Assembly (NCBI GenBank): GCA_015068025.1
Contig: SVLH01000015.1
Location: 1 to 45,781, forward strand
Direction: 5' to 3'
Origin: Oscillospiraceae bacterium
GTDB taxonomy: Bacteria > Bacillota > Clostridia > Oscillospirales > Oscillospiraceae
DNA length: 45,781 bases
Shown: one piece after another, positions 1 through 45,781 of the stretch
Layout: every line of letters begins with the position of its first letter
Numbering within the stretch: the stretch's first letter is position 1
The notes under the pieces: generated by a model
The model's database searches: none
What the model saw: the letters and a program-made list of their open reading frames with translations, nothing else
What the model was told of the DNA's origin: nothing
Program-made: the position numbers and the translations under genes

Positions 1-2101
1 AGACCACAGAAACAATATCGGTACCAAACACATTGTTCAGTATCAGAGTACCGGAGACAGCACCGGCAGAGGTGGTGCCATCATAGGTCTTGGTAACCAC
101 CAAATCATTTCCGGCAGAGACAGTCAGAGTACGTTTGGTCACAGTAAAAGTACCGGGAGTCACAGTAACAGCGTAGTTGTCCGCCGCGGCAGTACCGGTA
201 ATGCTGGTGCCGTTGAGAGCCGGAGTGACACTGATGACATTCTCCGCATCATTACCTACCAGAGCATTGGCAGGAACTGTCCATGTCCACTCAGGATCTG
301 CAGCACCGTACTCCTTGGTCTTGTCGTCCATGGCAATCGTAATCGGCTTCTTGTCCACGGTGACCTGGAAGGTCTTGGTGAAAGCAACGCCGCTCAAATC
401 CACGCCGCCTACCTGCTGGCCGTCAGCAATGGTAAATGTGGCAGTCACGTTATAGGGCGAGCCGGAAACTACAGGATATTTGCTGCCGTTCATGTCAATG
501 GTATACGTGCCGGTAACTTCGCCGGTCTCAACCGCTGTGATGGAAGCCGTGGTCTTACCGGTGACAGCCTCGAACAGTTCGCCCCAGGTGGCATCGCCAT
601 ACGTGGTGGAGGTGGTGGGGGTGCCCCAGCTGTCGTCCACCATGGCAGCCTTGTGCAAAGTGAGCTCCACAGATTGCATGGATTCCATGTCGGAAAGCGT
701 CACCTTGAACTTTGTGCCGCTTTCAGCATCCTTAGAGACCCACAACTTGCCGTTCGTGTGGTCTATCCCAACACCGGCAACAGAACCGTTCAATTTCCAC
801 TTATTGGTTTCGATTTTGTCGCCGAACTGGTCTTTCAGCGTGAACGTATACTCATTGTCAGTATCGTCCAGGGGGATCACCAGATTGGTCGTCTCGGTAG
901 TGATCTCATAAGCTTCAGCCTCAGCACGGTTGAGGGTAATGGCGTGCTCGGCGGACATTCCGCCGGCCGCAGCAGTGATGGTGACCTGTGTGCCGTCAGC
1001 GGCAGAGGAGTCCTCCACGGTGACGACACCGCCGGCGACCGTAGCCACGTCTTCATTGCTGGAAGTCCAGGTGACGGCGCCGGAGTACGCATCGCCATAC
1101 TGGTTCAGAACAGTGGCGGTCAGGGTCACGGTGGGCTTGCTTGCATCCAGTTTGCCGTTGATGGTGACGGTCTGATTGCCAGAGATTGCAATGCTGCTCA
1201 CCTGCTCCGCCGCGCGGGTAACGGTCAGTTGGGCGGTCTTGGCGTCGCCCTGGGAAACGCCGTCCTTGGCAGTTGCAGTAATGGTGTAGGAGTCGGCCTG
1301 CGCGTTCGCATCGACCGAAACGAGACCGCTCTCACTGATGGTCACACCCTGATCAGCGGGAACAACAGACCAGGTCACATCGTTGGTAATATCCGTTCCC
1401 TTGACAGAGACCGCACTGGCCTGCACGGTCTGTGCAGCTGCATTACCACCCTCCACTGTCACAGCAGAGCTGGCCAGGGAGACTTCATCGATGGTGGGCA
1501 GAGCGCCATTGATGGTGGCGGAAGCAGCGCCGCCGACGGACATCGTGTACGTCTTCTGGAAGCCGTCCAAATACATCAGGAAGTTGCCGTCGTCAATATC
1601 CTGCTTCAAACTGAATTCCACAGCGCCGGATTCCACTTCATCAGAAGCAACAGCAAACGTATAGGTCGCAATAGCGCTGCCGCTCGCAACACGGTATTCA
1701 GTAGACGAACTAGAAGCAAACAAGTTCTTCACGTACCCGGCATTGCTATTGTTGCTGGTTTGCAATTCTTGTACCTGTTCAAAGGTTCCGACGCCGGAAA
1801 TGGTAACATCATATTTGACGCCACTGGATACACCTTTGTATGTTAACGCATCTTTATCATACGCTAAAACCAACTGCAATGCAGACAGAGGGATAATATC
1901 TCCCTCGCTCGCAGTGGCAATGACTTCCACAGTGTATTCATTAGAACCCTCGCCATAGGTCCATTCTCCTGCCTGTACGTTCAGGGACAGGGAAATGGTG
2001 GCCTCTCCGGTGGCATTGGCTGCCGATGCCGGTGCGACCATCAAACTGGTCAACACGGTAAAAGCCAGCAGCAACGCCAATGCCTTTTTCAATGTTCTCA
2101 T
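1..2101 (-). CDS. Large secreted surface protein with N-terminal cohesin-like domain, Ig-like and MBG repeats (3' end outside window)
   Basis: The reading frame is open on the minus strand from an ATG at 2101 to the window edge (700 codons), so the C-terminus is missing. An upstream in-frame ATG at 2107 lies only 1 nt from the AGAGGGG ribosome site; the ATG at 2101 has a normal 7-nt spacing and is preferred. The protein starts MRTLKKALALLLAFTVL and has a signal peptide ending near AASA. Residues ~30-170 resemble a cohesin-type beta sandwich (LQLVLAYDKDALTYKGV). Several bacterial Ig-like (Big_2) modules follow, then MBG/YDG-type repeats with KEYGAADP and KTYDGTTSA motifs near the visible end. 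It is the last visible gene of an operon with the dockerin and cohesin-SLH genes. Likely extracellular or wall-associated; ligand unknown. Confidence 0.85.
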   Translation of the reverse strand, partial: MRTLKKALALLLAFTVLTSLMVAPASAANATGEATISLSLNVQAGEWTYGEGSNEYTVEVIATASEGDIIPLSALQLVLAYDKDALTYKGVSSGVKYDVTISGVGTFEQVQELQTSNNSNAGYVKNLFASSSSTEYRVASGSAIATYTFAVASDEVESGAVEFSLKQDIDDGNFLMYLDGFQKTYTMSVGGAASATINGALPTIDEVSLASSAVTVEGGNAAAQTVQASAVSVKGTDITNDVTWSVVPADQGVTISESGLVSVDANAQADSYTITATAKDGVSQGDAKTAQLTVTRAAEQVSSIAISGNQTVTINGKLDASKPTVTLTATVLNQYGDAYSGAVTWTSSNEDVATVAGGVVTVEDSSAADGTQVTITAAAGGMSAEHAITLNRAEAEAYEITTETTNLVIPLDDTDNEYTFTLKDQFGDKIETNKWKLNGSVAGVGIDHTNGKLWVSKDAESGTKFKVTLSDMESMQSVELTLHKAAMVDDSWGTPTTSTTYGDATWGELFEAVTGKTTASITAVETGEVTGTYTIDMNGSKYPVVSGSPYNVTATFTIADGQQVGGVDLSGVAFTKTFQVTVDKKPITIAMDDKTKEYGAADPEWTWTVPANALVGNDAENVISVTPALNGTSITGTAAADNYAVTVTPGTFTVTKRTLTVSAGNDLVVTKTYDGTTSAGAVSGTLILNNVFGTDIVSVV

Positions 2102-2124
2102 AGTCATACCCCTCTATTCACTCA

Positions 2125-2832
2125 TTATTGAAATCCAGTGATTCTTTCAAGAAAATAGTCGATGATTTTGGCTGCGTCATTGACGTTGACGTAATCATCA
2201 CCATTCACATTTGCCGCCAGGAGCGCAACCCCCGTCAAAGGTGCTCTCTCCAAGAAATGGTCGATGACCTTGGCTGCATCCGCAACATTGATGTAAGAGT
2301 CCTCATCCACATCGCCAACAGTATACAGCGCTTCCGTATATTCCGTATAGGTGTCGTCCACCGCATAGTTCAGAGGAACCCCGATGGTGGTGAAATCCTC
2401 ACGGCTGCTGGTGATATACAGCGTCAGGTTCGTGCCGGTTTCCGGCAGCATAGGATAGACATCGAAGGTGACACTGCCTGTGTCCGTGACCGTCTGATCA
2501 ATGTAACAGATGGTATCGGAAGCGGTGGGCAGGCCGTCGCCCGTCACCAGCAGAACCAGAAACCGGTCATTTTCTTCCGCAGGACCGGTGTAGGTCACGC
2601 TGAGGCGCTCCGCACTCTCATAGTATTCGGAAGTGCCCTGTCCCACTGCGGCAGTGGTAGGATCCACCTTGATATCGTCCGCCGTACGGGGCTCGATGGT
2701 CACATTGTCCGCTGTGCCGATCTCATAAAAGCCCGCTTTCAGGCTTCGCTGCTCACCTTCTGCCGAAGCAGTGGCACACAGCAAGGCTGCCATCAGCGCG
2801 GTCATTAAAAGAACGCTCAAAATTCGTTTCAT
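2125..2832 (-). CDS. Secreted protein with C-terminal type I dockerin
   Basis: A 235-residue product with signal peptide (MKRILSVLLMTALMAALLC...ASA), a ~130-residue N-terminal region I do not recognise, and a C-terminal dockerin. The two dockerin calcium loops read GDVDEDSYINVADAAKVIDHFL and, as the second, ANVNGDDYVNVNDAAKIIDYFL; both keep the D/N-x-D/N-x-D pattern with a final Asp. In known systems dockerins bind cohesins, and the genes on both sides carry cohesin-like domains, so this is a plausible partner of its neighbours. ATG 2832 was chosen over the GTG at 2835 because GAGAGG lies 7 nt upstream. It begins 15 nt after the upstream gene's stop, consistent with one operon. Confidence 0.85.
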   Translation of the reverse strand: MKRILSVLLMTALMAALLCATASAEGEQRSLKAGFYEIGTADNVTIEPRTADDIKVDPTTAAVGQGTSEYYESAERLSVTYTGPAEENDRFLVLLVTGDGLPTASDTICYIDQTVTDTGSVTFDVYPMLPETGTNLTLYITSSREDFTTIGVPLNYAVDDTYTEYTEALYTVGDVDEDSYINVADAAKVIDHFLERAPLTGVALLAANVNGDDYVNVNDAAKIIDYFLERITGFQ

Positions 2833-2847
2833 CACTCCACCTCTCCC

Positions 2848-3987
2848 TTATCGTGTTCCGATTTTTTCGGCATAGTTTACCAGAATTTTTGCCAGCTGAC
2901 CTCTCGTCGCCGCATTGGTCGCCCCCAGTGTGGTGGGGGTGGTTCCGGAGATCAACTCATTGTATACGGCCCAGTACAGCGAAGTCCTGGCCCAGTCAGG
3001 GAGTCCGGCACTGTCCGTGAATCTGTCATTATAAATTTCAGTAAACAGGACCTCCTGCCCGCTCTTTCCTCCCGCATACAGGAACAAAACCTTCATAGCC
3101 GCCTGGCGGCTCAACGGATCCGAGGGGGCAAAGGTAGTGGCGGTGCGCCCGTTGATGTAGCCCTGCTCATAGGCCCAGGCAATGGCGGACCTGAACTCCG
3201 CGTTTATGCCGACGATATCGGTAAAGGGCGTTTTACCGCTGCTTTCCGGACTTCCCGCCATACGCCAGAGCATCGTAACGAACTGGGCGCGGGTCACCTG
3301 ATTGCCGGGGCGGAAACTTCCGTCAGAATATCCACGGATCAAACCCATACTCGCCGCCTTTTCGATATAGGCCGAAGCCCAGTGGCTGCCCGGCACATCG
3401 GTAAAGGTCTGGGGCAGGGGCGCCGTGATATCCTCTTCCTCCGGCTTGTCCGTTGTCTCTGGTTTGGTGGCAGTTCCGGGGGCGGGCTGCACGGGAACCG
3501 GAGGCTGAACCATCGGCTGTTCCGGGGCAACGTGGCTGGGGATGTTCACCGTATGATTGATGTCACTTCTGTCCGTGCCAATCAGTACGATGTCTTTCAG
3601 CGCAAAGGCGGGATTGCCCGCAGAGCGCACCTTAAACGTATAGGTGGCCAGGATGCCGTCTCCCGAAAAATGATCGAAGGCCACCGCTGCCACTTTCGCG
3701 CCGCTGCCTCCTGAGGGGTTCGACCCGCCCACAACAGAGTCGCTGAGCACAGTTCCCATAGAAATTTCTATGCACTCCACCACCGTCTTGTCAAAGGCAA
3801 GGGTCAGTTGTACCGCGCCCAGTCCGGGATTCCCGGAAACGGAAATTGAAGCCTCAAAGGTCTCTCCTGCCGCAGGCAGGGCATCCGGTGCCACAATTTC
3901 CAGTTCTGTTTCTGCTGCATAAGCCGGAAGTGCCAACACAATGAATAAGCACACGGCCATCAACACAGAACCCAAACGTCTCCTCAT
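2848..3987 (-). CDS. Cohesin-SLH cell-surface anchoring protein
   Basis: A 379-residue product. Signal peptide MRRRLGSVLMAVCLFIVLALPAYA is followed by a cohesin domain (about residues 27-155; GETFEASISVSGNPGLGAVQ and a long strand ending VLIGTDRS), a Pro/Thr/Glu-rich linker, and three SLH repeats (FTDVPGSHWASAYIEKA, then FTDIVGINAEF..AIAWAYEQGYI, then a third near the end). SLH domains bind secondary wall polymers, and the cohesin would hold dockerin proteins at the surface. ATG 3987 is preferred over an upstream in-frame start at 4044 because GGGGGGAG sits 7 nt before it. First gene of the surface cluster, with a good promoter at 4102-4130. Domain calls are from sequence pattern; partner binding is inferred. 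Confidence 0.88.
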   Translation of the reverse strand: MRRRLGSVLMAVCLFIVLALPAYAAETELEIVAPDALPAAGETFEASISVSGNPGLGAVQLTLAFDKTVVECIEISMGTVLSDSVVGGSNPSGGSGAKVAAVAFDHFSGDGILATYTFKVRSAGNPAFALKDIVLIGTDRSDINHTVNIPSHVAPEQPMVQPPVPVQPAPGTATKPETTDKPEEEDITAPLPQTFTDVPGSHWASAYIEKAASMGLIRGYSDGSFRPGNQVTRAQFVTMLWRMAGSPESSGKTPFTDIVGINAEFRSAIAWAYEQGYINGRTATTFAPSDPLSRQAAMKVLFLYAGGKSGQEVLFTEIYNDRFTDSAGLPDWARTSLYWAVYNELISGTTPTTLGATNAATRGQLAKILVNYAEKIGTR

Positions 3988-4101
3988 TTCCACACTCCCC
4001 CCGTGCATCCGGCGCACATTCTTGTTAAAAAACGGTTGGTACAACTCGCTTTTATTTCATCAGGAAATATTGCTGCACTCCCCGCCATTTTAGTATAAAT
4101 G

Positions 4102-4130
4102 AGTATACCACCGATTTCTTTTATTTACAA
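4102..4130 (-). promoter_or_regulatory. Sigma-70-type promoter of the cohesin/dockerin operon
   Basis: On the minus strand, -35 TTGTAA (4130-4125) and -10 TATACT (4107-4102) are separated by exactly 17 bp. It lies about 110 bp upstream of the cohesin-SLH start and reads toward it. Confidence 0.7.
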
Positions 4131-4221
4131 GGTTTTTCCGGTTTCCCGCTTCGGTTTTCCTGAAATTTATGAAACATCACAAAATCCAAAACTATATTGG
4201 GACGTTCCGCTATCATAAACG

Positions 4222-4250
4222 CGCCCGGCAGACAAAATGCCTGCCGGGCG
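4222..4250 (-). terminator. Terminator hairpin after the RND efflux operon
   Basis: A GC-rich stem CGCCCGGCAG/CTGCCGGGCG with an 8-9 nt loop lies 10 nt after the stop of the RND pump gene. The T-run is weak in the minus direction and better on the plus strand (GGTTTCTTTC). Confidence 0.6.
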
Positions 4251-4259
4251 GTTTCTTTC

Positions 4260-7200
4260 TTATACGGGCTGCGCCTCGGCAGCAGCCTTCTTTTTGCGCT
4301 TTTTGGGGGTCATATTGTCGATCACAGAGTAATACACCGGCGTGAATACCAGCGTGATAACAGTGGAGATGATCATGCCGCTCATCATGGTGATGCCCAT
4401 GTCGCTCATGATCTCCAGCGTGTTGCCCATGGCCGCGGCCATGGGGATCATGGCCAGCACCGTGGTGACGGTGGTCATCATCACCGGGCGGATACGCAGG
4501 GGGCAGGCTTTCAGGATCGCGTCCTCGCGGCTCTCGCCGCGCTGACGGCGGATGTTGATATAGTCCACCAGAATGATGGAGTTATTGACCACCGTGCCCG
4601 CCAGCATGATCAGCGCCACCAGCGAGATCATGGACAGGTCGCGACCCGTCAGGGGCAGCGCCACCAGCGCACCGCTGAAGGCCACCGGCAGAATCATCAT
4701 CACGATGATCGGCATCAGGAAGGACTCGAACTGCGCCGCCAGCACAAAGTACACCAGACCCAGCGCCACCACCAGCGCCAACAGCAGATCAGAGAAGCTG
4801 TCCATCATCTCGGAATAGCTGCCGGAGATCTCTGCGGTGTAGCCTTCGGGCAGCTGATAGGCGTCCAGAATGGCGGTGATCTCCCGGGTCATGGCAGTCA
4901 CATTGCCGCTGATGGTATTGCCGGTGATGGATACCTGGCGGGACTGATTCACACGGGCAATGGTCTGGGGCAGCTGCACAATGTCCACATAAGCTACGGT
5001 ATACAGCGGCACATAGCCTCCTCTGGGCGTGGATACCGGCATGGAGCGCAGGGCATCCAGGCTGGTGGAGGAAGCGCCGTCGCCGCGAACCACCACATCC
5101 AGCGCCTTGTTGTCGATGGTCACGGAGGTGGCCGTTTCACCCGTCAGTTCGGAGCGGACGGCGGCACCGATGTTGGCAGCGGTCAGTCCGTACTGGGCGG
5201 CAGCCTCGCGGTTGATGCTCACCTTCACCTGCGGCACCTGCTCCGCCACGGAGCTGCTGACATCCACGGCATCCGGCAGCGCGCCGATCCGCTTGGCCAG
5301 ATCGTCCGCGATCATGGAGAGCGTACCGTAGTCAACGCCCGTAATGTCCACGCTGATCTCATTGCCGCTCATCATGGCCGTCATGTCGGAGGACACGATG
5401 GAGATCTCGCAGCCGGCGATGTCCTGCAGGTGCAGGCGCAGGTCGTTGGCCACATCATCACTGCTCCGTTCCCGCTGGCTCTTGTCGGTCAGGGTCAGGG
5501 TCAGAGAGGCACTTTCCGCCTGGGCAGTGTAGTACATACTCACCAGTTCCGGCACTTCCCGCTCGGCGATGGTAGCGACCCGATCTGCAATCGCGGTAGT
5601 CTCATCCACCTGGGAGCCGATGGGGGTGGTGATGGTCACGGCCAGCTGTCCCATATCCATGGAAGGCAGCAGCACCGCGTTGGTGGACAGACAGCCTGCC
5701 ACAAAGATGACCACCAGCGCAGAGGATACAAACATACCGGTTTTGAGGTGATGCACGAAGAAGCCCAGCAGCTTCAGATACACGCGGCGCATCCAGCCGA
5801 CCACCTTGCCCGGCAGCGCAGCCAGCCCACCGGTCTTTTTCTCCGCGCGTTTGAGCTGATCCCGACGCACCTTCTCCTCGTCCAGCATCAGGTAGCACAG
5901 CAGCGGCACAAGCGTCACCGCGATGGCCATGGAGCCAAGAATCAGGAAGGAGATCGTCAGGCAGAAATCGTCAAAAAGCATGCCCGCCATACCGCCGGAA
6001 AGGCCGATGGGCAGGAACACCGCCACCGTAGTCAGGGTAGACGCCACAACAGAGGTGATAACTTCCTGGGTGCCCTCCACGCAGGCAGTCATCCGATCCT
6101 TGCCTGCCGCAGCGTAGCGGTAGATGTTTTCCAGCACCACGATGGAGTTATCCACGATCATGCCCACGCCCATGGCAATGCCGCCAAGGCTCATCATGTT
6201 CATGGTCAGATCCATGGCGTTCATCAGCACGAACACCAGCAGGATACACACCGGCATGGACACCGCGATGGTCATGGTGGCCGCCCACCGACGCAGGAAC
6301 AAAAGAACCACCACGGCGGCCAGCACCATGCCTACGATGATATTGGAAAGCGCCGCCTCCACCGCCATATCGATGAAGCTGGTGGCAAGATAGGGCAGAG
6401 TGTAGTGGATGCTGCGGTTTTCCGCCGCCAGTTCCGCCATACGCGCCTCCACGGCGTCGGCCGTCTGGGCCTCGTTTGCACCGGACTGCTTGGTTACCTG
6501 CAGCAGCACACAGGCGCTGCCGTCCATCATGGCGATGGTATCGGTTTCAGAGGATTCCAGCACCACATTCGCCACTTCGTTCAGCCGGATGGTCCCACCG
6601 GTGGGCAGGGCAATGAGCATATTGGCCACATCGTCCACGCTCTCGAACTGGGCGTCCGTACTGACGGTCAGGCTCTTGCTGCCGTTTTGAATGTCACCGC
6701 CGGGATACAGCAGATTTTCCGCCATCAGGAGCTGGGCAATATAAGCGTTGGAAAGGCCGAAGCCCGCCGCACGGGCAGGGTCGATTTCCACGGCGATCTG
6801 CTTCGTCACGCCGCCGCTGACGGACACGGAGGCCACGCCGTCGATGCGTTCCAGGGCAGGGACGACCACGTCCTCCGCCAGCGTCTGCAGCTGGCTGAGA
6901 TCGTCTCCCATCAGCGCCACCATAGCCGTGGGCAGGATGTCGCTGAGGTTCATGTTGATGATCACGGGATCTATGGCTCCGTCCGGCAGGGACAGCGCAT
7001 CGAATTTCTCACGCAGCTTGCTGGCCGTGATGTCCAGATCGGTACCGTCGGCATAGGTGATCTGGATCTGGGTGATCCCGTCAGAGGATGTGGAGGCAAC
7101 CTCCTCCACGCCGGGCACGGACATGATGGCCGTTTCCAGCGGGCGGGTAATCAGTTCCTCCATATCGCTGGGGGTGGCGCCGTTGTAGTAGCAAACCACC

Positions 7201-7337
7201 ACCGCCATGGGCGCCTCCACATCGGGCAGCAGCGACATCTGCAGCCGGGTGGTAAATACCACGCCGAACACGGCGATCATAATGACCGCCAGCAGCGTTG
7301 TCACCCGATGCTTGATACAGAATTTGGCTATATTCAT
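4260..7337 (-). CDS. RND-superfamily (HAE1/AcrB-type) efflux transporter
   Basis: 1025 residues, the normal length for AcrB-like pumps. It begins MNIAKFCIKHRVTTLLAVIM (TM1) with a large extracytoplasmic loop containing the MSLLPDVEAPMAVVVCYYNGATP region. It keeps the TM4 signature GIAMGVGMIVDNSIVVLENIYRY, a second large loop, and TVVNNSIILVDYIN in the second half. It should export small hydrophobic compounds driven by ion flux. Its ATG directly follows the stop of the fusion-protein gene (0 nt gap), so the two are translationally linked. It is the last gene of the tetR-tolC-MFP-RND operon. Substrate cannot be told from sequence. Confidence 0.95.
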   Translation of the reverse strand: MNIAKFCIKHRVTTLLAVIMIAVFGVVFTTRLQMSLLPDVEAPMAVVVCYYNGATPSDMEELITRPLETAIMSVPGVEEVASTSSDGITQIQITYADGTDLDITASKLREKFDALSLPDGAIDPVIINMNLSDILPTAMVALMGDDLSQLQTLAEDVVVPALERIDGVASVSVSGGVTKQIAVEIDPARAAGFGLSNAYIAQLLMAENLLYPGGDIQNGSKSLTVSTDAQFESVDDVANMLIALPTGGTIRLNEVANVVLESSETDTIAMMDGSACVLLQVTKQSGANEAQTADAVEARMAELAAENRSIHYTLPYLATSFIDMAVEAALSNIIVGMVLAAVVVLLFLRRWAATMTIAVSMPVCILLVFVLMNAMDLTMNMMSLGGIAMGVGMIVDNSIVVLENIYRYAAAGKDRMTACVEGTQEVITSVVASTLTTVAVFLPIGLSGGMAGMLFDDFCLTISFLILGSMAIAVTLVPLLCYLMLDEEKVRRDQLKRAEKKTGGLAALPGKVVGWMRRVYLKLLGFFVHHLKTGMFVSSALVVIFVAGCLSTNAVLLPSMDMGQLAVTITTPIGSQVDETTAIADRVATIAEREVPELVSMYYTAQAESASLTLTLTDKSQRERSSDDVANDLRLHLQDIAGCEISIVSSDMTAMMSGNEISVDITGVDYGTLSMIADDLAKRIGALPDAVDVSSSVAEQVPQVKVSINREAAAQYGLTAANIGAAVRSELTGETATSVTIDNKALDVVVRGDGASSTSLDALRSMPVSTPRGGYVPLYTVAYVDIVQLPQTIARVNQSRQVSITGNTISGNVTAMTREITAILDAYQLPEGYTAEISGSYSEMMDSFSDLLLALVVALGLVYFVLAAQFESFLMPIIVMMILPVAFSGALVALPLTGRDLSMISLVALIMLAGTVVNNSIILVDYINIRRQRGESREDAILKACPLRIRPVMMTTVTTVLAMIPMAAAMGNTLEIMSDMGITMMSGMIISTVITLVFTPVYYSVIDNMTPKKRKKKAAAEAQPV

Positions 7338-8513
7338 TTATGCCTCCCCGGAGACGATGCGGACAGCATCTCCCTCCATCAGATAGGCCTGACCCACCGT
7401 CACCAGCTGCTGCCCCGCTTCAAGGCCGGACACCACTTCCGTTACACCGCTGCCGGTCAGTCCGGTCACGATCTCCACATAATGGGCAACATCATTCTCC
7501 ACCACATAAACATACTGCTTGCCGTTGCTGGTGAGAATGGCCTCCGTGGGGATGACGATGGTATCCCGGGACACACCGGTGTGGAAGATCACGTCCGCAG
7601 ACATGCCAGAAAGCAGACCGTCCGCTTCCGCAGGCACGGCCAGCGTCACGGTGTACAGCTTGGTCTGCATGTTGGCCATCCGTTCCACAGAACGGATGAC
7701 TGCCGCGAATTCCTGCTCTGCGGCGCCGACAGACACGCTGGCCGTATCGCCCACGGAAAGCTTGGGTACCAGCGCCTCGGAAACGGAGACGACGATCTTC
7801 ATCTCCTCCTCGCCGTCAATGACTGCCAGAGGCGAGGAGGGAGACACATACACATTCTCCGTAGCGTTGATGCTCACCAGCGTGCCGGAGGCCGGTGCGA
7901 CGACGTTGCCGGCAGCATCCACATTTTCCAGCGCGGTATCCAGCTGCTCCACGCCGCTCTTGGCGTTCTGCACCGCCGCCTCCAGCTGTGCCAGCGTCGC
8001 ATTCCGGCCGGCCACGGCAGACTGGTAGCTCAGCTCCGCCTGATCCACTTCCAGCTGGGAGGCGGCACCGATGGCCAGCAGTGCGCGGGTATTGGCCACA
8101 TTGTCCTCCGCCAGCTTCACCTGCTTATCCAGAATCGCCTTCTGGTCCTGATAGCTCTGCACGGCAGAGTTGTAGCTGATGAGGGCGGCCTGATAGGAGG
8201 ACTGCGTGCTGCTCAGATCCAGCGTGCAGAGGATGTCGCCCGCCTTCACTTCATCGCCCGCCTTTGCATGGACTGCGGTGCATTTTGCCGTCACCGTGAT
8301 CATCACGGTGCTGGTGCTGTCCGTGGCCAGCATGCCGGACACCTTATTTTCCGTAGCGAGGGTATCTGCCGTCACGGTTTCCACCTGCACGGCAATACCG
8401 GTAGCAGGCGCGTCGCCCTGCACCGGCTCGTTCTTCTCTCCGCAGGCTGCCAAAGACAGCAGCATGACAAACGCCAGTCCAAAGACTGCCGGTTTTTTCA
8501 GTTTCATCGTCAT
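7338..8513 (-). CDS. HlyD/AcrA-type membrane fusion lipoprotein of RND efflux system
   Basis: About 391 residues. The N-terminus MTMKLKKPAVFGLAFVMLLSLAACGEK has a lipobox (LAAC), so it is probably anchored in the membrane by lipid. It has the usual layout: biotinyl-lipoyl-like half motif (KAGDEVKAGDILCTLD), a helical hairpin of ~90 residues, the second lipoyl half (VVAPASGTLVSINATENVYV), then beta-barrel and membrane-proximal domains. ATG 8513 follows GGGAGG by 4 nt; ATG 8507 and an ATG at 8525 that overlaps the previous stop (TGATG) are alternatives. It would connect the RND pump with the TolC-like protein. Confidence 0.92.
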   Translation of the reverse strand: MTMKLKKPAVFGLAFVMLLSLAACGEKNEPVQGDAPATGIAVQVETVTADTLATENKVSGMLATDSTSTVMITVTAKCTAVHAKAGDEVKAGDILCTLDLSSTQSSYQAALISYNSAVQSYQDQKAILDKQVKLAEDNVANTRALLAIGAASQLEVDQAELSYQSAVAGRNATLAQLEAAVQNAKSGVEQLDTALENVDAAGNVVAPASGTLVSINATENVYVSPSSPLAVIDGEEEMKIVVSVSEALVPKLSVGDTASVSVGAAEQEFAAVIRSVERMANMQTKLYTVTLAVPAEADGLLSGMSADVIFHTGVSRDTIVIPTEAILTSNGKQYVYVVENDVAHYVEIVTGLTGSGVTEVVSGLEAGQQLVTVGQAYLMEGDAVRIVSGEA

Positions 8514-8524
8514 TGTTCCTCCCA

Positions 8525-9814
8525 TCAGTTCAAGATGCCGTAGTCAACGGCCCAGCGGTAGCTGTTGTATGCGGAAAACAGGTTGTTGGCCGCTGTCTGC
8601 ACAGTCTCCTCCGCCTCGCGGACGCTGTCCTTTGCGTCCAGCAGTGCATTCTGGGAAATGGTTCCCTGCTGGCACTTCAGCTCCGCGGCCGCCAGATTTT
8701 GCTGCTGGAACGCAAGAGAAGTCTTTGCCGCCTCCAGCGCCTGTCTGTAATCTCCCACCTGGGCATACAGGGTGCGGAAGCGCAGTTCATAGTTCTGCAC
8801 CGTGTCGTTATATGTATACTGTGCAGACTGCCAGACGCGCTTGGCGTTGCGGAACTCTGCCTTTTTCTCGTTTTCGTTGTACTTGTCGGCTGCGTCCTCA
8901 TACGTTTCCTTCGCATCCGCCAGCGTTTCCGCCGCCGCATAAAGCTCATAGCTCTGTTCCATGGCGGAGGCCAGATCTTTTTCCAGATCCATCTGATCCA
9001 GCTGTTCCCCGGTCACATCGGGCAGCTGTCCCAGCACGATCTCTCCCGTCAGCTCTGCGCCCAGCAGCAGCTCCAGCTGGGTCTTGTATGTGGCGATGTT
9101 CATCCGCAGCGTTTCCAGTCCGCTGGCAAGGGAGGTCTGTCCCGTCTTGATCTGGGAGAGCTGGAGTTCGGAGATCTGCCCCATCTCATGGCGCAGGGTC
9201 ATCTCCTCCACCGTGCGGTTCAGGGCGCCCAGCTGCCGCTCCAAACCGGCTTCCTTCACCTCCAGCCCCTTCAGAGCAATGAAGGTGGTCTCGCCCGCCA
9301 GCACGAGCTGATCCTGTCCGTTTTGCAGCTGGCGGATCAGGCCGGCGTTCTCCTCTTGCAGAGACCCGTCCTTCAAATCCTCAAAGGTCTGCTTCAACGA
9401 ACTGTACTGCTGTTCCACGCTGGACAGCGCCATCATAGAGCCTATCGGCTCGTAGGCAGACATCTGGTGCATTCCCCAACTCTGGGCGGCCATCAGGTTC
9501 AGATTCTCCCGGACATCCTCTTTCATCTCCTCGTAATCGATGTCCTCCAGCGAGTCCACACTCTGCTGCAGCGTCAGGATGGTCAGGTTGTTCTGCCGCA
9601 TCCGGCTGCCGACGTTCCCGAAGGACACCGTCCCCACCGCATCAGGCGTGATGATCGTCTCCTGCACCACGCTCTCGACCTCCGGAGACAGTCCGGAAGG
9701 CGCCGGCGCGATCAGGAGCGGCGGTTTCGTTTCCTCCCCTGCCATCGCGGATACCGCGCACAGGGATGCAAGCATCGCCACTGCCAGCAGCAGTGCCACT
9801 TTGTTTCGTTTCAT
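8525..9814 (-). CDS. TolC-like (outer membrane efflux protein family) coiled-coil protein
   Basis: 429 residues with a signal peptide (MKRNKVALLLAVAMLASLCAVSAMA) and long heptad-rich helices: residues ~120-230 and ~280-420, with repeated A/L/Q/E spacing such as LAFQQQNLAAAELKCQQGTISQNALLDAKDSVREAE typical of the second TolC helical pair. Family assignment rests on that pattern and on its place between tetR and the MFP/RND genes. In diderm bacteria such proteins form the outer-membrane duct; here other genes suggest a single-membrane cell, so the job may differ. Start ATG 9814 has AAAGGAGG 6-7 nt upstream. Confidence 0.8.
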   Translation of the reverse strand: MKRNKVALLLAVAMLASLCAVSAMAGEETKPPLLIAPAPSGLSPEVESVVQETIITPDAVGTVSFGNVGSRMRQNNLTILTLQQSVDSLEDIDYEEMKEDVRENLNLMAAQSWGMHQMSAYEPIGSMMALSSVEQQYSSLKQTFEDLKDGSLQEENAGLIRQLQNGQDQLVLAGETTFIALKGLEVKEAGLERQLGALNRTVEEMTLRHEMGQISELQLSQIKTGQTSLASGLETLRMNIATYKTQLELLLGAELTGEIVLGQLPDVTGEQLDQMDLEKDLASAMEQSYELYAAAETLADAKETYEDAADKYNENEKKAEFRNAKRVWQSAQYTYNDTVQNYELRFRTLYAQVGDYRQALEAAKTSLAFQQQNLAAAELKCQQGTISQNALLDAKDSVREAEETVQTAANNLFSAYNSYRWAVDYGILN

Positions 9815-9826
9815 AGCGTCCTCCTT

Positions 9827-10453
9827 TTACAGAGACTCCCGGCAGGGCTCTGCCAGGCTCCCGTTTTTCATAATGTCCAGCTGTGTGACCAGCCCGCAGC
9901 GGATGCTCTCCGCCTTTTCAGGATTCTCCAGACAGGCCACCACCGCGATGGCCACCGCAACAATGGCCAGCGCAAAGGTATGCCACACGAAGGTCTCATC
10001 CTGCTGTCGCAGGAGGGACACATCCATGTCCTCCCGGACTTCCGCAAAGATCCGGTAGAGCACCTGTTCCTGCATGGCCGCCTGCGGCAGCAGCCCCGGA
10101 TTTTTCCGCACGATCCGCAAACTGCGCTCAAACAGCAGGTCTGCCGCACTTCCATGGGTGGCAACTCGGTCGAAACACAGAAGCTGCGTACGGAAAATGT
10201 CGCCCTCCGCCTTCCGCATCACGCCGCGGTATTCCGCAACAAGATGCTTCAGTATGATATTCCCCAGATAGGAAAACAAATCATCCTTATCCGAAAAATA
10301 CTGGTAAAAGCTGCCTCTGGGAACGCCCGCCCGCCGCACGATCTGGTTGATGGACGCATCAGCAAAGCCGGTCTGCGTAAACTCCTCCCACGCAGCGTCA
10401 AGAAAGCGCTCCCGCTTCTCCTCCGGCAAACGGAGGAAGGTCTCCGTACACAT
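9827..10453 (-). CDS. TetR-family transcriptional regulator of the efflux operon
   Basis: 208 residues starting MCTETFLRLPEEKRERFLDAAWEEF. The N-terminal helix-turn-helix is clear (FADASINQIVRRAGVPRGSFYQYFSDKDDLF, about residues 28-60), followed by an all-helical ligand domain with a hydrophobic stretch (ALAIVAVAIAVVACL). ATG 10453 is chosen because GGGAGGAG lies about 8 nt upstream; the longer frame to 10504 would run through the operator. First gene of the operon, 12 nt before the TolC-like gene. Two palindromes on its own promoter suggest autorepression relieved by a drug-like ligand. Confidence 0.93.
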   Translation of the reverse strand: MCTETFLRLPEEKRERFLDAAWEEFTQTGFADASINQIVRRAGVPRGSFYQYFSDKDDLFSYLGNIILKHLVAEYRGVMRKAEGDIFRTQLLCFDRVATHGSAADLLFERSLRIVRKNPGLLPQAAMQEQVLYRIFAEVREDMDVSLLRQQDETFVWHTFALAIVAVAIAVVACLENPEKAESIRCGLVTQLDIMKNGSLAEPCRESL

Positions 10454-10472
10454 CAAATCACTCCTCCCGAAA

Positions 10473-10503
10473 TGACAGATTGTCACTTTATGACAGGTTG
10501 TCA
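10473..10503. promoter_or_regulatory. Tandem TetR-type operators
   Basis: Two perfect 13-bp palindromes of the form TGACA-nnn-TGTCA at 10473-10485 (centre GAT) and 10491-10503 (centre GGT), with centres 18 bp apart. They cover the expected transcription start and early leader of the tetR efflux operon, just downstream of its -10 box. Confidence 0.8.
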
Positions 10504-10506
10504 TCT

Positions 10507-10534
10507 ATTATAGCACCCGCCGCCCTTGTGTCAA
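10507..10534 (-). promoter_or_regulatory. Promoter of the tetR efflux operon
   Basis: Minus strand: consensus -35 TTGACA (10534-10529), 16-bp spacer, consensus -10 TATAAT (10512-10507). The tandem palindromes follow directly, so a bound repressor would block initiation. Confidence 0.85.
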
Positions 10535-10587
10535 TCTGAAAACGCCGAAGGCACGTTAAAAAATTGTAAACCTTTTCCATTTGCGGG

Positions 10588-10621
10588 AAAAAGAAAACGG
10601 AGGCGGTTTTACCGTCTCCGT
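10588..10621 (-). terminator. Rho-independent terminator after the zincin gene
   Basis: An 11-bp stem ACGGAGACGGT / ACCGCCTCCGT (one mismatch) with a 3-nt loop, followed by TTTTCTTTTT on the minus strand, directly abutting the zincin stop codon at 10622. Confidence 0.85.
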
Positions 10622-11020
10622 TTATTCGTCGTTTTCGCTTTCTGCAGCATATTCCTGCCGCCAGAGGAGCAATTCCTCTGCGTCGCGGTCATCCAGCGCG
10701 TGGAGTCCGCTGCGGTTTTCCATGTGGTGGGTCAGTTCGTGGGAGAGCGTCGTGCGCAGTTCCTGCATCCAGGTCTGTTCGTCCCATTCCTCCCGCTCCG
10801 CCAGCGCGGCAAAGGAGCCGTAGTACAGGTTGATATACAGACCCAGACAGTCGTCGCAGTACTCACCCAGAATGTACATCTCCCCGGCAGGAAATTCCGG
10901 GTCTTCCACGGTATCCTCCAGCAGGTTCACACCGCCGTTAAGTTCCTCGAACAAGGCGGGTGGAAAGCGTTCTGCCATCTCATCCAGAAGTTCTCCCACC
11001 CGGTCAAAAGACAGGATCAT
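10622..11020 (-). CDS. Small zincin-like metallopeptidase family protein
   Basis: 132 residues, acidic, no signal peptide. It carries the zinc-binding HExxH motif in LSHELTHHMENRSGLHALDD (about residues 96-115), where the two His and the Glu would form the active centre and a downstream Asp/His could be the third ligand. This resembles the small cytosolic metallopeptidase family (zincin_1 type) found in many Firmicutes and Actinobacteria, whose role is not known. The ATG at 11020 is 3 nt past the stop of the HAD phosphatase gene, with GGAGGG 7 nt upstream, so the two are co-transcribed. Confidence 0.75.
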   Translation of the reverse strand: MILSFDRVGELLDEMAERFPPALFEELNGGVNLLEDTVEDPEFPAGEMYILGEYCDDCLGLYINLYYGSFAALAEREEWDEQTWMQELRTTLSHELTHHMENRSGLHALDDRDAEELLLWRQEYAAESENDE

Positions 11021-11023
11021 GGC

Positions 11024-11677
11024 TCAGCCCTCCAGAATGATGCTCCGCAGCTGCTCCACGGTGTCCGCCAGCGCATCGGCGCCCGCCTCCACCAGCGACG
11101 CTCTGGAACGGAAGCCCCACGTCACACCGCAGGCCTTCATGCCGCCGTTATGTCCGGTGAGAATATCCACGCGGCTGTCACCCACAAACAGCGCTGTTTC
11201 GGGATCGGCGCCCAGATCTTCCATCACCGTCAGGATGCCCTCCCGATTCGGCTTGACCGCCACGCTCTCCAGCTTGCCCCGCACCAGCGAAAACACGCCG
11301 GGGAAATAATGCTCTGCCATGGCGCAGGTCAGGGCATCGGCCTTGTTGGAGTAGACCGCCAGTGTGATGTCTGCAGCCTTCAGTTCCTCCAGCAGCCCGA
11401 CGATCCCCTCGTAAGGCGCAGTCTGCTCCATGCAGTGTGCGCTGTAATAGCGGAAATACTGTTCCAGCGTGTTGGCGATCATCAGGGGGCTGCGGCTCTC
11501 CTCCGGCGAAAATTTGGTCACCAGACTGGGAATGCCGTGGCCCACCATGGTCTTATATTCCTCTGTGGTATGCTCCGGCCAGCTGTTTTTCCGGCAGACC
11601 CAGTTGCCGGCATTGGCCAGATCCTCAATGGTATTCAGGAGCGTTCCATCCAAATCAAAGATCACCGTACGGTACAT
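11024..11677 (-). CDS. HAD-family hydrolase, phosphoglycolate phosphatase-like
   Basis: 217 residues from [16 protein letters not shown]. Motif I DLDGT, motif II (LAVYSNK), the conserved Lys in VAVKPNREG and motif [20 protein letters not shown] give a complete HAD site with a helical cap. This is typical of Gph-like phosphatases acting on phosphoglycolate or similar small phosphoesters; the substrate is not fixed by sequence. ATG 11686 and GTG 11689 are also in frame but lie only a few nt from AGAGG, so 11677 (11-nt spacing) is favoured, not certain. First gene of a two-gene operon. Confidence 0.85.
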
Positions 11678-11707
11678 GGCAGCCATCACCTCTTCTTTAA
11701 TATACCT

Positions 11708-11736
11708 ATTTTACCAGTTTGTATACGGTTTCTCAA
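11708..11736 (-). promoter_or_regulatory. Promoter of the HAD/zincin operon
   Basis: Minus strand -35 TTGAGA (11736-11731), 17-bp spacer, -10 TAAAAT (11713-11708), about 30 bp upstream of the start. Confidence 0.65.
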
Positions 11737-11749
11737 TTGACAGGATGAC

Positions 11750-11773
11750 AAAAGGCAGGGCCATCGCCCTGCC
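11750..11773 (-). terminator. Terminator of the histidine operon
   Basis: Stem GGCAGGG/CCCTGCC with a 6-nt loop followed by TTTTGTC on the minus strand, 25 nt after the histidinol phosphatase stop. Confidence 0.75.
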
Positions 11774-11798
11774 TCTTTTCAGCTTTTTTGTAAAACGA

Positions 11799-12638
11799 TT
11801 ACCTTAACAGGCAGTCCACAAACCCGTGTGCCGTCAGCAAAACGGCGCTGTCAAAGCCTGCCGCTTCTGCCCACGCCGCAGCCGCCTCATAGCCGTACAG
11901 GATGCGGTCGGCACTGTGGGCGTCGGCAGTCAGGATGATCCTGCCCCCCATCCGCTTCCACTCTTTCAGCAGAAACTGTGCGGGATATGGCGTCTGCCGA
12001 TAGCCTCGTGCCATGGCGCCGGTGTTGATTTCCAGCACGGTGGCCGCAGGATCTGCGCAGTGCAGCGCGTCCAGCGCCGCCGCCCGGTAACGGGGCGAGG
12101 CCTCGTCGAAAAAGCGGTTGTTTTCGTTCAGTTTGGTGATGAGGTCCACGTGGCCCAGAATGGTCGGCCGCAGGGCGGCCACTTCCGCCACGGCGGCGTA
12201 ATACGCCTCTGCCATGGCCTCCATGTCGCCGCCGAAGCACTCGTCCCGACCGCACTCCAGTTCTTCCGCTTTCCAGTCCACGCAGTAGTACTGTCCGGAA
12301 TCTTCCCGATAGAGGTTGTGAACTGAGCCGATCCAGTAATCCGCCCAGTCCGGCACCGCCAGATCCGAGCAGAGATCCCACTCAATGCCCAGCAAAATCT
12401 CCATCCGCCCGGCGTACTCCTGCCGGAGGCGCAGCGCCTCTGCCCGGTACGCCGTCATATCCGCCGCCATGCAGACCCCCACATCAGAGGGGCAGGGAGT
12501 GTGGATATGGCCGGAAAAGCCGTAATGCTTCACGCCGGCAGCAAATGCCGCAGCCGCCATCTCCGCCATGGAGTTTTTCCCATCGCAGAAGTTGGAGTGC
12601 GTGTGGACGGAACAGAGGGTCGGTGTACGGCCGCTCAT
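11799..12638 (-). CDS. hisK: Histidinol-phosphatase, PHP family
   Basis: 279 residues starting [26 protein letters not shown] metal-binding motifs are visible: [25 protein letters not shown], a later GHVDLITK and the terminal TADAHSADR. It removes phosphate from L-histidinol phosphate, the step before HisD. It is the last gene of the his operon, which otherwise has no phosphatase because its HisB is the single-domain dehydratase. The ATG overlaps the hisIE stop (ATGA), indicating coupled translation; a longer frame to 12821 is an overlap artefact. Confidence 0.92.
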
Positions 12639-13270
12639 TGCATCCGCTCCTGCTTCACCTTGTGATCCACCACGTGGCGCTTTTCCAGTTCCCGGGTGAC
12701 ATCCTCCACGGTGATGCCCATCTGCACCATCAGCACCATGACGTGATAGCAGAGGTCGGCGATCTCGTAGACCGTTTCCGCCTTGTCGCCCTTGGCAGCG
12801 CCGATGATGACCTCGGTGCATTCCTCGCCCACTTTTTTCAGGATCTTATCCATGCCCTTTTCAAAGAGGTATGTGGTGTAGCTGCCCTCCTTGGGGTCGG
12901 TCTTGCGGCCGGCGATGAGGTTGTAAAGCCCCTCGTAGCTGAACTGCTTCAGTTCCTCGGAGAGATACAGTTCGTTGAAGAAGCAGCTTTCCGCGCCGGT
13001 GTGGCAGGCGGGGCCGTCCTTCACCACCTCCACCACCAGCGCATCGCAGTCACAGTCGGCATAGATGGCCACCACATGCTGCACGGCGCCGGAGGTGTCG
13101 CCCTTGCGCCACAGTTCAGAGCGGCTGCGGCTCCAGAAGCAGGTGCGCCGCTCATCGATGGTGATGGCAAGGCTTTCCTTGTTCATATAGGCGAGGGTCA
13201 GCACTTCTTTGGTGTAGTGGTCCTGCACGATGGCAGGGATCAGACCCTTTTCGTCAAATTTCAGTTCCAT
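12635..13270 (-). CDS. hisIE: Bifunctional phosphoribosyl-AMP cyclohydrolase / phosphoribosyl-ATP pyrophosphatase
   Basis: 211 residues from [17 protein letters not shown]. The N-terminal HisI half (to ~residue 105) has the metal-binding DCDCD and HTGAESCFF segments; the C-terminal HisE half has [15 protein letters not shown] and [13 protein letters not shown]. Together they carry out steps 2 and 3 of histidine synthesis. AAAGGAG lies 7 nt before the ATG, 16 nt after the hisF stop. It shares ATGA with the downstream phosphatase. Confidence 0.96.
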
Positions 13271-13286
13271 GTTGGTTCTCCTTTGC

Positions 13287-14042
13287 TTACAGACGCATCT
13301 CAACTCCGCAGCCACGGAGATAGCGCTTCAGTTCCTTGATGTCCACCTGCTTCGTGTGGAAGATGGAGGCCGCAAGTCCGGCGTCGATACCGGGGTGGGT
13401 GAACAGCTCCGCGAAATGCTCCATATTGCCGGCGCCGCCGCTGGCGATGATGGGCACGCTGACCCGAGAAGCCAGCTCATCCAGCATTTCCAGATCGAAG
13501 CCTCCCTTGACGCCGTCGGTGTCGATGGAGTTCAGCACGATCTCGCCTGCGCCGTCTGCTACACCACGCACCGCCCATTCCATGGCATCGATGCCGGTAT
13601 CCACTCTGCCGCCCTTGGCGAAGATGTGGAACTGTCCGTCCACCCGCTTCACATCCATGGAAAGCACCACGCACTGGTCGCCGTACTTTTTCGCCGCCGC
13701 GCCGATGATGGAGGGGTCGGCGATGGCGCCGGAGTTGACGCTCACCTTGTCCGCGCCGCATTTCAGCACGCGGTCGAAGTCCTCCAGCGTGCGGATGCCG
13801 CCGCCCACGGTAAGGGGAATGAAAATTTCGCTGGCCACACGGCGCAGAATGTCGGTGAACAATCCGCGCCCTTCGGCAGAGGCGGTAATGTCGTAAAACA
13901 CCAGCTCGTCGGCGCCGGACTCGTTATAGAACCGGGCCATCTCCACAGGGTCAGCCATATCCCGCAGACCCTCAAAATTCGTGCCCTTGACCACGCGGCC
14001 GTCCCGCACATCCAGACAGGGGATGATTCTCTTTGCCAGCAT
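13287..14042 (-). CDS. hisF: Imidazole glycerol phosphate synthase, cyclase subunit
   Basis: 251 residues, a standard (beta/alpha)8 HisF beginning [20 protein letters not shown] with catalytic Asp11. The second catalytic Asp is in [11 protein letters not shown], and the phosphate-binding glycine segments are present ([16 protein letters not shown]). It makes IGP and AICAR from PRFAR using ammonia delivered by HisH. Start and hisA stop overlap by one base (TGATG). Confidence 0.97.
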
Positions 14043-14755
14043 CAGCCCACCTCCTCAATGACGGTTTTCAGATCCAGCCGCCCGGTGTAGAGGGCCTTGC
14101 CCAGAATGGCGGCGTGGGTGCCGATGGTCTGCAATTCTTTCAGTTCTTCCATGCTGCTGACGCCGCCGGAGGCCGTGATGTTCAGCCCCTCGATCTTGGC
14201 CAGCTCCCGATACAGTTCCAGATTGGTGCCCTTTTCCGCGCCGTCCCGGCTGATGTCGGTGTAGATGACGGTTTTCACGCCGACGGAGCACAGACGCTTG
14301 CAGAACGCAATGCCCGTTTCCGCGGACAGCTCCTTCCAGCCGTTGATGGCAACATATCCATCCCTTGCGTCCACACCCACAGCAATGGCGTCGCCGTACT
14401 TTTGGGCCATGCGGGCGGTAAAATCGAAATCCTTCACGGCGATGGTGCCTAAGATGCACCGGCCGACGCCCAGCTCCAGATACTGACGGATCCGCTCTTC
14501 GGTGCGGATTCCGCCGCCCACTTCGATGTACAGTCCGCCCTGCTTTGCAATGGCGGCAATGCTCTCGAAATTGGCCAGCGTACCGTCCTTGGCGCCGTCC
14601 AGGTCCACCACATGGAGATACTTGGCGCCGGCGGCGATAAACTCTCTCGCCACGGCGCAGGGATCGGCACCGTAGACGGTCATTTTGTCGTAGTCGCCCT
14701 GATAGAGGCGCACCACCTGCCCGCCGGACAGGTCGATGGCGGGAAAAATCTGCAT
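14042..14755 (-). CDS. hisA: ProFAR isomerase (1-(5-phosphoribosyl)-5-[(5-phosphoribosylamino)methylideneamino]imidazole-4-carboxamide isomerase)
   Basis: 237 residues, (beta/alpha)8 barrel starting MQIFPAIDLSGGQVVRLYQGDYDK with the catalytic Asp8. EVGGGIRTEERI and ITASGGVSSMEEL are the phosphate-binding loops, and TDISRDGAEKG carries the second catalytic Asp. AAGGAGGG precedes the ATG. It sits between hisH and hisF, the usual order. Confidence 0.97.
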   Translation of the reverse strand: MQIFPAIDLSGGQVVRLYQGDYDKMTVYGADPCAVAREFIAAGAKYLHVVDLDGAKDGTLANFESIAAIAKQGGLYIEVGGGIRTEERIRQYLELGVGRCILGTIAVKDFDFTARMAQKYGDAIAVGVDARDGYVAINGWKELSAETGIAFCKRLCSVGVKTVIYTDISRDGAEKGTNLELYRELAKIEGLNITASGGVSSMEELKELQTIGTHAAILGKALYTGRLDLKTVIEEVG

Positions 14756-14769
14756 ATTCTTTTCCCTCC

Positions 14770-15381
14770 TTACAGTTCAGCAAAGGCTTTGAGCAGCCGC
14801 AATCCCGCATCGCCGGACTTCTCCGGATGGAACTGGGTGCCGTATACCCGTCCGCTGCGTACCACGCCCGTCACGGCTACATTGCCGTACGCCGACGTGC
14901 CCAGTGTGCTTTCCATGCAGTCCTTTGCATAGAAGCTGTGGACGTAATAGACATACTCCCCATCTTTGAAATACTTGAACAGGGGGTCGTCCTTCACGAT
15001 CTGCAGGCTGTTCCAGCCCATGTGGGGGACTTTCAGAGTCTTGTCTGCCAAATCCTCCCGCAGATCCACCACCCGGCCGGGCACCAGACCCAGACCCGCA
15101 TGGTCACCGTATTCCGTGCTGCGGTCAAACAGCAGCTGCATACCGAGGCAAATACCGAGGAAGGGTTTCTTCTCCGCCTCCTCCAACAGCACCGGCACCA
15201 GACCCGTGGCATCCAGCTTGGCTTTTGCGTCGCCGAATGCACCCACGCCGGGCAGAATGATCCGGTCGGCGGAACGGAGCCGCTGGGCATCGCAGGTGAT
15301 CTCCGCTTCCAGTCCCAGCGCTTTCAGGCTGGAGGACAGGGAAAAGAGATTGCCCACGCCGTAATCAACAATTGCGATCAT
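14770..15381 (-). CDS. hisH: Imidazole glycerol phosphate synthase, glutamine amidotransferase subunit
   Basis: 203 residues starting MIAIVDYGVGNLFSLSSSLKALG. Class I amidotransferase triad: Cys in FLGICLGMQLLF, and His/Glu in YGTQFHPEKSGDAG. It hydrolyses glutamine and channels ammonia to HisF. ATG 15381 fits the HisH N-terminus; the frame extends upstream to 15426 but that part overlaps the hisB end and has no homology-like sequence. The ribosome site is weak (AAAGAG). Confidence 0.96.
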   Translation of the reverse strand: MIAIVDYGVGNLFSLSSSLKALGLEAEITCDAQRLRSADRIILPGVGAFGDAKAKLDATGLVPVLLEEAEKKPFLGICLGMQLLFDRSTEYGDHAGLGLVPGRVVDLREDLADKTLKVPHMGWNSLQIVKDDPLFKYFKDGEYVYYVHSFYAKDCMESTLGTSAYGNVAVTGVVRSGRVYGTQFHPEKSGDAGLRLLKAFAEL

Positions 15382-15394
15382 CGTATCAACTCTT

Positions 15395-15982
15395 TCAAAG
15401 AGTACCCTTGGTACTCGGAATCTCATTCAGATGCTTTTCATCCATGGCCACCGCCATTTTCAGCGTGCGGCCCATACCCTTGAACACGGCCTCCAAAATG
15501 TGGTGGGTGTTCTTGCCCGCCATCTGGCGGATATGAATGGAGGCGGGACAGTTGCGCACGAAGCCCAGCCAGAATTCCTCCGCCAGTTCCGTGTCGAAAT
15601 CACCCACGGTCATGCTGGGCAGCTCCACGCCCCAGCCCAAGTAATCCCGGCCGGAGAGGTCGCAGGCGCACAGCACCAGCGTTTCATCCATGGGCAGCAG
15701 GAACTGGCCGTAGCGGCTGATGCCCCGCTTTTCGCCCAGCGCTTCGGTAAATGCCTTGCCCAGACAGATGCCGATGTCCTCTACGCTGTGGTGATAGTCC
15801 ACCTGCGTGTCGCCGCAGCATTTCACCGTCAGGTCAAAGTCGCCGTGGCGGGCAAACAGTTCCAGCATGTGATCCAGAAAGCCGCAGCCGGAGGCGATGG
15901 CAGCCTTACCGGTGCCATCCAGATTCAGTGTCAGTTCAATTTGCGTCTCGCGGGTATCCCGTTTCATCGTTGCAGTACGCAT
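15395..15982 (-). CDS. hisB: Imidazoleglycerol-phosphate dehydratase
   Basis: 195 residues, the monofunctional form. RDTRETQIELTLNLDGTG at the N-terminus, metal-binding HHSVEDIGICLG and the symmetry-related HHILEAVFKGMGRTLKMA are present. There is no fused phosphatase domain, which matches the separate PHP phosphatase at the operon end. GGAGG is 7 nt before the ATG. Confidence 0.97.
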   Translation of the reverse strand: MRTATMKRDTRETQIELTLNLDGTGKAAIASGCGFLDHMLELFARHGDFDLTVKCCGDTQVDYHHSVEDIGICLGKAFTEALGEKRGISRYGQFLLPMDETLVLCACDLSGRDYLGWGVELPSMTVGDFDTELAEEFWLGFVRNCPASIHIRQMAGKNTHHILEAVFKGMGRTLKMAVAMDEKHLNEIPSTKGTL

Positions 15983-15994
15983 CCCGTTTCCTCC

Positions 15995-17059
15995 TTACAG
16001 TTCTTCCAGCAGCCGGTCAAGCGTGTCCACCAGTTCCGTCAGCTGCTCCATGGAGCCGATGGTGATGCGGACATAGTCCCGGATGCGGTCGGCGTCAAAC
16101 CAGCGAACCAGAACGCCGTTTTCCTTCAGCTGACGGTACAGCTCACCGCCGCCGATCTTTTCACACTTGGCAAAGACAAAGTTGGCGCAGGAGGGCAGCA
16201 CCGCAAAACCACGATTCTCCAGTTCACCCGTCAGCCATGTGCGGTTTTCGACAATAGCGGCGCAGCACTCCTGAAAATACTCCTCGTCCTCTACGGCGGC
16301 AGCACCGGCGATGATGGACAGGCGATTGACATTATAAGGATTGAAACTGTACTTCACCCGGTTGAGTGCAGCGATCAGCTCCGCACTGCCCAGCGCATAG
16401 CCCACACGTCCGCCGGCCAGCTGGCGGCTCTTGGACATGGTCTGCACCACCAGCAGATTGTCATAGCGGTAGATCATGGGCACACAGCTCTCTGCGCCGA
16501 AGTCCACATAGGCCTCGTCCACGATGACCACCCGGTCGGGGTTTGCCTCCAGCAGGCGCTGGATGTCCGCTCTGGGCACAGCCATGCCGGTGGGGGCATT
16601 GGGGTTGGCGATGACGACGGTGCCGGGGAAATCCATATAGTCATCCACATTCAGGGTAAAATCCTCCCGCAGGGGGATGCGCCTGGCCTCCAGCCCGAAC
16701 AGCGCCGTCTGCGCCTGATAGAATCCATAGGTGATATCGGCGTAGGCCACGCCCTTCCCTTCGCCGCAAAACGCACGGAAGGCAAAAGCAAGGATCTCGT
16801 CAGAGCCGTTTCCGCTGATAACATTTTCCGGCTTCAGCTCGTAATGACGGGCGATGGCCTCGTTCAGCCGGCTGCAGGTGGGGTCAGAATACAGATTCAG
16901 CTTCAGTCCCTCCGCCCGGGTCATGGCCTTCATCAGCTTGGGAGAGGGCGGAAAAGGGCTTTCATTGGTGTTCAGCTTCACATATTGCGCGTCTTTGGGC
17001 TGCTCACCGGGGGTATAGGGAGCCAGCACCATGGCTTCTTTGGAAAGGAATCTGCTCAT
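15995..17059 (-). CDS. hisC: Histidinol-phosphate aminotransferase
   Basis: 354 residues, class I/II PLP aminotransferase. Key segments: KLNTNESPFPPSP near the N-terminus, NPNAPTGMAV, VDEAYVDFG, and the PLP lysine in TMSKSRQLAGGRVGYALG; the C-terminal VRITIGSMEQ binds substrate phosphate. It converts imidazole acetol phosphate to histidinol phosphate. 20 nt separate it from hisD. Confidence 0.96.
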   Translation of the reverse strand: MSRFLSKEAMVLAPYTPGEQPKDAQYVKLNTNESPFPPSPKLMKAMTRAEGLKLNLYSDPTCSRLNEAIARHYELKPENVISGNGSDEILAFAFRAFCGEGKGVAYADITYGFYQAQTALFGLEARRIPLREDFTLNVDDYMDFPGTVVIANPNAPTGMAVPRADIQRLLEANPDRVVIVDEAYVDFGAESCVPMIYRYDNLLVVQTMSKSRQLAGGRVGYALGSAELIAALNRVKYSFNPYNVNRLSIIAGAAAVEDEEYFQECCAAIVENRTWLTGELENRGFAVLPSCANFVFAKCEKIGGGELYRQLKENGVLVRWFDADRIRDYVRITIGSMEQLTELVDTLDRLLEEL

Positions 17060-17078
17060 GCAGTCAACACTCCTTTTC

Positions 17079-18356
17079 TTACTTGGCGGTGCGGATGGTC
17101 ACCGACTGGGCATGGGCATCCAAACCCTCCCGTCGGGCAAAGTCCGCAATGCGCTCTGCCACGGGCGCCAGCGCCTCCGGCGTGTAATACAGGTAGCTGG
17201 ACTTTTTCACAAAGTCATCCACGCTGAGGGGACTGGAAAACCGGGCCGTGCCGGAGGTCGGCAGGGTGTGGTTGGGCCCTGCGAAGTAATCGCCCAGCGC
17301 CTCGGGGGTATAGCGGCCGAGGAAGATGCTGCCGGCATTTTTGATTTTGGGCAGCAGGGCGAAGGGGTCATCCACGCACAGCTCCAGATGCTCCGGGGCG
17401 ATGCGATTCACCGCCTCCACAGCCTTATCCAGACTGTCCGTCACGATGATCTTGCCGTTTTCATCCACGCTTCTGCGTGCCACTTCCCGCCGAGGAAGCC
17501 GCGCCAGCTGGACTTCGATCTCCGTGGCCACCTGTTCCGCCAGTTCACGGCTGTCGGTCACCAGCACGGGAGAGGCCAGCACATCGTGCTCTGCCTGACT
17601 CAAAAGGTCTGCCGCCACCCAGCGGGGATCGCACTTGCCGTCCGCCACCACCAGAATTTCGCTGGGGCCGGCGATCATGTCGATGGCCACAAGGCCAAAG
17701 ACCTTCCGCTTGGCGGTGGCCACGAAAATGCCGCCGGGGCCAACGATCTTATCCACCTTGGGGATGCTTTCCGTGCCGTAGGCCAGCGCCGCCACAGCCT
17801 GTGCGCCGCCCACCTTGAAAATCTTGTCCACACCGGCAATCTTTGCCGCCGCCAGCGCCGCGGCGCTGACGCTGCCGTCCGCTTCGGGAGGGGTCACCAG
17901 CACGATATCCTTCACCCCTGCGATCTTCGCAGGAATGACATTCATTAAAATGGTAGAGGGAAATGCCACCGGACTGCGGGGCACGCAGATACCCACCTTT
18001 TCGATGGGGGTGTACCGCTGCCCCATGACGATGCCGCCGTCCTTTTCCAGACGGAAGTCCTGATGCACCTGCCGCTCATGGAAGAAGCGGATATTCTCCG
18101 CCGCCATACGCAGCGTTTCGATAAAATTGGGGTCGAGGCTGTTCCACGCGTCATCCAGTTCCGCCTCGCTGACCTGCAAGTCTTCCAGCGCAACGCCGTC
18201 AAAGCGCTCGGTATAGGCACGCAGAGCCGCATCCCCCTTCGCCCGCACGTCTGCCAGCACCGCGTCCACCGCCGCGCCGACGTCTGCCTCTGCCTGAATG
18301 TCCCGATTCAGAAACTTCTGCGGGTCCAGGCTGTCAAATTCGTAAATGGGCATCAT
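17079..18356 (-). CDS. hisD: Histidinol dehydrogenase
   Basis: 425 residues. Conserved HisD elements: CVPRSPVAFPSTILMNVIPAK, VGGAQAVAALAYGTESIPKVDKIVGPGGIFVATAKR, a zinc/catalytic region AEHDVLASPVLVT, and IAPEHLELCVDD with the catalytic Glu-His. It oxidises histidinol to histidine in two NAD steps. ATG 18356 overlaps the hisZG stop (ATGA); the adjacent ATG at 18353 is an equal alternative. Confidence 0.97.
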   Translation of the reverse strand: MMPIYEFDSLDPQKFLNRDIQAEADVGAAVDAVLADVRAKGDAALRAYTERFDGVALEDLQVSEAELDDAWNSLDPNFIETLRMAAENIRFFHERQVHQDFRLEKDGGIVMGQRYTPIEKVGICVPRSPVAFPSTILMNVIPAKIAGVKDIVLVTPPEADGSVSAAALAAAKIAGVDKIFKVGGAQAVAALAYGTESIPKVDKIVGPGGIFVATAKRKVFGLVAIDMIAGPSEILVVADGKCDPRWVAADLLSQAEHDVLASPVLVTDSRELAEQVATEIEVQLARLPRREVARRSVDENGKIIVTDSLDKAVEAVNRIAPEHLELCVDDPFALLPKIKNAGSIFLGRYTPEALGDYFAGPNHTLPTSGTARFSSPLSVDDFVKKSSYLYYTPEALAPVAERIADFARREGLDAHAQSVTIRTAK

Positions 18357-19930
18357 GCGCCTGTCACCTCCGACAGTTTTGCCAGCAGGGTGTCGATCTC
18401 CTTGCGCTTGAACTGATAGCTGGCGCGGTTGGAGATGAAGCGGGCGGAGATAGGCATGAACTCCGTCAGCACCGCCAGATCGTTCTCCTTCAGGGTCGTT
18501 CCGGTCTCCACGATATCCACGATCACGTCGGACAGACCCAAAATGGGAGCCAGCTCGATGGAGCCGTTGAGCTTGATGATGTCGATGTCACGCCCCTGTG
18601 CGGCGTAATAGTCCTTTGCAATGTGGACAAACTTGGTGGCCACCCGCAGGGTACGGCTGGGGTCATCCACAAAATCCTTGTGCCCTGCCACGCACATGCG
18701 GCACTTGCCAAGGCCCGTGTCCATCAGTTCGTAAACGTCGGCGCCGGATTCCTCCAGAATGTCCTTGCCCACGATGCCGATGTCCGCCGCGCCGTGCTCC
18801 ACGTAGATGGCAACGTCGCTGGGTTTGACAAGGAAGTAGCGGATGCCTGCTTCGGCATTCTCCACCACCAGCTTGCGGGTCTCATTGTAATTTTCGGGGC
18901 AGCCGTAGCCCACGCCAGAGAGCAGATTATAGACCTTATCACCCAGACGTCCTTTGGGCAGCGCCACGTTCAGCATCACCCTTTCCGCCTTGGGCTGCTC
19001 TTCGCCGTCCAAGCGGGCCAGTTCATCCAGATACAGAGCATAGCCCACCGCCTTGGCGCCCTTGCGGAATTGCTCCGCCATGGGGTCATAGCGTCCGCCC
19101 TTGAGGACGGCGCGAGGCAGGCCCGCCAAATAGCCCTGCATGACAAGGCCGTTATAGTAATCCATATCACCCGCGAGGGACAGATCCAGCCGCAGGCAGT
19201 CACCCTTGCCCTGTGCGGACAGCGCCTCGCACAGTGCGCGCAACTCTTCCAGCGCCGCGCCCATGGCGGCGTTCAGCGCCAAAGGCTCTGCCGTTGCCAG
19301 CACGGTTTCCCACGCGCCGGAAAGATTGCCCAAAGAGCAGAGGGCGTCCGTGCCCTGACGGGACAGCCCTGCCTCGGCGGCGCACTTTTGCAGCTCGTGG
19401 CGGTTTTTGTTGCGGATGCAGGAGAGCATACGGGGGCGGATGGCAGCCTTCGCTCCCACGGCGTCGAACAGCCCCGTGACGAAGCCCATGTGGCTGATCT
19501 CCAGCATATAGTCCCGTCCCGTGAGGGCAAGACTCTCGATGGCCAGCGACACAGCCTGCGCCGTCACGGCGTCGTCCACCGCACCGATGCACTCCAAGCC
19601 CATCTGCCCGATCTCGCGGAAGGTGTGGCTCTCCTGACTGGGGCGGTAAACGTTCTCCAGATAGTAAAAGCGGCCGCAGCCCCCCTCCTCCACCTGCGCA
19701 TTTTTTGCGATGGAGAGGGTCACGTCCGGTTTCAGGGCCAGCAGGCGGCCGTCCAGATCGGTGAAGGTGAGGACCTGCTCGGAGGAGAGAAACCGCCGGT
19801 TCTCCTGATAAAGGCCGTATTCTTCAAAACGCCCCATATGGTACTGGCGGAAGCCCGCCTTTTCATACAGCATCCGCAGCTGCAGCGAAATGCGCTCCTG
19901 CGGTTTCAAAATGTTCAGATCCAGTTCCAT
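18353..19930 (-). CDS. hisZG: Fused HisZ regulatory - HisG catalytic ATP phosphoribosyltransferase
   Basis: 525 residues in one uninterrupted frame. Residues 1 to ~315 are HisZ, a histidyl-tRNA-synthetase-like regulatory subunit (ERISLQLRMLYEKAGF, LALKPDVTLSIAKN, GRFYYLENVYRP, KGGRYDPMAEQF). From Met319 (MLNVALPKGRLGDKVYNLL) to the end is the short-form HisG catalytic unit, with the phosphoribosyl-binding IVDIVETGTTLKEN loop. Normally the two are separate proteins forming a hetero-octamer feedback-inhibited by histidine; here the 1:1 ratio is fixed by fusion. ATG 19930 has AGGAGGG 7 nt upstream. First gene of the his operon. No clear T-box or attenuator is visible in its short leader. Confidence 0.94.
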   Translation of the reverse strand: MELDLNILKPQERISLQLRMLYEKAGFRQYHMGRFEEYGLYQENRRFLSSEQVLTFTDLDGRLLALKPDVTLSIAKNAQVEEGGCGRFYYLENVYRPSQESHTFREIGQMGLECIGAVDDAVTAQAVSLAIESLALTGRDYMLEISHMGFVTGLFDAVGAKAAIRPRMLSCIRNKNRHELQKCAAEAGLSRQGTDALCSLGNLSGAWETVLATAEPLALNAAMGAALEELRALCEALSAQGKGDCLRLDLSLAGDMDYYNGLVMQGYLAGLPRAVLKGGRYDPMAEQFRKGAKAVGYALYLDELARLDGEEQPKAERVMLNVALPKGRLGDKVYNLLSGVGYGCPENYNETRKLVVENAEAGIRYFLVKPSDVAIYVEHGAADIGIVGKDILEESGADVYELMDTGLGKCRMCVAGHKDFVDDPSRTLRVATKFVHIAKDYYAAQGRDIDIIKLNGSIELAPILGLSDVIVDIVETGTTLKENDLAVLTEFMPISARFISNRASYQFKRKEIDTLLAKLSEVTGA

Positions 19931-20056
19931 AGGAAACCCTCCTGGCAGGCGCACTGCGCCCGGGTGTGATGATAACTCTATTCTACCTCTATATTTTAGC
20001 AAAGTAAAGCACTAATTCGGTAGTAGGTGAAATTCTGCGTATTGCACAATCCCCAT

Positions 20057-20105
20057 AAAAATAAAAAGCCGGATATGGGAATTTTACACCCAATATCCGG
20101 CTTTT
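20057..20105 (-). terminator. Terminator after the MerR-RDD gene
   Basis: An interrupted stem of about 12 bp (AGCCGGATAT.GG on one arm) with an A/T-rich loop, followed by TTTTTATTTTT on the minus strand, 5 nt after the stop at 20110. Confidence 0.8.
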
Positions 20106-20109
20106 GCAA

Positions 20110-21564
20110 TCACTCTTCCAATTCTACGGAAAAATGGAAGGCGATTTTGTTTTCTGTGCGGGTGTCGTCGGGGATGGCCCAGTCCCAACCGTTTCCGAAG
20201 TTGTAGCCATCGGTTTCGACCTTGCCGCGGATGACCACGCCCGAGTCATGAATGGTGAAGCCCTCCTCCCAGTTGGCGCGTTCCAACTCCGTCAGCAGGC
20301 GTTTGCGCCCGAAGGACCAGAAAGGCGCCTCCTCCTGCGCCCAGACGAAGGAGGGGATCAGCTCCGCCGCCGTATCAATGGGCGGTGTGATCCATTCGAA
20401 TTGATCTTCCAGTTCCGCCTCCATGGTGATAGCGGTGATGCGGCCGTCTTCCATCGTGTAGTGGTACACCTTCGCCTCGTCCCAGTCCCTGGACATGTCA
20501 ATGACAATGGTGGTACTGTACTCCGGCTCGGGGTGTTCCTGCCACTGCCCCGCCTCGTCCAGATAGCGCCGTGTATGAAGCCCCAGATACTCGCTCTGCC
20601 GGTTGTGGTTCTCCACAAACTCCTTCAGGGTCAGGTCGCCCCGGTTGGGCGGCAGTTGACTGGCGCTGTTCACCGCCTCGCCGCCCACCAGCAGCACAGC
20701 GGCCGCGGCGGCCATAAAAGCCACGAACTTTCCCTCAAAGGGCGGCGCGATGTAGGCCACCTCGGCGTCCCATGGCTGGGGTTCTTCATTCCAGCCTCGC
20801 TTCAAGCTGCGCCACATCTGGATCCACGACCAGATGGGGATGTAGAAGCCCACGCCGTGCCACAGCATCACAAAATGGCGGCTGTACGCCTCGGAGATAG
20901 TCAGTTTTCTGCCCTCCGGCGCGGCAAGACGCATCCCCAGCAGGATCTTCCCCGGGGTGGTACCGGTCAGGGAGATCAGCAGGGGTTCCAGCGCAAAGCC
21001 CAGCAGCACACCCATAATGGTCCACAGTACGCCGGCCTGCTCCTCCACCAGTTTGGGATTCTTTCCCACCAGACAAAAGACTAACACCAGCAGTGTGCCC
21101 CAGAGCAGTTCATCAAACGTGCGGGCAAAAAAGCGCCGCCACGGGCTGTACACCGCCGGCAGCTTATCGATTTCCGGCAGTTTCGGCGCAGCCAAACTCC
21201 CCTCGTCCAGCGCGCGCAGATACTTGGGTGCATCCAGAGTGGCAAAGGTCTCCCCGGAGGAGCGCAGCTGCCCGCAGACCTGTTCCACGCGGGACAGGCT
21301 CTCCTGCTCTCCGCGCACCTCCGCCAGCCTCCGCTCCAGCACGGGTTTCAGCTCTGTCTTTCCGGCGCAGAGCGCCTTCAATTCCTCGATGGTCACGCCC
21401 AGCCGACGAAGCAGCTTGATTTTTTCGAGAATCTCCAAATCTTTTTCGCTGTAATCGCGGTATCCGTTTTTCTCCCGCGCAGGATGCAGCAGTCCCTCCG
21501 CCTCGTAATAGCGGATGTTCGCTCTTGCCACGCCGGAACGGCTCTCTATTTCCTTACCGGTCAT
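20110..21564 (-). CDS. MerR-family HTH regulator fused to an RDD membrane domain
   Basis: 484 residues. Residues 1-70 are a MerR winged helix (MTGKEIESRSGVARANIRYYEAEGLL, then GYRDYSEKDLEIL) followed by a coiled coil (~75-110). Residues ~135-250 form an RDD-type membrane domain with three to four hydrophobic segments (RRFFARTFDELLWGTLLVLVFCL; TTPGKILLGMRL). Another TM lies near residue 285, and the last ~190 residues look extracytoplasmic with no family I know. ATG 21564 is 8 nt after AAAGGAGG; the GTG two codons upstream is less likely. The promoter has the 19-bp spacer typical of MerR control, so it may regulate itself. It diverges from the cupin gene. Confidence 0.85.
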   Translation of the reverse strand: MTGKEIESRSGVARANIRYYEAEGLLHPAREKNGYRDYSEKDLEILEKIKLLRRLGVTIEELKALCAGKTELKPVLERRLAEVRGEQESLSRVEQVCGQLRSSGETFATLDAPKYLRALDEGSLAAPKLPEIDKLPAVYSPWRRFFARTFDELLWGTLLVLVFCLVGKNPKLVEEQAGVLWTIMGVLLGFALEPLLISLTGTTPGKILLGMRLAAPEGRKLTISEAYSRHFVMLWHGVGFYIPIWSWIQMWRSLKRGWNEEPQPWDAEVAYIAPPFEGKFVAFMAAAAAVLLVGGEAVNSASQLPPNRGDLTLKEFVENHNRQSEYLGLHTRRYLDEAGQWQEHPEPEYSTTIVIDMSRDWDEAKVYHYTMEDGRITAITMEAELEDQFEWITPPIDTAAELIPSFVWAQEEAPFWSFGRKRLLTELERANWEEGFTIHDSGVVIRGKVETDGYNFGNGWDWAIPDDTRTENKIAFHFSVELEE

Positions 21565-21586
21565 TTTCACCGCCTCCTTTGCCCCG

Positions 21587-21617
21587 AGTGTATGCTATGA
21601 AGTAACTTGAAGGTCAA
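21587..21617 (-). promoter_or_regulatory. MerR-type promoter (19-bp spacer) with dyad
   Basis: Minus strand -35 TTGACC (21617-21612), 19-bp spacer, -10 TACACT (21592-21587). A perfect ACTTGA-nnn-TCAAGT palindrome overlaps the -35 and a second AAGT-n-ACTT dyad lies in the spacer. The over-long spacer with a dyad is the hallmark of promoters twisted open by MerR proteins. Confidence 0.75.
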
Positions 21618-21661
21618 GTGTTTTTTTGAAATTGACTGCTTTTCTTCTTCCGGCACGCCGC

Positions 21662-21690
21662 TGGACAGACGCGCTTCTCCGTGATATATT
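21662..21690 (+). promoter_or_regulatory. Promoter of the cupin gene
   Basis: -35 TGGACA (21662-21667), 17-bp spacer, -10 TATATT (21685-21690), reading away from the MerR-RDD gene. Confidence 0.6.
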
Positions 21691-21749
21691 GAATCATAAC
21701 ATTTTACCGCCGCTTCCGCAAGAAGGGTGGGGCAAAGGAGTGTCGAGCC

Positions 21750-22097
21750 ATGTATACACGATCCGATCATTGTTCCGTAAAGGACATCTGCGTACAGAAC
21801 GGAAACGGCCTGACCCACATCAAGGAACTGTCTGACCGCGCCGCTATGTACGACCACGCCCGCATGTTCGCTCATGTGACACTGGAGCCGGGCCGTTCCA
21901 TCGGATACCACATCCACGAGAACGAAACGGAATTCTACTACATTCTCAAAGGCGAAGGCGTGTTCAACGACAACGGCACGGAGGTCATTGTCCGCCCCGG
22001 CGACATCTGCGCCACCGCCCACGGCGAGTCCCACGGCATGGAAAACCGCAGCGTGGAAAATCTGGAAATGATCGCCCTGATCGTGCTGGACAACTGA
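21750..22097 (+). CDS. Small cupin-domain protein
   Basis: 115 residues forming a single cupin barrel. Motif 1 is seen in GRSIGYHIHENETEFYYILKGEG (His, His, Glu metal ligands) and motif 2 in VRPGDICATAHGESHGMEN (final His). It is probably a cytosolic metal-binding sugar- or small-molecule-binding protein; single-domain cupins of this kind have many roles, so no reaction is assigned. AAAGGAG is 9 nt upstream. Monocistronic, with its own promoter and terminator. Confidence 0.88.
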   Translation: MYTRSDHCSVKDICVQNGNGLTHIKELSDRAAMYDHARMFAHVTLEPGRSIGYHIHENETEFYYILKGEGVFNDNGTEVIVRPGDICATAHGESHGMENRSVENLEMIALIVLDN

Positions 22098-22130
22098 TCC
22101 GCCGCAGGCACATTCCCCGAAACAGCGCAA

Positions 22131-22161
22131 ACCGCCGCGACCGTTGGTCGCGGCGGTTTTT
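22131..22161 (+). terminator. Terminator of the cupin gene
   Basis: Perfect 12-bp stem ACCGCCGCGACC/GGTCGCGGCGGT with a 3-nt loop and TTTT tail, 33 nt past the stop. Confidence 0.9.
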
Positions 22162-22227
22162 CATGCGCGCCTGCCGGAAAGAGCGGTTTCTGCATACCGC
22201 AAGCAACGGCGCTCCCCATACGCGCAG

Positions 22228-22265
22228 AAAAAGGCCCCGGGCTTTCGCCCGGAGCCTCTTTTTGA
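22228..22265 (-). terminator. Terminator of the large SLH gene, probably bidirectional
   Basis: Stem AGGCTCCGGGC/GCCCGGGGCCT (one mismatch) with a GAAA-like loop and a T-run on both sides, 35 nt downstream of the SLH stop. Confidence 0.85.
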
Positions 22266-22300
22266 CTTGGTACTAGACCTTATCTGTTATCAGGGAAAAA

Positions 22301-24763
22301 TTACTTCTTCTCGATGAACAGGTAGTCGACGTCACCGTCAGAGTCGGTGTCGTACGGCCAAGCGTAGTCGTTGGCATCCTCGGTCAGATCGGCCTCGGTC
22401 CAGATGGTGGTGGTGCTGCCGCTGCAGTAGACGATGGTGACATCCTCGTCCAGAGCATAGTTGGCGGCCTGAGTGCCGTCGGTGATGCCCAGGATCAGCA
22501 GGCCGTCGACATAGTCGATGCCGCACTTGGCAGAAGCCTGATAGTAAGCAGAGGGAGTGATGCGGTCAGCGGCATCCAGCACATAGTAGCCATCCTCGTT
22601 GATGGTGTACTCAGTGAACAGGACAACGCGGCGGTCCAGAGTGGCGTAGGAAGCGGTATCCAGCTTGATCTCCTTCACAGCGCCGTCAACGACAACGTTG
22701 AACTGATACCAAGAACCGTTGTTGTCGGTGTACTTGGTGGGGCCGGTGGTGTGGCGGTTGACGATGATGACGTCTTCCTTGCCAGCGCCGGTATCAACGG
22801 TCAGACCCTCGGCATCGATGTAAACGAAGGCAGCAGCCTTGGCGTTCTCTTCGACGATGCAGTCAGAGAAGGTGGAACCCTGGGTGATGGTGGGGATGGT
22901 CTTGTAGCCGACATAGACGGTGTAGACATCCTTGCCGTCCTTCACGGTCTTGATGATGAAGGTGGTAGCGTTGTTGACAGCCACGTTAGCGCCGTTGACC
23001 TTCACGGTGACAGCACCCTTGGTGGTGGCAGCGTTGGCCTTGGCAGCGATGTTGGTGGTATCAGCGTCCTCCAGGACATACTCGCCATCGTTGTTGATGG
23101 TGTAGGTCACGAAATCGTTGATAGCGTCGGTGTACAGCTCGGCAGTCTCGACAACCTCAACGGTGCCGTCGGTGAACAGCAGCTGAGCGTAAGCAACAGC
23201 ATCACCGAACAGAGCGGAGGTATCGTTCTTGGCATCGAGGACGTAAGCGTACTTGTTGACCTCGGTGACCTTCTCGGACCACAGATAGTAGCCGTTGCGG
23301 TCCAGATAGACCTTGACGGTATCGCCAACGGTCAGCTGGGTGGAAGCGGAAGCGCCGGCAGCGGGCCAAGCATAGTTGATGCGGAAGTCATCAACAAAGA
23401 TGTCATAACGGCCGGAGTTCAGCTGATACTTGGTGACCTCACCGGTCTTGTACTCGGCCAGCTTCACGTCGACAACGGCGTTGGTCTTCTTGGAGTAGGT
23501 GAAGGTGACGATGTCGCCCTTCTCGAACTCGTCGGTGGTGAAGTCCACAGTGCCCTGAACGGGGAAAGCAGAGCCAACAGTCTCCAGAGTAACGGAGCGC
23601 TTGACGGCGCCGGAAGCGGCGTTCACGGTCTTGACCTTGGCGATATACTCGTCAATGCGGATGACGGAGACCTTGGGAGCGTCGGTGACGTCAGCGCGAT
23701 AGTAGATCTCCCAGCCGGAACGGTAGGCAGAGCTATCGACATAGTTGGTGCCGTCGTTAGCCATCAGCTCAGCGGTGTACTTGCCGTTGGTAGCGGTGAA
23801 GGCAGCCTCGGTCTTGGCAGCGGCGGTGGTGCCGTTGTCATAACGGATGTACTTCACGGCCTCGTCGGTCAGGCCCAGAGCGTTGTACACGGTGTTGCGA
23901 TACTGGGCAACAGTGTAGGTCACGTCAGCAGCGGGGATGTACAGAGCGATCTCCTTGCCGTCGTTCTTCCACTGGGTAGCGGGACGCATGAAAGCATCAT
24001 AGGTGTTCTCAACCTTGGTCACCTTGGGGAATGCCTTCTCGACCAGCTGCATCTTGCCGTCAGCCTCGCCGCCCTTGAAGTGAGCGCCGGTGTTCTCAAC
24101 GACGGTAGCCTCGGAGGTGTTGTTGATGACAACATCGCCGATGGTGATGCTGGACTGGCTCTTGTACTCAACCATGTTAGCCTGCAGGGCGTTCAGGATG
24201 ATCTGAGCAGCCTGCTCGCGGGTGATCAGAGCGGCGGAGTTGAAGTTCTCCAGACCGTTCAGCAGACCAGCGCTCAGGGCGTCGATAGCGACGGCGACCT
24301 GCCAGCCGGTAACATTGTAGCCCTCAACGTCAGCCTTGTAGCCCAGAACGCCCAGAACCTGCTTCAGGAAGGCGTCGCCGGTCAGCTTGTTGGAGGGGCC
24401 GAAGGTGCCGTTGCCGTAACCGCCAACGATGCCCTCGTCCTTCAGGTAGCTGATGTAGCCAGCGAAGGTGCTGCCGGCGGGGACATCAGAGAAGGCAGAG
24501 GTCTTGGGCAGCTTGGCAGCCAGATCGGCGCCCAGCTTGACGCCGGCCAGGATCTTGGCAGCAGCGCCGCGGGTCAGGTTGTCCTGAGGCATGAAAGCGC
24601 CATTGTTGCCGCTGACGATGCCCAGAGCGGAGATCACGTCGACAGCTTCAGCATAGATGGGATCGATGGAAGCTTCGTCCTTGAAATCCGCGGCACCGGC
24701 GCTGATGGTGACCAGAGACATGGCCATAACCAGAGCCAGAACCAGAGAAAGGAACTTCTTCAT
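22301..24763 (-). CDS. Large SLH-domain S-layer-like protein
   Basis: 820 residues. The signal peptide MKKFLSLVLALVMAMSLVTISAGA is nearly the same as that of the SLH protein at 26577-27398. Residues ~25-195 hold three SLH repeats (DPIYAEAVDVISALGIVSGNN, FSDVPAGSTFAGYISYLKDEGIVGGYGNGTF, and a third ending ITREQAAQIILNAL). The remaining ~620 residues are beta-rich, Val/Thr/Asp-rich with no Cys-rich pattern and no enzyme motif I recognise, as expected for an S-layer protein. Codon use is strongly biased to a few C-ending codons, suggesting very high expression. ATG 24763 has TAGGAGG 10 nt upstream. Preceded by a conserved structured leader RNA. Confidence 0.87.
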   Translation of the reverse strand: MKKFLSLVLALVMAMSLVTISAGAADFKDEASIDPIYAEAVDVISALGIVSGNNGAFMPQDNLTRGAAAKILAGVKLGADLAAKLPKTSAFSDVPAGSTFAGYISYLKDEGIVGGYGNGTFGPSNKLTGDAFLKQVLGVLGYKADVEGYNVTGWQVAVAIDALSAGLLNGLENFNSAALITREQAAQIILNALQANMVEYKSQSSITIGDVVINNTSEATVVENTGAHFKGGEADGKMQLVEKAFPKVTKVENTYDAFMRPATQWKNDGKEIALYIPAADVTYTVAQYRNTVYNALGLTDEAVKYIRYDNGTTAAAKTEAAFTATNGKYTAELMANDGTNYVDSSAYRSGWEIYYRADVTDAPKVSVIRIDEYIAKVKTVNAASGAVKRSVTLETVGSAFPVQGTVDFTTDEFEKGDIVTFTYSKKTNAVVDVKLAEYKTGEVTKYQLNSGRYDIFVDDFRINYAWPAAGASASTQLTVGDTVKVYLDRNGYYLWSEKVTEVNKYAYVLDAKNDTSALFGDAVAYAQLLFTDGTVEVVETAELYTDAINDFVTYTINNDGEYVLEDADTTNIAAKANAATTKGAVTVKVNGANVAVNNATTFIIKTVKDGKDVYTVYVGYKTIPTITQGSTFSDCIVEENAKAAAFVYIDAEGLTVDTGAGKEDVIIVNRHTTGPTKYTDNNGSWYQFNVVVDGAVKEIKLDTASYATLDRRVVLFTEYTINEDGYYVLDAADRITPSAYYQASAKCGIDYVDGLLILGITDGTQAANYALDEDVTIVYCSGSTTTIWTEADLTEDANDYAWPYDTDSDGDVDYLFIEKK

Positions 24764-24789
24764 AGGTGGTTGTCCTCCTAATAAAATAT

Positions 24790-24980
24790 TTGCAACCCTC
24801 CGCATGGCTTCCCTCACCCGTTTCCGGGATTCGTGTCGGGGCTAGCCTGCCCAGAAACAGTAAAACCATTTCTCGCTCCCGTTCCACCCTTTCCGGGTTG
24901 AGTCGGGACGGCCGGTCCGGGAACGTTTGGCCTACACCAGTCTCGGCTTCGGACTCCGGATTCCACGCCTCGGTTTGCAA
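24790..24980 (-). ncRNA. Structured 5' leader RNA of the large SLH gene (candidate riboswitch, copy 1)
   Basis: About 191 nt bounded by a closing helix TTGCAAACC (24980-24972) with GGGTTGCAA (24798-24790). It shares long identical blocks with the leader at 27422-27624: GACTGGTGTAGG, CGTTCC, CGGGAGCG, then GGGCAGGCTAGCCCCGAC and CACGAATCCCGGA. Internal helices CGTTCC/GGAACG and GAAA..TTTC are possible. The closing helix ends 14 nt before the TAGGAGG ribosome site, which allows control of translation. Its segments CGTG-x-AATC, GTAGG and GCTAGCCCCG loosely recall the c-di-AMP (ydaO-yuaA) riboswitch, but the middle does not fit, so the class is open. Confidence 0.6.
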
Positions 24981-25036
24981 GGTTAATGTATCCGAAAAAA
25001 ATCTCCTTTGCAAGAAGTTTTTGGCCTTTTTTACTT

Positions 25037-25097
25037 ACTCGTAACGCAGAGATAAATGTTGCGCACCATTTGTACGGATTCGTAAATATTTGTCACA
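25037..25097 (-). promoter_or_regulatory. Shared upstream element of the SLH genes (copy 1)
   Basis: Minus strand TGTGACAAATATTTAC (25097-25082), then 36 bp, then GTTACGAGT (25045-25037). The same pair at nearly the same spacing occurs upstream of the second SLH gene. No clear -10 box could be fixed here. Confidence 0.5.
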
Positions 25098-25107
25098 CTT
25101 CCTGTAA

Positions 25108-25139
25108 CAAAAAGCGGGCAGGAAACACCATCCCTGCCC
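25108..25139 (-). terminator. Terminator after the double pseudo-recombinase gene
   Basis: Stem GGGCAGG/CCTGCCC with a 10-nt loop and CTTTTTGTT tail on the minus strand, 16 nt past the stop. Confidence 0.8.
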
Positions 25140-25154
25140 ACTTCGCGTGCTTGC

Positions 25155-26435
25155 TCAACTAGATATAGTTTCCTGTTCCGGCAGCGTGTACCACTGCTTT
25201 TCGCGGTGCAGCCGCCCCTCCTTCACCATGGTCTGCAGGATCCAGCCGCACTGCTGCGGCGCGATGCGGAGAAGTGCCGCCAGATCCTGCCGGTAGGCGC
25301 CGCCCTCCCTTTCCAGGTAGGCGCGGATCAAATCATACTGCTCCTCCGGCGGCACAACGGTGCCCGCGGGATAATACTCCGCGCCGATGCGCACCAGCTT
25401 CCCCTGCTCCGTCAGGCGGCGCAGGCGGCGGTATACCGTTGTCTTTCCCTCGTGCAGCAGTTCCATGGCTTCGTTCCGGTTCACGTGTCCTGTGCGGGCG
25501 GCATACGCAAGGATTGCCGCGCCGCCCTCGCTGCGCTGCTCCTCCCGTTTCAGGTCGCGGAGTTTGATGCGCTCCATTCCGCCCCGGATCAGCGCCATCC
25601 GCACAACGCGGGAGAGGTAGCTGACATCAAAAGGTGTCTGCGCATTCCGGCTCAGCAGGATCTGCGGCGGAGCGTCGGGACGCCGCCGGTCATACGCCTG
25701 CCGCAGAAGCACCCGCATCGTATCGTCCACGGCTTCCTGACGGTCGGACAGGCGGATCACGCCCGCCGTCCAGTCCACCTGCCGCCATTCCAGCGCCACC
25801 AGTTCTTCCAGTTCCAGACCCAATTTCCACGCCAGCCAGATGGCAAGACCCGCCGGTGCGCCCGTCGTGCAGGCCAGCGCCTCCAATTCCACCGCTTCCA
25901 CCCGCGCGTGCTGTTTTCTCTCCGCCGCAGCGGCGGCATCCGGACAGACGCAGGGCAGGTACGTGCTGTTCAGCGTGGCCAGCGTCAGTCCGCTGATGCG
26001 CGCCACCCATGCGCTGTCATGCAGCGTCAGCTGCCGGAGAACGAAGTCCTCCCGCAGGTCTTTCAGCGTGATGTCTTTCAGCGCAGCCTCCGTGCCCAGC
26101 GCTGCCTGTGCGGTTTTGGATATGTAAACGCGGTGCATATGCGCACGCCGGCGATCCGAGATCACCACGTATTCGGACACCCTGTGAAACTGCCGTCCCT
26201 GCCGCATCTGCAAACATCTTACTGTGTCTGCATCCAGCGGAACTCTGCGGTCAGAAAGGCGAAGCGCTCCCGTTTCAAAGGAAATGTCGTTCCATTTCAG
26301 CCCGTGCATCTCATCCAGCGACAAGCCCATATTCCAGGCCAGCCGCAAAATCAATCCCGCGCAGGTGTCTTCGTTCCGCCCCAACAGGCGGCGCATCGCC
26401 TCCCCGTCGGGTCGGCGAAAACTCTTTTTCCCCAT
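25155..26435 (-). CDS. Protein with two degenerate tyrosine-recombinase folds and a C-terminal winged-helix region
   Basis: 426 residues. Two repeats have the look of the catalytic domain of tyrosine recombinases: LILRLAWNMGLSLDEMHGLKWNDIS with LKDLRED, and LAIWLAWKLGLELEELVALEWRQVD with LRDLKRE. In active enzymes the first block carries the catalytic Arg (GLR) and the second an HxLRH box; here Arg is Ser in one copy and Glu in the other, and the box His residues are Lys/Glu and Arg/Arg. No active-site Tyr context is evident. The C-terminal ~110 residues (RNEAMELLHEGKTTVYRRLRRLTEQGKLVRIG) look like one or two winged helices. So it is probably a DNA-binding regulator, not an integrase. ATG 26435 has AGGAGGT 9 nt upstream. 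Confidence 0.7.
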   Translation of the reverse strand: MGKKSFRRPDGEAMRRLLGRNEDTCAGLILRLAWNMGLSLDEMHGLKWNDISFETGALRLSDRRVPLDADTVRCLQMRQGRQFHRVSEYVVISDRRRAHMHRVYISKTAQAALGTEAALKDITLKDLREDFVLRQLTLHDSAWVARISGLTLATLNSTYLPCVCPDAAAAAERKQHARVEAVELEALACTTGAPAGLAIWLAWKLGLELEELVALEWRQVDWTAGVIRLSDRQEAVDDTMRVLLRQAYDRRRPDAPPQILLSRNAQTPFDVSYLSRVVRMALIRGGMERIKLRDLKREEQRSEGGAAILAYAARTGHVNRNEAMELLHEGKTTVYRRLRRLTEQGKLVRIGAEYYPAGTVVPPEEQYDLIRAYLEREGGAYRQDLAALLRIAPQQCGWILQTMVKEGRLHREKQWYTLPEQETISS

Positions 26436-26490
26436 GTCAGTTCCACCTCCTGGCTCCGCCCGCCAACAGTGCGGCCGCTTCTTTTCTTCC

Positions 26491-26519
26491 TTTTTACCAC
26501 AAATTTTCCGTTTTCGCAA
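26491..26519 (-). promoter_or_regulatory. Possible promoter of the pseudo-recombinase gene
   Basis: Minus strand TTGCGA (26519-26514), 17-bp spacer, TAAAAA (26496-26491). Both boxes are imperfect. Confidence 0.4.
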
Positions 26520-26527
26520 CGCGCAAC

Positions 26528-26564
26528 AAAAAAAGACTCCGGACCGGAGTCCGGAGTCTTTTTA
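26528..26564 (-). terminator. Terminator of the smaller SLH gene
   Basis: Perfect stem GACTCCGGA/TCCGGAGTC flanked by A-run and T-run (works in both directions), 13 nt past the stop at 26577. Confidence 0.9.
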
Positions 26565-26576
26565 TTCATTGGAGAA

Positions 26577-27398
26577 TTACTCCAGGATGAAAGCGACCTG
26601 CTCGTCGTTCAGGAACCAGCCGGTGCCTTCGCGATCCAGGAAGTCGGTAGCCTTGGCATCCTTCTTCAGACCGGGCATGCTCTTCTCGCACAGCTGCATG
26701 ATCTCGTCAGCAGCAGCGCCGGCGGTGATGTCATAGTGAGCAGCCTTGGTGCCGGCAACGGGAGTAGCCTTGCCGTCAGCATAGGTAACAACAGCGCTGG
26801 TCAGAGCGTTCATCATGATCTGAGCGCACTCGTCACGCTGAAGTGCCCACCACTCTTCCTGCTCGCGGTCAGCGCTGTCAGCACGGAAATCGGCAATGCC
26901 ATCCATCAGGCCAGCGGCCTTGGCGTCGGTGCGGACTTCCCACTGCCAGTTGGCGCCGGTGTAGTCCTTCTTGTAGCCCAGGACGCCCAGAGCCATCTTC
27001 AGCATGCCGGCAGCAGAGATCAGATCGCCGGGCTTGAAGGTGCCGTCTTCATAACCGCTGATCAGGCCCTGCTCTGCCAGATAGTTGACAAAGGGAGCAT
27101 AGCGATAGTCGGGGGTAACATCCTTGAAGACAGTCTTGCCGGTGGGCAGCTTGGCAGCCTTATCAGCGCCGAGCATGCAATAAACCAGGCACTTGGCAGC
27201 GAAACCGCGGCTCATCTGGTTCTGAGGAGCGTAGGTACCGTCTTCAAAACCGGGGTGGATGTTCAGGCCGTGCAGCAGCTCAGCAGCTTCGAGATACTCG
27301 ATGTTTGCGCTGTCGGAGAAAGATGCAGCGCCGGCGCTGATAGTGACCACAGACATGGCCATAACCAGAACCAGGACCAGAGAAAGGAACTTCTTCAT
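26577..27398 (-). CDS. Small SLH-domain surface protein
   Basis: 273 residues, essentially a signal peptide (MKKFLSLVLVLVMAMSVVTISAGA) plus three SLH-like repeats (YLEAAELLHGLNIHPGFEDGTYAP, VTPDYRYAPFVNYLAEQGLISGYEDGTFKPGD, and a third with RDECAQIMMNAL) and a short acidic tail. It lacks the large C-terminal part of the S-layer-like paralogue at 22301-24763. Possibly a minor wall protein or one that competes for the same wall polymer. TAGGAGG lies 10 nt before the ATG. It has the same kind of leader RNA and upstream element as its paralogue. Confidence 0.87.
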   Translation of the reverse strand: MKKFLSLVLVLVMAMSVVTISAGAASFSDSANIEYLEAAELLHGLNIHPGFEDGTYAPQNQMSRGFAAKCLVYCMLGADKAAKLPTGKTVFKDVTPDYRYAPFVNYLAEQGLISGYEDGTFKPGDLISAAGMLKMALGVLGYKKDYTGANWQWEVRTDAKAAGLMDGIADFRADSADREQEEWWALQRDECAQIMMNALTSAVVTYADGKATPVAGTKAAHYDITAGAAADEIMQLCEKSMPGLKKDAKATDFLDREGTGWFLNDEQVAFILE

Positions 27399-27421
27399 AC
27401 TTGGGGATCCTCCTAAAAAGT

Positions 27422-27624
27422 ATTTGCAGCATCAGCGTGTCCATCTTCACCCGCTCCGGGATTCGTGTCGGGGCTAGCCTGCCCGGAAACGATTTTGCTT
27501 CGCAAAACCACTTCCGCGCTCCCGCCCCACCTCTTCCGGATCGAGCCGGAAAAGCCGGCACAGGAACGGTCGACCTACACCAGTCCCGGTATCAGGATCG
27601 GGCTTTCACGCCTAGTCTGCAGAT
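27422..27624 (-). ncRNA. Structured 5' leader RNA of the small SLH gene (candidate riboswitch, copy 2)
   Basis: About 203 nt closed by ATCTGCAG (27624-27617) pairing with CTGCAAAT (27429-27422), with one mismatch. The pairing partners differ from copy 1 but complementarity is kept, which supports a real helix. A hairpin CCCG..CGGG replaces a differing one in copy 1, and the hairpin GGTTTTGCGAAGCAAAAT is longer than its copy-1 match. The blocks GACTGGTGTAGG, GGGCAGGCTAGCCCCGAC and CACGAATCCCGGA are unchanged. Ends about 8 nt before TAGGAGG. Confidence 0.6.
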
Positions 27625-27678
27625 CTAATTTATCAGAAAATATCCCCAGCCGCAATATGTTTCCATTCTTTTTTCTTC

Positions 27679-27740
27679 ACTCGTAACACGCCTGAAAATA
27701 GTATCATCTAATAGCACTTAATGGTAAATATTTTGTTACA
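27679..27740 (-). promoter_or_regulatory. Shared upstream element and promoter of the SLH genes (copy 2)
   Basis: Minus strand TGTAACAAAATATTTACC (27740-27723), then 35 bp, then GTTACGAGT (27687-27679). TTTACC could act as a -35 with GATACT 17 bp downstream as -10. The element pair matches the copy at 25037-25097. Confidence 0.5.
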
Positions 27741-27882
27741 TTTAGCAATCTAAAATCGCGCCGCACCTTCTCACGCGCCTCTTTCGCCCCGGTGCAGACC
27801 GGTTAGAGACCGTTTGGGGGAGCCGTTATCCACGTACAAAAAGGCGTGTGGCGCAAATGCAGCCACGTCCGCCGTTCAAAGC
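27741..27882. other. Intergenic stretch with no recognised feature
   Basis: I see no convincing gene, hairpin or repeat here between the SLH upstream element and the tRNA-Val terminator. Confidence 0.5.
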
Positions 27883-27911
27883 AAAAACCCCAAAGCCTTT
27901 CGGCTTTGGGG
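27883..27911 (-). terminator. Terminator of tRNA-Val
   Basis: Perfect stem CCCCAAAGCC/GGCTTTGGGG, GAAA loop and TTTTT tail on the minus strand. Confidence 0.9.
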
Positions 27912-27915
27912 TTCA

Positions 27916-27992
27916 TGGTGGACGATACAGGACTCGAACCTGTGACCCCCTGCACGTCAAGCAGGTGCTCTAGCCAGCTGAGCTAATCGTCC
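27916..27992 (-). tRNA. tRNA-Val (anticodon GAC)
   Basis: 77 nt with complete cloverleaf: acceptor GGACGAT/ATCGTCC, D arm AGCTCAGCTGGCTAGAGC, anticodon stem CCTGC/GCAGG with loop TTGACGT (anticodon GAC), T-arm with GGTTCGAGTCC, discriminator A and encoded CCA. Confidence 0.96.
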
Positions 27993-28008
27993 GAAGCGGA
28001 ACGAAGTT

Positions 28009-28037
28009 AGAATACACGAGTCCATACCGTTTGTCAA
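28009..28037 (-). promoter_or_regulatory. Promoter of tRNA-Val
   Basis: Minus strand TTGACA (28037-28032), 17-bp spacer, TATTCT (28014-28009), 17 bp upstream of the tRNA. Confidence 0.75.
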
Positions 28038-28045
28038 CACATTTC

Positions 28046-28074
28046 TTGCAAAATTTTATTTTTTTTGTTATACT
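28046..28074 (+). promoter_or_regulatory. Promoter of the SDR gene
   Basis: -35 TTGCAA (28046-28051), 17-bp spacer, -10 TATACT (28069-28074), 30 bp before the start codon. Confidence 0.7.
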
Positions 28075-28103
28075 GCTCCCATCACTCCTCAGGAGGCCTC
28101 TCT

Positions 28104-28838
28104 ATGAAACAGGTCGCTCTGGTCACCGGTTCTTCCCGCGGTATTGGCCGCGCCATCGCCGCCGCGCTGGCACGGGAAGGCTGGGCCGTATGCATCAACT
28201 ATATCGAACAAAAGGACGCGGCGGAGCAGCTGGTTCGGCAACTGCAAAGCGAAGGACACACAGCAATGGCCGTTCAGGCCGACGTTGCCGACCGCGAAGC
28301 CGTGAATGCCATGGTTCGCGCCGCAGAGGCAACCCTCGGTCCCATCGAACTGCTGGTCAACAACGCAGGCGTGGCGGGTCAGGGTCTGTTTCAGGACGAG
28401 ACCGACGAACAATGGGATCGCTGCATGGGCGTCAATCTGCGCGGCGCCCACAATGCCATTCAGGCCGCCCTGCCCCACATGCTCCACGAAAAGCGGGGCT
28501 GCATCGTGAACATTTCCTCCATGTGGGGTCTGCGGGGCGCCAGCTGTGAGGTCACCTACTCCTGTACCAAGGCGGCGCTCATCGCCCTGACCCGTTCCCT
28601 TGCGCTGGAGCTTGCCCCTTCTCACATCCGCGTAAACTGCGTAGCGCCCGGCGTCATTCATACCGACATGGTGAAAGGGCTGGGACAGAACACTCTGGAC
28701 GCACTCACGGAGCAAACGCCGCTGGGCCGTCTGGGCACGCCCGAGGACATCGCCCATGCCGTGGCGTTTTTTGCCTCGGAGAAGGCCTCCTTCATCACCG
28801 GTCAGGTGCTGACGGTGGACGGCGGCTTTATTGTGTGA
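28104..28838 (+). CDS. Short-chain dehydrogenase/reductase, FabG-like
   Basis: 244 residues with a classical SDR fold: cofactor motif TGSSRGIG (residues 8-15), NNAGVAG, catalytic Ser in NISSMWG and Tyr-x-x-x-Lys in YSCTKAAL, and a C-terminal ITGQVLTVDGGFIV. It is an NAD(P)H-dependent oxidoreductase, closest in look to 3-oxoacyl-ACP reductases, but no fatty-acid genes are nearby, so the substrate is uncertain. ATG 28104 has AGGAGG 7 nt upstream; the longer frame from 28065 overlaps the promoter. Confidence 0.92.
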   Translation: MKQVALVTGSSRGIGRAIAAALAREGWAVCINYIEQKDAAEQLVRQLQSEGHTAMAVQADVADREAVNAMVRAAEATLGPIELLVNNAGVAGQGLFQDETDEQWDRCMGVNLRGAHNAIQAALPHMLHEKRGCIVNISSMWGLRGASCEVTYSCTKAALIALTRSLALELAPSHIRVNCVAPGVIHTDMVKGLGQNTLDALTEQTPLGRLGTPEDIAHAVAFFASEKASFITGQVLTVDGGFIV

Positions 28839-29082
28839 TTTGACACCGCTCCCTAGGATTGCGACGAGGGGCTGCACCACATAGTATTCTTATTGCTCCG
28901 ATGGGACACCAAAAAGCGAACCGGGATATGCGTTTGATAGTGACAAAAGATCCCTCCGATCAGCGTTTCCGATTGGTCTCCTGCGAATAAACCCTTGAAT
29001 ATAACGCCAGCAGAAATTGCATCGGCACAACCCACTATGCTGTTGGCGGAAATATAATTTCTTGATTTGCGAGGTATTCGAT
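28839..29082. other. Intergenic region upstream of the TPR lipoprotein gene
   Basis: 244 bp without a convincing gene. A TATAAT hexamer about 30 bp before the GTG start at 29083 is the probable -10 box of the lipoprotein gene; no good -35 was seen. A minus-strand frame here is discussed as rejected. Confidence 0.45.
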
Positions 29083-30006
29083 GTGAAGAAATGTCTAATT
29101 GTTGTCTTGAGTCTGCTTCTCCTTTTGACAGCTTGCGGCAAGAAGCAAACCGCACCCACGTGGCAGGAGCAGTATGATCTGGGTGTGCGTTACCTGTCCG
29201 AGGGCAAGTACGAGGAGGCCATTATCGCCTTCGAGGCCGCTATTGAGATCGACCCCAAGCGGAAAGAGGCGTACACCAGTCTGGCAGAAGTCTATACCGC
29301 ACAGGGCGACACCGCCAAGGCGGAAGAAGTCCTCGTCCAGATGCGAAAAACTTTGGAGATCACCGAGGAGCGCATCGACAATGAAGACGGCAGCTATTCC
29401 ATTGCGGAATACAATGCTGAAGGCAAGAAGGCAAAGACAACCTATTATAACGCCGACGGCTCGGTGGAAGATTACTACATTTGTGAATACGCTGCCAATG
29501 GCAATCGAGTGAAGCTTACCTGGTACAACGCCGACGGCTCGGTGCGGTCTGTGACTGAATACGACGCCAATGGTAATATGGTGAAGTCTACCTATTATAG
29601 TGCCGATGGTTCAAAGCATGTTAGCGAATACGACGCCAATGACAATAAGGTGAAAGAGACCATGTACAACGCCGACGGCTCGGTGGATTATTACTGGACT
29701 TCTGAATACGACGCCAATGGCAATAAGGTAAAGGAGACCCAGTACAACGCCGACGGCTCGGTGGATCACTATGAGACCTATGAATATGCAGGAAATCAGG
29801 TGGAGGTTTCTTTTGTATGGAGGGAGGAGACAGTTTCCTGGTCTACGAATTATACGATGGCCTCGCCCGATCATAAAGCAAAAATTTGGGGATGGGGTCG
29901 TAGCGGAGATAGCGTGCGGTATATTAAAATTCGTGAAACGGATTCGTCGGGGAACGAAATTGCAGTGACGAAATTTGACAACAACGGAAACATAATTGAG
30001 GAATAG
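29083..30006 (+). CDS. TPR lipoprotein with YD/RHS-like repeat domain
   Basis: 307 residues with a GTG start (GAGGT 7 nt upstream). Lipobox LLTAC after a short signal peptide makes it a likely membrane-anchored surface lipoprotein. Residues ~25-95 form two TPR units (WQEQYDLGVRYLSEGKYEEAIIAFEAAIEIDP; AYTSLAEVYTAQGDTAKAEEVL). Residues ~110-235 hold about six tandem units alternating YNADGSV and EYDANGNKVK, similar to YD/RHS-type repeats. The tail ends KFDNNGNIIEE. The DNA repeats contain the recurring block AACGCCGACGGCTCGGTG. A further out-of-frame repeat remnant follows the stop. Partner unknown. Confidence 0.85.
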   Translation: MKKCLIVVLSLLLLLTACGKKQTAPTWQEQYDLGVRYLSEGKYEEAIIAFEAAIEIDPKRKEAYTSLAEVYTAQGDTAKAEEVLVQMRKTLEITEERIDNEDGSYSIAEYNAEGKKAKTTYYNADGSVEDYYICEYAANGNRVKLTWYNADGSVRSVTEYDANGNMVKSTYYSADGSKHVSEYDANDNKVKETMYNADGSVDYYWTSEYDANGNKVKETQYNADGSVDHYETYEYAGNQVEVSFVWREETVSWSTNYTMASPDHKAKIWGWGRSGDSVRYIKIRETDSSGNEIAVTKFDNNGNIIEE

Positions 30007-30062
30007 TGAAGCAGAGCAGTTACAACCCCGACGGCTCGGTGCGTTCTGTTACCGAGTACTGA
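30006..30062 (+). pseudogene. Out-of-frame remnant of a YD-like repeat after the lipoprotein stop
   Basis: Directly after the TAG stop, a different frame reads VKQSSYNPDGSVRSVTEY and then stops (TGA 30060-30062). This matches the repeat units within the gene (YNADGSVRSVTEY), showing that the ancestral gene continued and was cut short by a frameshift or a recombination between repeats. Confidence 0.7.
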
Positions 30063-30130
30063 TGTTCTGCTGCCGGAAAGGAAAATACAAATTCTCCTTG
30101 GCAGAAACCAAATTACATAATGTACTGCGG

Positions 30131-30168
30131 CAAAAAACCGAGCGGGCAAATGCCCGCTCGGTTTTTTT
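30131..30168. terminator. Bidirectional terminator between lipoprotein and repressor genes
   Basis: Perfect 10-bp stem CCGAGCGGGC/GCCCGCTCGG with AAAT loop, A-run on the left and T7 on the right, so it can serve both convergent genes. Confidence 0.92.
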
Positions 30169-30916
30169 ACTTTCCGACTACCGGCAGCGTATGCAGGATC
30201 ACTCTGCCAAAGCACACCAGCGACCGGCTGCTGCCCGGCAGCAGTACCACGTCCGCGTCGGCTCTGGCGCGGTTGAGTGAAAGCAGATACACGATCCCCG
30301 CCGGGTCTTTGTAATACTGCTTGCAAACCATCTCCCCGTCCACGCAGAAGATGCCCACGTCACCTGCCCGCAGAGGATCGTGATTCACATAGACTACCGA
30401 TTCGTCGGCGATATACGGCGCCATGGAATCGCCCTGAATGCGAACGGCCAGTTCCGCCGTCTGCGGCACCTCGTCTGTAACGGTGATATAATCGAAATCC
30501 TCTCCGAACACCGGCGAGGCATAGCCCGCCGCCGCAGGGCTGCAATACAGCGGGATCACTCGCAGCTCCTGCTCGACTCTGCCGCTTTCCAGATCATCAC
30601 GGTAGGCGCACATTGCCTCCACCACCGCACGCACGCTCTCCCGCCCCATAGGGGAAAGCCCGCGATACCGTTCCAGCAGCTGCCGCTCACTTCGGGTCAG
30701 CACCTTGTCGCCGCCGCGAAAACTGTCCTGAAACAGGGTGTTGGGGTCTGTTTCCAGGCAGTCAAACAGTTTGAGTATCACATCTTTCTGCGGAAAGCTG
30801 AGTTCGTTTTCATAGTTACTGACGGCGGACGCGGAAATTCCCAGCCGCTCCGCCAGCTCGCCGCGGGAAAGGTCCAATTCCTCCCGCCGCCTTTTAATCC
30901 GTTCTCCAAAACTCAT
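30167..30916 (-). CDS. LexA/CI-like repressor: XRE HTH plus S24 autoprotease domain
   Basis: 249 residues. The N-terminal helix-turn-helix (IKRRREELDLSRGELAERLGISASAVSNYENELSFP) binds DNA. The C-terminal S24/LexA peptidase domain has the Ala-Gly cleavage site region (PAAAGYASP), catalytic Ser in QGDSMAPYI and Lys in MVCKQYYK. Such proteins self-cleave when RecA is activated or act as prophage-type repressors; no phage genes are near. AGGAG is 5-6 nt before the ATG. Its promoter region carries a phased operator array (30965-31070), supporting autoregulation. Confidence 0.9.
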   Translation of the reverse strand: MSFGERIKRRREELDLSRGELAERLGISASAVSNYENELSFPQKDVILKLFDCLETDPNTLFQDSFRGGDKVLTRSERQLLERYRGLSPMGRESVRAVVEAMCAYRDDLESGRVEQELRVIPLYCSPAAAGYASPVFGEDFDYITVTDEVPQTAELAVRIQGDSMAPYIADESVVYVNHDPLRAGDVGIFCVDGEMVCKQYYKDPAGIVYLLSLNRARADADVVLLPGSSRSLVCFGRVILHTLPVVGK

Positions 30917-30957
30917 AGAATCTCCTCCCGCGAGCCGTTTCGACCTTCTTCGACACC

Positions 30958-30986
30958 ATCATACTGTAAATTCTTGTGCCTGTCAA
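30958..30986 (-). promoter_or_regulatory. Promoter of the LexA-like repressor gene
   Basis: Minus strand TTGACA (30986-30981), 17-bp spacer, TATGAT (30963-30958). One operator half-site lies in the spacer. Confidence 0.75.
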
Positions 30987-31070
30987 TCTATTTTTACAAG
31001 AATCTTGTTAATTTACACTTGACATGGCAGGAATCTTGTGTTACTTTCTTTCCATGGACAAGATACTTGT
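30965..31070. promoter_or_regulatory. Phased array of ACAAG-nnn-CTTGT operators
   Basis: Perfect 13-bp palindromes at 30996-31008 (centre AAT) and 31058-31070 (centre ATA), a near match GCAGGAATCTTGT at 31027-31039, and a right half-site in 30965-30977. Starts are exactly 31 bp apart (30965, 30996, 31027, 31058), about three helical turns, so dimers would line up on one DNA face. Confidence 0.75.
31019..31047 (+). promoter_or_regulatory. Divergent promoter without an evident gene
   Basis: TTGACA (31019-31024), 17-bp spacer holding the third operator, TACTTT (31042-31047). It reads away from the repressor gene, but no convincing plus-strand gene follows before the antisense gene at 31181. Confidence 0.5.
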
Positions 31071-31103
31071 GAATTCGTCAGGCGGGTGCTGTTTTCTGCC
31101 CAA

Positions 31104-31145
31104 ACGCAAAACATACCACGCCGCGGCAAACGCGGACATGGTATG
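31104..31145 (-). terminator. Terminator of the single-TM protein gene
   Basis: Long imperfect stem starting CATACCA and closing TGGTATG, with TTTTGCGTTT downstream on the minus strand, 35 nt past the stop at 31181. Confidence 0.75.
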
Positions 31146-31180
31146 CTGCATGCTTGTATAAAACAGGCCGTGGAACGCGC

Positions 31181-31918
31181 TTATTGCAGCGCGTATTCCA
31201 GAAAGGCCGCGGCATTGGCCGGACGGGGCACGTTGATCGCCAGACCGATGACAAGATCCTCGCAATAGAAACCGTAGGCCTCACGCAGAGCGCTGTCCGC
31301 CGGAACGGAAATGCCAAAGGGAACGGGGTTTTTCATCGTTTCCGGTTCTGTCGGCTCCGGCAGGGCATACACGGCGTCGATATCCGTGTTCTGGGCGATC
31401 TCCTCATACAGGGTCCGATCCATATACAGCAAATACGGTTCCCACGCAGCCATCTGTTCCGGGGTCGCCACCTGCGAAAGATCGCTGAAATATCCGCCGT
31501 AGGCGTATGTCATCATTGTGGTCATATCGCCGCCGAAGACATCCAGCTCGGCGCCGGCAAGACGGGCGGTAAAGATCTGGCCGTCGGTGTAGCTGGCTTC
31601 CGGCTCGCCGACCACGGAGTCGCTGTTGGCTTCCATATGGAATGCAAATTCGTTCAGGTCGATCCCCGCGAATTCCGCAAAGGCTTTCTCGTAGTCCTGT
31701 GCGACCACCTCGTTCTGTACCGCGTGCATAAAGAAGCCCTGCAGCGCCATTTCTTTTGCCGTGAGGTGCCTATAGGTCAGCACGCCGATACCCACCAGGA
31801 TCACTGCGGCCGCCGCGAAATAACCCCAATAATAGGTTTTCAAGTGATGCAGCTTCTCCCGCATTGGGCGGTCTTTCAGCTTTTCCCATTCCCGGCGCGC
31901 GCTTTCTTTTGCGGTCAT
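31181..31918 (-). CDS. Single-pass membrane protein of unknown function
   Basis: 245 residues. A charged N-terminal segment (MTAKESARREWEKLKDRPMREKLHHLKTYYW) is followed by one TM helix (GYFAAAAVILVGIGVLTY, about residues 33-50) and a ~190-residue extracytoplasmic part, acidic and soluble-looking, with no motif I recognise. The N-terminal layout is common in uncharacterised clostridial proteins. ATG 31918 has AAAGGAG 9 nt upstream; the extension to 31945 is not favoured. Monocistronic, with promoter and terminator. Confidence 0.75.
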   Translation of the reverse strand: MTAKESARREWEKLKDRPMREKLHHLKTYYWGYFAAAAVILVGIGVLTYRHLTAKEMALQGFFMHAVQNEVVAQDYEKAFAEFAGIDLNEFAFHMEANSDSVVGEPEASYTDGQIFTARLAGAELDVFGGDMTTMMTYAYGGYFSDLSQVATPEQMAAWEPYLLYMDRTLYEEIAQNTDIDAVYALPEPTEPETMKNPVPFGISVPADSALREAYGFYCEDLVIGLAINVPRPANAAAFLEYALQ

Positions 31919-31953
31919 AACAAAATTCTCCTTTTTCTCGGTCACTGTAACAC

Positions 31954-31982
31954 ATCTTAAATTCTCCCGCCGTCAATGTCAA
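31954..31982 (-). promoter_or_regulatory. Promoter of the single-TM protein gene
   Basis: Minus strand TTGACA (31982-31977), 17-bp spacer, TAAGAT (31959-31954). Confidence 0.75.
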
Positions 31983-31995
31983 ATGAACAAATTGT

Positions 31996-32030
31996 GAAAA
32001 AAACCGTCACACCTGACGGTGTAACGGTTT
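31996..32030 (-). terminator. Terminator of the tRNA-Thr/tRNA-Tyr transcript
   Basis: 13-bp stem with one mismatch (AAACCGTTACACC / GGTGTGACGGTTT) and T-run on the minus strand just after tRNA-Tyr. Confidence 0.85.
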
Positions 32031-32033
32031 TCT

Positions 32034-32118
32034 TGGTGGAGGAGGGTGGATTCGAACCACCGAAGTCGTAGACAACAGATTTACAGTCTGCCCCATTTGG
32101 CCGCTCTGGAACTCCTCC
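32034..32118 (-). tRNA. tRNA-Tyr (anticodon GTA)
   Basis: 85 nt with acceptor GGAGGAG/CTCCTCC, anticodon GTA in loop CTGTAAA, a long variable arm typical of bacterial tRNA-Tyr, T-arm GGTTCGAATCC, discriminator A and encoded CCA. Confidence 0.95.
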
Positions 32119-32127
32119 ATATGAAAT

Positions 32128-32203
32128 TGGAGCTGGTGGACGGATTCGAACCCCCGACCTGCTGATTACAAATCAGCTGCTCTACCAGCTGAGCTACACC
32201 AGC
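32128..32203 (-). tRNA. tRNA-Thr (anticodon TGT)
   Basis: 76 nt with acceptor GCTGGTG/CACCAGC, D arm AGCTCAGCTGGTAGAGC, anticodon stem CTGAT/ATCAG with TGT in the loop, T-arm GGTTCGAATCC, U73 and encoded CCA. Transcribed ahead of tRNA-Tyr. Confidence 0.95.
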
Positions 32204-32227
32204 AAGCTCTGCCCAACAGCAAGGTAC

Positions 32228-32256
32228 ATACTAACAGATACTTTCCTGTTTGTCAA
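32228..32256 (-). promoter_or_regulatory. Promoter of the tRNA-Thr/Tyr operon
   Basis: Minus strand TTGACA (32256-32251), 17-bp spacer, TAGTAT (32233-32228). Its -35 overlaps the -35 of the divergent plus-strand promoter. Confidence 0.8.
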
Positions 32257-32278
32257 CAGATTTTTTCATTCTTATTCT
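32250..32278 (+). promoter_or_regulatory. Promoter of the sigma-like gene pair
   Basis: TTGTCA (32250-32255), 17-bp spacer, TATTCT (32273-32278). It shares its -35 bases with the opposite tRNA promoter. Confidence 0.6.
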
Positions 32279-32296
32279 TTAAGGAGGACACAACCC

Positions 32297-32365
32297 TTGC
32301 ACAGCTTCATTTCTATCCACCCCGCTTCGTTCAGGAAAGGAGACCCCACACATGACCCTGCTTGA
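32297..32365 (+). CDS. Possible 22-codon leader peptide with TTG start
   Basis: AAGGAGG is followed 9 nt later by TTG and an open frame of 22 codons (LHSFISIHPASFRKGDPTHDPA) that ends 11 nt inside the next gene. It could couple translation to the downstream gene or be chance; the strong, otherwise unexplained ribosome site is the only support. Confidence 0.3.
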   Translation: MHSFISIHPASFRKGDPTHDPA

Positions 32366-32585
32366 AATGTCTGTCCAATACGCGGCCAGCGCCGCCGCCC
32401 TCCGGCTGCGGATCGCCGAACTGCGCGCCGCAGAGCGCGCCGCCCCGGACGCTATGACCGCCCGCCAATACAAGGCACGCATCAACGCACTTTTTCCTCT
32501 GCTGCAGGAGGCACGGGAACTGGCCGCGCTGACCGCCCATTACTACGACAGGGGGAATCGCCGTCATGAACAGGACGTGTCTTGA
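32352..32585 (+). CDS. Small helical protein upstream of a sigma-like regulator
   Basis: 77 residues, Ala/Arg/Leu-rich and wholly helical in character (SVQYAASAAALRLRIAELRAAERAAPDAMTARQYKARINAL), probably a coiled coil. No family recognised. AAAGGAG is 9 nt upstream. Its end overlaps the start of the sigma-region-4-like gene by 20 bp, so the two are translated together and may work as a pair, for example as partner or antagonist. Confidence 0.65.
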   Translation: MTLLEMSVQYAASAAALRLRIAELRAAERAAPDAMTARQYKARINALFPLLQEARELAALTAHYYDRGNRRHEQDVS

Positions 32586-32859
32586 CTCTCCTCTGGTGCA
32601 GCAGGCGGAACTGAAACGATGGCTGCAGGAGGACGCGGGAGACAACAGCCAACAGCTGCACCGCCTGCGCCGGAAGCTGCAGCAGGCCAGAGATGCCGAA
32701 CTGACCGACCGGCAGCGCCAGATCCTCTTCATGCGTTACGAGCAGCAGCTCACCCCTGCGCAGATCGCCCGGGAGCTGGGTGTCCACCGCTCCACGGTCT
32801 CGCGCACCCTGCAGCGGGCGCAGAACCGGCTGTACCACTATCTGCAGTACACCCTCTGA
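32566..32859 (+). CDS. Small sigma-70 region 4-like DNA-binding protein
   Basis: 97 residues. The C-terminal half is a sigma region 4-type helix-turn-helix (LTDRQRQILFMRYEQQLTPAQIARELGVHRSTVSRTLQRAQNRLYHYL, residues ~47-95); there is no region 2, so it cannot bind -10 elements as a full sigma factor would. The N-terminal half is a Gln/Arg-rich helix. Proteins of this size occur in clostridial genomes and mobile elements as positive regulators. Target unknown. Confidence 0.75.
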   Translation: MNRTCLDSPLVQQAELKRWLQEDAGDNSQQLHRLRRKLQQARDAELTDRQRQILFMRYEQQLTPAQIARELGVHRSTVSRTLQRAQNRLYHYLQYTL

Positions 32860-32867
32860 TTTTTTTC

Positions 32868-32896
32868 TTGTGGTTTTCCGGTTTCACTCGTATAAT
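32868..32896 (+). promoter_or_regulatory. Promoter of the YitT-family gene
   Basis: TTGTGG (32868-32873), 17-bp spacer, consensus TATAAT (32891-32896). Confidence 0.65.
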
Positions 32897-32943
32897 CAAG
32901 GTATCCGGGCATCCTAATCCATACCGCACAAAGGAGGATTTCC

Positions 32944-33828
32944 ATGCTGTATAATACACTGCATCACCGGTGGCTGCGTCTGGTGGTCGCTTTGGTAGGA
33001 GAGCTGATTATTGCCGTTTCCCTGAACGTTTTCGTCGTTCCGCTGAATATGTACTCCGGCGGCATCATGGGTGTGTGCCAGCTGATCCGTACCCTGCTGA
33101 TGGACTCCCTGGGCATCAGCTTCGGCACCCATGACATCGCAGGTATTCTTTATTTTCTGGTAAACATCCCCATCCTGCTGTACGCCTATAAGCAGTTGGG
33201 CAAAGAACTGGTGGCGAAAACGCTGGTCTGCACGGTGGCCTATTCCTTCTTCTACAGCCTCATTCCCACTCCCGCGCAGCCCATCGTCAGCGATTATCTG
33301 ACCGGCTGCCTGCTGGGCGGCATCCTGACCGGCGTGGGCGGCGGACTGGTTCTGACCTGCGGCTGCAGCAGCGGCGGTCTGGACATCATCGGTCTGTGCC
33401 TGAGCAAGCAGGGCAAGGGCATCACCGTAGGCCGCTTCTCCCTGTTTTTCAACATCTTCCTGTACGCCGCCTGCCTGCTCCTCTTTGTGCCGGAAGTGGC
33501 CATCTATTCCGTGATCTACAACTTCTTCGCCTCCATCGTCATGGATCGGATGCACAAGCAGAACATCAATGTTCAGGCGCTGATCTTCACCCGGGAGGAC
33601 GAAGGCAAGCTGGGTCGCTTCATTATCGAAAAGCTGGATCGCAGCGTCACCTACTGGACCGGCACCGGCGCATACAGCGGCAAAGATGTCCATGTGCTGT
33701 GCGTATGCCTTTCCAAGTACGAGATCGAGGAACTGCTCCACACCGTTCACACCATCGATCCCAATGCGTTCCTGACCGTGCAGGAAGGCACCCGCATCTA
33801 CGGCAACTTTGTCCGCAAGCTGGATTGA
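32944..33828 (+). CDS. YitT-family membrane protein (DUF161 + DUF2179)
   Basis: 294 residues. The first ~190 residues carry five to six TM helices with conserved glycine-rich loops (NVFVVPLNMYSGGIMGVCQLIRTLL; GGILTGVGGGLVLTCGCSSGGLDIIGL). The last ~90 are a cytosolic DUF2179 domain (NVQALIFTREDEGKLGRFIIEKLDRSVTYWTGTGAYSG). Length matches the family. Function is not settled in the family; transport has been suggested. AAAGGAGG precedes the ATG and a strong terminator follows. Confidence 0.9.
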   Translation: MLYNTLHHRWLRLVVALVGELIIAVSLNVFVVPLNMYSGGIMGVCQLIRTLLMDSLGISFGTHDIAGILYFLVNIPILLYAYKQLGKELVAKTLVCTVAYSFFYSLIPTPAQPIVSDYLTGCLLGGILTGVGGGLVLTCGCSSGGLDIIGLCLSKQGKGITVGRFSLFFNIFLYAACLLLFVPEVAIYSVIYNFFASIVMDRMHKQNINVQALIFTREDEGKLGRFIIEKLDRSVTYWTGTGAYSGKDVHVLCVCLSKYEIEELLHTVHTIDPNAFLTVQEGTRIYGNFVRKLD

Positions 33829-33844
33829 CCACATGCAACAGTCA

Positions 33845-33878
33845 CCCCCCGCCTGCCGATGGCAGGCGGGGGGGTTTC
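33845..33878 (+). terminator. Terminator of the YitT gene
   Basis: 13-bp perfect stem CCCCCCGCCTGCC/GGCAGGCGGGGGG with GAT loop and short TTT, 16 nt past the stop. Confidence 0.85.
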
Positions 33879-33880
33879 GC

Positions 33881-34334
33881 GGGTGGAGGCAGCGAGTTCT
33901 GCGAACACGATACTCTCGTTGTAAAAAGAAACCCCATCCGAATGGATGGGGTTTCTTTTTGAAGCGGGCTACGAGGCTCGAACTCGCTTCCCGGCATCCC
34001 GCGAACCGCCTGCGGCAATTCGCAGGAACCCTGCACGCACCTCGAATTTGAAATGCACTTCGTGCATGGGTGGAGGCAGCGAGTTCTGCGAACACGATAC
34101 TTTCATTGTAAAAAGAAACCCCATCCGAATGGATGGGGTTTCTTTTTGGAGCGGGCTACGAGGCTCGAACTCGCTTCCCGGCATCCCGCGAACCGCCTGC
34201 GGCAATTCGCAGGAACCCTGCACGCACCTCGAATTTGAAATGCACTTCGTGCATGGGTGGAGGCAGCGAGTTCTGCGAACACGATACTCTCGTTGTAAAA
34301 AGAAACCCCATCCGAATGGATGGGGTTTCTTTTT
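33881..34334. repeat. 187-bp tandem repeats carrying tRNA-Gly 3' ends and terminators
   Basis: Three units start at about 33881, 34068 and 34255, exactly 187 bp apart and nearly identical. Each carries a terminator hairpin (GAAACCCCATCC / GGATGGGGTTTC; 33923-33960, 34110-34147, 34297-34334) and, on the minus strand in the first two, the T-arm and acceptor end of tRNA-Gly (about 33963-33989 and 34150-34174). In the third unit the tRNA end belongs to the intact tRNA-Gly. The open frames on both strands across this region are by-products of the repeats. Confidence 0.85.
34297..34334 (-). terminator. Terminator of tRNA-Gly
   Basis: Perfect stem GAAACCCCATCC/GGATGGGGTTTC, 4-nt loop, T-run on the minus strand, immediately after the tRNA. 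Two further copies lie in the repeats downstream. Confidence 0.85.
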
Positions 34335-34409
34335 GGAGCGGGCTACGAGGCTCGAACTCGCTACCTCCACCTTGGCAAGGTGGCGCTCTACCAGATGAGC
34401 TAAGCCCGC
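34334..34409 (-). tRNA. tRNA-Gly (anticodon GCC)
   Basis: 76 nt with acceptor GCGGGCT/AGCCCGC, D arm AGCTCATCTGGTAGAGC, anticodon stem CCACC/GGTGG with loop TTGCCAA (GCC), T-arm GAGTTCGAGCCTC, U73 and encoded CCA. Confidence 0.96.
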
Positions 34410-34422
34410 GAGAACAAGGGCT

Positions 34423-34451
34423 ATTCTAACAGGAGTTTTTTTCTTTGTCAA
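34423..34451 (-). promoter_or_regulatory. Promoter of tRNA-Gly
   Basis: Minus strand TTGACA (34451-34446), 17-bp spacer, TAGAAT (34428-34423). Confidence 0.8.
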
Positions 34452-34478
34452 GCCCCTTGTTCCAAAAATTTTTCTGTT

Positions 34479-35216
34479 TTATTGCCCTTCCGGGAGCAGC
34501 GGATTTTCCGGCGCTTCTTCCGTCAGGCCGCCCATCTCCTCCGCCAGCCACGCCTCTACCTGTTCCTCCGTGGGTTGCAGAATAAATTCCAGCAGACCCA
34601 CGGGGCCGTCGGCGGGATAATAATCGATCAGCCAGGGGCTGTCCTCGTCCGTCAATCCCGCTTCTTCCCGCAGTTGCGCCACAGCAGACTCCACGCGCGC
34701 CCGGCCTTCCTGTCCCCAGTAGCCCACGCGGATCGCCAGTTCCGGTTTCTCCTCGTCGATGGCGGCACGGAGCAGACTGTACACCGCCTCCGGACTGGTG
34801 GCATTGGCCACGGCCTGGATCTGCTCCGCCGTGCGGCGGTAGCTGATCTGCACCTGAATTTCGTAATATGCCCGCTGCGTATGGGTCATGGTGGCGGTGA
34901 TGAACTCCACCGCGTAAGCACCCATGGCCGTGTCCTGCCGAACTTCCACAATGGCCTGATCCAGCACATCGGAGACCATCAGATCGTCCTCAAAATTATA
35001 GAGGCGGATGGCAGCCTTTTCCGTGTGCTGGCCGATCAGAAGCAGCAGATCGTTCACGATGTCCTGCCGGGTCTCCGCACGCAGCGTGCCGGCGGCTCCG
35101 CTTTCCCAGAATTTGCTGCTGTGGGGCTCGGCTACGCTGTATTCCCGTTCCAGCAGCGAGGCGCATCCCGTCAGGGACAGCACCGCCAGTACCAGCGCCA
35201 GCAATCGGATCTTCAA
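34479..35216 (-). CDS. Lipoprotein of unknown function, last gene of the parEC operon
   Basis: 245 residues with a TTG start (AGGAGG 7 nt upstream) giving MKIRLLALVLAVLSLTGCASLL, a clear lipobox (LTGC). The mature part is an acidic alpha/beta domain with no motif I know (REYSVAEPHSSKFWES, YYEIQVQISYRRTAEQIQAVAN) and a Glu/Pro-rich tail. It is 29 nt after the LUD gene and probably transcribed with it. The upstream in-frame extension to 35309 overlaps the LUD gene and lacks a start signal. Confidence 0.75.
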   Translation of the reverse strand: MKIRLLALVLAVLSLTGCASLLEREYSVAEPHSSKFWESGAAGTLRAETRQDIVNDLLLLIGQHTEKAAIRLYNFEDDLMVSDVLDQAIVEVRQDTAMGAYAVEFITATMTHTQRAYYEIQVQISYRRTAEQIQAVANATSPEAVYSLLRAAIDEEKPELAIRVGYWGQEGRARVESAVAQLREEAGLTDEDSPWLIDYYPADGPVGLLEFILQPTEEQVEAWLAEEMGGLTEEAPENPLLPEGQ

Positions 35217-35245
35217 GGATACACCTCCTCCCTTTCCACAGGCAA

Positions 35246-35836
35246 TTACATGCCCAAATCCTCGTCTACCAGAACGATTTCCGTTTCCATGCCCATCATG
35301 GGTCCCCACAGAACCACCAATCCCCGGCAGATGCGGTCGGGGCTCTTGCAGTCATAGCAGCGGTCGCCGTTGACGGCGCAGGGCGTCTTTCTGCCCAGGC
35401 GCTGGGCATTCTTGGGCGCAGCAATGTTGCGGGCGCGCCAAAGCGCTTCCTCATAAGTAGGGGCCAGCTTGTTGCGGCCGATGACGATATACACCTTTTC
35501 GTGGCCGTACAGCGTGGAAGCCACGCGGTTGCCTGCGCCATCAATGTTGATGATGTCGCCGTTTTCTGCCAAACCGTTGGCGGAGGTCAGGTAGACCTGC
35601 GCATCCTTGGCCTGTGCGCGGGCGGCGGGACCGTCCACCCAGTGCCAATGGATTTCGTTATGGCTGCTCAAAGGCTCGTACAGGCCCATATCTTTCAGGG
35701 TCATGGAGCCGCCGAAGCCCACGGTCATGCCGTCAATCTCGCCGTTGAGATAGGCGGCAGCCTCCGCACCGGTGGCAAAGACTTTCACTGTGTAACCCCG
35801 CGCCTCCAGATTTTTCTTTACCGTCTCAAATGCCAT
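35246..35836 (-). CDS. LUD-domain protein (LutC/YkgG-like)
   Basis: 196 residues from MAFETVKKNLEARGYTVKVF. The LUD fold is shown by DGMTVGFGGSMTLKDMGLY, AQVYLTSANGLAENGDIINIDGAGNRVAS and VYIVIGRNKLAPTYEEA; a Cys cluster (CAVNGDRCYDCKSPDRICRG) near the C-terminus could hold a metal. LUD proteins are linked to lactate use, but single-domain clostridial members have no fixed role. AAAGGAG 8 nt upstream, 14 nt after parC. Confidence 0.85.
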   Translation of the reverse strand: MAFETVKKNLEARGYTVKVFATGAEAAAYLNGEIDGMTVGFGGSMTLKDMGLYEPLSSHNEIHWHWVDGPAARAQAKDAQVYLTSANGLAENGDIINIDGAGNRVASTLYGHEKVYIVIGRNKLAPTYEEALWRARNIAAPKNAQRLGRKTPCAVNGDRCYDCKSPDRICRGLVVLWGPMMGMETEIVLVDEDLGM

Positions 35837-35850
35837 AAATCGCTCTCCTT

Positions 35851-38097
35851 TCAATCAAGCAGACCGCCGATCTGCTGTTCCTCGGAATCTTCCTGCCGCA
35901 GCAGCGCGCCGGCGGCGGGGATGTTGCGGGCGCGGTAGCGGCTGTGGTTAGTGATGGAGGTCTCCTCCACCGGCTTTGCACTCTCCATCTGATACTTGGG
36001 CTTCATGTTCATCACCGCCACGCCCTGGGTGGCTCGGGTGGTCTTGGGGGCAAGCAGCGCCGTATGGAAGATCAGGCAGCGCGGCTCTGTGGAGTAGACC
36101 GCCAGTTCCCGCTCCTGATCGATGCGGCAGATGCAGCACAGGGGCGCTTTGTCGGAATATGCGCCGGTGAGTTTGCGGCGGTTGGATGTGGTTTTGTAGG
36201 CGGCGATCTCCACACGGGCCGCCTTGCCGTTGGCAAAGAAGAACAGCAGCGAGCCGGAATAGTCGCCCGGCAGCACGGCGTACACCACAGTTTCTCCGGC
36301 ATCCATGCCCAGTTTGGCGGGCAGGTAGTCGCCCAGGACGCTGGCCTTGGTGTCGTCAAACTCGCCCAAACGGGTCTTGTACACCTGACATTTGTCGGTG
36401 AAGAACATGATCTCGGCATTGGAGGTGGTCTCGAAAGTCTGGCGCAGACCGTCGCCTTCCTTGAACTTCTGCTCGCCGCCCATGCGCAGGGACAGGGGCG
36501 TGATCTTTTTGAAGTAGCCCTCTCTGGAAAGGAAGACGTGGACGCCATACTCCTCCACCGCTTCTTCCTCTTTGTATTCCTCGATCTCGTGGCCGTAGAC
36601 GATGGAGGTGTGGCGGGGCTCGCCGTACTTCTTTGCCGCCTCGTTCAGCTCGTCCACGATGATCTTCTTCACCCGCTTGGGGTTATTCAGGGTATCCTCC
36701 AGATCCTCGATCTCGTCCCGCAGGGCGTCGGTCTCCTGCGTCCGCTTGAGGATGTATTCCTTGTTGATGTTGCGCAGCTTGATCTCCGCCACATACTCCG
36801 CCTGCACCTGATCGATGCCGAAACCGATCATCAGGTTGGGGATGACGTCGGCCTCCTCCTCGGTCTCGCGGATGATCTTAATGGCCTTGTCGATGTCCAG
36901 CAGAATGCGCTTGAGACCCTTGAGCAGGTGCAGCTTGTCCTTCTTCTTTTTCAGGACGAAGTAGATGCGGCGGCGAACGGACTCGGTACGCCACGCGCAC
37001 CACTCCTCCAGAATCTGCCGCACACCCAGCACCTGCGGGCTGCCGGCAATGAGGACGTTGAAGTTGCAGGCAAAGGAGTCCTCCAGCGGCGTGGACTTGT
37101 AGAGCTTCGCCATCAGCTTATCGGGGTCGGTGCCCCGCTTGAGGTCGATGGTCAGCTTCAAACCGGAGAGGTCGGTTTCATCGCGCATATCGGCGATTTC
37201 CTTGGCCTTGCCCAGTTTGATCAGTTCCGCTACCTTGTCCAGAATGGCCTCCACGGTGGTGGAATAGGGGATCTCATAGATCTCAATGAGATTTTCCGCC
37301 TTCACGTAGCGGTATTTCGCCCGCACCTTCACGCTGCCCCGGCCGGTATTGTAGATCTCCTGCAGGGCAGCAGGGTCACAGATCAGCTCACCGCCGGTAG
37401 GAAAGTCGGGCGCCAGCAGGGTCTCCGACAGGTCGCAGTCCGGGTTTTTCAGGTAGGCCACCGTGGTGTCGCAGACTTCCTTCAGGTTAAAGCCGCAGAA
37501 CTGGGAGGCCATACCGACCGCGATGCCGCTGTTGGCGGAAACGAGGATATTGGGGAAGGTGGTGGGGAGCAGCGAAGGCTCCTTCATGGTGTTGTCGTAG
37601 TTGTCCACGAAGTCCACGGTGTCGCTGTCGATGTCCCGGAACAACTCGCCGCAGATGGCGGTGAGTTTGGCCTCGGTATAACGGGGCGCCGCCCAGGCCA
37701 TGTCGCGGGAATAGTGCTTGCCGAAGTTGCCCTTGGAGTCCACGAAGGGCGTCAGCAGCGCGCCGTAGCCCTTGGAAAGACGCACCATGGTATCGTAGAT
37801 GGCGGCGTCGCCGTGGGGATTGAGACGCATGGTCTGGCCAACGATGTTGGCAGACTTCGTCCGCGCGCCGGTCATCAGTCCCATCTTGTACATGGTGTAG
37901 AGCAATTTCCGGTGAGACGGCTTGAAGCCGTCGATCTCCGGAATGGCACGGGAGACGATGACCGACATGGCGTAGGGCATATAGTTGGTCTCCAGCGTGT
38001 CGGTGATGGGCTGCTCCACCACCGCGGCCCGCAGACCCATCACGTTGGGGTTATTCACTTTCGGCCGGTTTTCCTCCGGCTGTTTCTTTTTAGCCAT
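35851..38097 (-). CDS. parC: DNA topoisomerase IV subunit A (GyrA/ParC family)
   Basis: 748 residues. The breakage-reunion domain has PYAMSVIVSRAIPEIDGFKPSHRKLLYTM and the catalytic Tyr140 in WAAPRYTEAKL; a long coiled-coil arm follows (KKKKDKLHLLKGLKRILLDIDKAIKIIRETEEEADV) and a C-terminal blade region (~500-720). No strict GyrA box (QRRGGKG) is seen, so ParC is favoured over gyrase A, and the partner ParE is in the same operon. It passes DNA duplexes through each other for decatenation. Confidence 0.9.
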   Translation of the reverse strand: MAKKKQPEENRPKVNNPNVMGLRAAVVEQPITDTLETNYMPYAMSVIVSRAIPEIDGFKPSHRKLLYTMYKMGLMTGARTKSANIVGQTMRLNPHGDAAIYDTMVRLSKGYGALLTPFVDSKGNFGKHYSRDMAWAAPRYTEAKLTAICGELFRDIDSDTVDFVDNYDNTMKEPSLLPTTFPNILVSANSGIAVGMASQFCGFNLKEVCDTTVAYLKNPDCDLSETLLAPDFPTGGELICDPAALQEIYNTGRGSVKVRAKYRYVKAENLIEIYEIPYSTTVEAILDKVAELIKLGKAKEIADMRDETDLSGLKLTIDLKRGTDPDKLMAKLYKSTPLEDSFACNFNVLIAGSPQVLGVRQILEEWCAWRTESVRRRIYFVLKKKKDKLHLLKGLKRILLDIDKAIKIIRETEEEADVIPNLMIGFGIDQVQAEYVAEIKLRNINKEYILKRTQETDALRDEIEDLEDTLNNPKRVKKIIVDELNEAAKKYGEPRHTSIVYGHEIEEYKEEEAVEEYGVHVFLSREGYFKKITPLSLRMGGEQKFKEGDGLRQTFETTSNAEIMFFTDKCQVYKTRLGEFDDTKASVLGDYLPAKLGMDAGETVVYAVLPGDYSGSLLFFFANGKAARVEIAAYKTTSNRRKLTGAYSDKAPLCCICRIDQERELAVYSTEPRCLIFHTALLAPKTTRATQGVAVMNMKPKYQMESAKPVEETSITNHSRYRARNIPAAGALLRQEDSEEQQIGGLLD

Positions 38098-38121
38098 GCT
38101 GTTCCTTTCCGCAGAAAGATC

Positions 38122-38409
38122 TTACTCGTAGCGTTCGATCTTCACTTCGTCCACATACTGCTGTTTCAGGGCGTTGATCTCGCCCATATGGGGCTGGCCC
38201 ATGTGCGTTTCCAGAGCCGCGGCGTCGCGCCAGCGCTCCAGCAGCACCACGGTATCCGGCTTCTCCAGGGACAGATGGTAGTCATACTGCATGCAGCCGT
38301 CCTCGGCGTGGACCTTGGCCTGTGCGCCGCAGTCCTTCACGGCCTTGACAAAGGTCTGTGCCATGCCGGGCTTGCAGGTGTAATAGACATGTAAAATCAG
38401 GTTTTCCAT
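38122..38409 (-). CDS. Antibiotic biosynthesis monooxygenase (ABM)-fold protein
   Basis: 95 residues from MENLILHVYYTCKPGMAQTF. It has the dimeric alpha/beta ABM pattern with GCMQYDYHLSLEKPDTVVLLERWRDAAALETHMGQPHM. Members include quinol monooxygenases and heme-degrading enzymes; small forms like this are often of unknown role. ATG 38409 has TAGGAG 7 nt upstream. It lies between parE and parC with the hotdog gene. Confidence 0.85.
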   Translation of the reverse strand: MENLILHVYYTCKPGMAQTFVKAVKDCGAQAKVHAEDGCMQYDYHLSLEKPDTVVLLERWRDAAALETHMGQPHMGEINALKQQYVDEVKIERYE

Positions 38410-38469
38410 ATCGTTTCTCCTATCCAAACTGTTTTAAAATCAAGAAATGTCCGCCGTTTTCAAATATTT

Positions 38470-38910
38470 TCAGCCGTCAAGCCGCATCTGCTTCATGCGG
38501 CATTGGGTCACCGGCTTCTTTGTTTCGGGATCAGTATAGAAAAATCCACTCATCTGCACCATGCGGCGCCCCAGATGGTCCGGCTTACAGGCAAGCCAAA
38601 ACCGCCCAGTGTCATCAAAGCGCCGCAGGCAGTCTGCCTGCATATCAATGGCTCTCCACTGGTTACTGCCGGTGATTGCCCAGGAGGACAGCGTCAGCAG
38701 CACCTCCATCAGCGCCATTTGTGCCGCTGCCGTCACTATGCCGGAGCTGATCCGCATCCAGGGCATCGGCTCCATGCAAAAAACAACGGTGTTGGTCTCC
38801 TCGTCCACCGATTCCACTTCAGCATTCAAGGCCTCAAACAGGCGCTCGGTTTCCTTCGAGTGCTGCAGCTCCCACTGGATGCGCTGCAGCAGCGTCTTCC
38901 GGTTCTCCAT
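38470..38910 (-). CDS. Hotdog-fold (PaaI/4HBT-like) thioesterase-like protein
   Basis: 146 residues. A probable hotdog helix and strands: ISSGIVTAAAQMALMEVLLTLSSW followed by QWRAIDMQADCLRRF and GRFWLACKPDHLGRRMVQMSGFFYTD. The usual acyl-CoA thioesterase catalytic HGG/Asp residues are not obvious, so activity is uncertain. AGGAGG 8 nt before the ATG; 18 nt after parE. Confidence 0.65.
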   Translation of the reverse strand: MENRKTLLQRIQWELQHSKETERLFEALNAEVESVDEETNTVVFCMEPMPWMRISSGIVTAAAQMALMEVLLTLSSWAITGSNQWRAIDMQADCLRRFDDTGRFWLACKPDHLGRRMVQMSGFFYTDPETKKPVTQCRMKQMRLDG

Positions 38911-38928
38911 TTCTCCAGCCTCCTCTTG

Positions 38929-40920
38929 TCAGGAAATATCTGCCATTTCGAGGTATTTGTAGCCGTTTTCTGCAATATGGTCTTTTCTGCCCTGCAGATT
39001 GTCGCCCAGCAGGAGGTCAAAGATCTCGGCAGTGCGCTCCACATCCTCCGGCATCACCCGGATGAGGCGGCGGGTCTCGGGGTTCATGGTGGTCAGCCAC
39101 ATCATGTCGGGATCATTCTCGCCAAGGCCCTTGGATCGGTCGACTTTGATCTTCCTGCCGCTACCCTCCAGCTCTTTGAGGATGTCGTTTTTCTCCTTGT
39201 CGGAGTAGGCAAACCATGTCTTCTCCCCGCAGTTGATCTCGAACAGCGGTGTTTCCGCAATGTAGACGTAGCCCTCGCGGATGAGGGTGGGCGTCAGACG
39301 GTAGAGCATGGTCAGGATCAGGGTGCGGATCTGGAAGCCGTCCACGTCACCGTCGGTACAGATGACCACCTTGCTCCAGCGCAGGTTTTCGATGTCGAAG
39401 GCCGTCATGTTCTTGACGTGCTTGTTCTGCACCTCCACGCCGCAGCCCAGCACGCGGATCAGATCCATGATGATGTCGCTCTTGAAGATGCGGGCGTAGT
39501 CCGCTTTCAGACAGTTGAGGATCTTGCCGCGCACGGGCATGATACCCTGATACTCCGCATCGCGGCTCAGCTTGACGCTGCCCAATGCAGAGTCACCCTC
39601 CACGATGTAGATCTCGCGTTTACTGACATCCTTGGAGCGGCAGTCCACAAATTTCTGCACCCGGTCGGCAATGCTGATGTTGTCCGTCAGCTTCTTCTTG
39701 ATGTTCAGGCGCTGCTTCTCCGCGCTTTCCCGGGAGCGCTTGTTCACCAGCACCTGCTCGGCGATCTTTTCCGCATCGAAGTGATTTTCGATGAAGTAGA
39801 TCTCCAGGTTCGTGCGGAGGAACTCCGTCATGGCCTCCTGCACGAATTTGTTGGTAATGGCCTTCTTCGTCTGGTTTTCGTAGCTGGTCTGGGTGGAGAA
39901 GTTGTTGGAGACCAGTACGATGCAGTCTTCAATGTCCGTCCATGTGATGCGGCTCTCGTTCTTCTGGTACTTGTTCTGGTCCTTGAGATACTTGTCCACC
40001 GCAGACACAAAGGCGGAACGGGTGGCCTTTTCGGGGCTGCCGCCGTGTTCCAGCCAGCTGGAGTTGTGGTAGTGCTCGATGGCCTGTACCCTGTTGGAGA
40101 AACACACGGCGCAGCTGAGCTTTACCTTGTACTCGTCCTTGTCCGCGCGGTCGCGTCCGCGCTTTTCCGTCTGCCAGAACACCGGTGTGGTCAGGCTGCC
40201 CTCTCCGGCCAGTTCCGTCACATAGTCGCTGATGCCGTTTTCGTAGAGGAATTCCGTTTCCTCAAACTTGTTGGGCGCCACCTCATCGCGGAAGCGGAAG
40301 GTAATGCCCGCATTCACCACCGCCTGCCGCTTCATCACGTCCTTGAAGTATTCGGCGGGGATGGCAATATCAGTAAACACGTCCAGATCCGGCAGCCAGC
40401 GGGTGCGGGTGCCCGTCTTCTTCTTGGAAAACTCCGTCTTTTCCAGTCCGCCCACGATCTCGCCCCGCTCAAAGTGCAGGCGGTATTCATAGCCGTCACG
40501 CCAGACGGTGACATCCATATACCGGGAGGCATACTGGGTGGCGCAGGCGCCAAGGCCGTTCAGACCCAGCGAATATTCGTAGTTGTCGCCCGAGGTGTTG
40601 TTGTACTTGCCGCCGGCGTACAGCTCGCAGTAGACCAGTTCCCAGTTGTAGCGCTGCTCCTTCTCGTTCCAGTCCACAGGGCAGCCGCGGCCGGCGTCCT
40701 CCACTTCGATGGAATGATCGGCGTAGCGGGTGACGGTGATGCTTCTGCCGTGTCCTTCTCTCGCCTCGTCGATGGAGTTGGAGAGGATCTCGAATACTGC
40801 GTGTTCGCAGCCGTCCAGTCCGTCAGAGCCGAAAATCACGCCCGGGCGTTTCCGGACGCGGTCTGCGCCTTTCAGGGACGAAATACTTTCGTTGCCGTAA
40901 TCTTGCTTTTTCGCAGCCAT
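38929..40920 (-). CDS. parE: DNA topoisomerase IV subunit B (GyrB/ParE family)
   Basis: 663 residues. GHKL ATPase motifs: EILSNSIDEAREG, VEDAGRGCPVD and GLNGLGACATQYAS. The TOPRIM domain carries EGDSALGSVKLSRD, CTDGDVDGFQIRT and KGLGENDPDMMW. It powers strand passage with ParC. First gene of a six-gene operon with a promoter at 40966-40994; GGAGG lies 4-5 nt before the ATG. Gyrase B remains possible, but pairing with a GyrA-box-less partner favours ParE. Confidence 0.9.
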   Translation of the reverse strand: MAAKKQDYGNESISSLKGADRVRKRPGVIFGSDGLDGCEHAVFEILSNSIDEAREGHGRSITVTRYADHSIEVEDAGRGCPVDWNEKEQRYNWELVYCELYAGGKYNNTSGDNYEYSLGLNGLGACATQYASRYMDVTVWRDGYEYRLHFERGEIVGGLEKTEFSKKKTGTRTRWLPDLDVFTDIAIPAEYFKDVMKRQAVVNAGITFRFRDEVAPNKFEETEFLYENGISDYVTELAGEGSLTTPVFWQTEKRGRDRADKDEYKVKLSCAVCFSNRVQAIEHYHNSSWLEHGGSPEKATRSAFVSAVDKYLKDQNKYQKNESRITWTDIEDCIVLVSNNFSTQTSYENQTKKAITNKFVQEAMTEFLRTNLEIYFIENHFDAEKIAEQVLVNKRSRESAEKQRLNIKKKLTDNISIADRVQKFVDCRSKDVSKREIYIVEGDSALGSVKLSRDAEYQGIMPVRGKILNCLKADYARIFKSDIIMDLIRVLGCGVEVQNKHVKNMTAFDIENLRWSKVVICTDGDVDGFQIRTLILTMLYRLTPTLIREGYVYIAETPLFEINCGEKTWFAYSDKEKNDILKELEGSGRKIKVDRSKGLGENDPDMMWLTTMNPETRRLIRVMPEDVERTAEIFDLLLGDNLQGRKDHIAENGYKYLEMADIS

Positions 40921-40965
40921 AGTTCCTCCAAGCAGGCAGAATGTGCCAAAAAATCAATATATAGT

Positions 40966-40994
40966 ATTGTATCACGGTTTTACCACAGGTTCAA
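40966..40994 (-). promoter_or_regulatory. Promoter of the parE operon
   Basis: Minus strand TTGAAC (40994-40989), 17-bp spacer, TACAAT (40971-40966). Confidence 0.75.
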
Positions 40995-41063
40995 GTATTC
41001 CTCTTGGAACCCTCAAATTTATGAGATTCTTCACTTTTCGATTGAAAATGTTGTTACGCAACG

Positions 41064-41141
41064 TTTTCCATAATCTTTCTGCCACCTTCATAAACCGTTC
41101 ATATTTCAGGATTTTTCACATTTTCCACAGAGTTTTCCACA
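41064..41141 (+). other. AT-rich stretch with DnaA-box-like motifs
   Basis: TTTTCCACA occurs at 41121-41129 and 41133-41141 (one mismatch to TTATCCACA), with TTTTCCATA at 41064-41072. It lies between the divergent parE and CPBP promoters. It is too sparse to be called an origin; DnaA could bind here. Confidence 0.3.
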
Positions 41142-41199
41142 CCGTTATGTCAACTTTGTAACTCCTCAAAAAATAACTGTTTTTCTTCCAGTAAATCTC

Positions 41200-41230
41200 T
41201 TGACCTTCCCCCAAGGGTAACGTGTATACT
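41200..41230 (+). promoter_or_regulatory. MerR-type promoter (19-bp spacer) of the CPBP gene
   Basis: TTGACC (41200-41205), 19-bp spacer, TATACT (41225-41230); the spacer holds a CTTCCCCC/AAGGGTAA near-dyad. This is the architecture of promoters activated by MerR-family proteins. No merR gene adjoins. Confidence 0.7.
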
Positions 41231-41271
41231 TCTTTACAGAAGCCCCCCACACCGCTTAAGGAGGAACACAC

Positions 41272-42195
41272 ATGGAATCCACAAATCCGAAGCAGGAAAC
41301 CAAACGGATCCTGCTCTTTCTGGGCATCACCTTTTCTCTCACCTGGGTCTACTGTCTTACCGTGGTCTATCCGCTGCTGCGGGGCGACACACTGGCAGGC
41401 CTGCCTCCCATCGCCGCACAGCTGGCCGTGGCCGCAGCGATGTTCTTCCCCTCCATCGGCGTTCTGCTGACCCGTCTGCTCACAAGAGAGGGCTTTCAGA
41501 ACGCATGGCTCCATCCCCATTTCAAAGAAAATCTCAAAGTCTATCTGGCGGCATGGTTTGGCCCCGGCATCCTCACGCTGCTGGGAACGGGGCTTTATTT
41601 CCTGCTCTTTCCGCACCAGTTTGACCCTTCACTGGGCTATTTCAAGGCCACGCTGGAATCCGCCGGCGGCGATCTCAGCACGCTCCCCGTCTCTCTGCCC
41701 GTCCTGATGCTGATTCAGTTTGTGCAGGCGCTGTTCCTCGCCCCTGCTATGAATTTTTTCAACTGCTTCGGTGAGGAGTGGGGCTGGCGAGGCTATCTGC
41801 TGCCAAAAATGGCCAAGAAGCTGTCCGCCATTCCCACACTGCTGGTCACCGGCGTTATTTGGGGTCTGTGGCACGCACCTTTGACTATTGTGGGTCACAA
41901 TTACGGCACGGGCTACCCCGGCTTTCCCTTCGCCGGCATCGCCGCCATGTGCGGCTTCTGCATCGTGCTGGGCATCTTCCTCTCCTGGCTGACGCTGAAA
42001 GCACAGAGCTGCATCCCTGCCGTTCTGGCTCACGGTGCCATCAACGGCATCGCTGCCATCGGCATTTACCTGACCGCCGACGGAGGCGATCCCTTTATCG
42101 GCCCCGCCCCCACCGGCACCATCGGCATCCTGCCGTTTCTGGCCGTTGCCTTGGCCCTCTGCCTGTCTTATTTTCGGAAACGCTCTGCCGCATAA
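41272..42195 (+). CDS. CPBP (CAAX protease/Abi) family intramembrane metalloprotease
   Basis: 307 residues with seven to eight hydrophobic segments. The family signatures are present: EEWGWRGYLLPKM (EExxxR) in mid-protein and GVIWGLWHAPLTIVGHN (His), plus a later HGAINGIAAIG. In bacteria these are linked to processing of small peptides, bacteriocin immunity or stress. AAGGAGG 7 nt before the ATG. Expression probably depends on a MerR-type activator. The upstream gene is divergent. Confidence 0.9.
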   Translation: MESTNPKQETKRILLFLGITFSLTWVYCLTVVYPLLRGDTLAGLPPIAAQLAVAAAMFFPSIGVLLTRLLTREGFQNAWLHPHFKENLKVYLAAWFGPGILTLLGTGLYFLLFPHQFDPSLGYFKATLESAGGDLSTLPVSLPVLMLIQFVQALFLAPAMNFFNCFGEEWGWRGYLLPKMAKKLSAIPTLLVTGVIWGLWHAPLTIVGHNYGTGYPGFPFAGIAAMCGFCIVLGIFLSWLTLKAQSCIPAVLAHGAINGIAAIGIYLTADGGDPFIGPAPTGTIGILPFLAVALALCLSYFRKRSAA

Positions 42196-42198
42196 GGC

Positions 42199-42226
42199 TT
42201 TACTTCTCCGGATTCCGCACTATAAT
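42199..42226 (+). promoter_or_regulatory. Promoter of the deacetylase gene
   Basis: TTTACT (42199-42204), 16-bp spacer, consensus TATAAT (42221-42226). Confidence 0.6.
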
Positions 42227-42252
42227 GAAGTCAGGAAAGGGGTGGTGTGTAT

Positions 42253-42960
42253 ATGAGATTCAAGGAACAAGACAAACGGAAAGCCGTCACCTTCAGCTAC
42301 GACGACGGCGTGACACAGGACATCCGCTTGATCGAACTGTTCAACAAGTACGGTCTGAAGGCCACCTTCAACCTCAATTCGGAACTGTTGGGAAAGAAGG
42401 GCATCCTGCAGCGGGACGGAGGCCGCTTTTCCCAGTACAAGATCCACCCGGACGATGTAAAGTTCGTCTACGAGGGGCATGAAGTCGCCGTGCATACCCT
42501 GACCCATCCCAACCTGACCACCCTTGAAGACGCCGAGGTCATCCGTCAGACCGAGCAGGACCGACAGAACCTCTCTGCGCTGGTGGAGTACGAAGTGGTG
42601 GGCATGGCCTATCCCTGCGGCGGCGTGAACAACGACGAGCGGGTGGCAAGCCTCATTCGGGAGCATACCGGCATCCGCTACTGCCGCACCATCACCAACA
42701 CAGACAGCTTTGACCCGCAGGCGGATCTGTACCGCTTCAACCCCAATGTGTTCCATGTCCGGCAGTTTGACCGGCTGATGGAACTGGGCCGCCGCTTTGT
42801 GGAACTGGAAGCCGACAAGCCGCAGATCTTCTATATCTGGGGACATTCCTACGAAATGGACTTCAACCCTGACAACTGGGCAAAGATGGAAGAATTCTGC
42901 CGCCTTGTCAGCGGAAAAGACGATATTTTCTACGGCACCAACGCGGAGGTGCTTCTGTAA
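42253..42960 (+). CDS. Polysaccharide deacetylase (NodB homology) family protein
   Basis: 235 residues from MRFKEQDKRKAVTFSYDDGVTQD. Motif 1 FSYDDG gives the catalytic and metal-binding Asp pair; motif 2 HTLTHPNL gives the metal His residues; a late GHSYEMD could supply the last motif. No signal peptide, so probably cytosolic, acting on N-acetylated sugars or a related amide. ATG 42253 is 10 nt from AAAGGGG; the GTG at 42247 is an alternative. Confidence 0.88.
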   Translation: MRFKEQDKRKAVTFSYDDGVTQDIRLIELFNKYGLKATFNLNSELLGKKGILQRDGGRFSQYKIHPDDVKFVYEGHEVAVHTLTHPNLTTLEDAEVIRQTEQDRQNLSALVEYEVVGMAYPCGGVNNDERVASLIREHTGIRYCRTITNTDSFDPQADLYRFNPNVFHVRQFDRLMELGRRFVELEADKPQIFYIWGHSYEMDFNPDNWAKMEEFCRLVSGKDDIFYGTNAEVLL

Positions 42961-42962
42961 AG

Positions 42963-42998
42963 CAAGAGCGACGGCGAAAGCCGTCGCTCTTGTTTTTT
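42963..42998 (+). terminator. Terminator of the deacetylase gene
   Basis: Perfect 13-bp stem CAAGAGCGACGGC/GCCGTCGCTCTTG with GAAA loop and T6 tail. The stop codon of the antisense small gene touches its tail. Confidence 0.93.
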
Positions 42999-43134
42999 AC
43001 TTTGTCAGCATCAATACCACACCGTAGATCACGCTGGCCAGCGTGCCGAACACGATGACAGGCCCGGCCACGGTGAACATTTTTGCCGCCATACCGGTGA
43101 CAAAGCCCTCGGCCGCTGTCAATATAGGACACAT
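42997..43134 (-). CDS. Small membrane peptide, copy 1 of 3
   Basis: 45 residues, ATG 43134: MCPILTAAEGFVTGMAAK, then MFTVAGPVIVFGTLASVIYG and VVLMLTK. One hydrophobic helix rich in Gly and small residues spans roughly residues 20-43. Two more copies lie at 44660-44803 and 45468-45608. Differences among the copies are mostly at silent codon positions, which suggests selection on the peptide. No good ribosome site precedes this ATG; translation could start at the inner Met. Function unknown; small holin-, toxin- or sensor-like peptides are possibilities only. Confidence 0.5.
   Translation of the reverse strand: MCPILTAAEGFVTGMAAKMFTVAGPVIVFGTLASVIYGVVLMLTK
43004..43133 (-). repeat. Dispersed direct repeat, copy 1 (c1)
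   Basis: About 110-130 bp shared with 44674-44802 and 45482-45606, same orientation. Its right edge lies at GTCAATATAGGACACA. It coincides with the small membrane peptide gene. Confidence 0.8.
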
Positions 43135-43149
43135 TTTTTCACAAATTTC

Positions 43150-43178
43150 TTGCATATTTCATTGCCTTATGATATGAT
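43150..43178 (+). promoter_or_regulatory. Promoter of the small glycine-rich membrane protein gene
   Basis: TTGCAT (43150-43155), 17-bp spacer, TATGAT (43173-43178); starts a leader of about 235 nt. Confidence 0.6.
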
Positions 43179-43255
43179 GCTTTCGCTAAACAAATTACAT
43201 AAAGCAAAGAAGGTTTTTTCTTTTTTTGCAGGGTATTTGTACCCATTTATACGCA

Positions 43256-43398
43256 CACAATACCTTTAAGGATTGGGCAAAATCGCAAATTCCGACAAGT
43301 TATTGTGTTAGGATTATCCTTCTTTACTTGTAATTTGTTTGGCGACAATCGGAGTTTGCGCTTTTCAATGCGTCAACTTCGGTTGGCGCATTTTTTAT
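43256..43398 (+). promoter_or_regulatory. Structured leader with terminator hairpin (possible attenuator)
   Basis: Within the 5' leader, ACACAATA can pair with TATTGTGT (8 bp, about 43257-43264 with 43302-43309). A terminator-like hairpin AATGCGTCAAC-TTCG-GTTGGCGCATT plus TTTTTAT follows at 43369-43398, ending about 9 nt before the ribosome site. A terminator in front of its own gene suggests transcription control by a ligand or translation event. Confidence 0.5.
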
Positions 43399-43421
43399 TT
43401 ATGTGGGAAGGAGGAGAAAAG

Positions 43422-43676
43422 ATGGGTGTTGCTTCGTTAGTTTTGGGCATTATCAGCACGATTATCGCTATAATTTTCCCCGCAATTGGTTGGATTGGTA
43501 TCATCCTCGGTATGATTGGCATTATTCTTGGCGCAATTGCAAAAAAGAATGGGCAAAAAGGCGCCGCTACCGCAGGTCTGGTTCTGTCGATCATCGGTAC
43601 AGCTCTTGCTTTAATCCTGTACTTAGCTTGTGCTGCTTGTGTTGCTGGCCTCGCTGGTGTTGCTAACAGTCTTTAA
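43422..43676 (+). CDS. Small glycine-rich membrane protein (DUF4190-like)
   Basis: 84 residues from MGVASLVLGIISTIIAIIFPAIGW. Two to three TM helices with GxxxG-type packing (GIILGMIGIILGAIAKKNGQKGAATAGLVLSIIGTAL), as in DUF4190 proteins. AAGGAGG 7 nt upstream fixes the ATG; the longer frame from 43305 runs through the hairpin. AT-rich codon use compared with neighbours to the left. Followed by its own terminator, then lgt-like gene. Confidence 0.75.
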   Translation: MGVASLVLGIISTIIAIIFPAIGWIGIILGMIGIILGAIAKKNGQKGAATAGLVLSIIGTALALILYLACAACVAGLAGVANSL

Positions 43677-43681
43677 CAGGC

Positions 43682-43717
43682 GAGAAAGCGGTCTTGTAAA
43701 AGATCGCTTTCTTTTCA
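43682..43717 (+). terminator. Terminator after the small membrane protein gene
   Basis: Stem GAAAGCGGTCTT/AAGATCGCTTTC (one G-T pair) with 4-nt loop and TTTTC tail. Confidence 0.75.
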
Positions 43718-43729
43718 CCCTTATAGCTT

Positions 43730-44518
43730 ATGTATCCTTATTTAGAAATCTTTAATAGACACATTCCGTTATACGGAATATGCTTACTTTTGGGAATCGT
43801 CTTTGTATTTTTACTTTGTGCCAAGAGTGCTAAAAAACATGGATGTAATTACTACGATATGTTAATTATCGGCGGCTTCTCCCTTTTATTTGCATTGCCT
43901 TTTGGTAGTTTGCTATATACTATAGTTACATACAATTTAAAAGAAATATTTTCTTTTATTTTAAAAGGAAACTTTCGTGTTTTCGGCGGTTTGGTTTTTT
44001 ATGGTGCACTCATCGGTGGCATTATCGGAGGTATACTTGGAATTCGTGTTGCAAAATTAGATTTGCGCACCTCCGAAAAAATAATTATTCCTTATATACC
44101 TATCGGTCACGCTGTTGGCAGAATTGGATGCTTATTGGCGGGTTGTTGCTATGGTATGGAATACACCGGTCCATTTGCCGTATATTACCAAAATTCACTT
44201 GCCGGAGCATTACCTCAACAAGGATATTTCCCTATTCAAATTTTAGAATCACTATTGAATATCTGTATTTGTTTGATTCTGTTAAAAGTCAAAAAAAAGA
44301 CAACACAAAATTTCGAGCTATTATCAGTATATTTTATACTTTACGGTCTTGTTAGATTTTTTCTTGAATTTTTGCGAGGAGATGTTGGTAGGGGAATTTA
44401 TTATAACATTTCCACATCGCAGTGGATTTCTCTTGCGTTGTTCGCTCTCGGTGGTTCATATATAATCTATTTAAAGGCAAGGAAGAAAACCGAAACAGAA
44501 TCTTGCAACTTAACTTAA
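43730..44518 (+). CDS. Prolipoprotein diacylglyceryl transferase-like protein
   Basis: 262 residues, about seven TM helices. FRVFGGLVFYGALIGGIIGG matches the Lgt H-GGL region, and GHAVGRIGCLLAGCCYGMEY stands where housekeeping Lgt has GRIGNFINGE, so this is the diverged Cys-containing Lgt-like branch seen in Firmicutes. The C-terminal YGLVRFFLEFLRGD motif is kept. It would transfer diacylglycerol to a lipobox Cys; an accessory role is likely because the window's host lipoproteins would need a core enzyme elsewhere. Strongly AT-rich, no clear ribosome site, 53 nt after the preceding gene. Confidence 0.82.
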   Translation: MYPYLEIFNRHIPLYGICLLLGIVFVFLLCAKSAKKHGCNYYDMLIIGGFSLLFALPFGSLLYTIVTYNLKEIFSFILKGNFRVFGGLVFYGALIGGIIGGILGIRVAKLDLRTSEKIIIPYIPIGHAVGRIGCLLAGCCYGMEYTGPFAVYYQNSLAGALPQQGYFPIQILESLLNICICLILLKVKKKTTQNFELLSVYFILYGLVRFFLEFLRGDVGRGIYYNISTSQWISLALFALGGSYIIYLKARKKTETESCNLT

Positions 44519-44588
44519 CATTTTGCAAGAGCGGGTCTGTTGCAACATGCAATTCTTGCGAAAATCGCCCTCTCCAAACGTTAGAAGT

Positions 44589-44626
44589 AGCGGGAGAAAT
44601 CACGAAAACTCGTGGTTTCTCCCGCT
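44589..44626. repeat. 17-bp inverted repeat downstream of the lgt-like gene
   Basis: Arms AGCGGGAGAAATCACGA and TCGTGGTTTCTCCCGCT (16/17 paired) around AAAC. No strong T-run on either side; it may end transcription or protect mRNA 3' ends. Confidence 0.7.
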
Positions 44627-44659
44627 AAAATATTAGGTCAAGTTTCTAAAAAGTTTATT

Positions 44660-44803
44660 TTACAACAGTCCAATTATCCAATAAATCAAGCCATAGATCA
44701 CGCTTGCCAGCGTGCCGAACACGATCACCGGCCCGGCCACGGTGAACATTTTTGCCGCCATGCCGGTGACAAAGCCCTCTGCTGCTGTCAATATAGGACA
44801 CAG
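44660..44803 (-). CDS. Small membrane peptide, copy 2 of 3 (start uncertain)
   Basis: Reads CPILTAAEGFVTGMAAK, MFTVAGPVIVFGTLASVIYG and LIYWIIGLL before TAA. At the position of the copy-1 ATG this copy has CTG, so it may start there, at an inner Met, or at an ATG at 44866 that adds 21 residues overlapping the neighbouring promoter. The open frame and silent differences to copies 1 and 3 are the support. Confidence 0.4.
   Translation of the reverse strand: MCPILTAAEGFVTGMAAKMFTVAGPVIVFGTLASVIYGLIYWIIGLL
44674..44802 (-). repeat. Dispersed direct repeat, copy 2 (c2)
   Basis: Shares 129 bp with c3 (45482-45606) including TTATCCAATAAATCAAGCC at one edge, and about 110 bp with c1. Confidence 0.85.
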
Positions 44804-44807
44804 TAGT

Positions 44808-44888
44808 TTGCCAATAAAACTTTGCAAAAGTTCTTGACAAGTTTTCTTGGCAGTGTTATAATACAATCGTGCACAGAAAACTTGGCAA
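44808..44888. promoter_or_regulatory. Repeated TTGnCAA motifs around the DUF6442-like promoter
   Basis: TTGCCAA (44808-44814), the palindrome CTTGACAAG (44833-44841, on the -35), TTGGCAG (44847-44853) and TTGGCAA (44882-44888). Likely operator half-sites, plausibly for the XRE protein at 45227. Confidence 0.5.
44834..44862 (+). promoter_or_regulatory. Consensus promoter of the DUF6442-like/XRE operon
   Basis: TTGACA (44834-44839), 17-bp spacer, TATAAT (44857-44862): perfect match at both boxes. Confidence 0.88.
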
Positions 44889-44900
44889 AGGAGGTATACT

Positions 44901-45224
44901 ATGAATAGAGATGAAATTCTATCTAAAATTCACAACCAAAAAAATAGAACAGATGAATATGAAATGCACATTCGCTTAAAAGCTGGAAAAATAAGTAAAG
45001 CAGTTGGAGTTTCTATCGCTTTTCTTTTGGTCTTAATTGATGCTATTTGGTTAGATATTGCTGCAATTGGTTGGACAGCGTTAACTATAGCATTTGGAAT
45101 GAATGCAATTGAAGATTGGATTGTAGTAATTGGTGCAAAAGCAAAAACAGAATGGTTTTCTACTGTATTTGATACTGCGATGCTAATTGCATCTATTATT
45201 ATGCTAGTTAAAGTAGTGGTGTAA
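44901..45224 (+). CDS. Small membrane protein, DUF6442-like
   Basis: 107 residues. A charged N-terminal segment (MNRDEILSKIHNQKNRTDEYEMHIRLKAGKI) is followed by three hydrophobic segments. This N-terminal pattern plus an adjacent small XRE regulator fits DUF6442 proteins, which are of unknown role and often paired this way in Firmicutes. AAAGGAGG 6 nt upstream. AT-rich. The next gene starts 2 nt after its stop. Confidence 0.75.
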   Translation: MNRDEILSKIHNQKNRTDEYEMHIRLKAGKISKAVGVSIAFLLVLIDAIWLDIAAIGWTALTIAFGMNAIEDWIVVIGAKAKTEWFSTVFDTAMLIASIIMLVKVVV

Positions 45225-45226
45225 AT

Positions 45227-45433
45227 ATGAAAGATACCTTGATACTAAAAAACAATATTAAGGAAAACCGTATACGGTTAGGGTTGTCTCAATCTCAACT
45301 TGCTGAACTTGTTGGTGTTTCTCGAAATACTATCAGTTCGATTGAAACGGGTCAATTCTGCCCCACCGCAAAACTGGCTTTGATCCTGTGCATAGCATTA
45401 GATAAAAAATTCGAAGAACTGTTTTACTTTTAA
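45227..45433 (+). CDS. Small XRE-family transcriptional regulator
   Basis: 68 residues, a single helix-turn-helix (IKENRIRLGLSQSQLAELVGVSRNTISSIETGQFCPTAKLALILCIALDKKFEELFYF). This is the short YvaO/Cro-like type that often represses its own small operon. It is co-transcribed with the DUF6442-like gene, and TTGnCAA sites at the operon promoter are candidate targets. Confidence 0.9.
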   Translation: MKDTLILKNNIKENRIRLGLSQSQLAELVGVSRNTISSIETGQFCPTAKLALILCIALDKKFEELFYF

Positions 45434-45436
45434 TAG

Positions 45437-45467
45437 AAAAGGCTTGACCAACTCGGTCAAGCCTTTT
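45437..45467 (+). terminator. Terminator of the XRE operon
   Basis: Perfect 13-bp stem AAAAGGCTTGACC/GGTCAAGCCTTTT with 5-nt loop, 3 nt after the stop; the stop codon of small peptide copy 3 abuts it on the other strand. Confidence 0.85.
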
Positions 45468-45608
45468 CTAAAATAAAGTCGTTATCCAATAAATCAAGCC
45501 ATAGATCACGCTTGCCAGCGTGCCGAACACGATCACCGGCCCGGCCACGGTGAACATTTTCGCCGCCATACCGGTGACAAAGCCCTCTGGTTGTGTCAAG
45601 ATAGACAT
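45468..45608 (-). CDS. Small membrane peptide, copy 3 of 3
   Basis: 46 residues, ATG 45608: MSILTQPEGFVTGMAAK, MFTVAGPVIVFGTLASVIYG, LIYWITTLF, stop TAG. The start lies at the same place as in copy 1. Only weak GAAGAA precedes it. Copies 1 and 3 keep the ORF with silent changes, which supports a real gene family. Confidence 0.5.
   Translation of the reverse strand: MSILTQPEGFVTGMAAKMFTVAGPVIVFGTLASVIYGLIYWITTLF
45482..45606 (-). repeat. Dispersed direct repeat, copy 3 (c3)
   Basis: Near-identical to c2 over its left part; diverges at its right end (GTCAAGATAGAC against GTCAATATAGGACAC). Confidence 0.85.
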
Positions 45609-45781
45609 ACAAAATTCTTCAAAATTATTTGGGCGGCCCACTTTTCAGTGGGCCGCTCCTGCCACGGGATGCCGTTTGGACTAAATCAGCATACTCACCC
45701 GAAAGGCCCAATGGAAGTTCAGAAAAAGTGCAGATTCACACGACATTACTATGGCTCATCCGGAAAAGTCAGCTTGACTCC
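45609..45781. other. Right end of window, no gene recognised
   Basis: Contains a strong hairpin GCGGCCCACT/AGTGGGCCGC at about 45632-45656 upstream of small peptide copy 3. I see no supported gene in the rest. Confidence 0.4.

Follow-up and report, generated by a model that had tools for sequence, protein, structure and literature searches.

Two messenger RNAs of an Oscillospiraceae bacterium, each coding for an S-layer-type (SLH) protein, have a structured leader, and the common core of these leaders is a hairpin whose loop ends on its 3' side in GCUAGC, a perfect 6-nt palindrome. This palindromic apical loop is the most telling part of the leaders, and it was absent from a preliminary description of this DNA. 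We propose, with about even confidence, that the leaders would allow S-layer mRNAs to form a kissing-loop homodimer like that of the HIV-1 DIS.

Two leaders in front of SLH genes

The window (the whole stretch of DNA that was analyzed, 45,781 nt) had been described as having two long leaders before paralogous SLH genes at 24790-24980 and 27422-27624. Both are present at these positions, on the minus strand, and each lies between a promoter-like sequence (identified by eye) and a Shine-Dalgarno sequence. We refer to them as leaders A and B, with the following features:

25008..25013, minus strand: -35-like TTGCAA of leader A, by eye, 17 nt before TACATT
24985..24990, minus strand: -10-like TACATT of leader A
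24790..24980, minus strand: leader A, from arm TTGCAAACC (24980-24972) to arm GGGTTGCAA (24798-24790), from closing-helix covariation
24931..24942, minus strand: conserved block GACTGGTGTAGG of A, with GTGT (24937-24934) opposite ACAC (24836-24833)
24853..24930, minus strand: branch insert of leader A (extra hairpins)
24838..24852, minus strand: apical hairpin of A, GGG-CAG-GCUAGC-CCC, from homologues
24841..24846, minus strand: palindromic hexamer GCUAGC of A, the proposed kissing loop, from loop-free searches
24774..24779, minus strand: Shine-Dalgarno AGGAGG of SLH gene A, outside the leader structure
22301..24763, minus strand: SLH gene A, 820 aa, two SLH stretches (Pfam PF00395, 2.7e-21)
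27650..27655, minus strand: -35-like TTGCGG of leader B, by eye
27627..27632, minus strand: -10-like TAAATT of leader B, by eye
27422..27624, minus strand: leader B, from arm ATCTGCAG (27624-27617) to arm CTGCAAAT (27429-27422)
27574..27585, minus strand: conserved block GACTGGTGTAGG of B
27485..27515, minus strand: extra hairpin of B, GGAAGTGGTTTTGCGAAGCAAAATCGTTTCC
27470..27484, minus strand: apical hairpin of B, GGG-CAG-GCUAGC-CCC, by homology to A and relatives
27473..27478, minus strand: palindromic hexamer GCUAGC of B
27409..27414, minus strand: Shine-Dalgarno AGGAGG of SLH gene B
26577..27398, minus strand: SLH gene B, 273 aa (Pfam PF00395, 1.3e-18)
26534..26552, minus strand: terminator-like hairpin and T tail past SLH gene B

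A start about 7 nt past TACATT would place the 5' end of the leader A transcript at the closing helix; the TTGCAA upstream was not picked up by a consensus promoter scan. Because of the terminator-like hairpin after SLH gene B, the two genes probably have separate messengers, with the caveat that such sites are weak evidence alone (three were found in 24700-28000 and 2.9 are expected by chance).

The two leaders are 71-72% identical. As had been described, they share unchanged blocks (GACTGGTGTAGG and GGGCAGGCTAGCCCCGACACGAATCCCGG are identical in A and B) and an inner hairpin changes length, so that the spacing from GTGTAGG to GGGCAG is 78 nt in one leader and 89 nt in the other. Relative to 200 dinucleotide shuffles, A folds at -84.1 kcal/mol (z = -2.83) and B at -98.2 kcal/mol (z = -4.80). 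By eye, a single mismatch interrupts the closing helix in each leader, among nine pairs in A and among eight in B. The GTGT/ACAC helix is absent from the minimum structure of A and present in that of B, and its counterpart varies among relatives (UGU/ACA, UGC/GCA, or UAC/GUA). The branch insert is 3-5 nt in the short forms from the genus and larger in the long forms.

Covariation in the core and in the closing helix

Homologues with the covarying core come from several genera of one Oscillospiraceae family. We aligned cores whose contexts were chosen by the 5' arm (three rows of one type, g81, were chosen by both arms) and dropped one misregistered row (L156), which left 60 of 61. This alignment took in only contexts with GC(TA or AT)GC, and its 100% pairing at the hexamer is therefore built in. 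Eight of the 13 pairs show double changes, and there were 58 double-change cells, as compared to 18.1 after shuffling. The covariation score was 0.236 versus 0.114 for shuffled alignments (standard deviation 0.009; 0 of 500 as high), and slid registers scored at most 0.111. One of the five measures, the number of pair types, was no better than shuffled (13 versus 12.1; 190 of 500). A G.G mismatch is kept in 60 of the 61 cores, with the out-of-register L156 as the exception.

The arms of the closing helix had also been said to change together. Across 17 distinct leaders of the genus, including A and B, 53 of the 85 cells in the helix's five variable columns are paired, versus 45.4 if partners are shuffled, and just 1 of 2,000 shuffles was as high (24 of 26 leaders were used; L034 and L039 were left out). 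Pairing is poor in two of these columns, at 5 of 17 in each. This column-wise result is clear, unlike that of a crude longest-run test, which was weak (mean 6.0 versus 5.3 shuffled and 5.8 swapped). Overall, the homologues and the covariation back the earlier claim of a functional structured RNA in front of SLH genes, and we consider it confirmed that both leaders are structured RNAs.

As for how homologues were found, an initial covariance model, built on the short core from the genus, matched only 5 of 400 genomes of the family and not the window's own, because few candidates per genome are scored in its first pass; pattern searches outperformed it. Allowing one mismatch in the pattern gave mostly noise, and 1 of 20 exact rows (L083, in genome G452) is no leader by its context. 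An order-wide search with GGGANNGGCTAGCCMCG matched 0 of 394 genomes, of which 351 are outside the family, while the reversed control gave six matches; this pattern is narrow (it also matched 0 of the 43 family genomes drawn), and more divergent relatives may exist. No match was found in the plasmid records searched.

The apical loop holds a palindrome and keeps it

Less biased evidence about the hexamer comes from searches that leave the loop free. These gave 71 leaders with GCUAGC, seven with GCAUGC, and one odd leader (five rows of four genomes that were counted in the first search were dropped from the second; of the non-element matches, L209 was inspected individually and lies inside a gene). 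GCAUGC is likewise a palindrome. Its seven loops come from six genomes in three genera, and six of these leaders precede an SLH-like start, with the seventh (L205) cut by the end of its contig. The one-step intermediates, GCAAGC and GCTTGC, did not occur in the loop-free searches. One leader with each palindrome (L075 and L206) can be aligned across 47 nt, where they are identical except for TA -> AT. Of the many palindromes that could stand there, just two occur, so the hexamer's sequence is itself also constrained.

We also collected SLH genes of the genus by a protein search that was blind to the leader. Among 102 upstream regions, 72 have GCTAGC, 2 have GCATGC, and 28 have neither. This count starts from 104 protein-found rows, without two non-SLH starts (L106, on the minus strand, and L114); L186 was counted as a miss, since it matches the SLH query, and protein-found copies identical to pattern-found loci were merged away beforehand. 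Other SLH genes in this genus are preceded by leaders that lack the hairpin. In the window, GCTAGC occurs only twice, once in each leader.

The stems around the hexamer change a great deal. (The 146 upstream regions that we compared for stems are a mixture of pattern-found and protein-found loci.) By eye, five leaders of a single genome (L102, L132, L133, L135, and L136 of G323) have strongly different stems and a constant hexamer. Also by eye, L112 has a perfect stem (GCCCGGG-AUG-GCUAGC-CCCGGGC), as does L121 (CGCCGGC-AAG-GCUAGC-GCCGGCG), and L133 has one G-U pair (CUAUGGAAGU-AUG-GCUAGC-AUUUCCAUAG). In the 60 cores, the hexamer is followed by C in every case and preceded by G in at least 90%. 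L166 (in genome G293) has a different loop, and L203 is degenerate.

These patterns bear on three other explanations. The leader could be a plain 5'-terminal rod that stabilizes an abundant mRNA, with an incidental palindrome: the putative transcript start apparently coincides with the start of the structure, which stops before a free Shine-Dalgarno, and the closing helix covaries. We consider this quite improbable, as a pure stabilizer needs neither a loop hexamer that is retained while the stem is replaced nor double changes that preserve the palindrome. Alternatively, the loop may be what an RNA-binding protein recognizes in order to control decay or translation of S-layer mRNA; this protein might be a dimer, and its symmetry, instead of pairing between RNAs, would keep the hexamer symmetric. 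The nearly fixed sequence (71 of 78 palindromic loops are GCUAGC) and a G.G mismatch that could be part of a protein-read shape fit this idea, which we rate as unlikely but serious; the sole protein gene tested, a recombinase-like/HTH neighbor, is tied to the leader in the window's genus alone (27 leaders) and not in the other genera sampled.

Dimeric repressors and recombinases favor palindromes, and a tyrosine-recombinase-like gene adjoins the leaders, so the palindromic center might instead belong to a DNA-level element such as an operator or a recombinase site. This seems extremely improbable: the flanking arms vary within one genome yet still pair, the one-sided 5' linker would make the site asymmetric, and the conserved mismatch is a trait of a folded strand.

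Energetics and accessibility of the hexamer

The computed duplex energy is -8.2 kcal/mol for GCUAGC and -8.0 kcal/mol for GCAUGC. The two HIV-1 DIS palindromes give -7.9 kcal/mol (GUGCAC) and -10.9 kcal/mol (GCGCGC).

Folding programs favor an open hexamer only partly. The minimum structures of A and B from ViennaRNA pair part of it, and holding it open is predicted to cost 4.5 kcal/mol in A and 4.7 kcal/mol in B; if it is forced open, B does not form the GGG/CCC apical hairpin. Across 135 contexts (at least three of them spurious), the gain in openness of the hexamer over shuffled flanks was only modest (4.0 versus 2.7 of 6 nt). Under a strict "open loop" rule, local folding counted 42 of 129 versus 107 of 2,580 shuffled, and a looser measure gave 17.1 versus 10.2 spanning pairs.

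As a possible partner within the same molecule, we looked for a second copy of the hexamer downstream of 117 leaders (84,304 nt of sense sequence) and found no repeat of a leader's own hexamer, which says little, as CTAG is generally rare there (5 CTAG versus 379 CATG in the control).

Known RNA classes

The ydaO-yuaA riboswitch is a leader RNA near cell-envelope genes, and short resemblances had suggested a likeness to this c-di-AMP class. At the gathering score, Rfam 15 finds four tRNAs in the whole window and no family for the leaders. Permissive Rfam scans, run at E up to 10 on the two leaders and at E up to 5 on seven homologous loci, gave neither RF00379 nor any other plausible match. 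Because the leaders match no Rfam family, the ydaO idea fails, and another Rfam class is ruled out by the same scans.

A 2019 paper describes the SLH motif, a candidate riboswitch that lies upstream of SLH genes in Synergistaceae, Clostridia, and Negativicutes, with about 60% of 80 examples upstream of SLH-domain genes (PMC6429828). In gene context, our leaders resemble this motif, which is reported from Clostridia among other groups, in being structured RNAs upstream of such genes; the SLH context was established by Pfam for the window's two genes and by a match to an SLH N-terminus, or by eye, for the relatives. The leaders could be this motif or a relative and sense a cell-wall or nucleotide signal. 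We judge this very unlikely: no terminator-like site was found inside the window's leaders by our scan, the Shine-Dalgarno is outside the structure, and the ydaO model has no match. In a term search, the main text of that paper does not use "kissing" and uses "palindrom" solely for another motif, PBC-10 (PMC6429828).

A proposed kissing-loop dimer

We return to the homodimer. Each leader would be the structured 5' end of an SLH mRNA, with the core hairpin displaying GCUAGC, or rarely GCAUGC, at the 3' end of the loop. As the hexamer is self-complementary, two leader molecules could pair loop to loop, either from mRNAs of the same gene or with a paralogue that shares this hexamer. Most likely, this would couple leader pairing to the amount of mRNA, protecting or tuning a very abundant messenger while its ribosome site stays free. 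The sequences show the structured leader, the covarying stem, the 3'-side hexamer, and the palindrome with its palindrome-preserving replacement; we infer the mRNA's abundance, dimerization in the cell, and the effect of dimerization.

Loop-mediated RNA dimerization is known from retroviral genomes and two fly mRNAs, and functional RNA oligomers are "rarely observed" in nature, according to passages of a 2020 review (PMC7357161). The HIV-1 DIS, with its palindrome GUGCAC (PMC7357161), is similar in form: there too a GC-rich 6-nt palindrome occupies the apical loop of a 5' leader, with a similar computed duplex energy, and our variants keep self-complementarity. The same passages state that the DIS palindrome is flanked by strictly conserved purines (PMC7357161), whereas C follows our hexamer. 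Also, dimerization of the DIS is proven, while that of the SLH leaders is proposed from sequence. As described there, the Oskar kissing loop is a conserved GC-rich 6-nt palindrome in an mRNA (PMC7357161), but it lies in a eukaryotic 3'UTR and acts in mRNA localization, and ours are bacterial 5' leaders. The guanidine-II riboswitch (mini-ykkC) is described as having bacterial leader hairpins whose loops kiss via self-complementary letters (PMC7357161); it has two hairpins that form two base pairs and is ligand-bound, whereas each SLH leader has one such hairpin and would form six pairs in trans.

More broadly, and with slightly less than even confidence, we suggest a class of mRNA leaders in several genera of one family that would homodimerize by a palindromic kissing loop. 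S-layer messengers would pair, the leaders of a genome would share one pairing code, and the codes GCUAGC and GCAUGC would differ by compensatory double changes in three genera. The two natural codes are ready-made compensatory mutants, which makes the idea directly testable. If it is true, the published orphan SLH leader RNAs would gain a mechanism that can be tested, and a cell could use RNA-RNA pairing to sense, or to fix, how much of a surface-protein mRNA it has.

Structured leaders before the SLH genes

The two SLH genes of the window each have a leader, and a recombinase-like gene lies between them.

24980-24790, minus strand: leader A, the 5' leader of an 820-aa SLH gene
27624-27422, minus strand: leader B, the 5' leader of a 273-aa SLH gene
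25155-26438, minus strand: tyrosine-recombinase-like gene of ~425 residues (Phage_integrase, 1.2e-8)

Leaders A and B are 71-72% identical, and each has a more stable predicted fold than 200 shuffles of itself (z = -2.83 for A and -4.80 for B). By eye, promoter-like hexamers with 17-nt spacers lie directly 5' of both, so from these putative start sites the closing helix would begin near the first transcribed base. AGGAGG is free, beyond the 3' end of each leader. Because gene B is followed by a terminator-like hairpin (identified by a scan), A and B probably belong to different mRNAs.

The core of the leader is a hairpin with a palindromic hexamer, GCUAGC or rarely GCAUGC (GCTAGC and GCATGC in DNA), at the 3' side of its apical loop. 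Among 60 ungapped cores, 91.8% of pairs are standard (85.3% if shuffled), double changes occur at 8 of 13 pairs, and the covariation score is 0.236, versus 0.114 for shuffled cores (standard deviation 0.009) and at most 0.111 for slid registers; these figures overstate independence, as shuffling leaves relatedness in and the cores were picked partly by their arms. The number of pair types shows no excess over shuffled cores. A G.G mismatch is conserved in 60 of 61 cores; the remaining one is misregistered. The several unrelated stems found among the leaders are free of both the relatedness and the selection bias of the alignment; one genome (G323) has five leaders with five different stems and one hexamer. 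The outer closing helix likewise covaries. The structured RNA leaders that the preliminary description placed before paralogous SLH genes are, as a family, almost certainly real.

Two features were noticed by eye. Many leaders are preceded, 5' of their -35, by recurring GTTACA/TGTAAC-like words (window 25020-25125 and L204-L223, for example), perhaps operators of a common regulator. In several family members, a further small hairpin, of type GGCGG..CCGCC or GGGGAGTGTATCTCTCC, lies 3' of the leader and ahead of the Shine-Dalgarno (e.g., L098, L127, L169, and L211).

Relation to known RNA families

The leaders had been likened to the ydaO-yuaA c-di-AMP riboswitch, a likeness that the Rfam check of both leaders did not bear out: permissive scans of these and seven homologous loci produced no match to RF00379 or to another plausible family, and Rfam 15 over the window found four tRNAs only. 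A riboswitch is still one alternative for the leader's function. The leader may be the published SLH motif, a hypothesized riboswitch with 80 examples (PMC6429828). Term searches of the main text of two follow-up surveys (PMC11109978, PMC8632094) returned no S-layer or SLH. In the open-license literature, we found no bacterial SLH leader dimer.

Distribution of the leader

Of the 86 genus genomes, 24 contain GGCTAGCCCCGACACGAA with up to two mismatches, at 35 places in all, including the window (the reversed control gave 9 matches). Readable coding starts at these places resemble the starts of the two SLH genes in the window, and many of the places turn up again beside matches to the SLH N-terminus. 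Some leaders are shorter and do without the window's long branch; the short form is CCAGG-C-UU-GA-UGU-GGG-AUCG-GCUAGC-CCCG-ACA-CG-AA-U-CCUGG. Outside the genus, GGGANCGGCTAGCCNCG occurs exactly in 20 of 400 family genomes, 19 of them leader-like, with SLH-like genes 3' where readable (by eye). A related pattern had no matches in 351 genomes from the order's other families.

Five contigs of the IMG/VR viral collection (L227-L231) also have the leader. An SLH-type start is readable in four (just 22 residues in one), and the fifth stops at the contig edge; these contigs may come from a host genome instead of a phage.

For a leader-blind sample, we used the SLH N-terminus as the query, which matched in 72 of the 86 genus genomes, and read upstream regions for part of the matches. 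Among 102 distinct upstreams, 72 have GCTAGC, two have GCATGC, and 28 have neither (with L186 counted as a miss), so in this genus the element precedes many SLH genes but not every one. The 28 comprise leaderless copies, leaders of other types, L166, L203, and a few unassigned upstreams. Long leaders of at least two further kinds, which lack the palindrome hairpin, precede other SLH genes of the genus (L173, L179, L182, L185, and L188; L190, L194, L196, and L200).

Genome neighborhood

A relative, Oscillospiraceae bacterium SIG468 (SVKT01000001.1), is syntenic with the window, with long pieces 82-90% identical. The window's recombinase-like gene has weak winged-helix matches, and its catalytic motif seems, by eye, to be lost. 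At 27 genus leaders (weakly at L095), a relative of this gene lies in the same orientation and ends 174-324 nt 5' of the loop; none was found beside leaders in the other genera sampled.

In four convergent pairs of SLH genes, the hairpin precedes one copy and is absent before the other.

L095/L150 (genome G274)
L101/L149 (genome G210)
L125/L124 (genome G082)
L107/L134 (genome G301)

The copies of each pair have 16-37 bp in common directly 5' of the initiation codon; three of the pairs also share 14-22 bp around -70. GCTACC lies near -120 in 8 of 10 leaderless SLH copies. From its sequence, this arrangement resembles an expression site at which inversion or recombination exchanges one S-layer gene for another.

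The loop hexamer and a possible kissing dimer

The 5' linker before GCUAGC is ~3 to 6 nt in clear hairpins and longer where extra hairpins branch off. A loop-free pattern (arms AGATAC and GTATGT fixed, 11-18 positions open between) matched 74 times in the genus: 59 GCTAGC, four GCATGC, one odd leader (G293), and 10 others, versus 10 matches for the reversed pattern. In 270 family genomes it matched 57 times (12 GCTAGC, three GCATGC, and 42 others, omitting five rows already counted for the genus), versus 29 for the reversed pattern over all 270. Six genomes, belonging to three genera, account for the seven GCATGC loops. All of these but L205, which is truncated at a contig edge, are followed by an SLH-like start.

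GCAUGC differs from GCUAGC by a UA-to-AU exchange that retains full self-complementarity, and neither one-step intermediate was seen among the loop-free matches. Over 47 nt, this exchange is the sole difference between L206 and L075. In five of the six GCATGC genomes, GGNNNGGCTAGCCNC had three matches, at two places in two genomes and without leader context; differently shaped leaders could escape this search. Outside leaders the hexamer is a rare word: the 84 kb 3' of 118 leaders contain no GCTAGC and very few CTAG (5, versus 379 CATG). The hexamer could be a DNA site or a symmetric protein site instead of an RNA contact.

Since the hexamer keeps its self-complementarity while the stem may change, we propose that two leaders would pair loop to loop, as a kissing homodimer. 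The computed duplex energies (-8.2 kcal/mol for GCUAGC and -8.0 for GCAUGC) match that of the weaker HIV-1 dimerization initiation site palindrome (-7.9); the comparisons with this site, oskar, and guanidine-II draw on PMC7357161. The HIV-1 site has a purine as its 3' flank, whereas the leader hexamer has a C. This flank argues against kissing, as do the predicted minimum structures of leaders A and B, which pair part of the hexamer (4.5-4.7 kcal/mol to open). The leader could also be a plain stabilizer. We put the chance that the palindromic kissing loop is the working part of this leader family at about even. Judging from the type of protein, S-layer mRNA should be abundant. Our guess is that kissing might give dose-dependent protection or control of this mRNA, which would fit because the leader leaves the ribosome site free.
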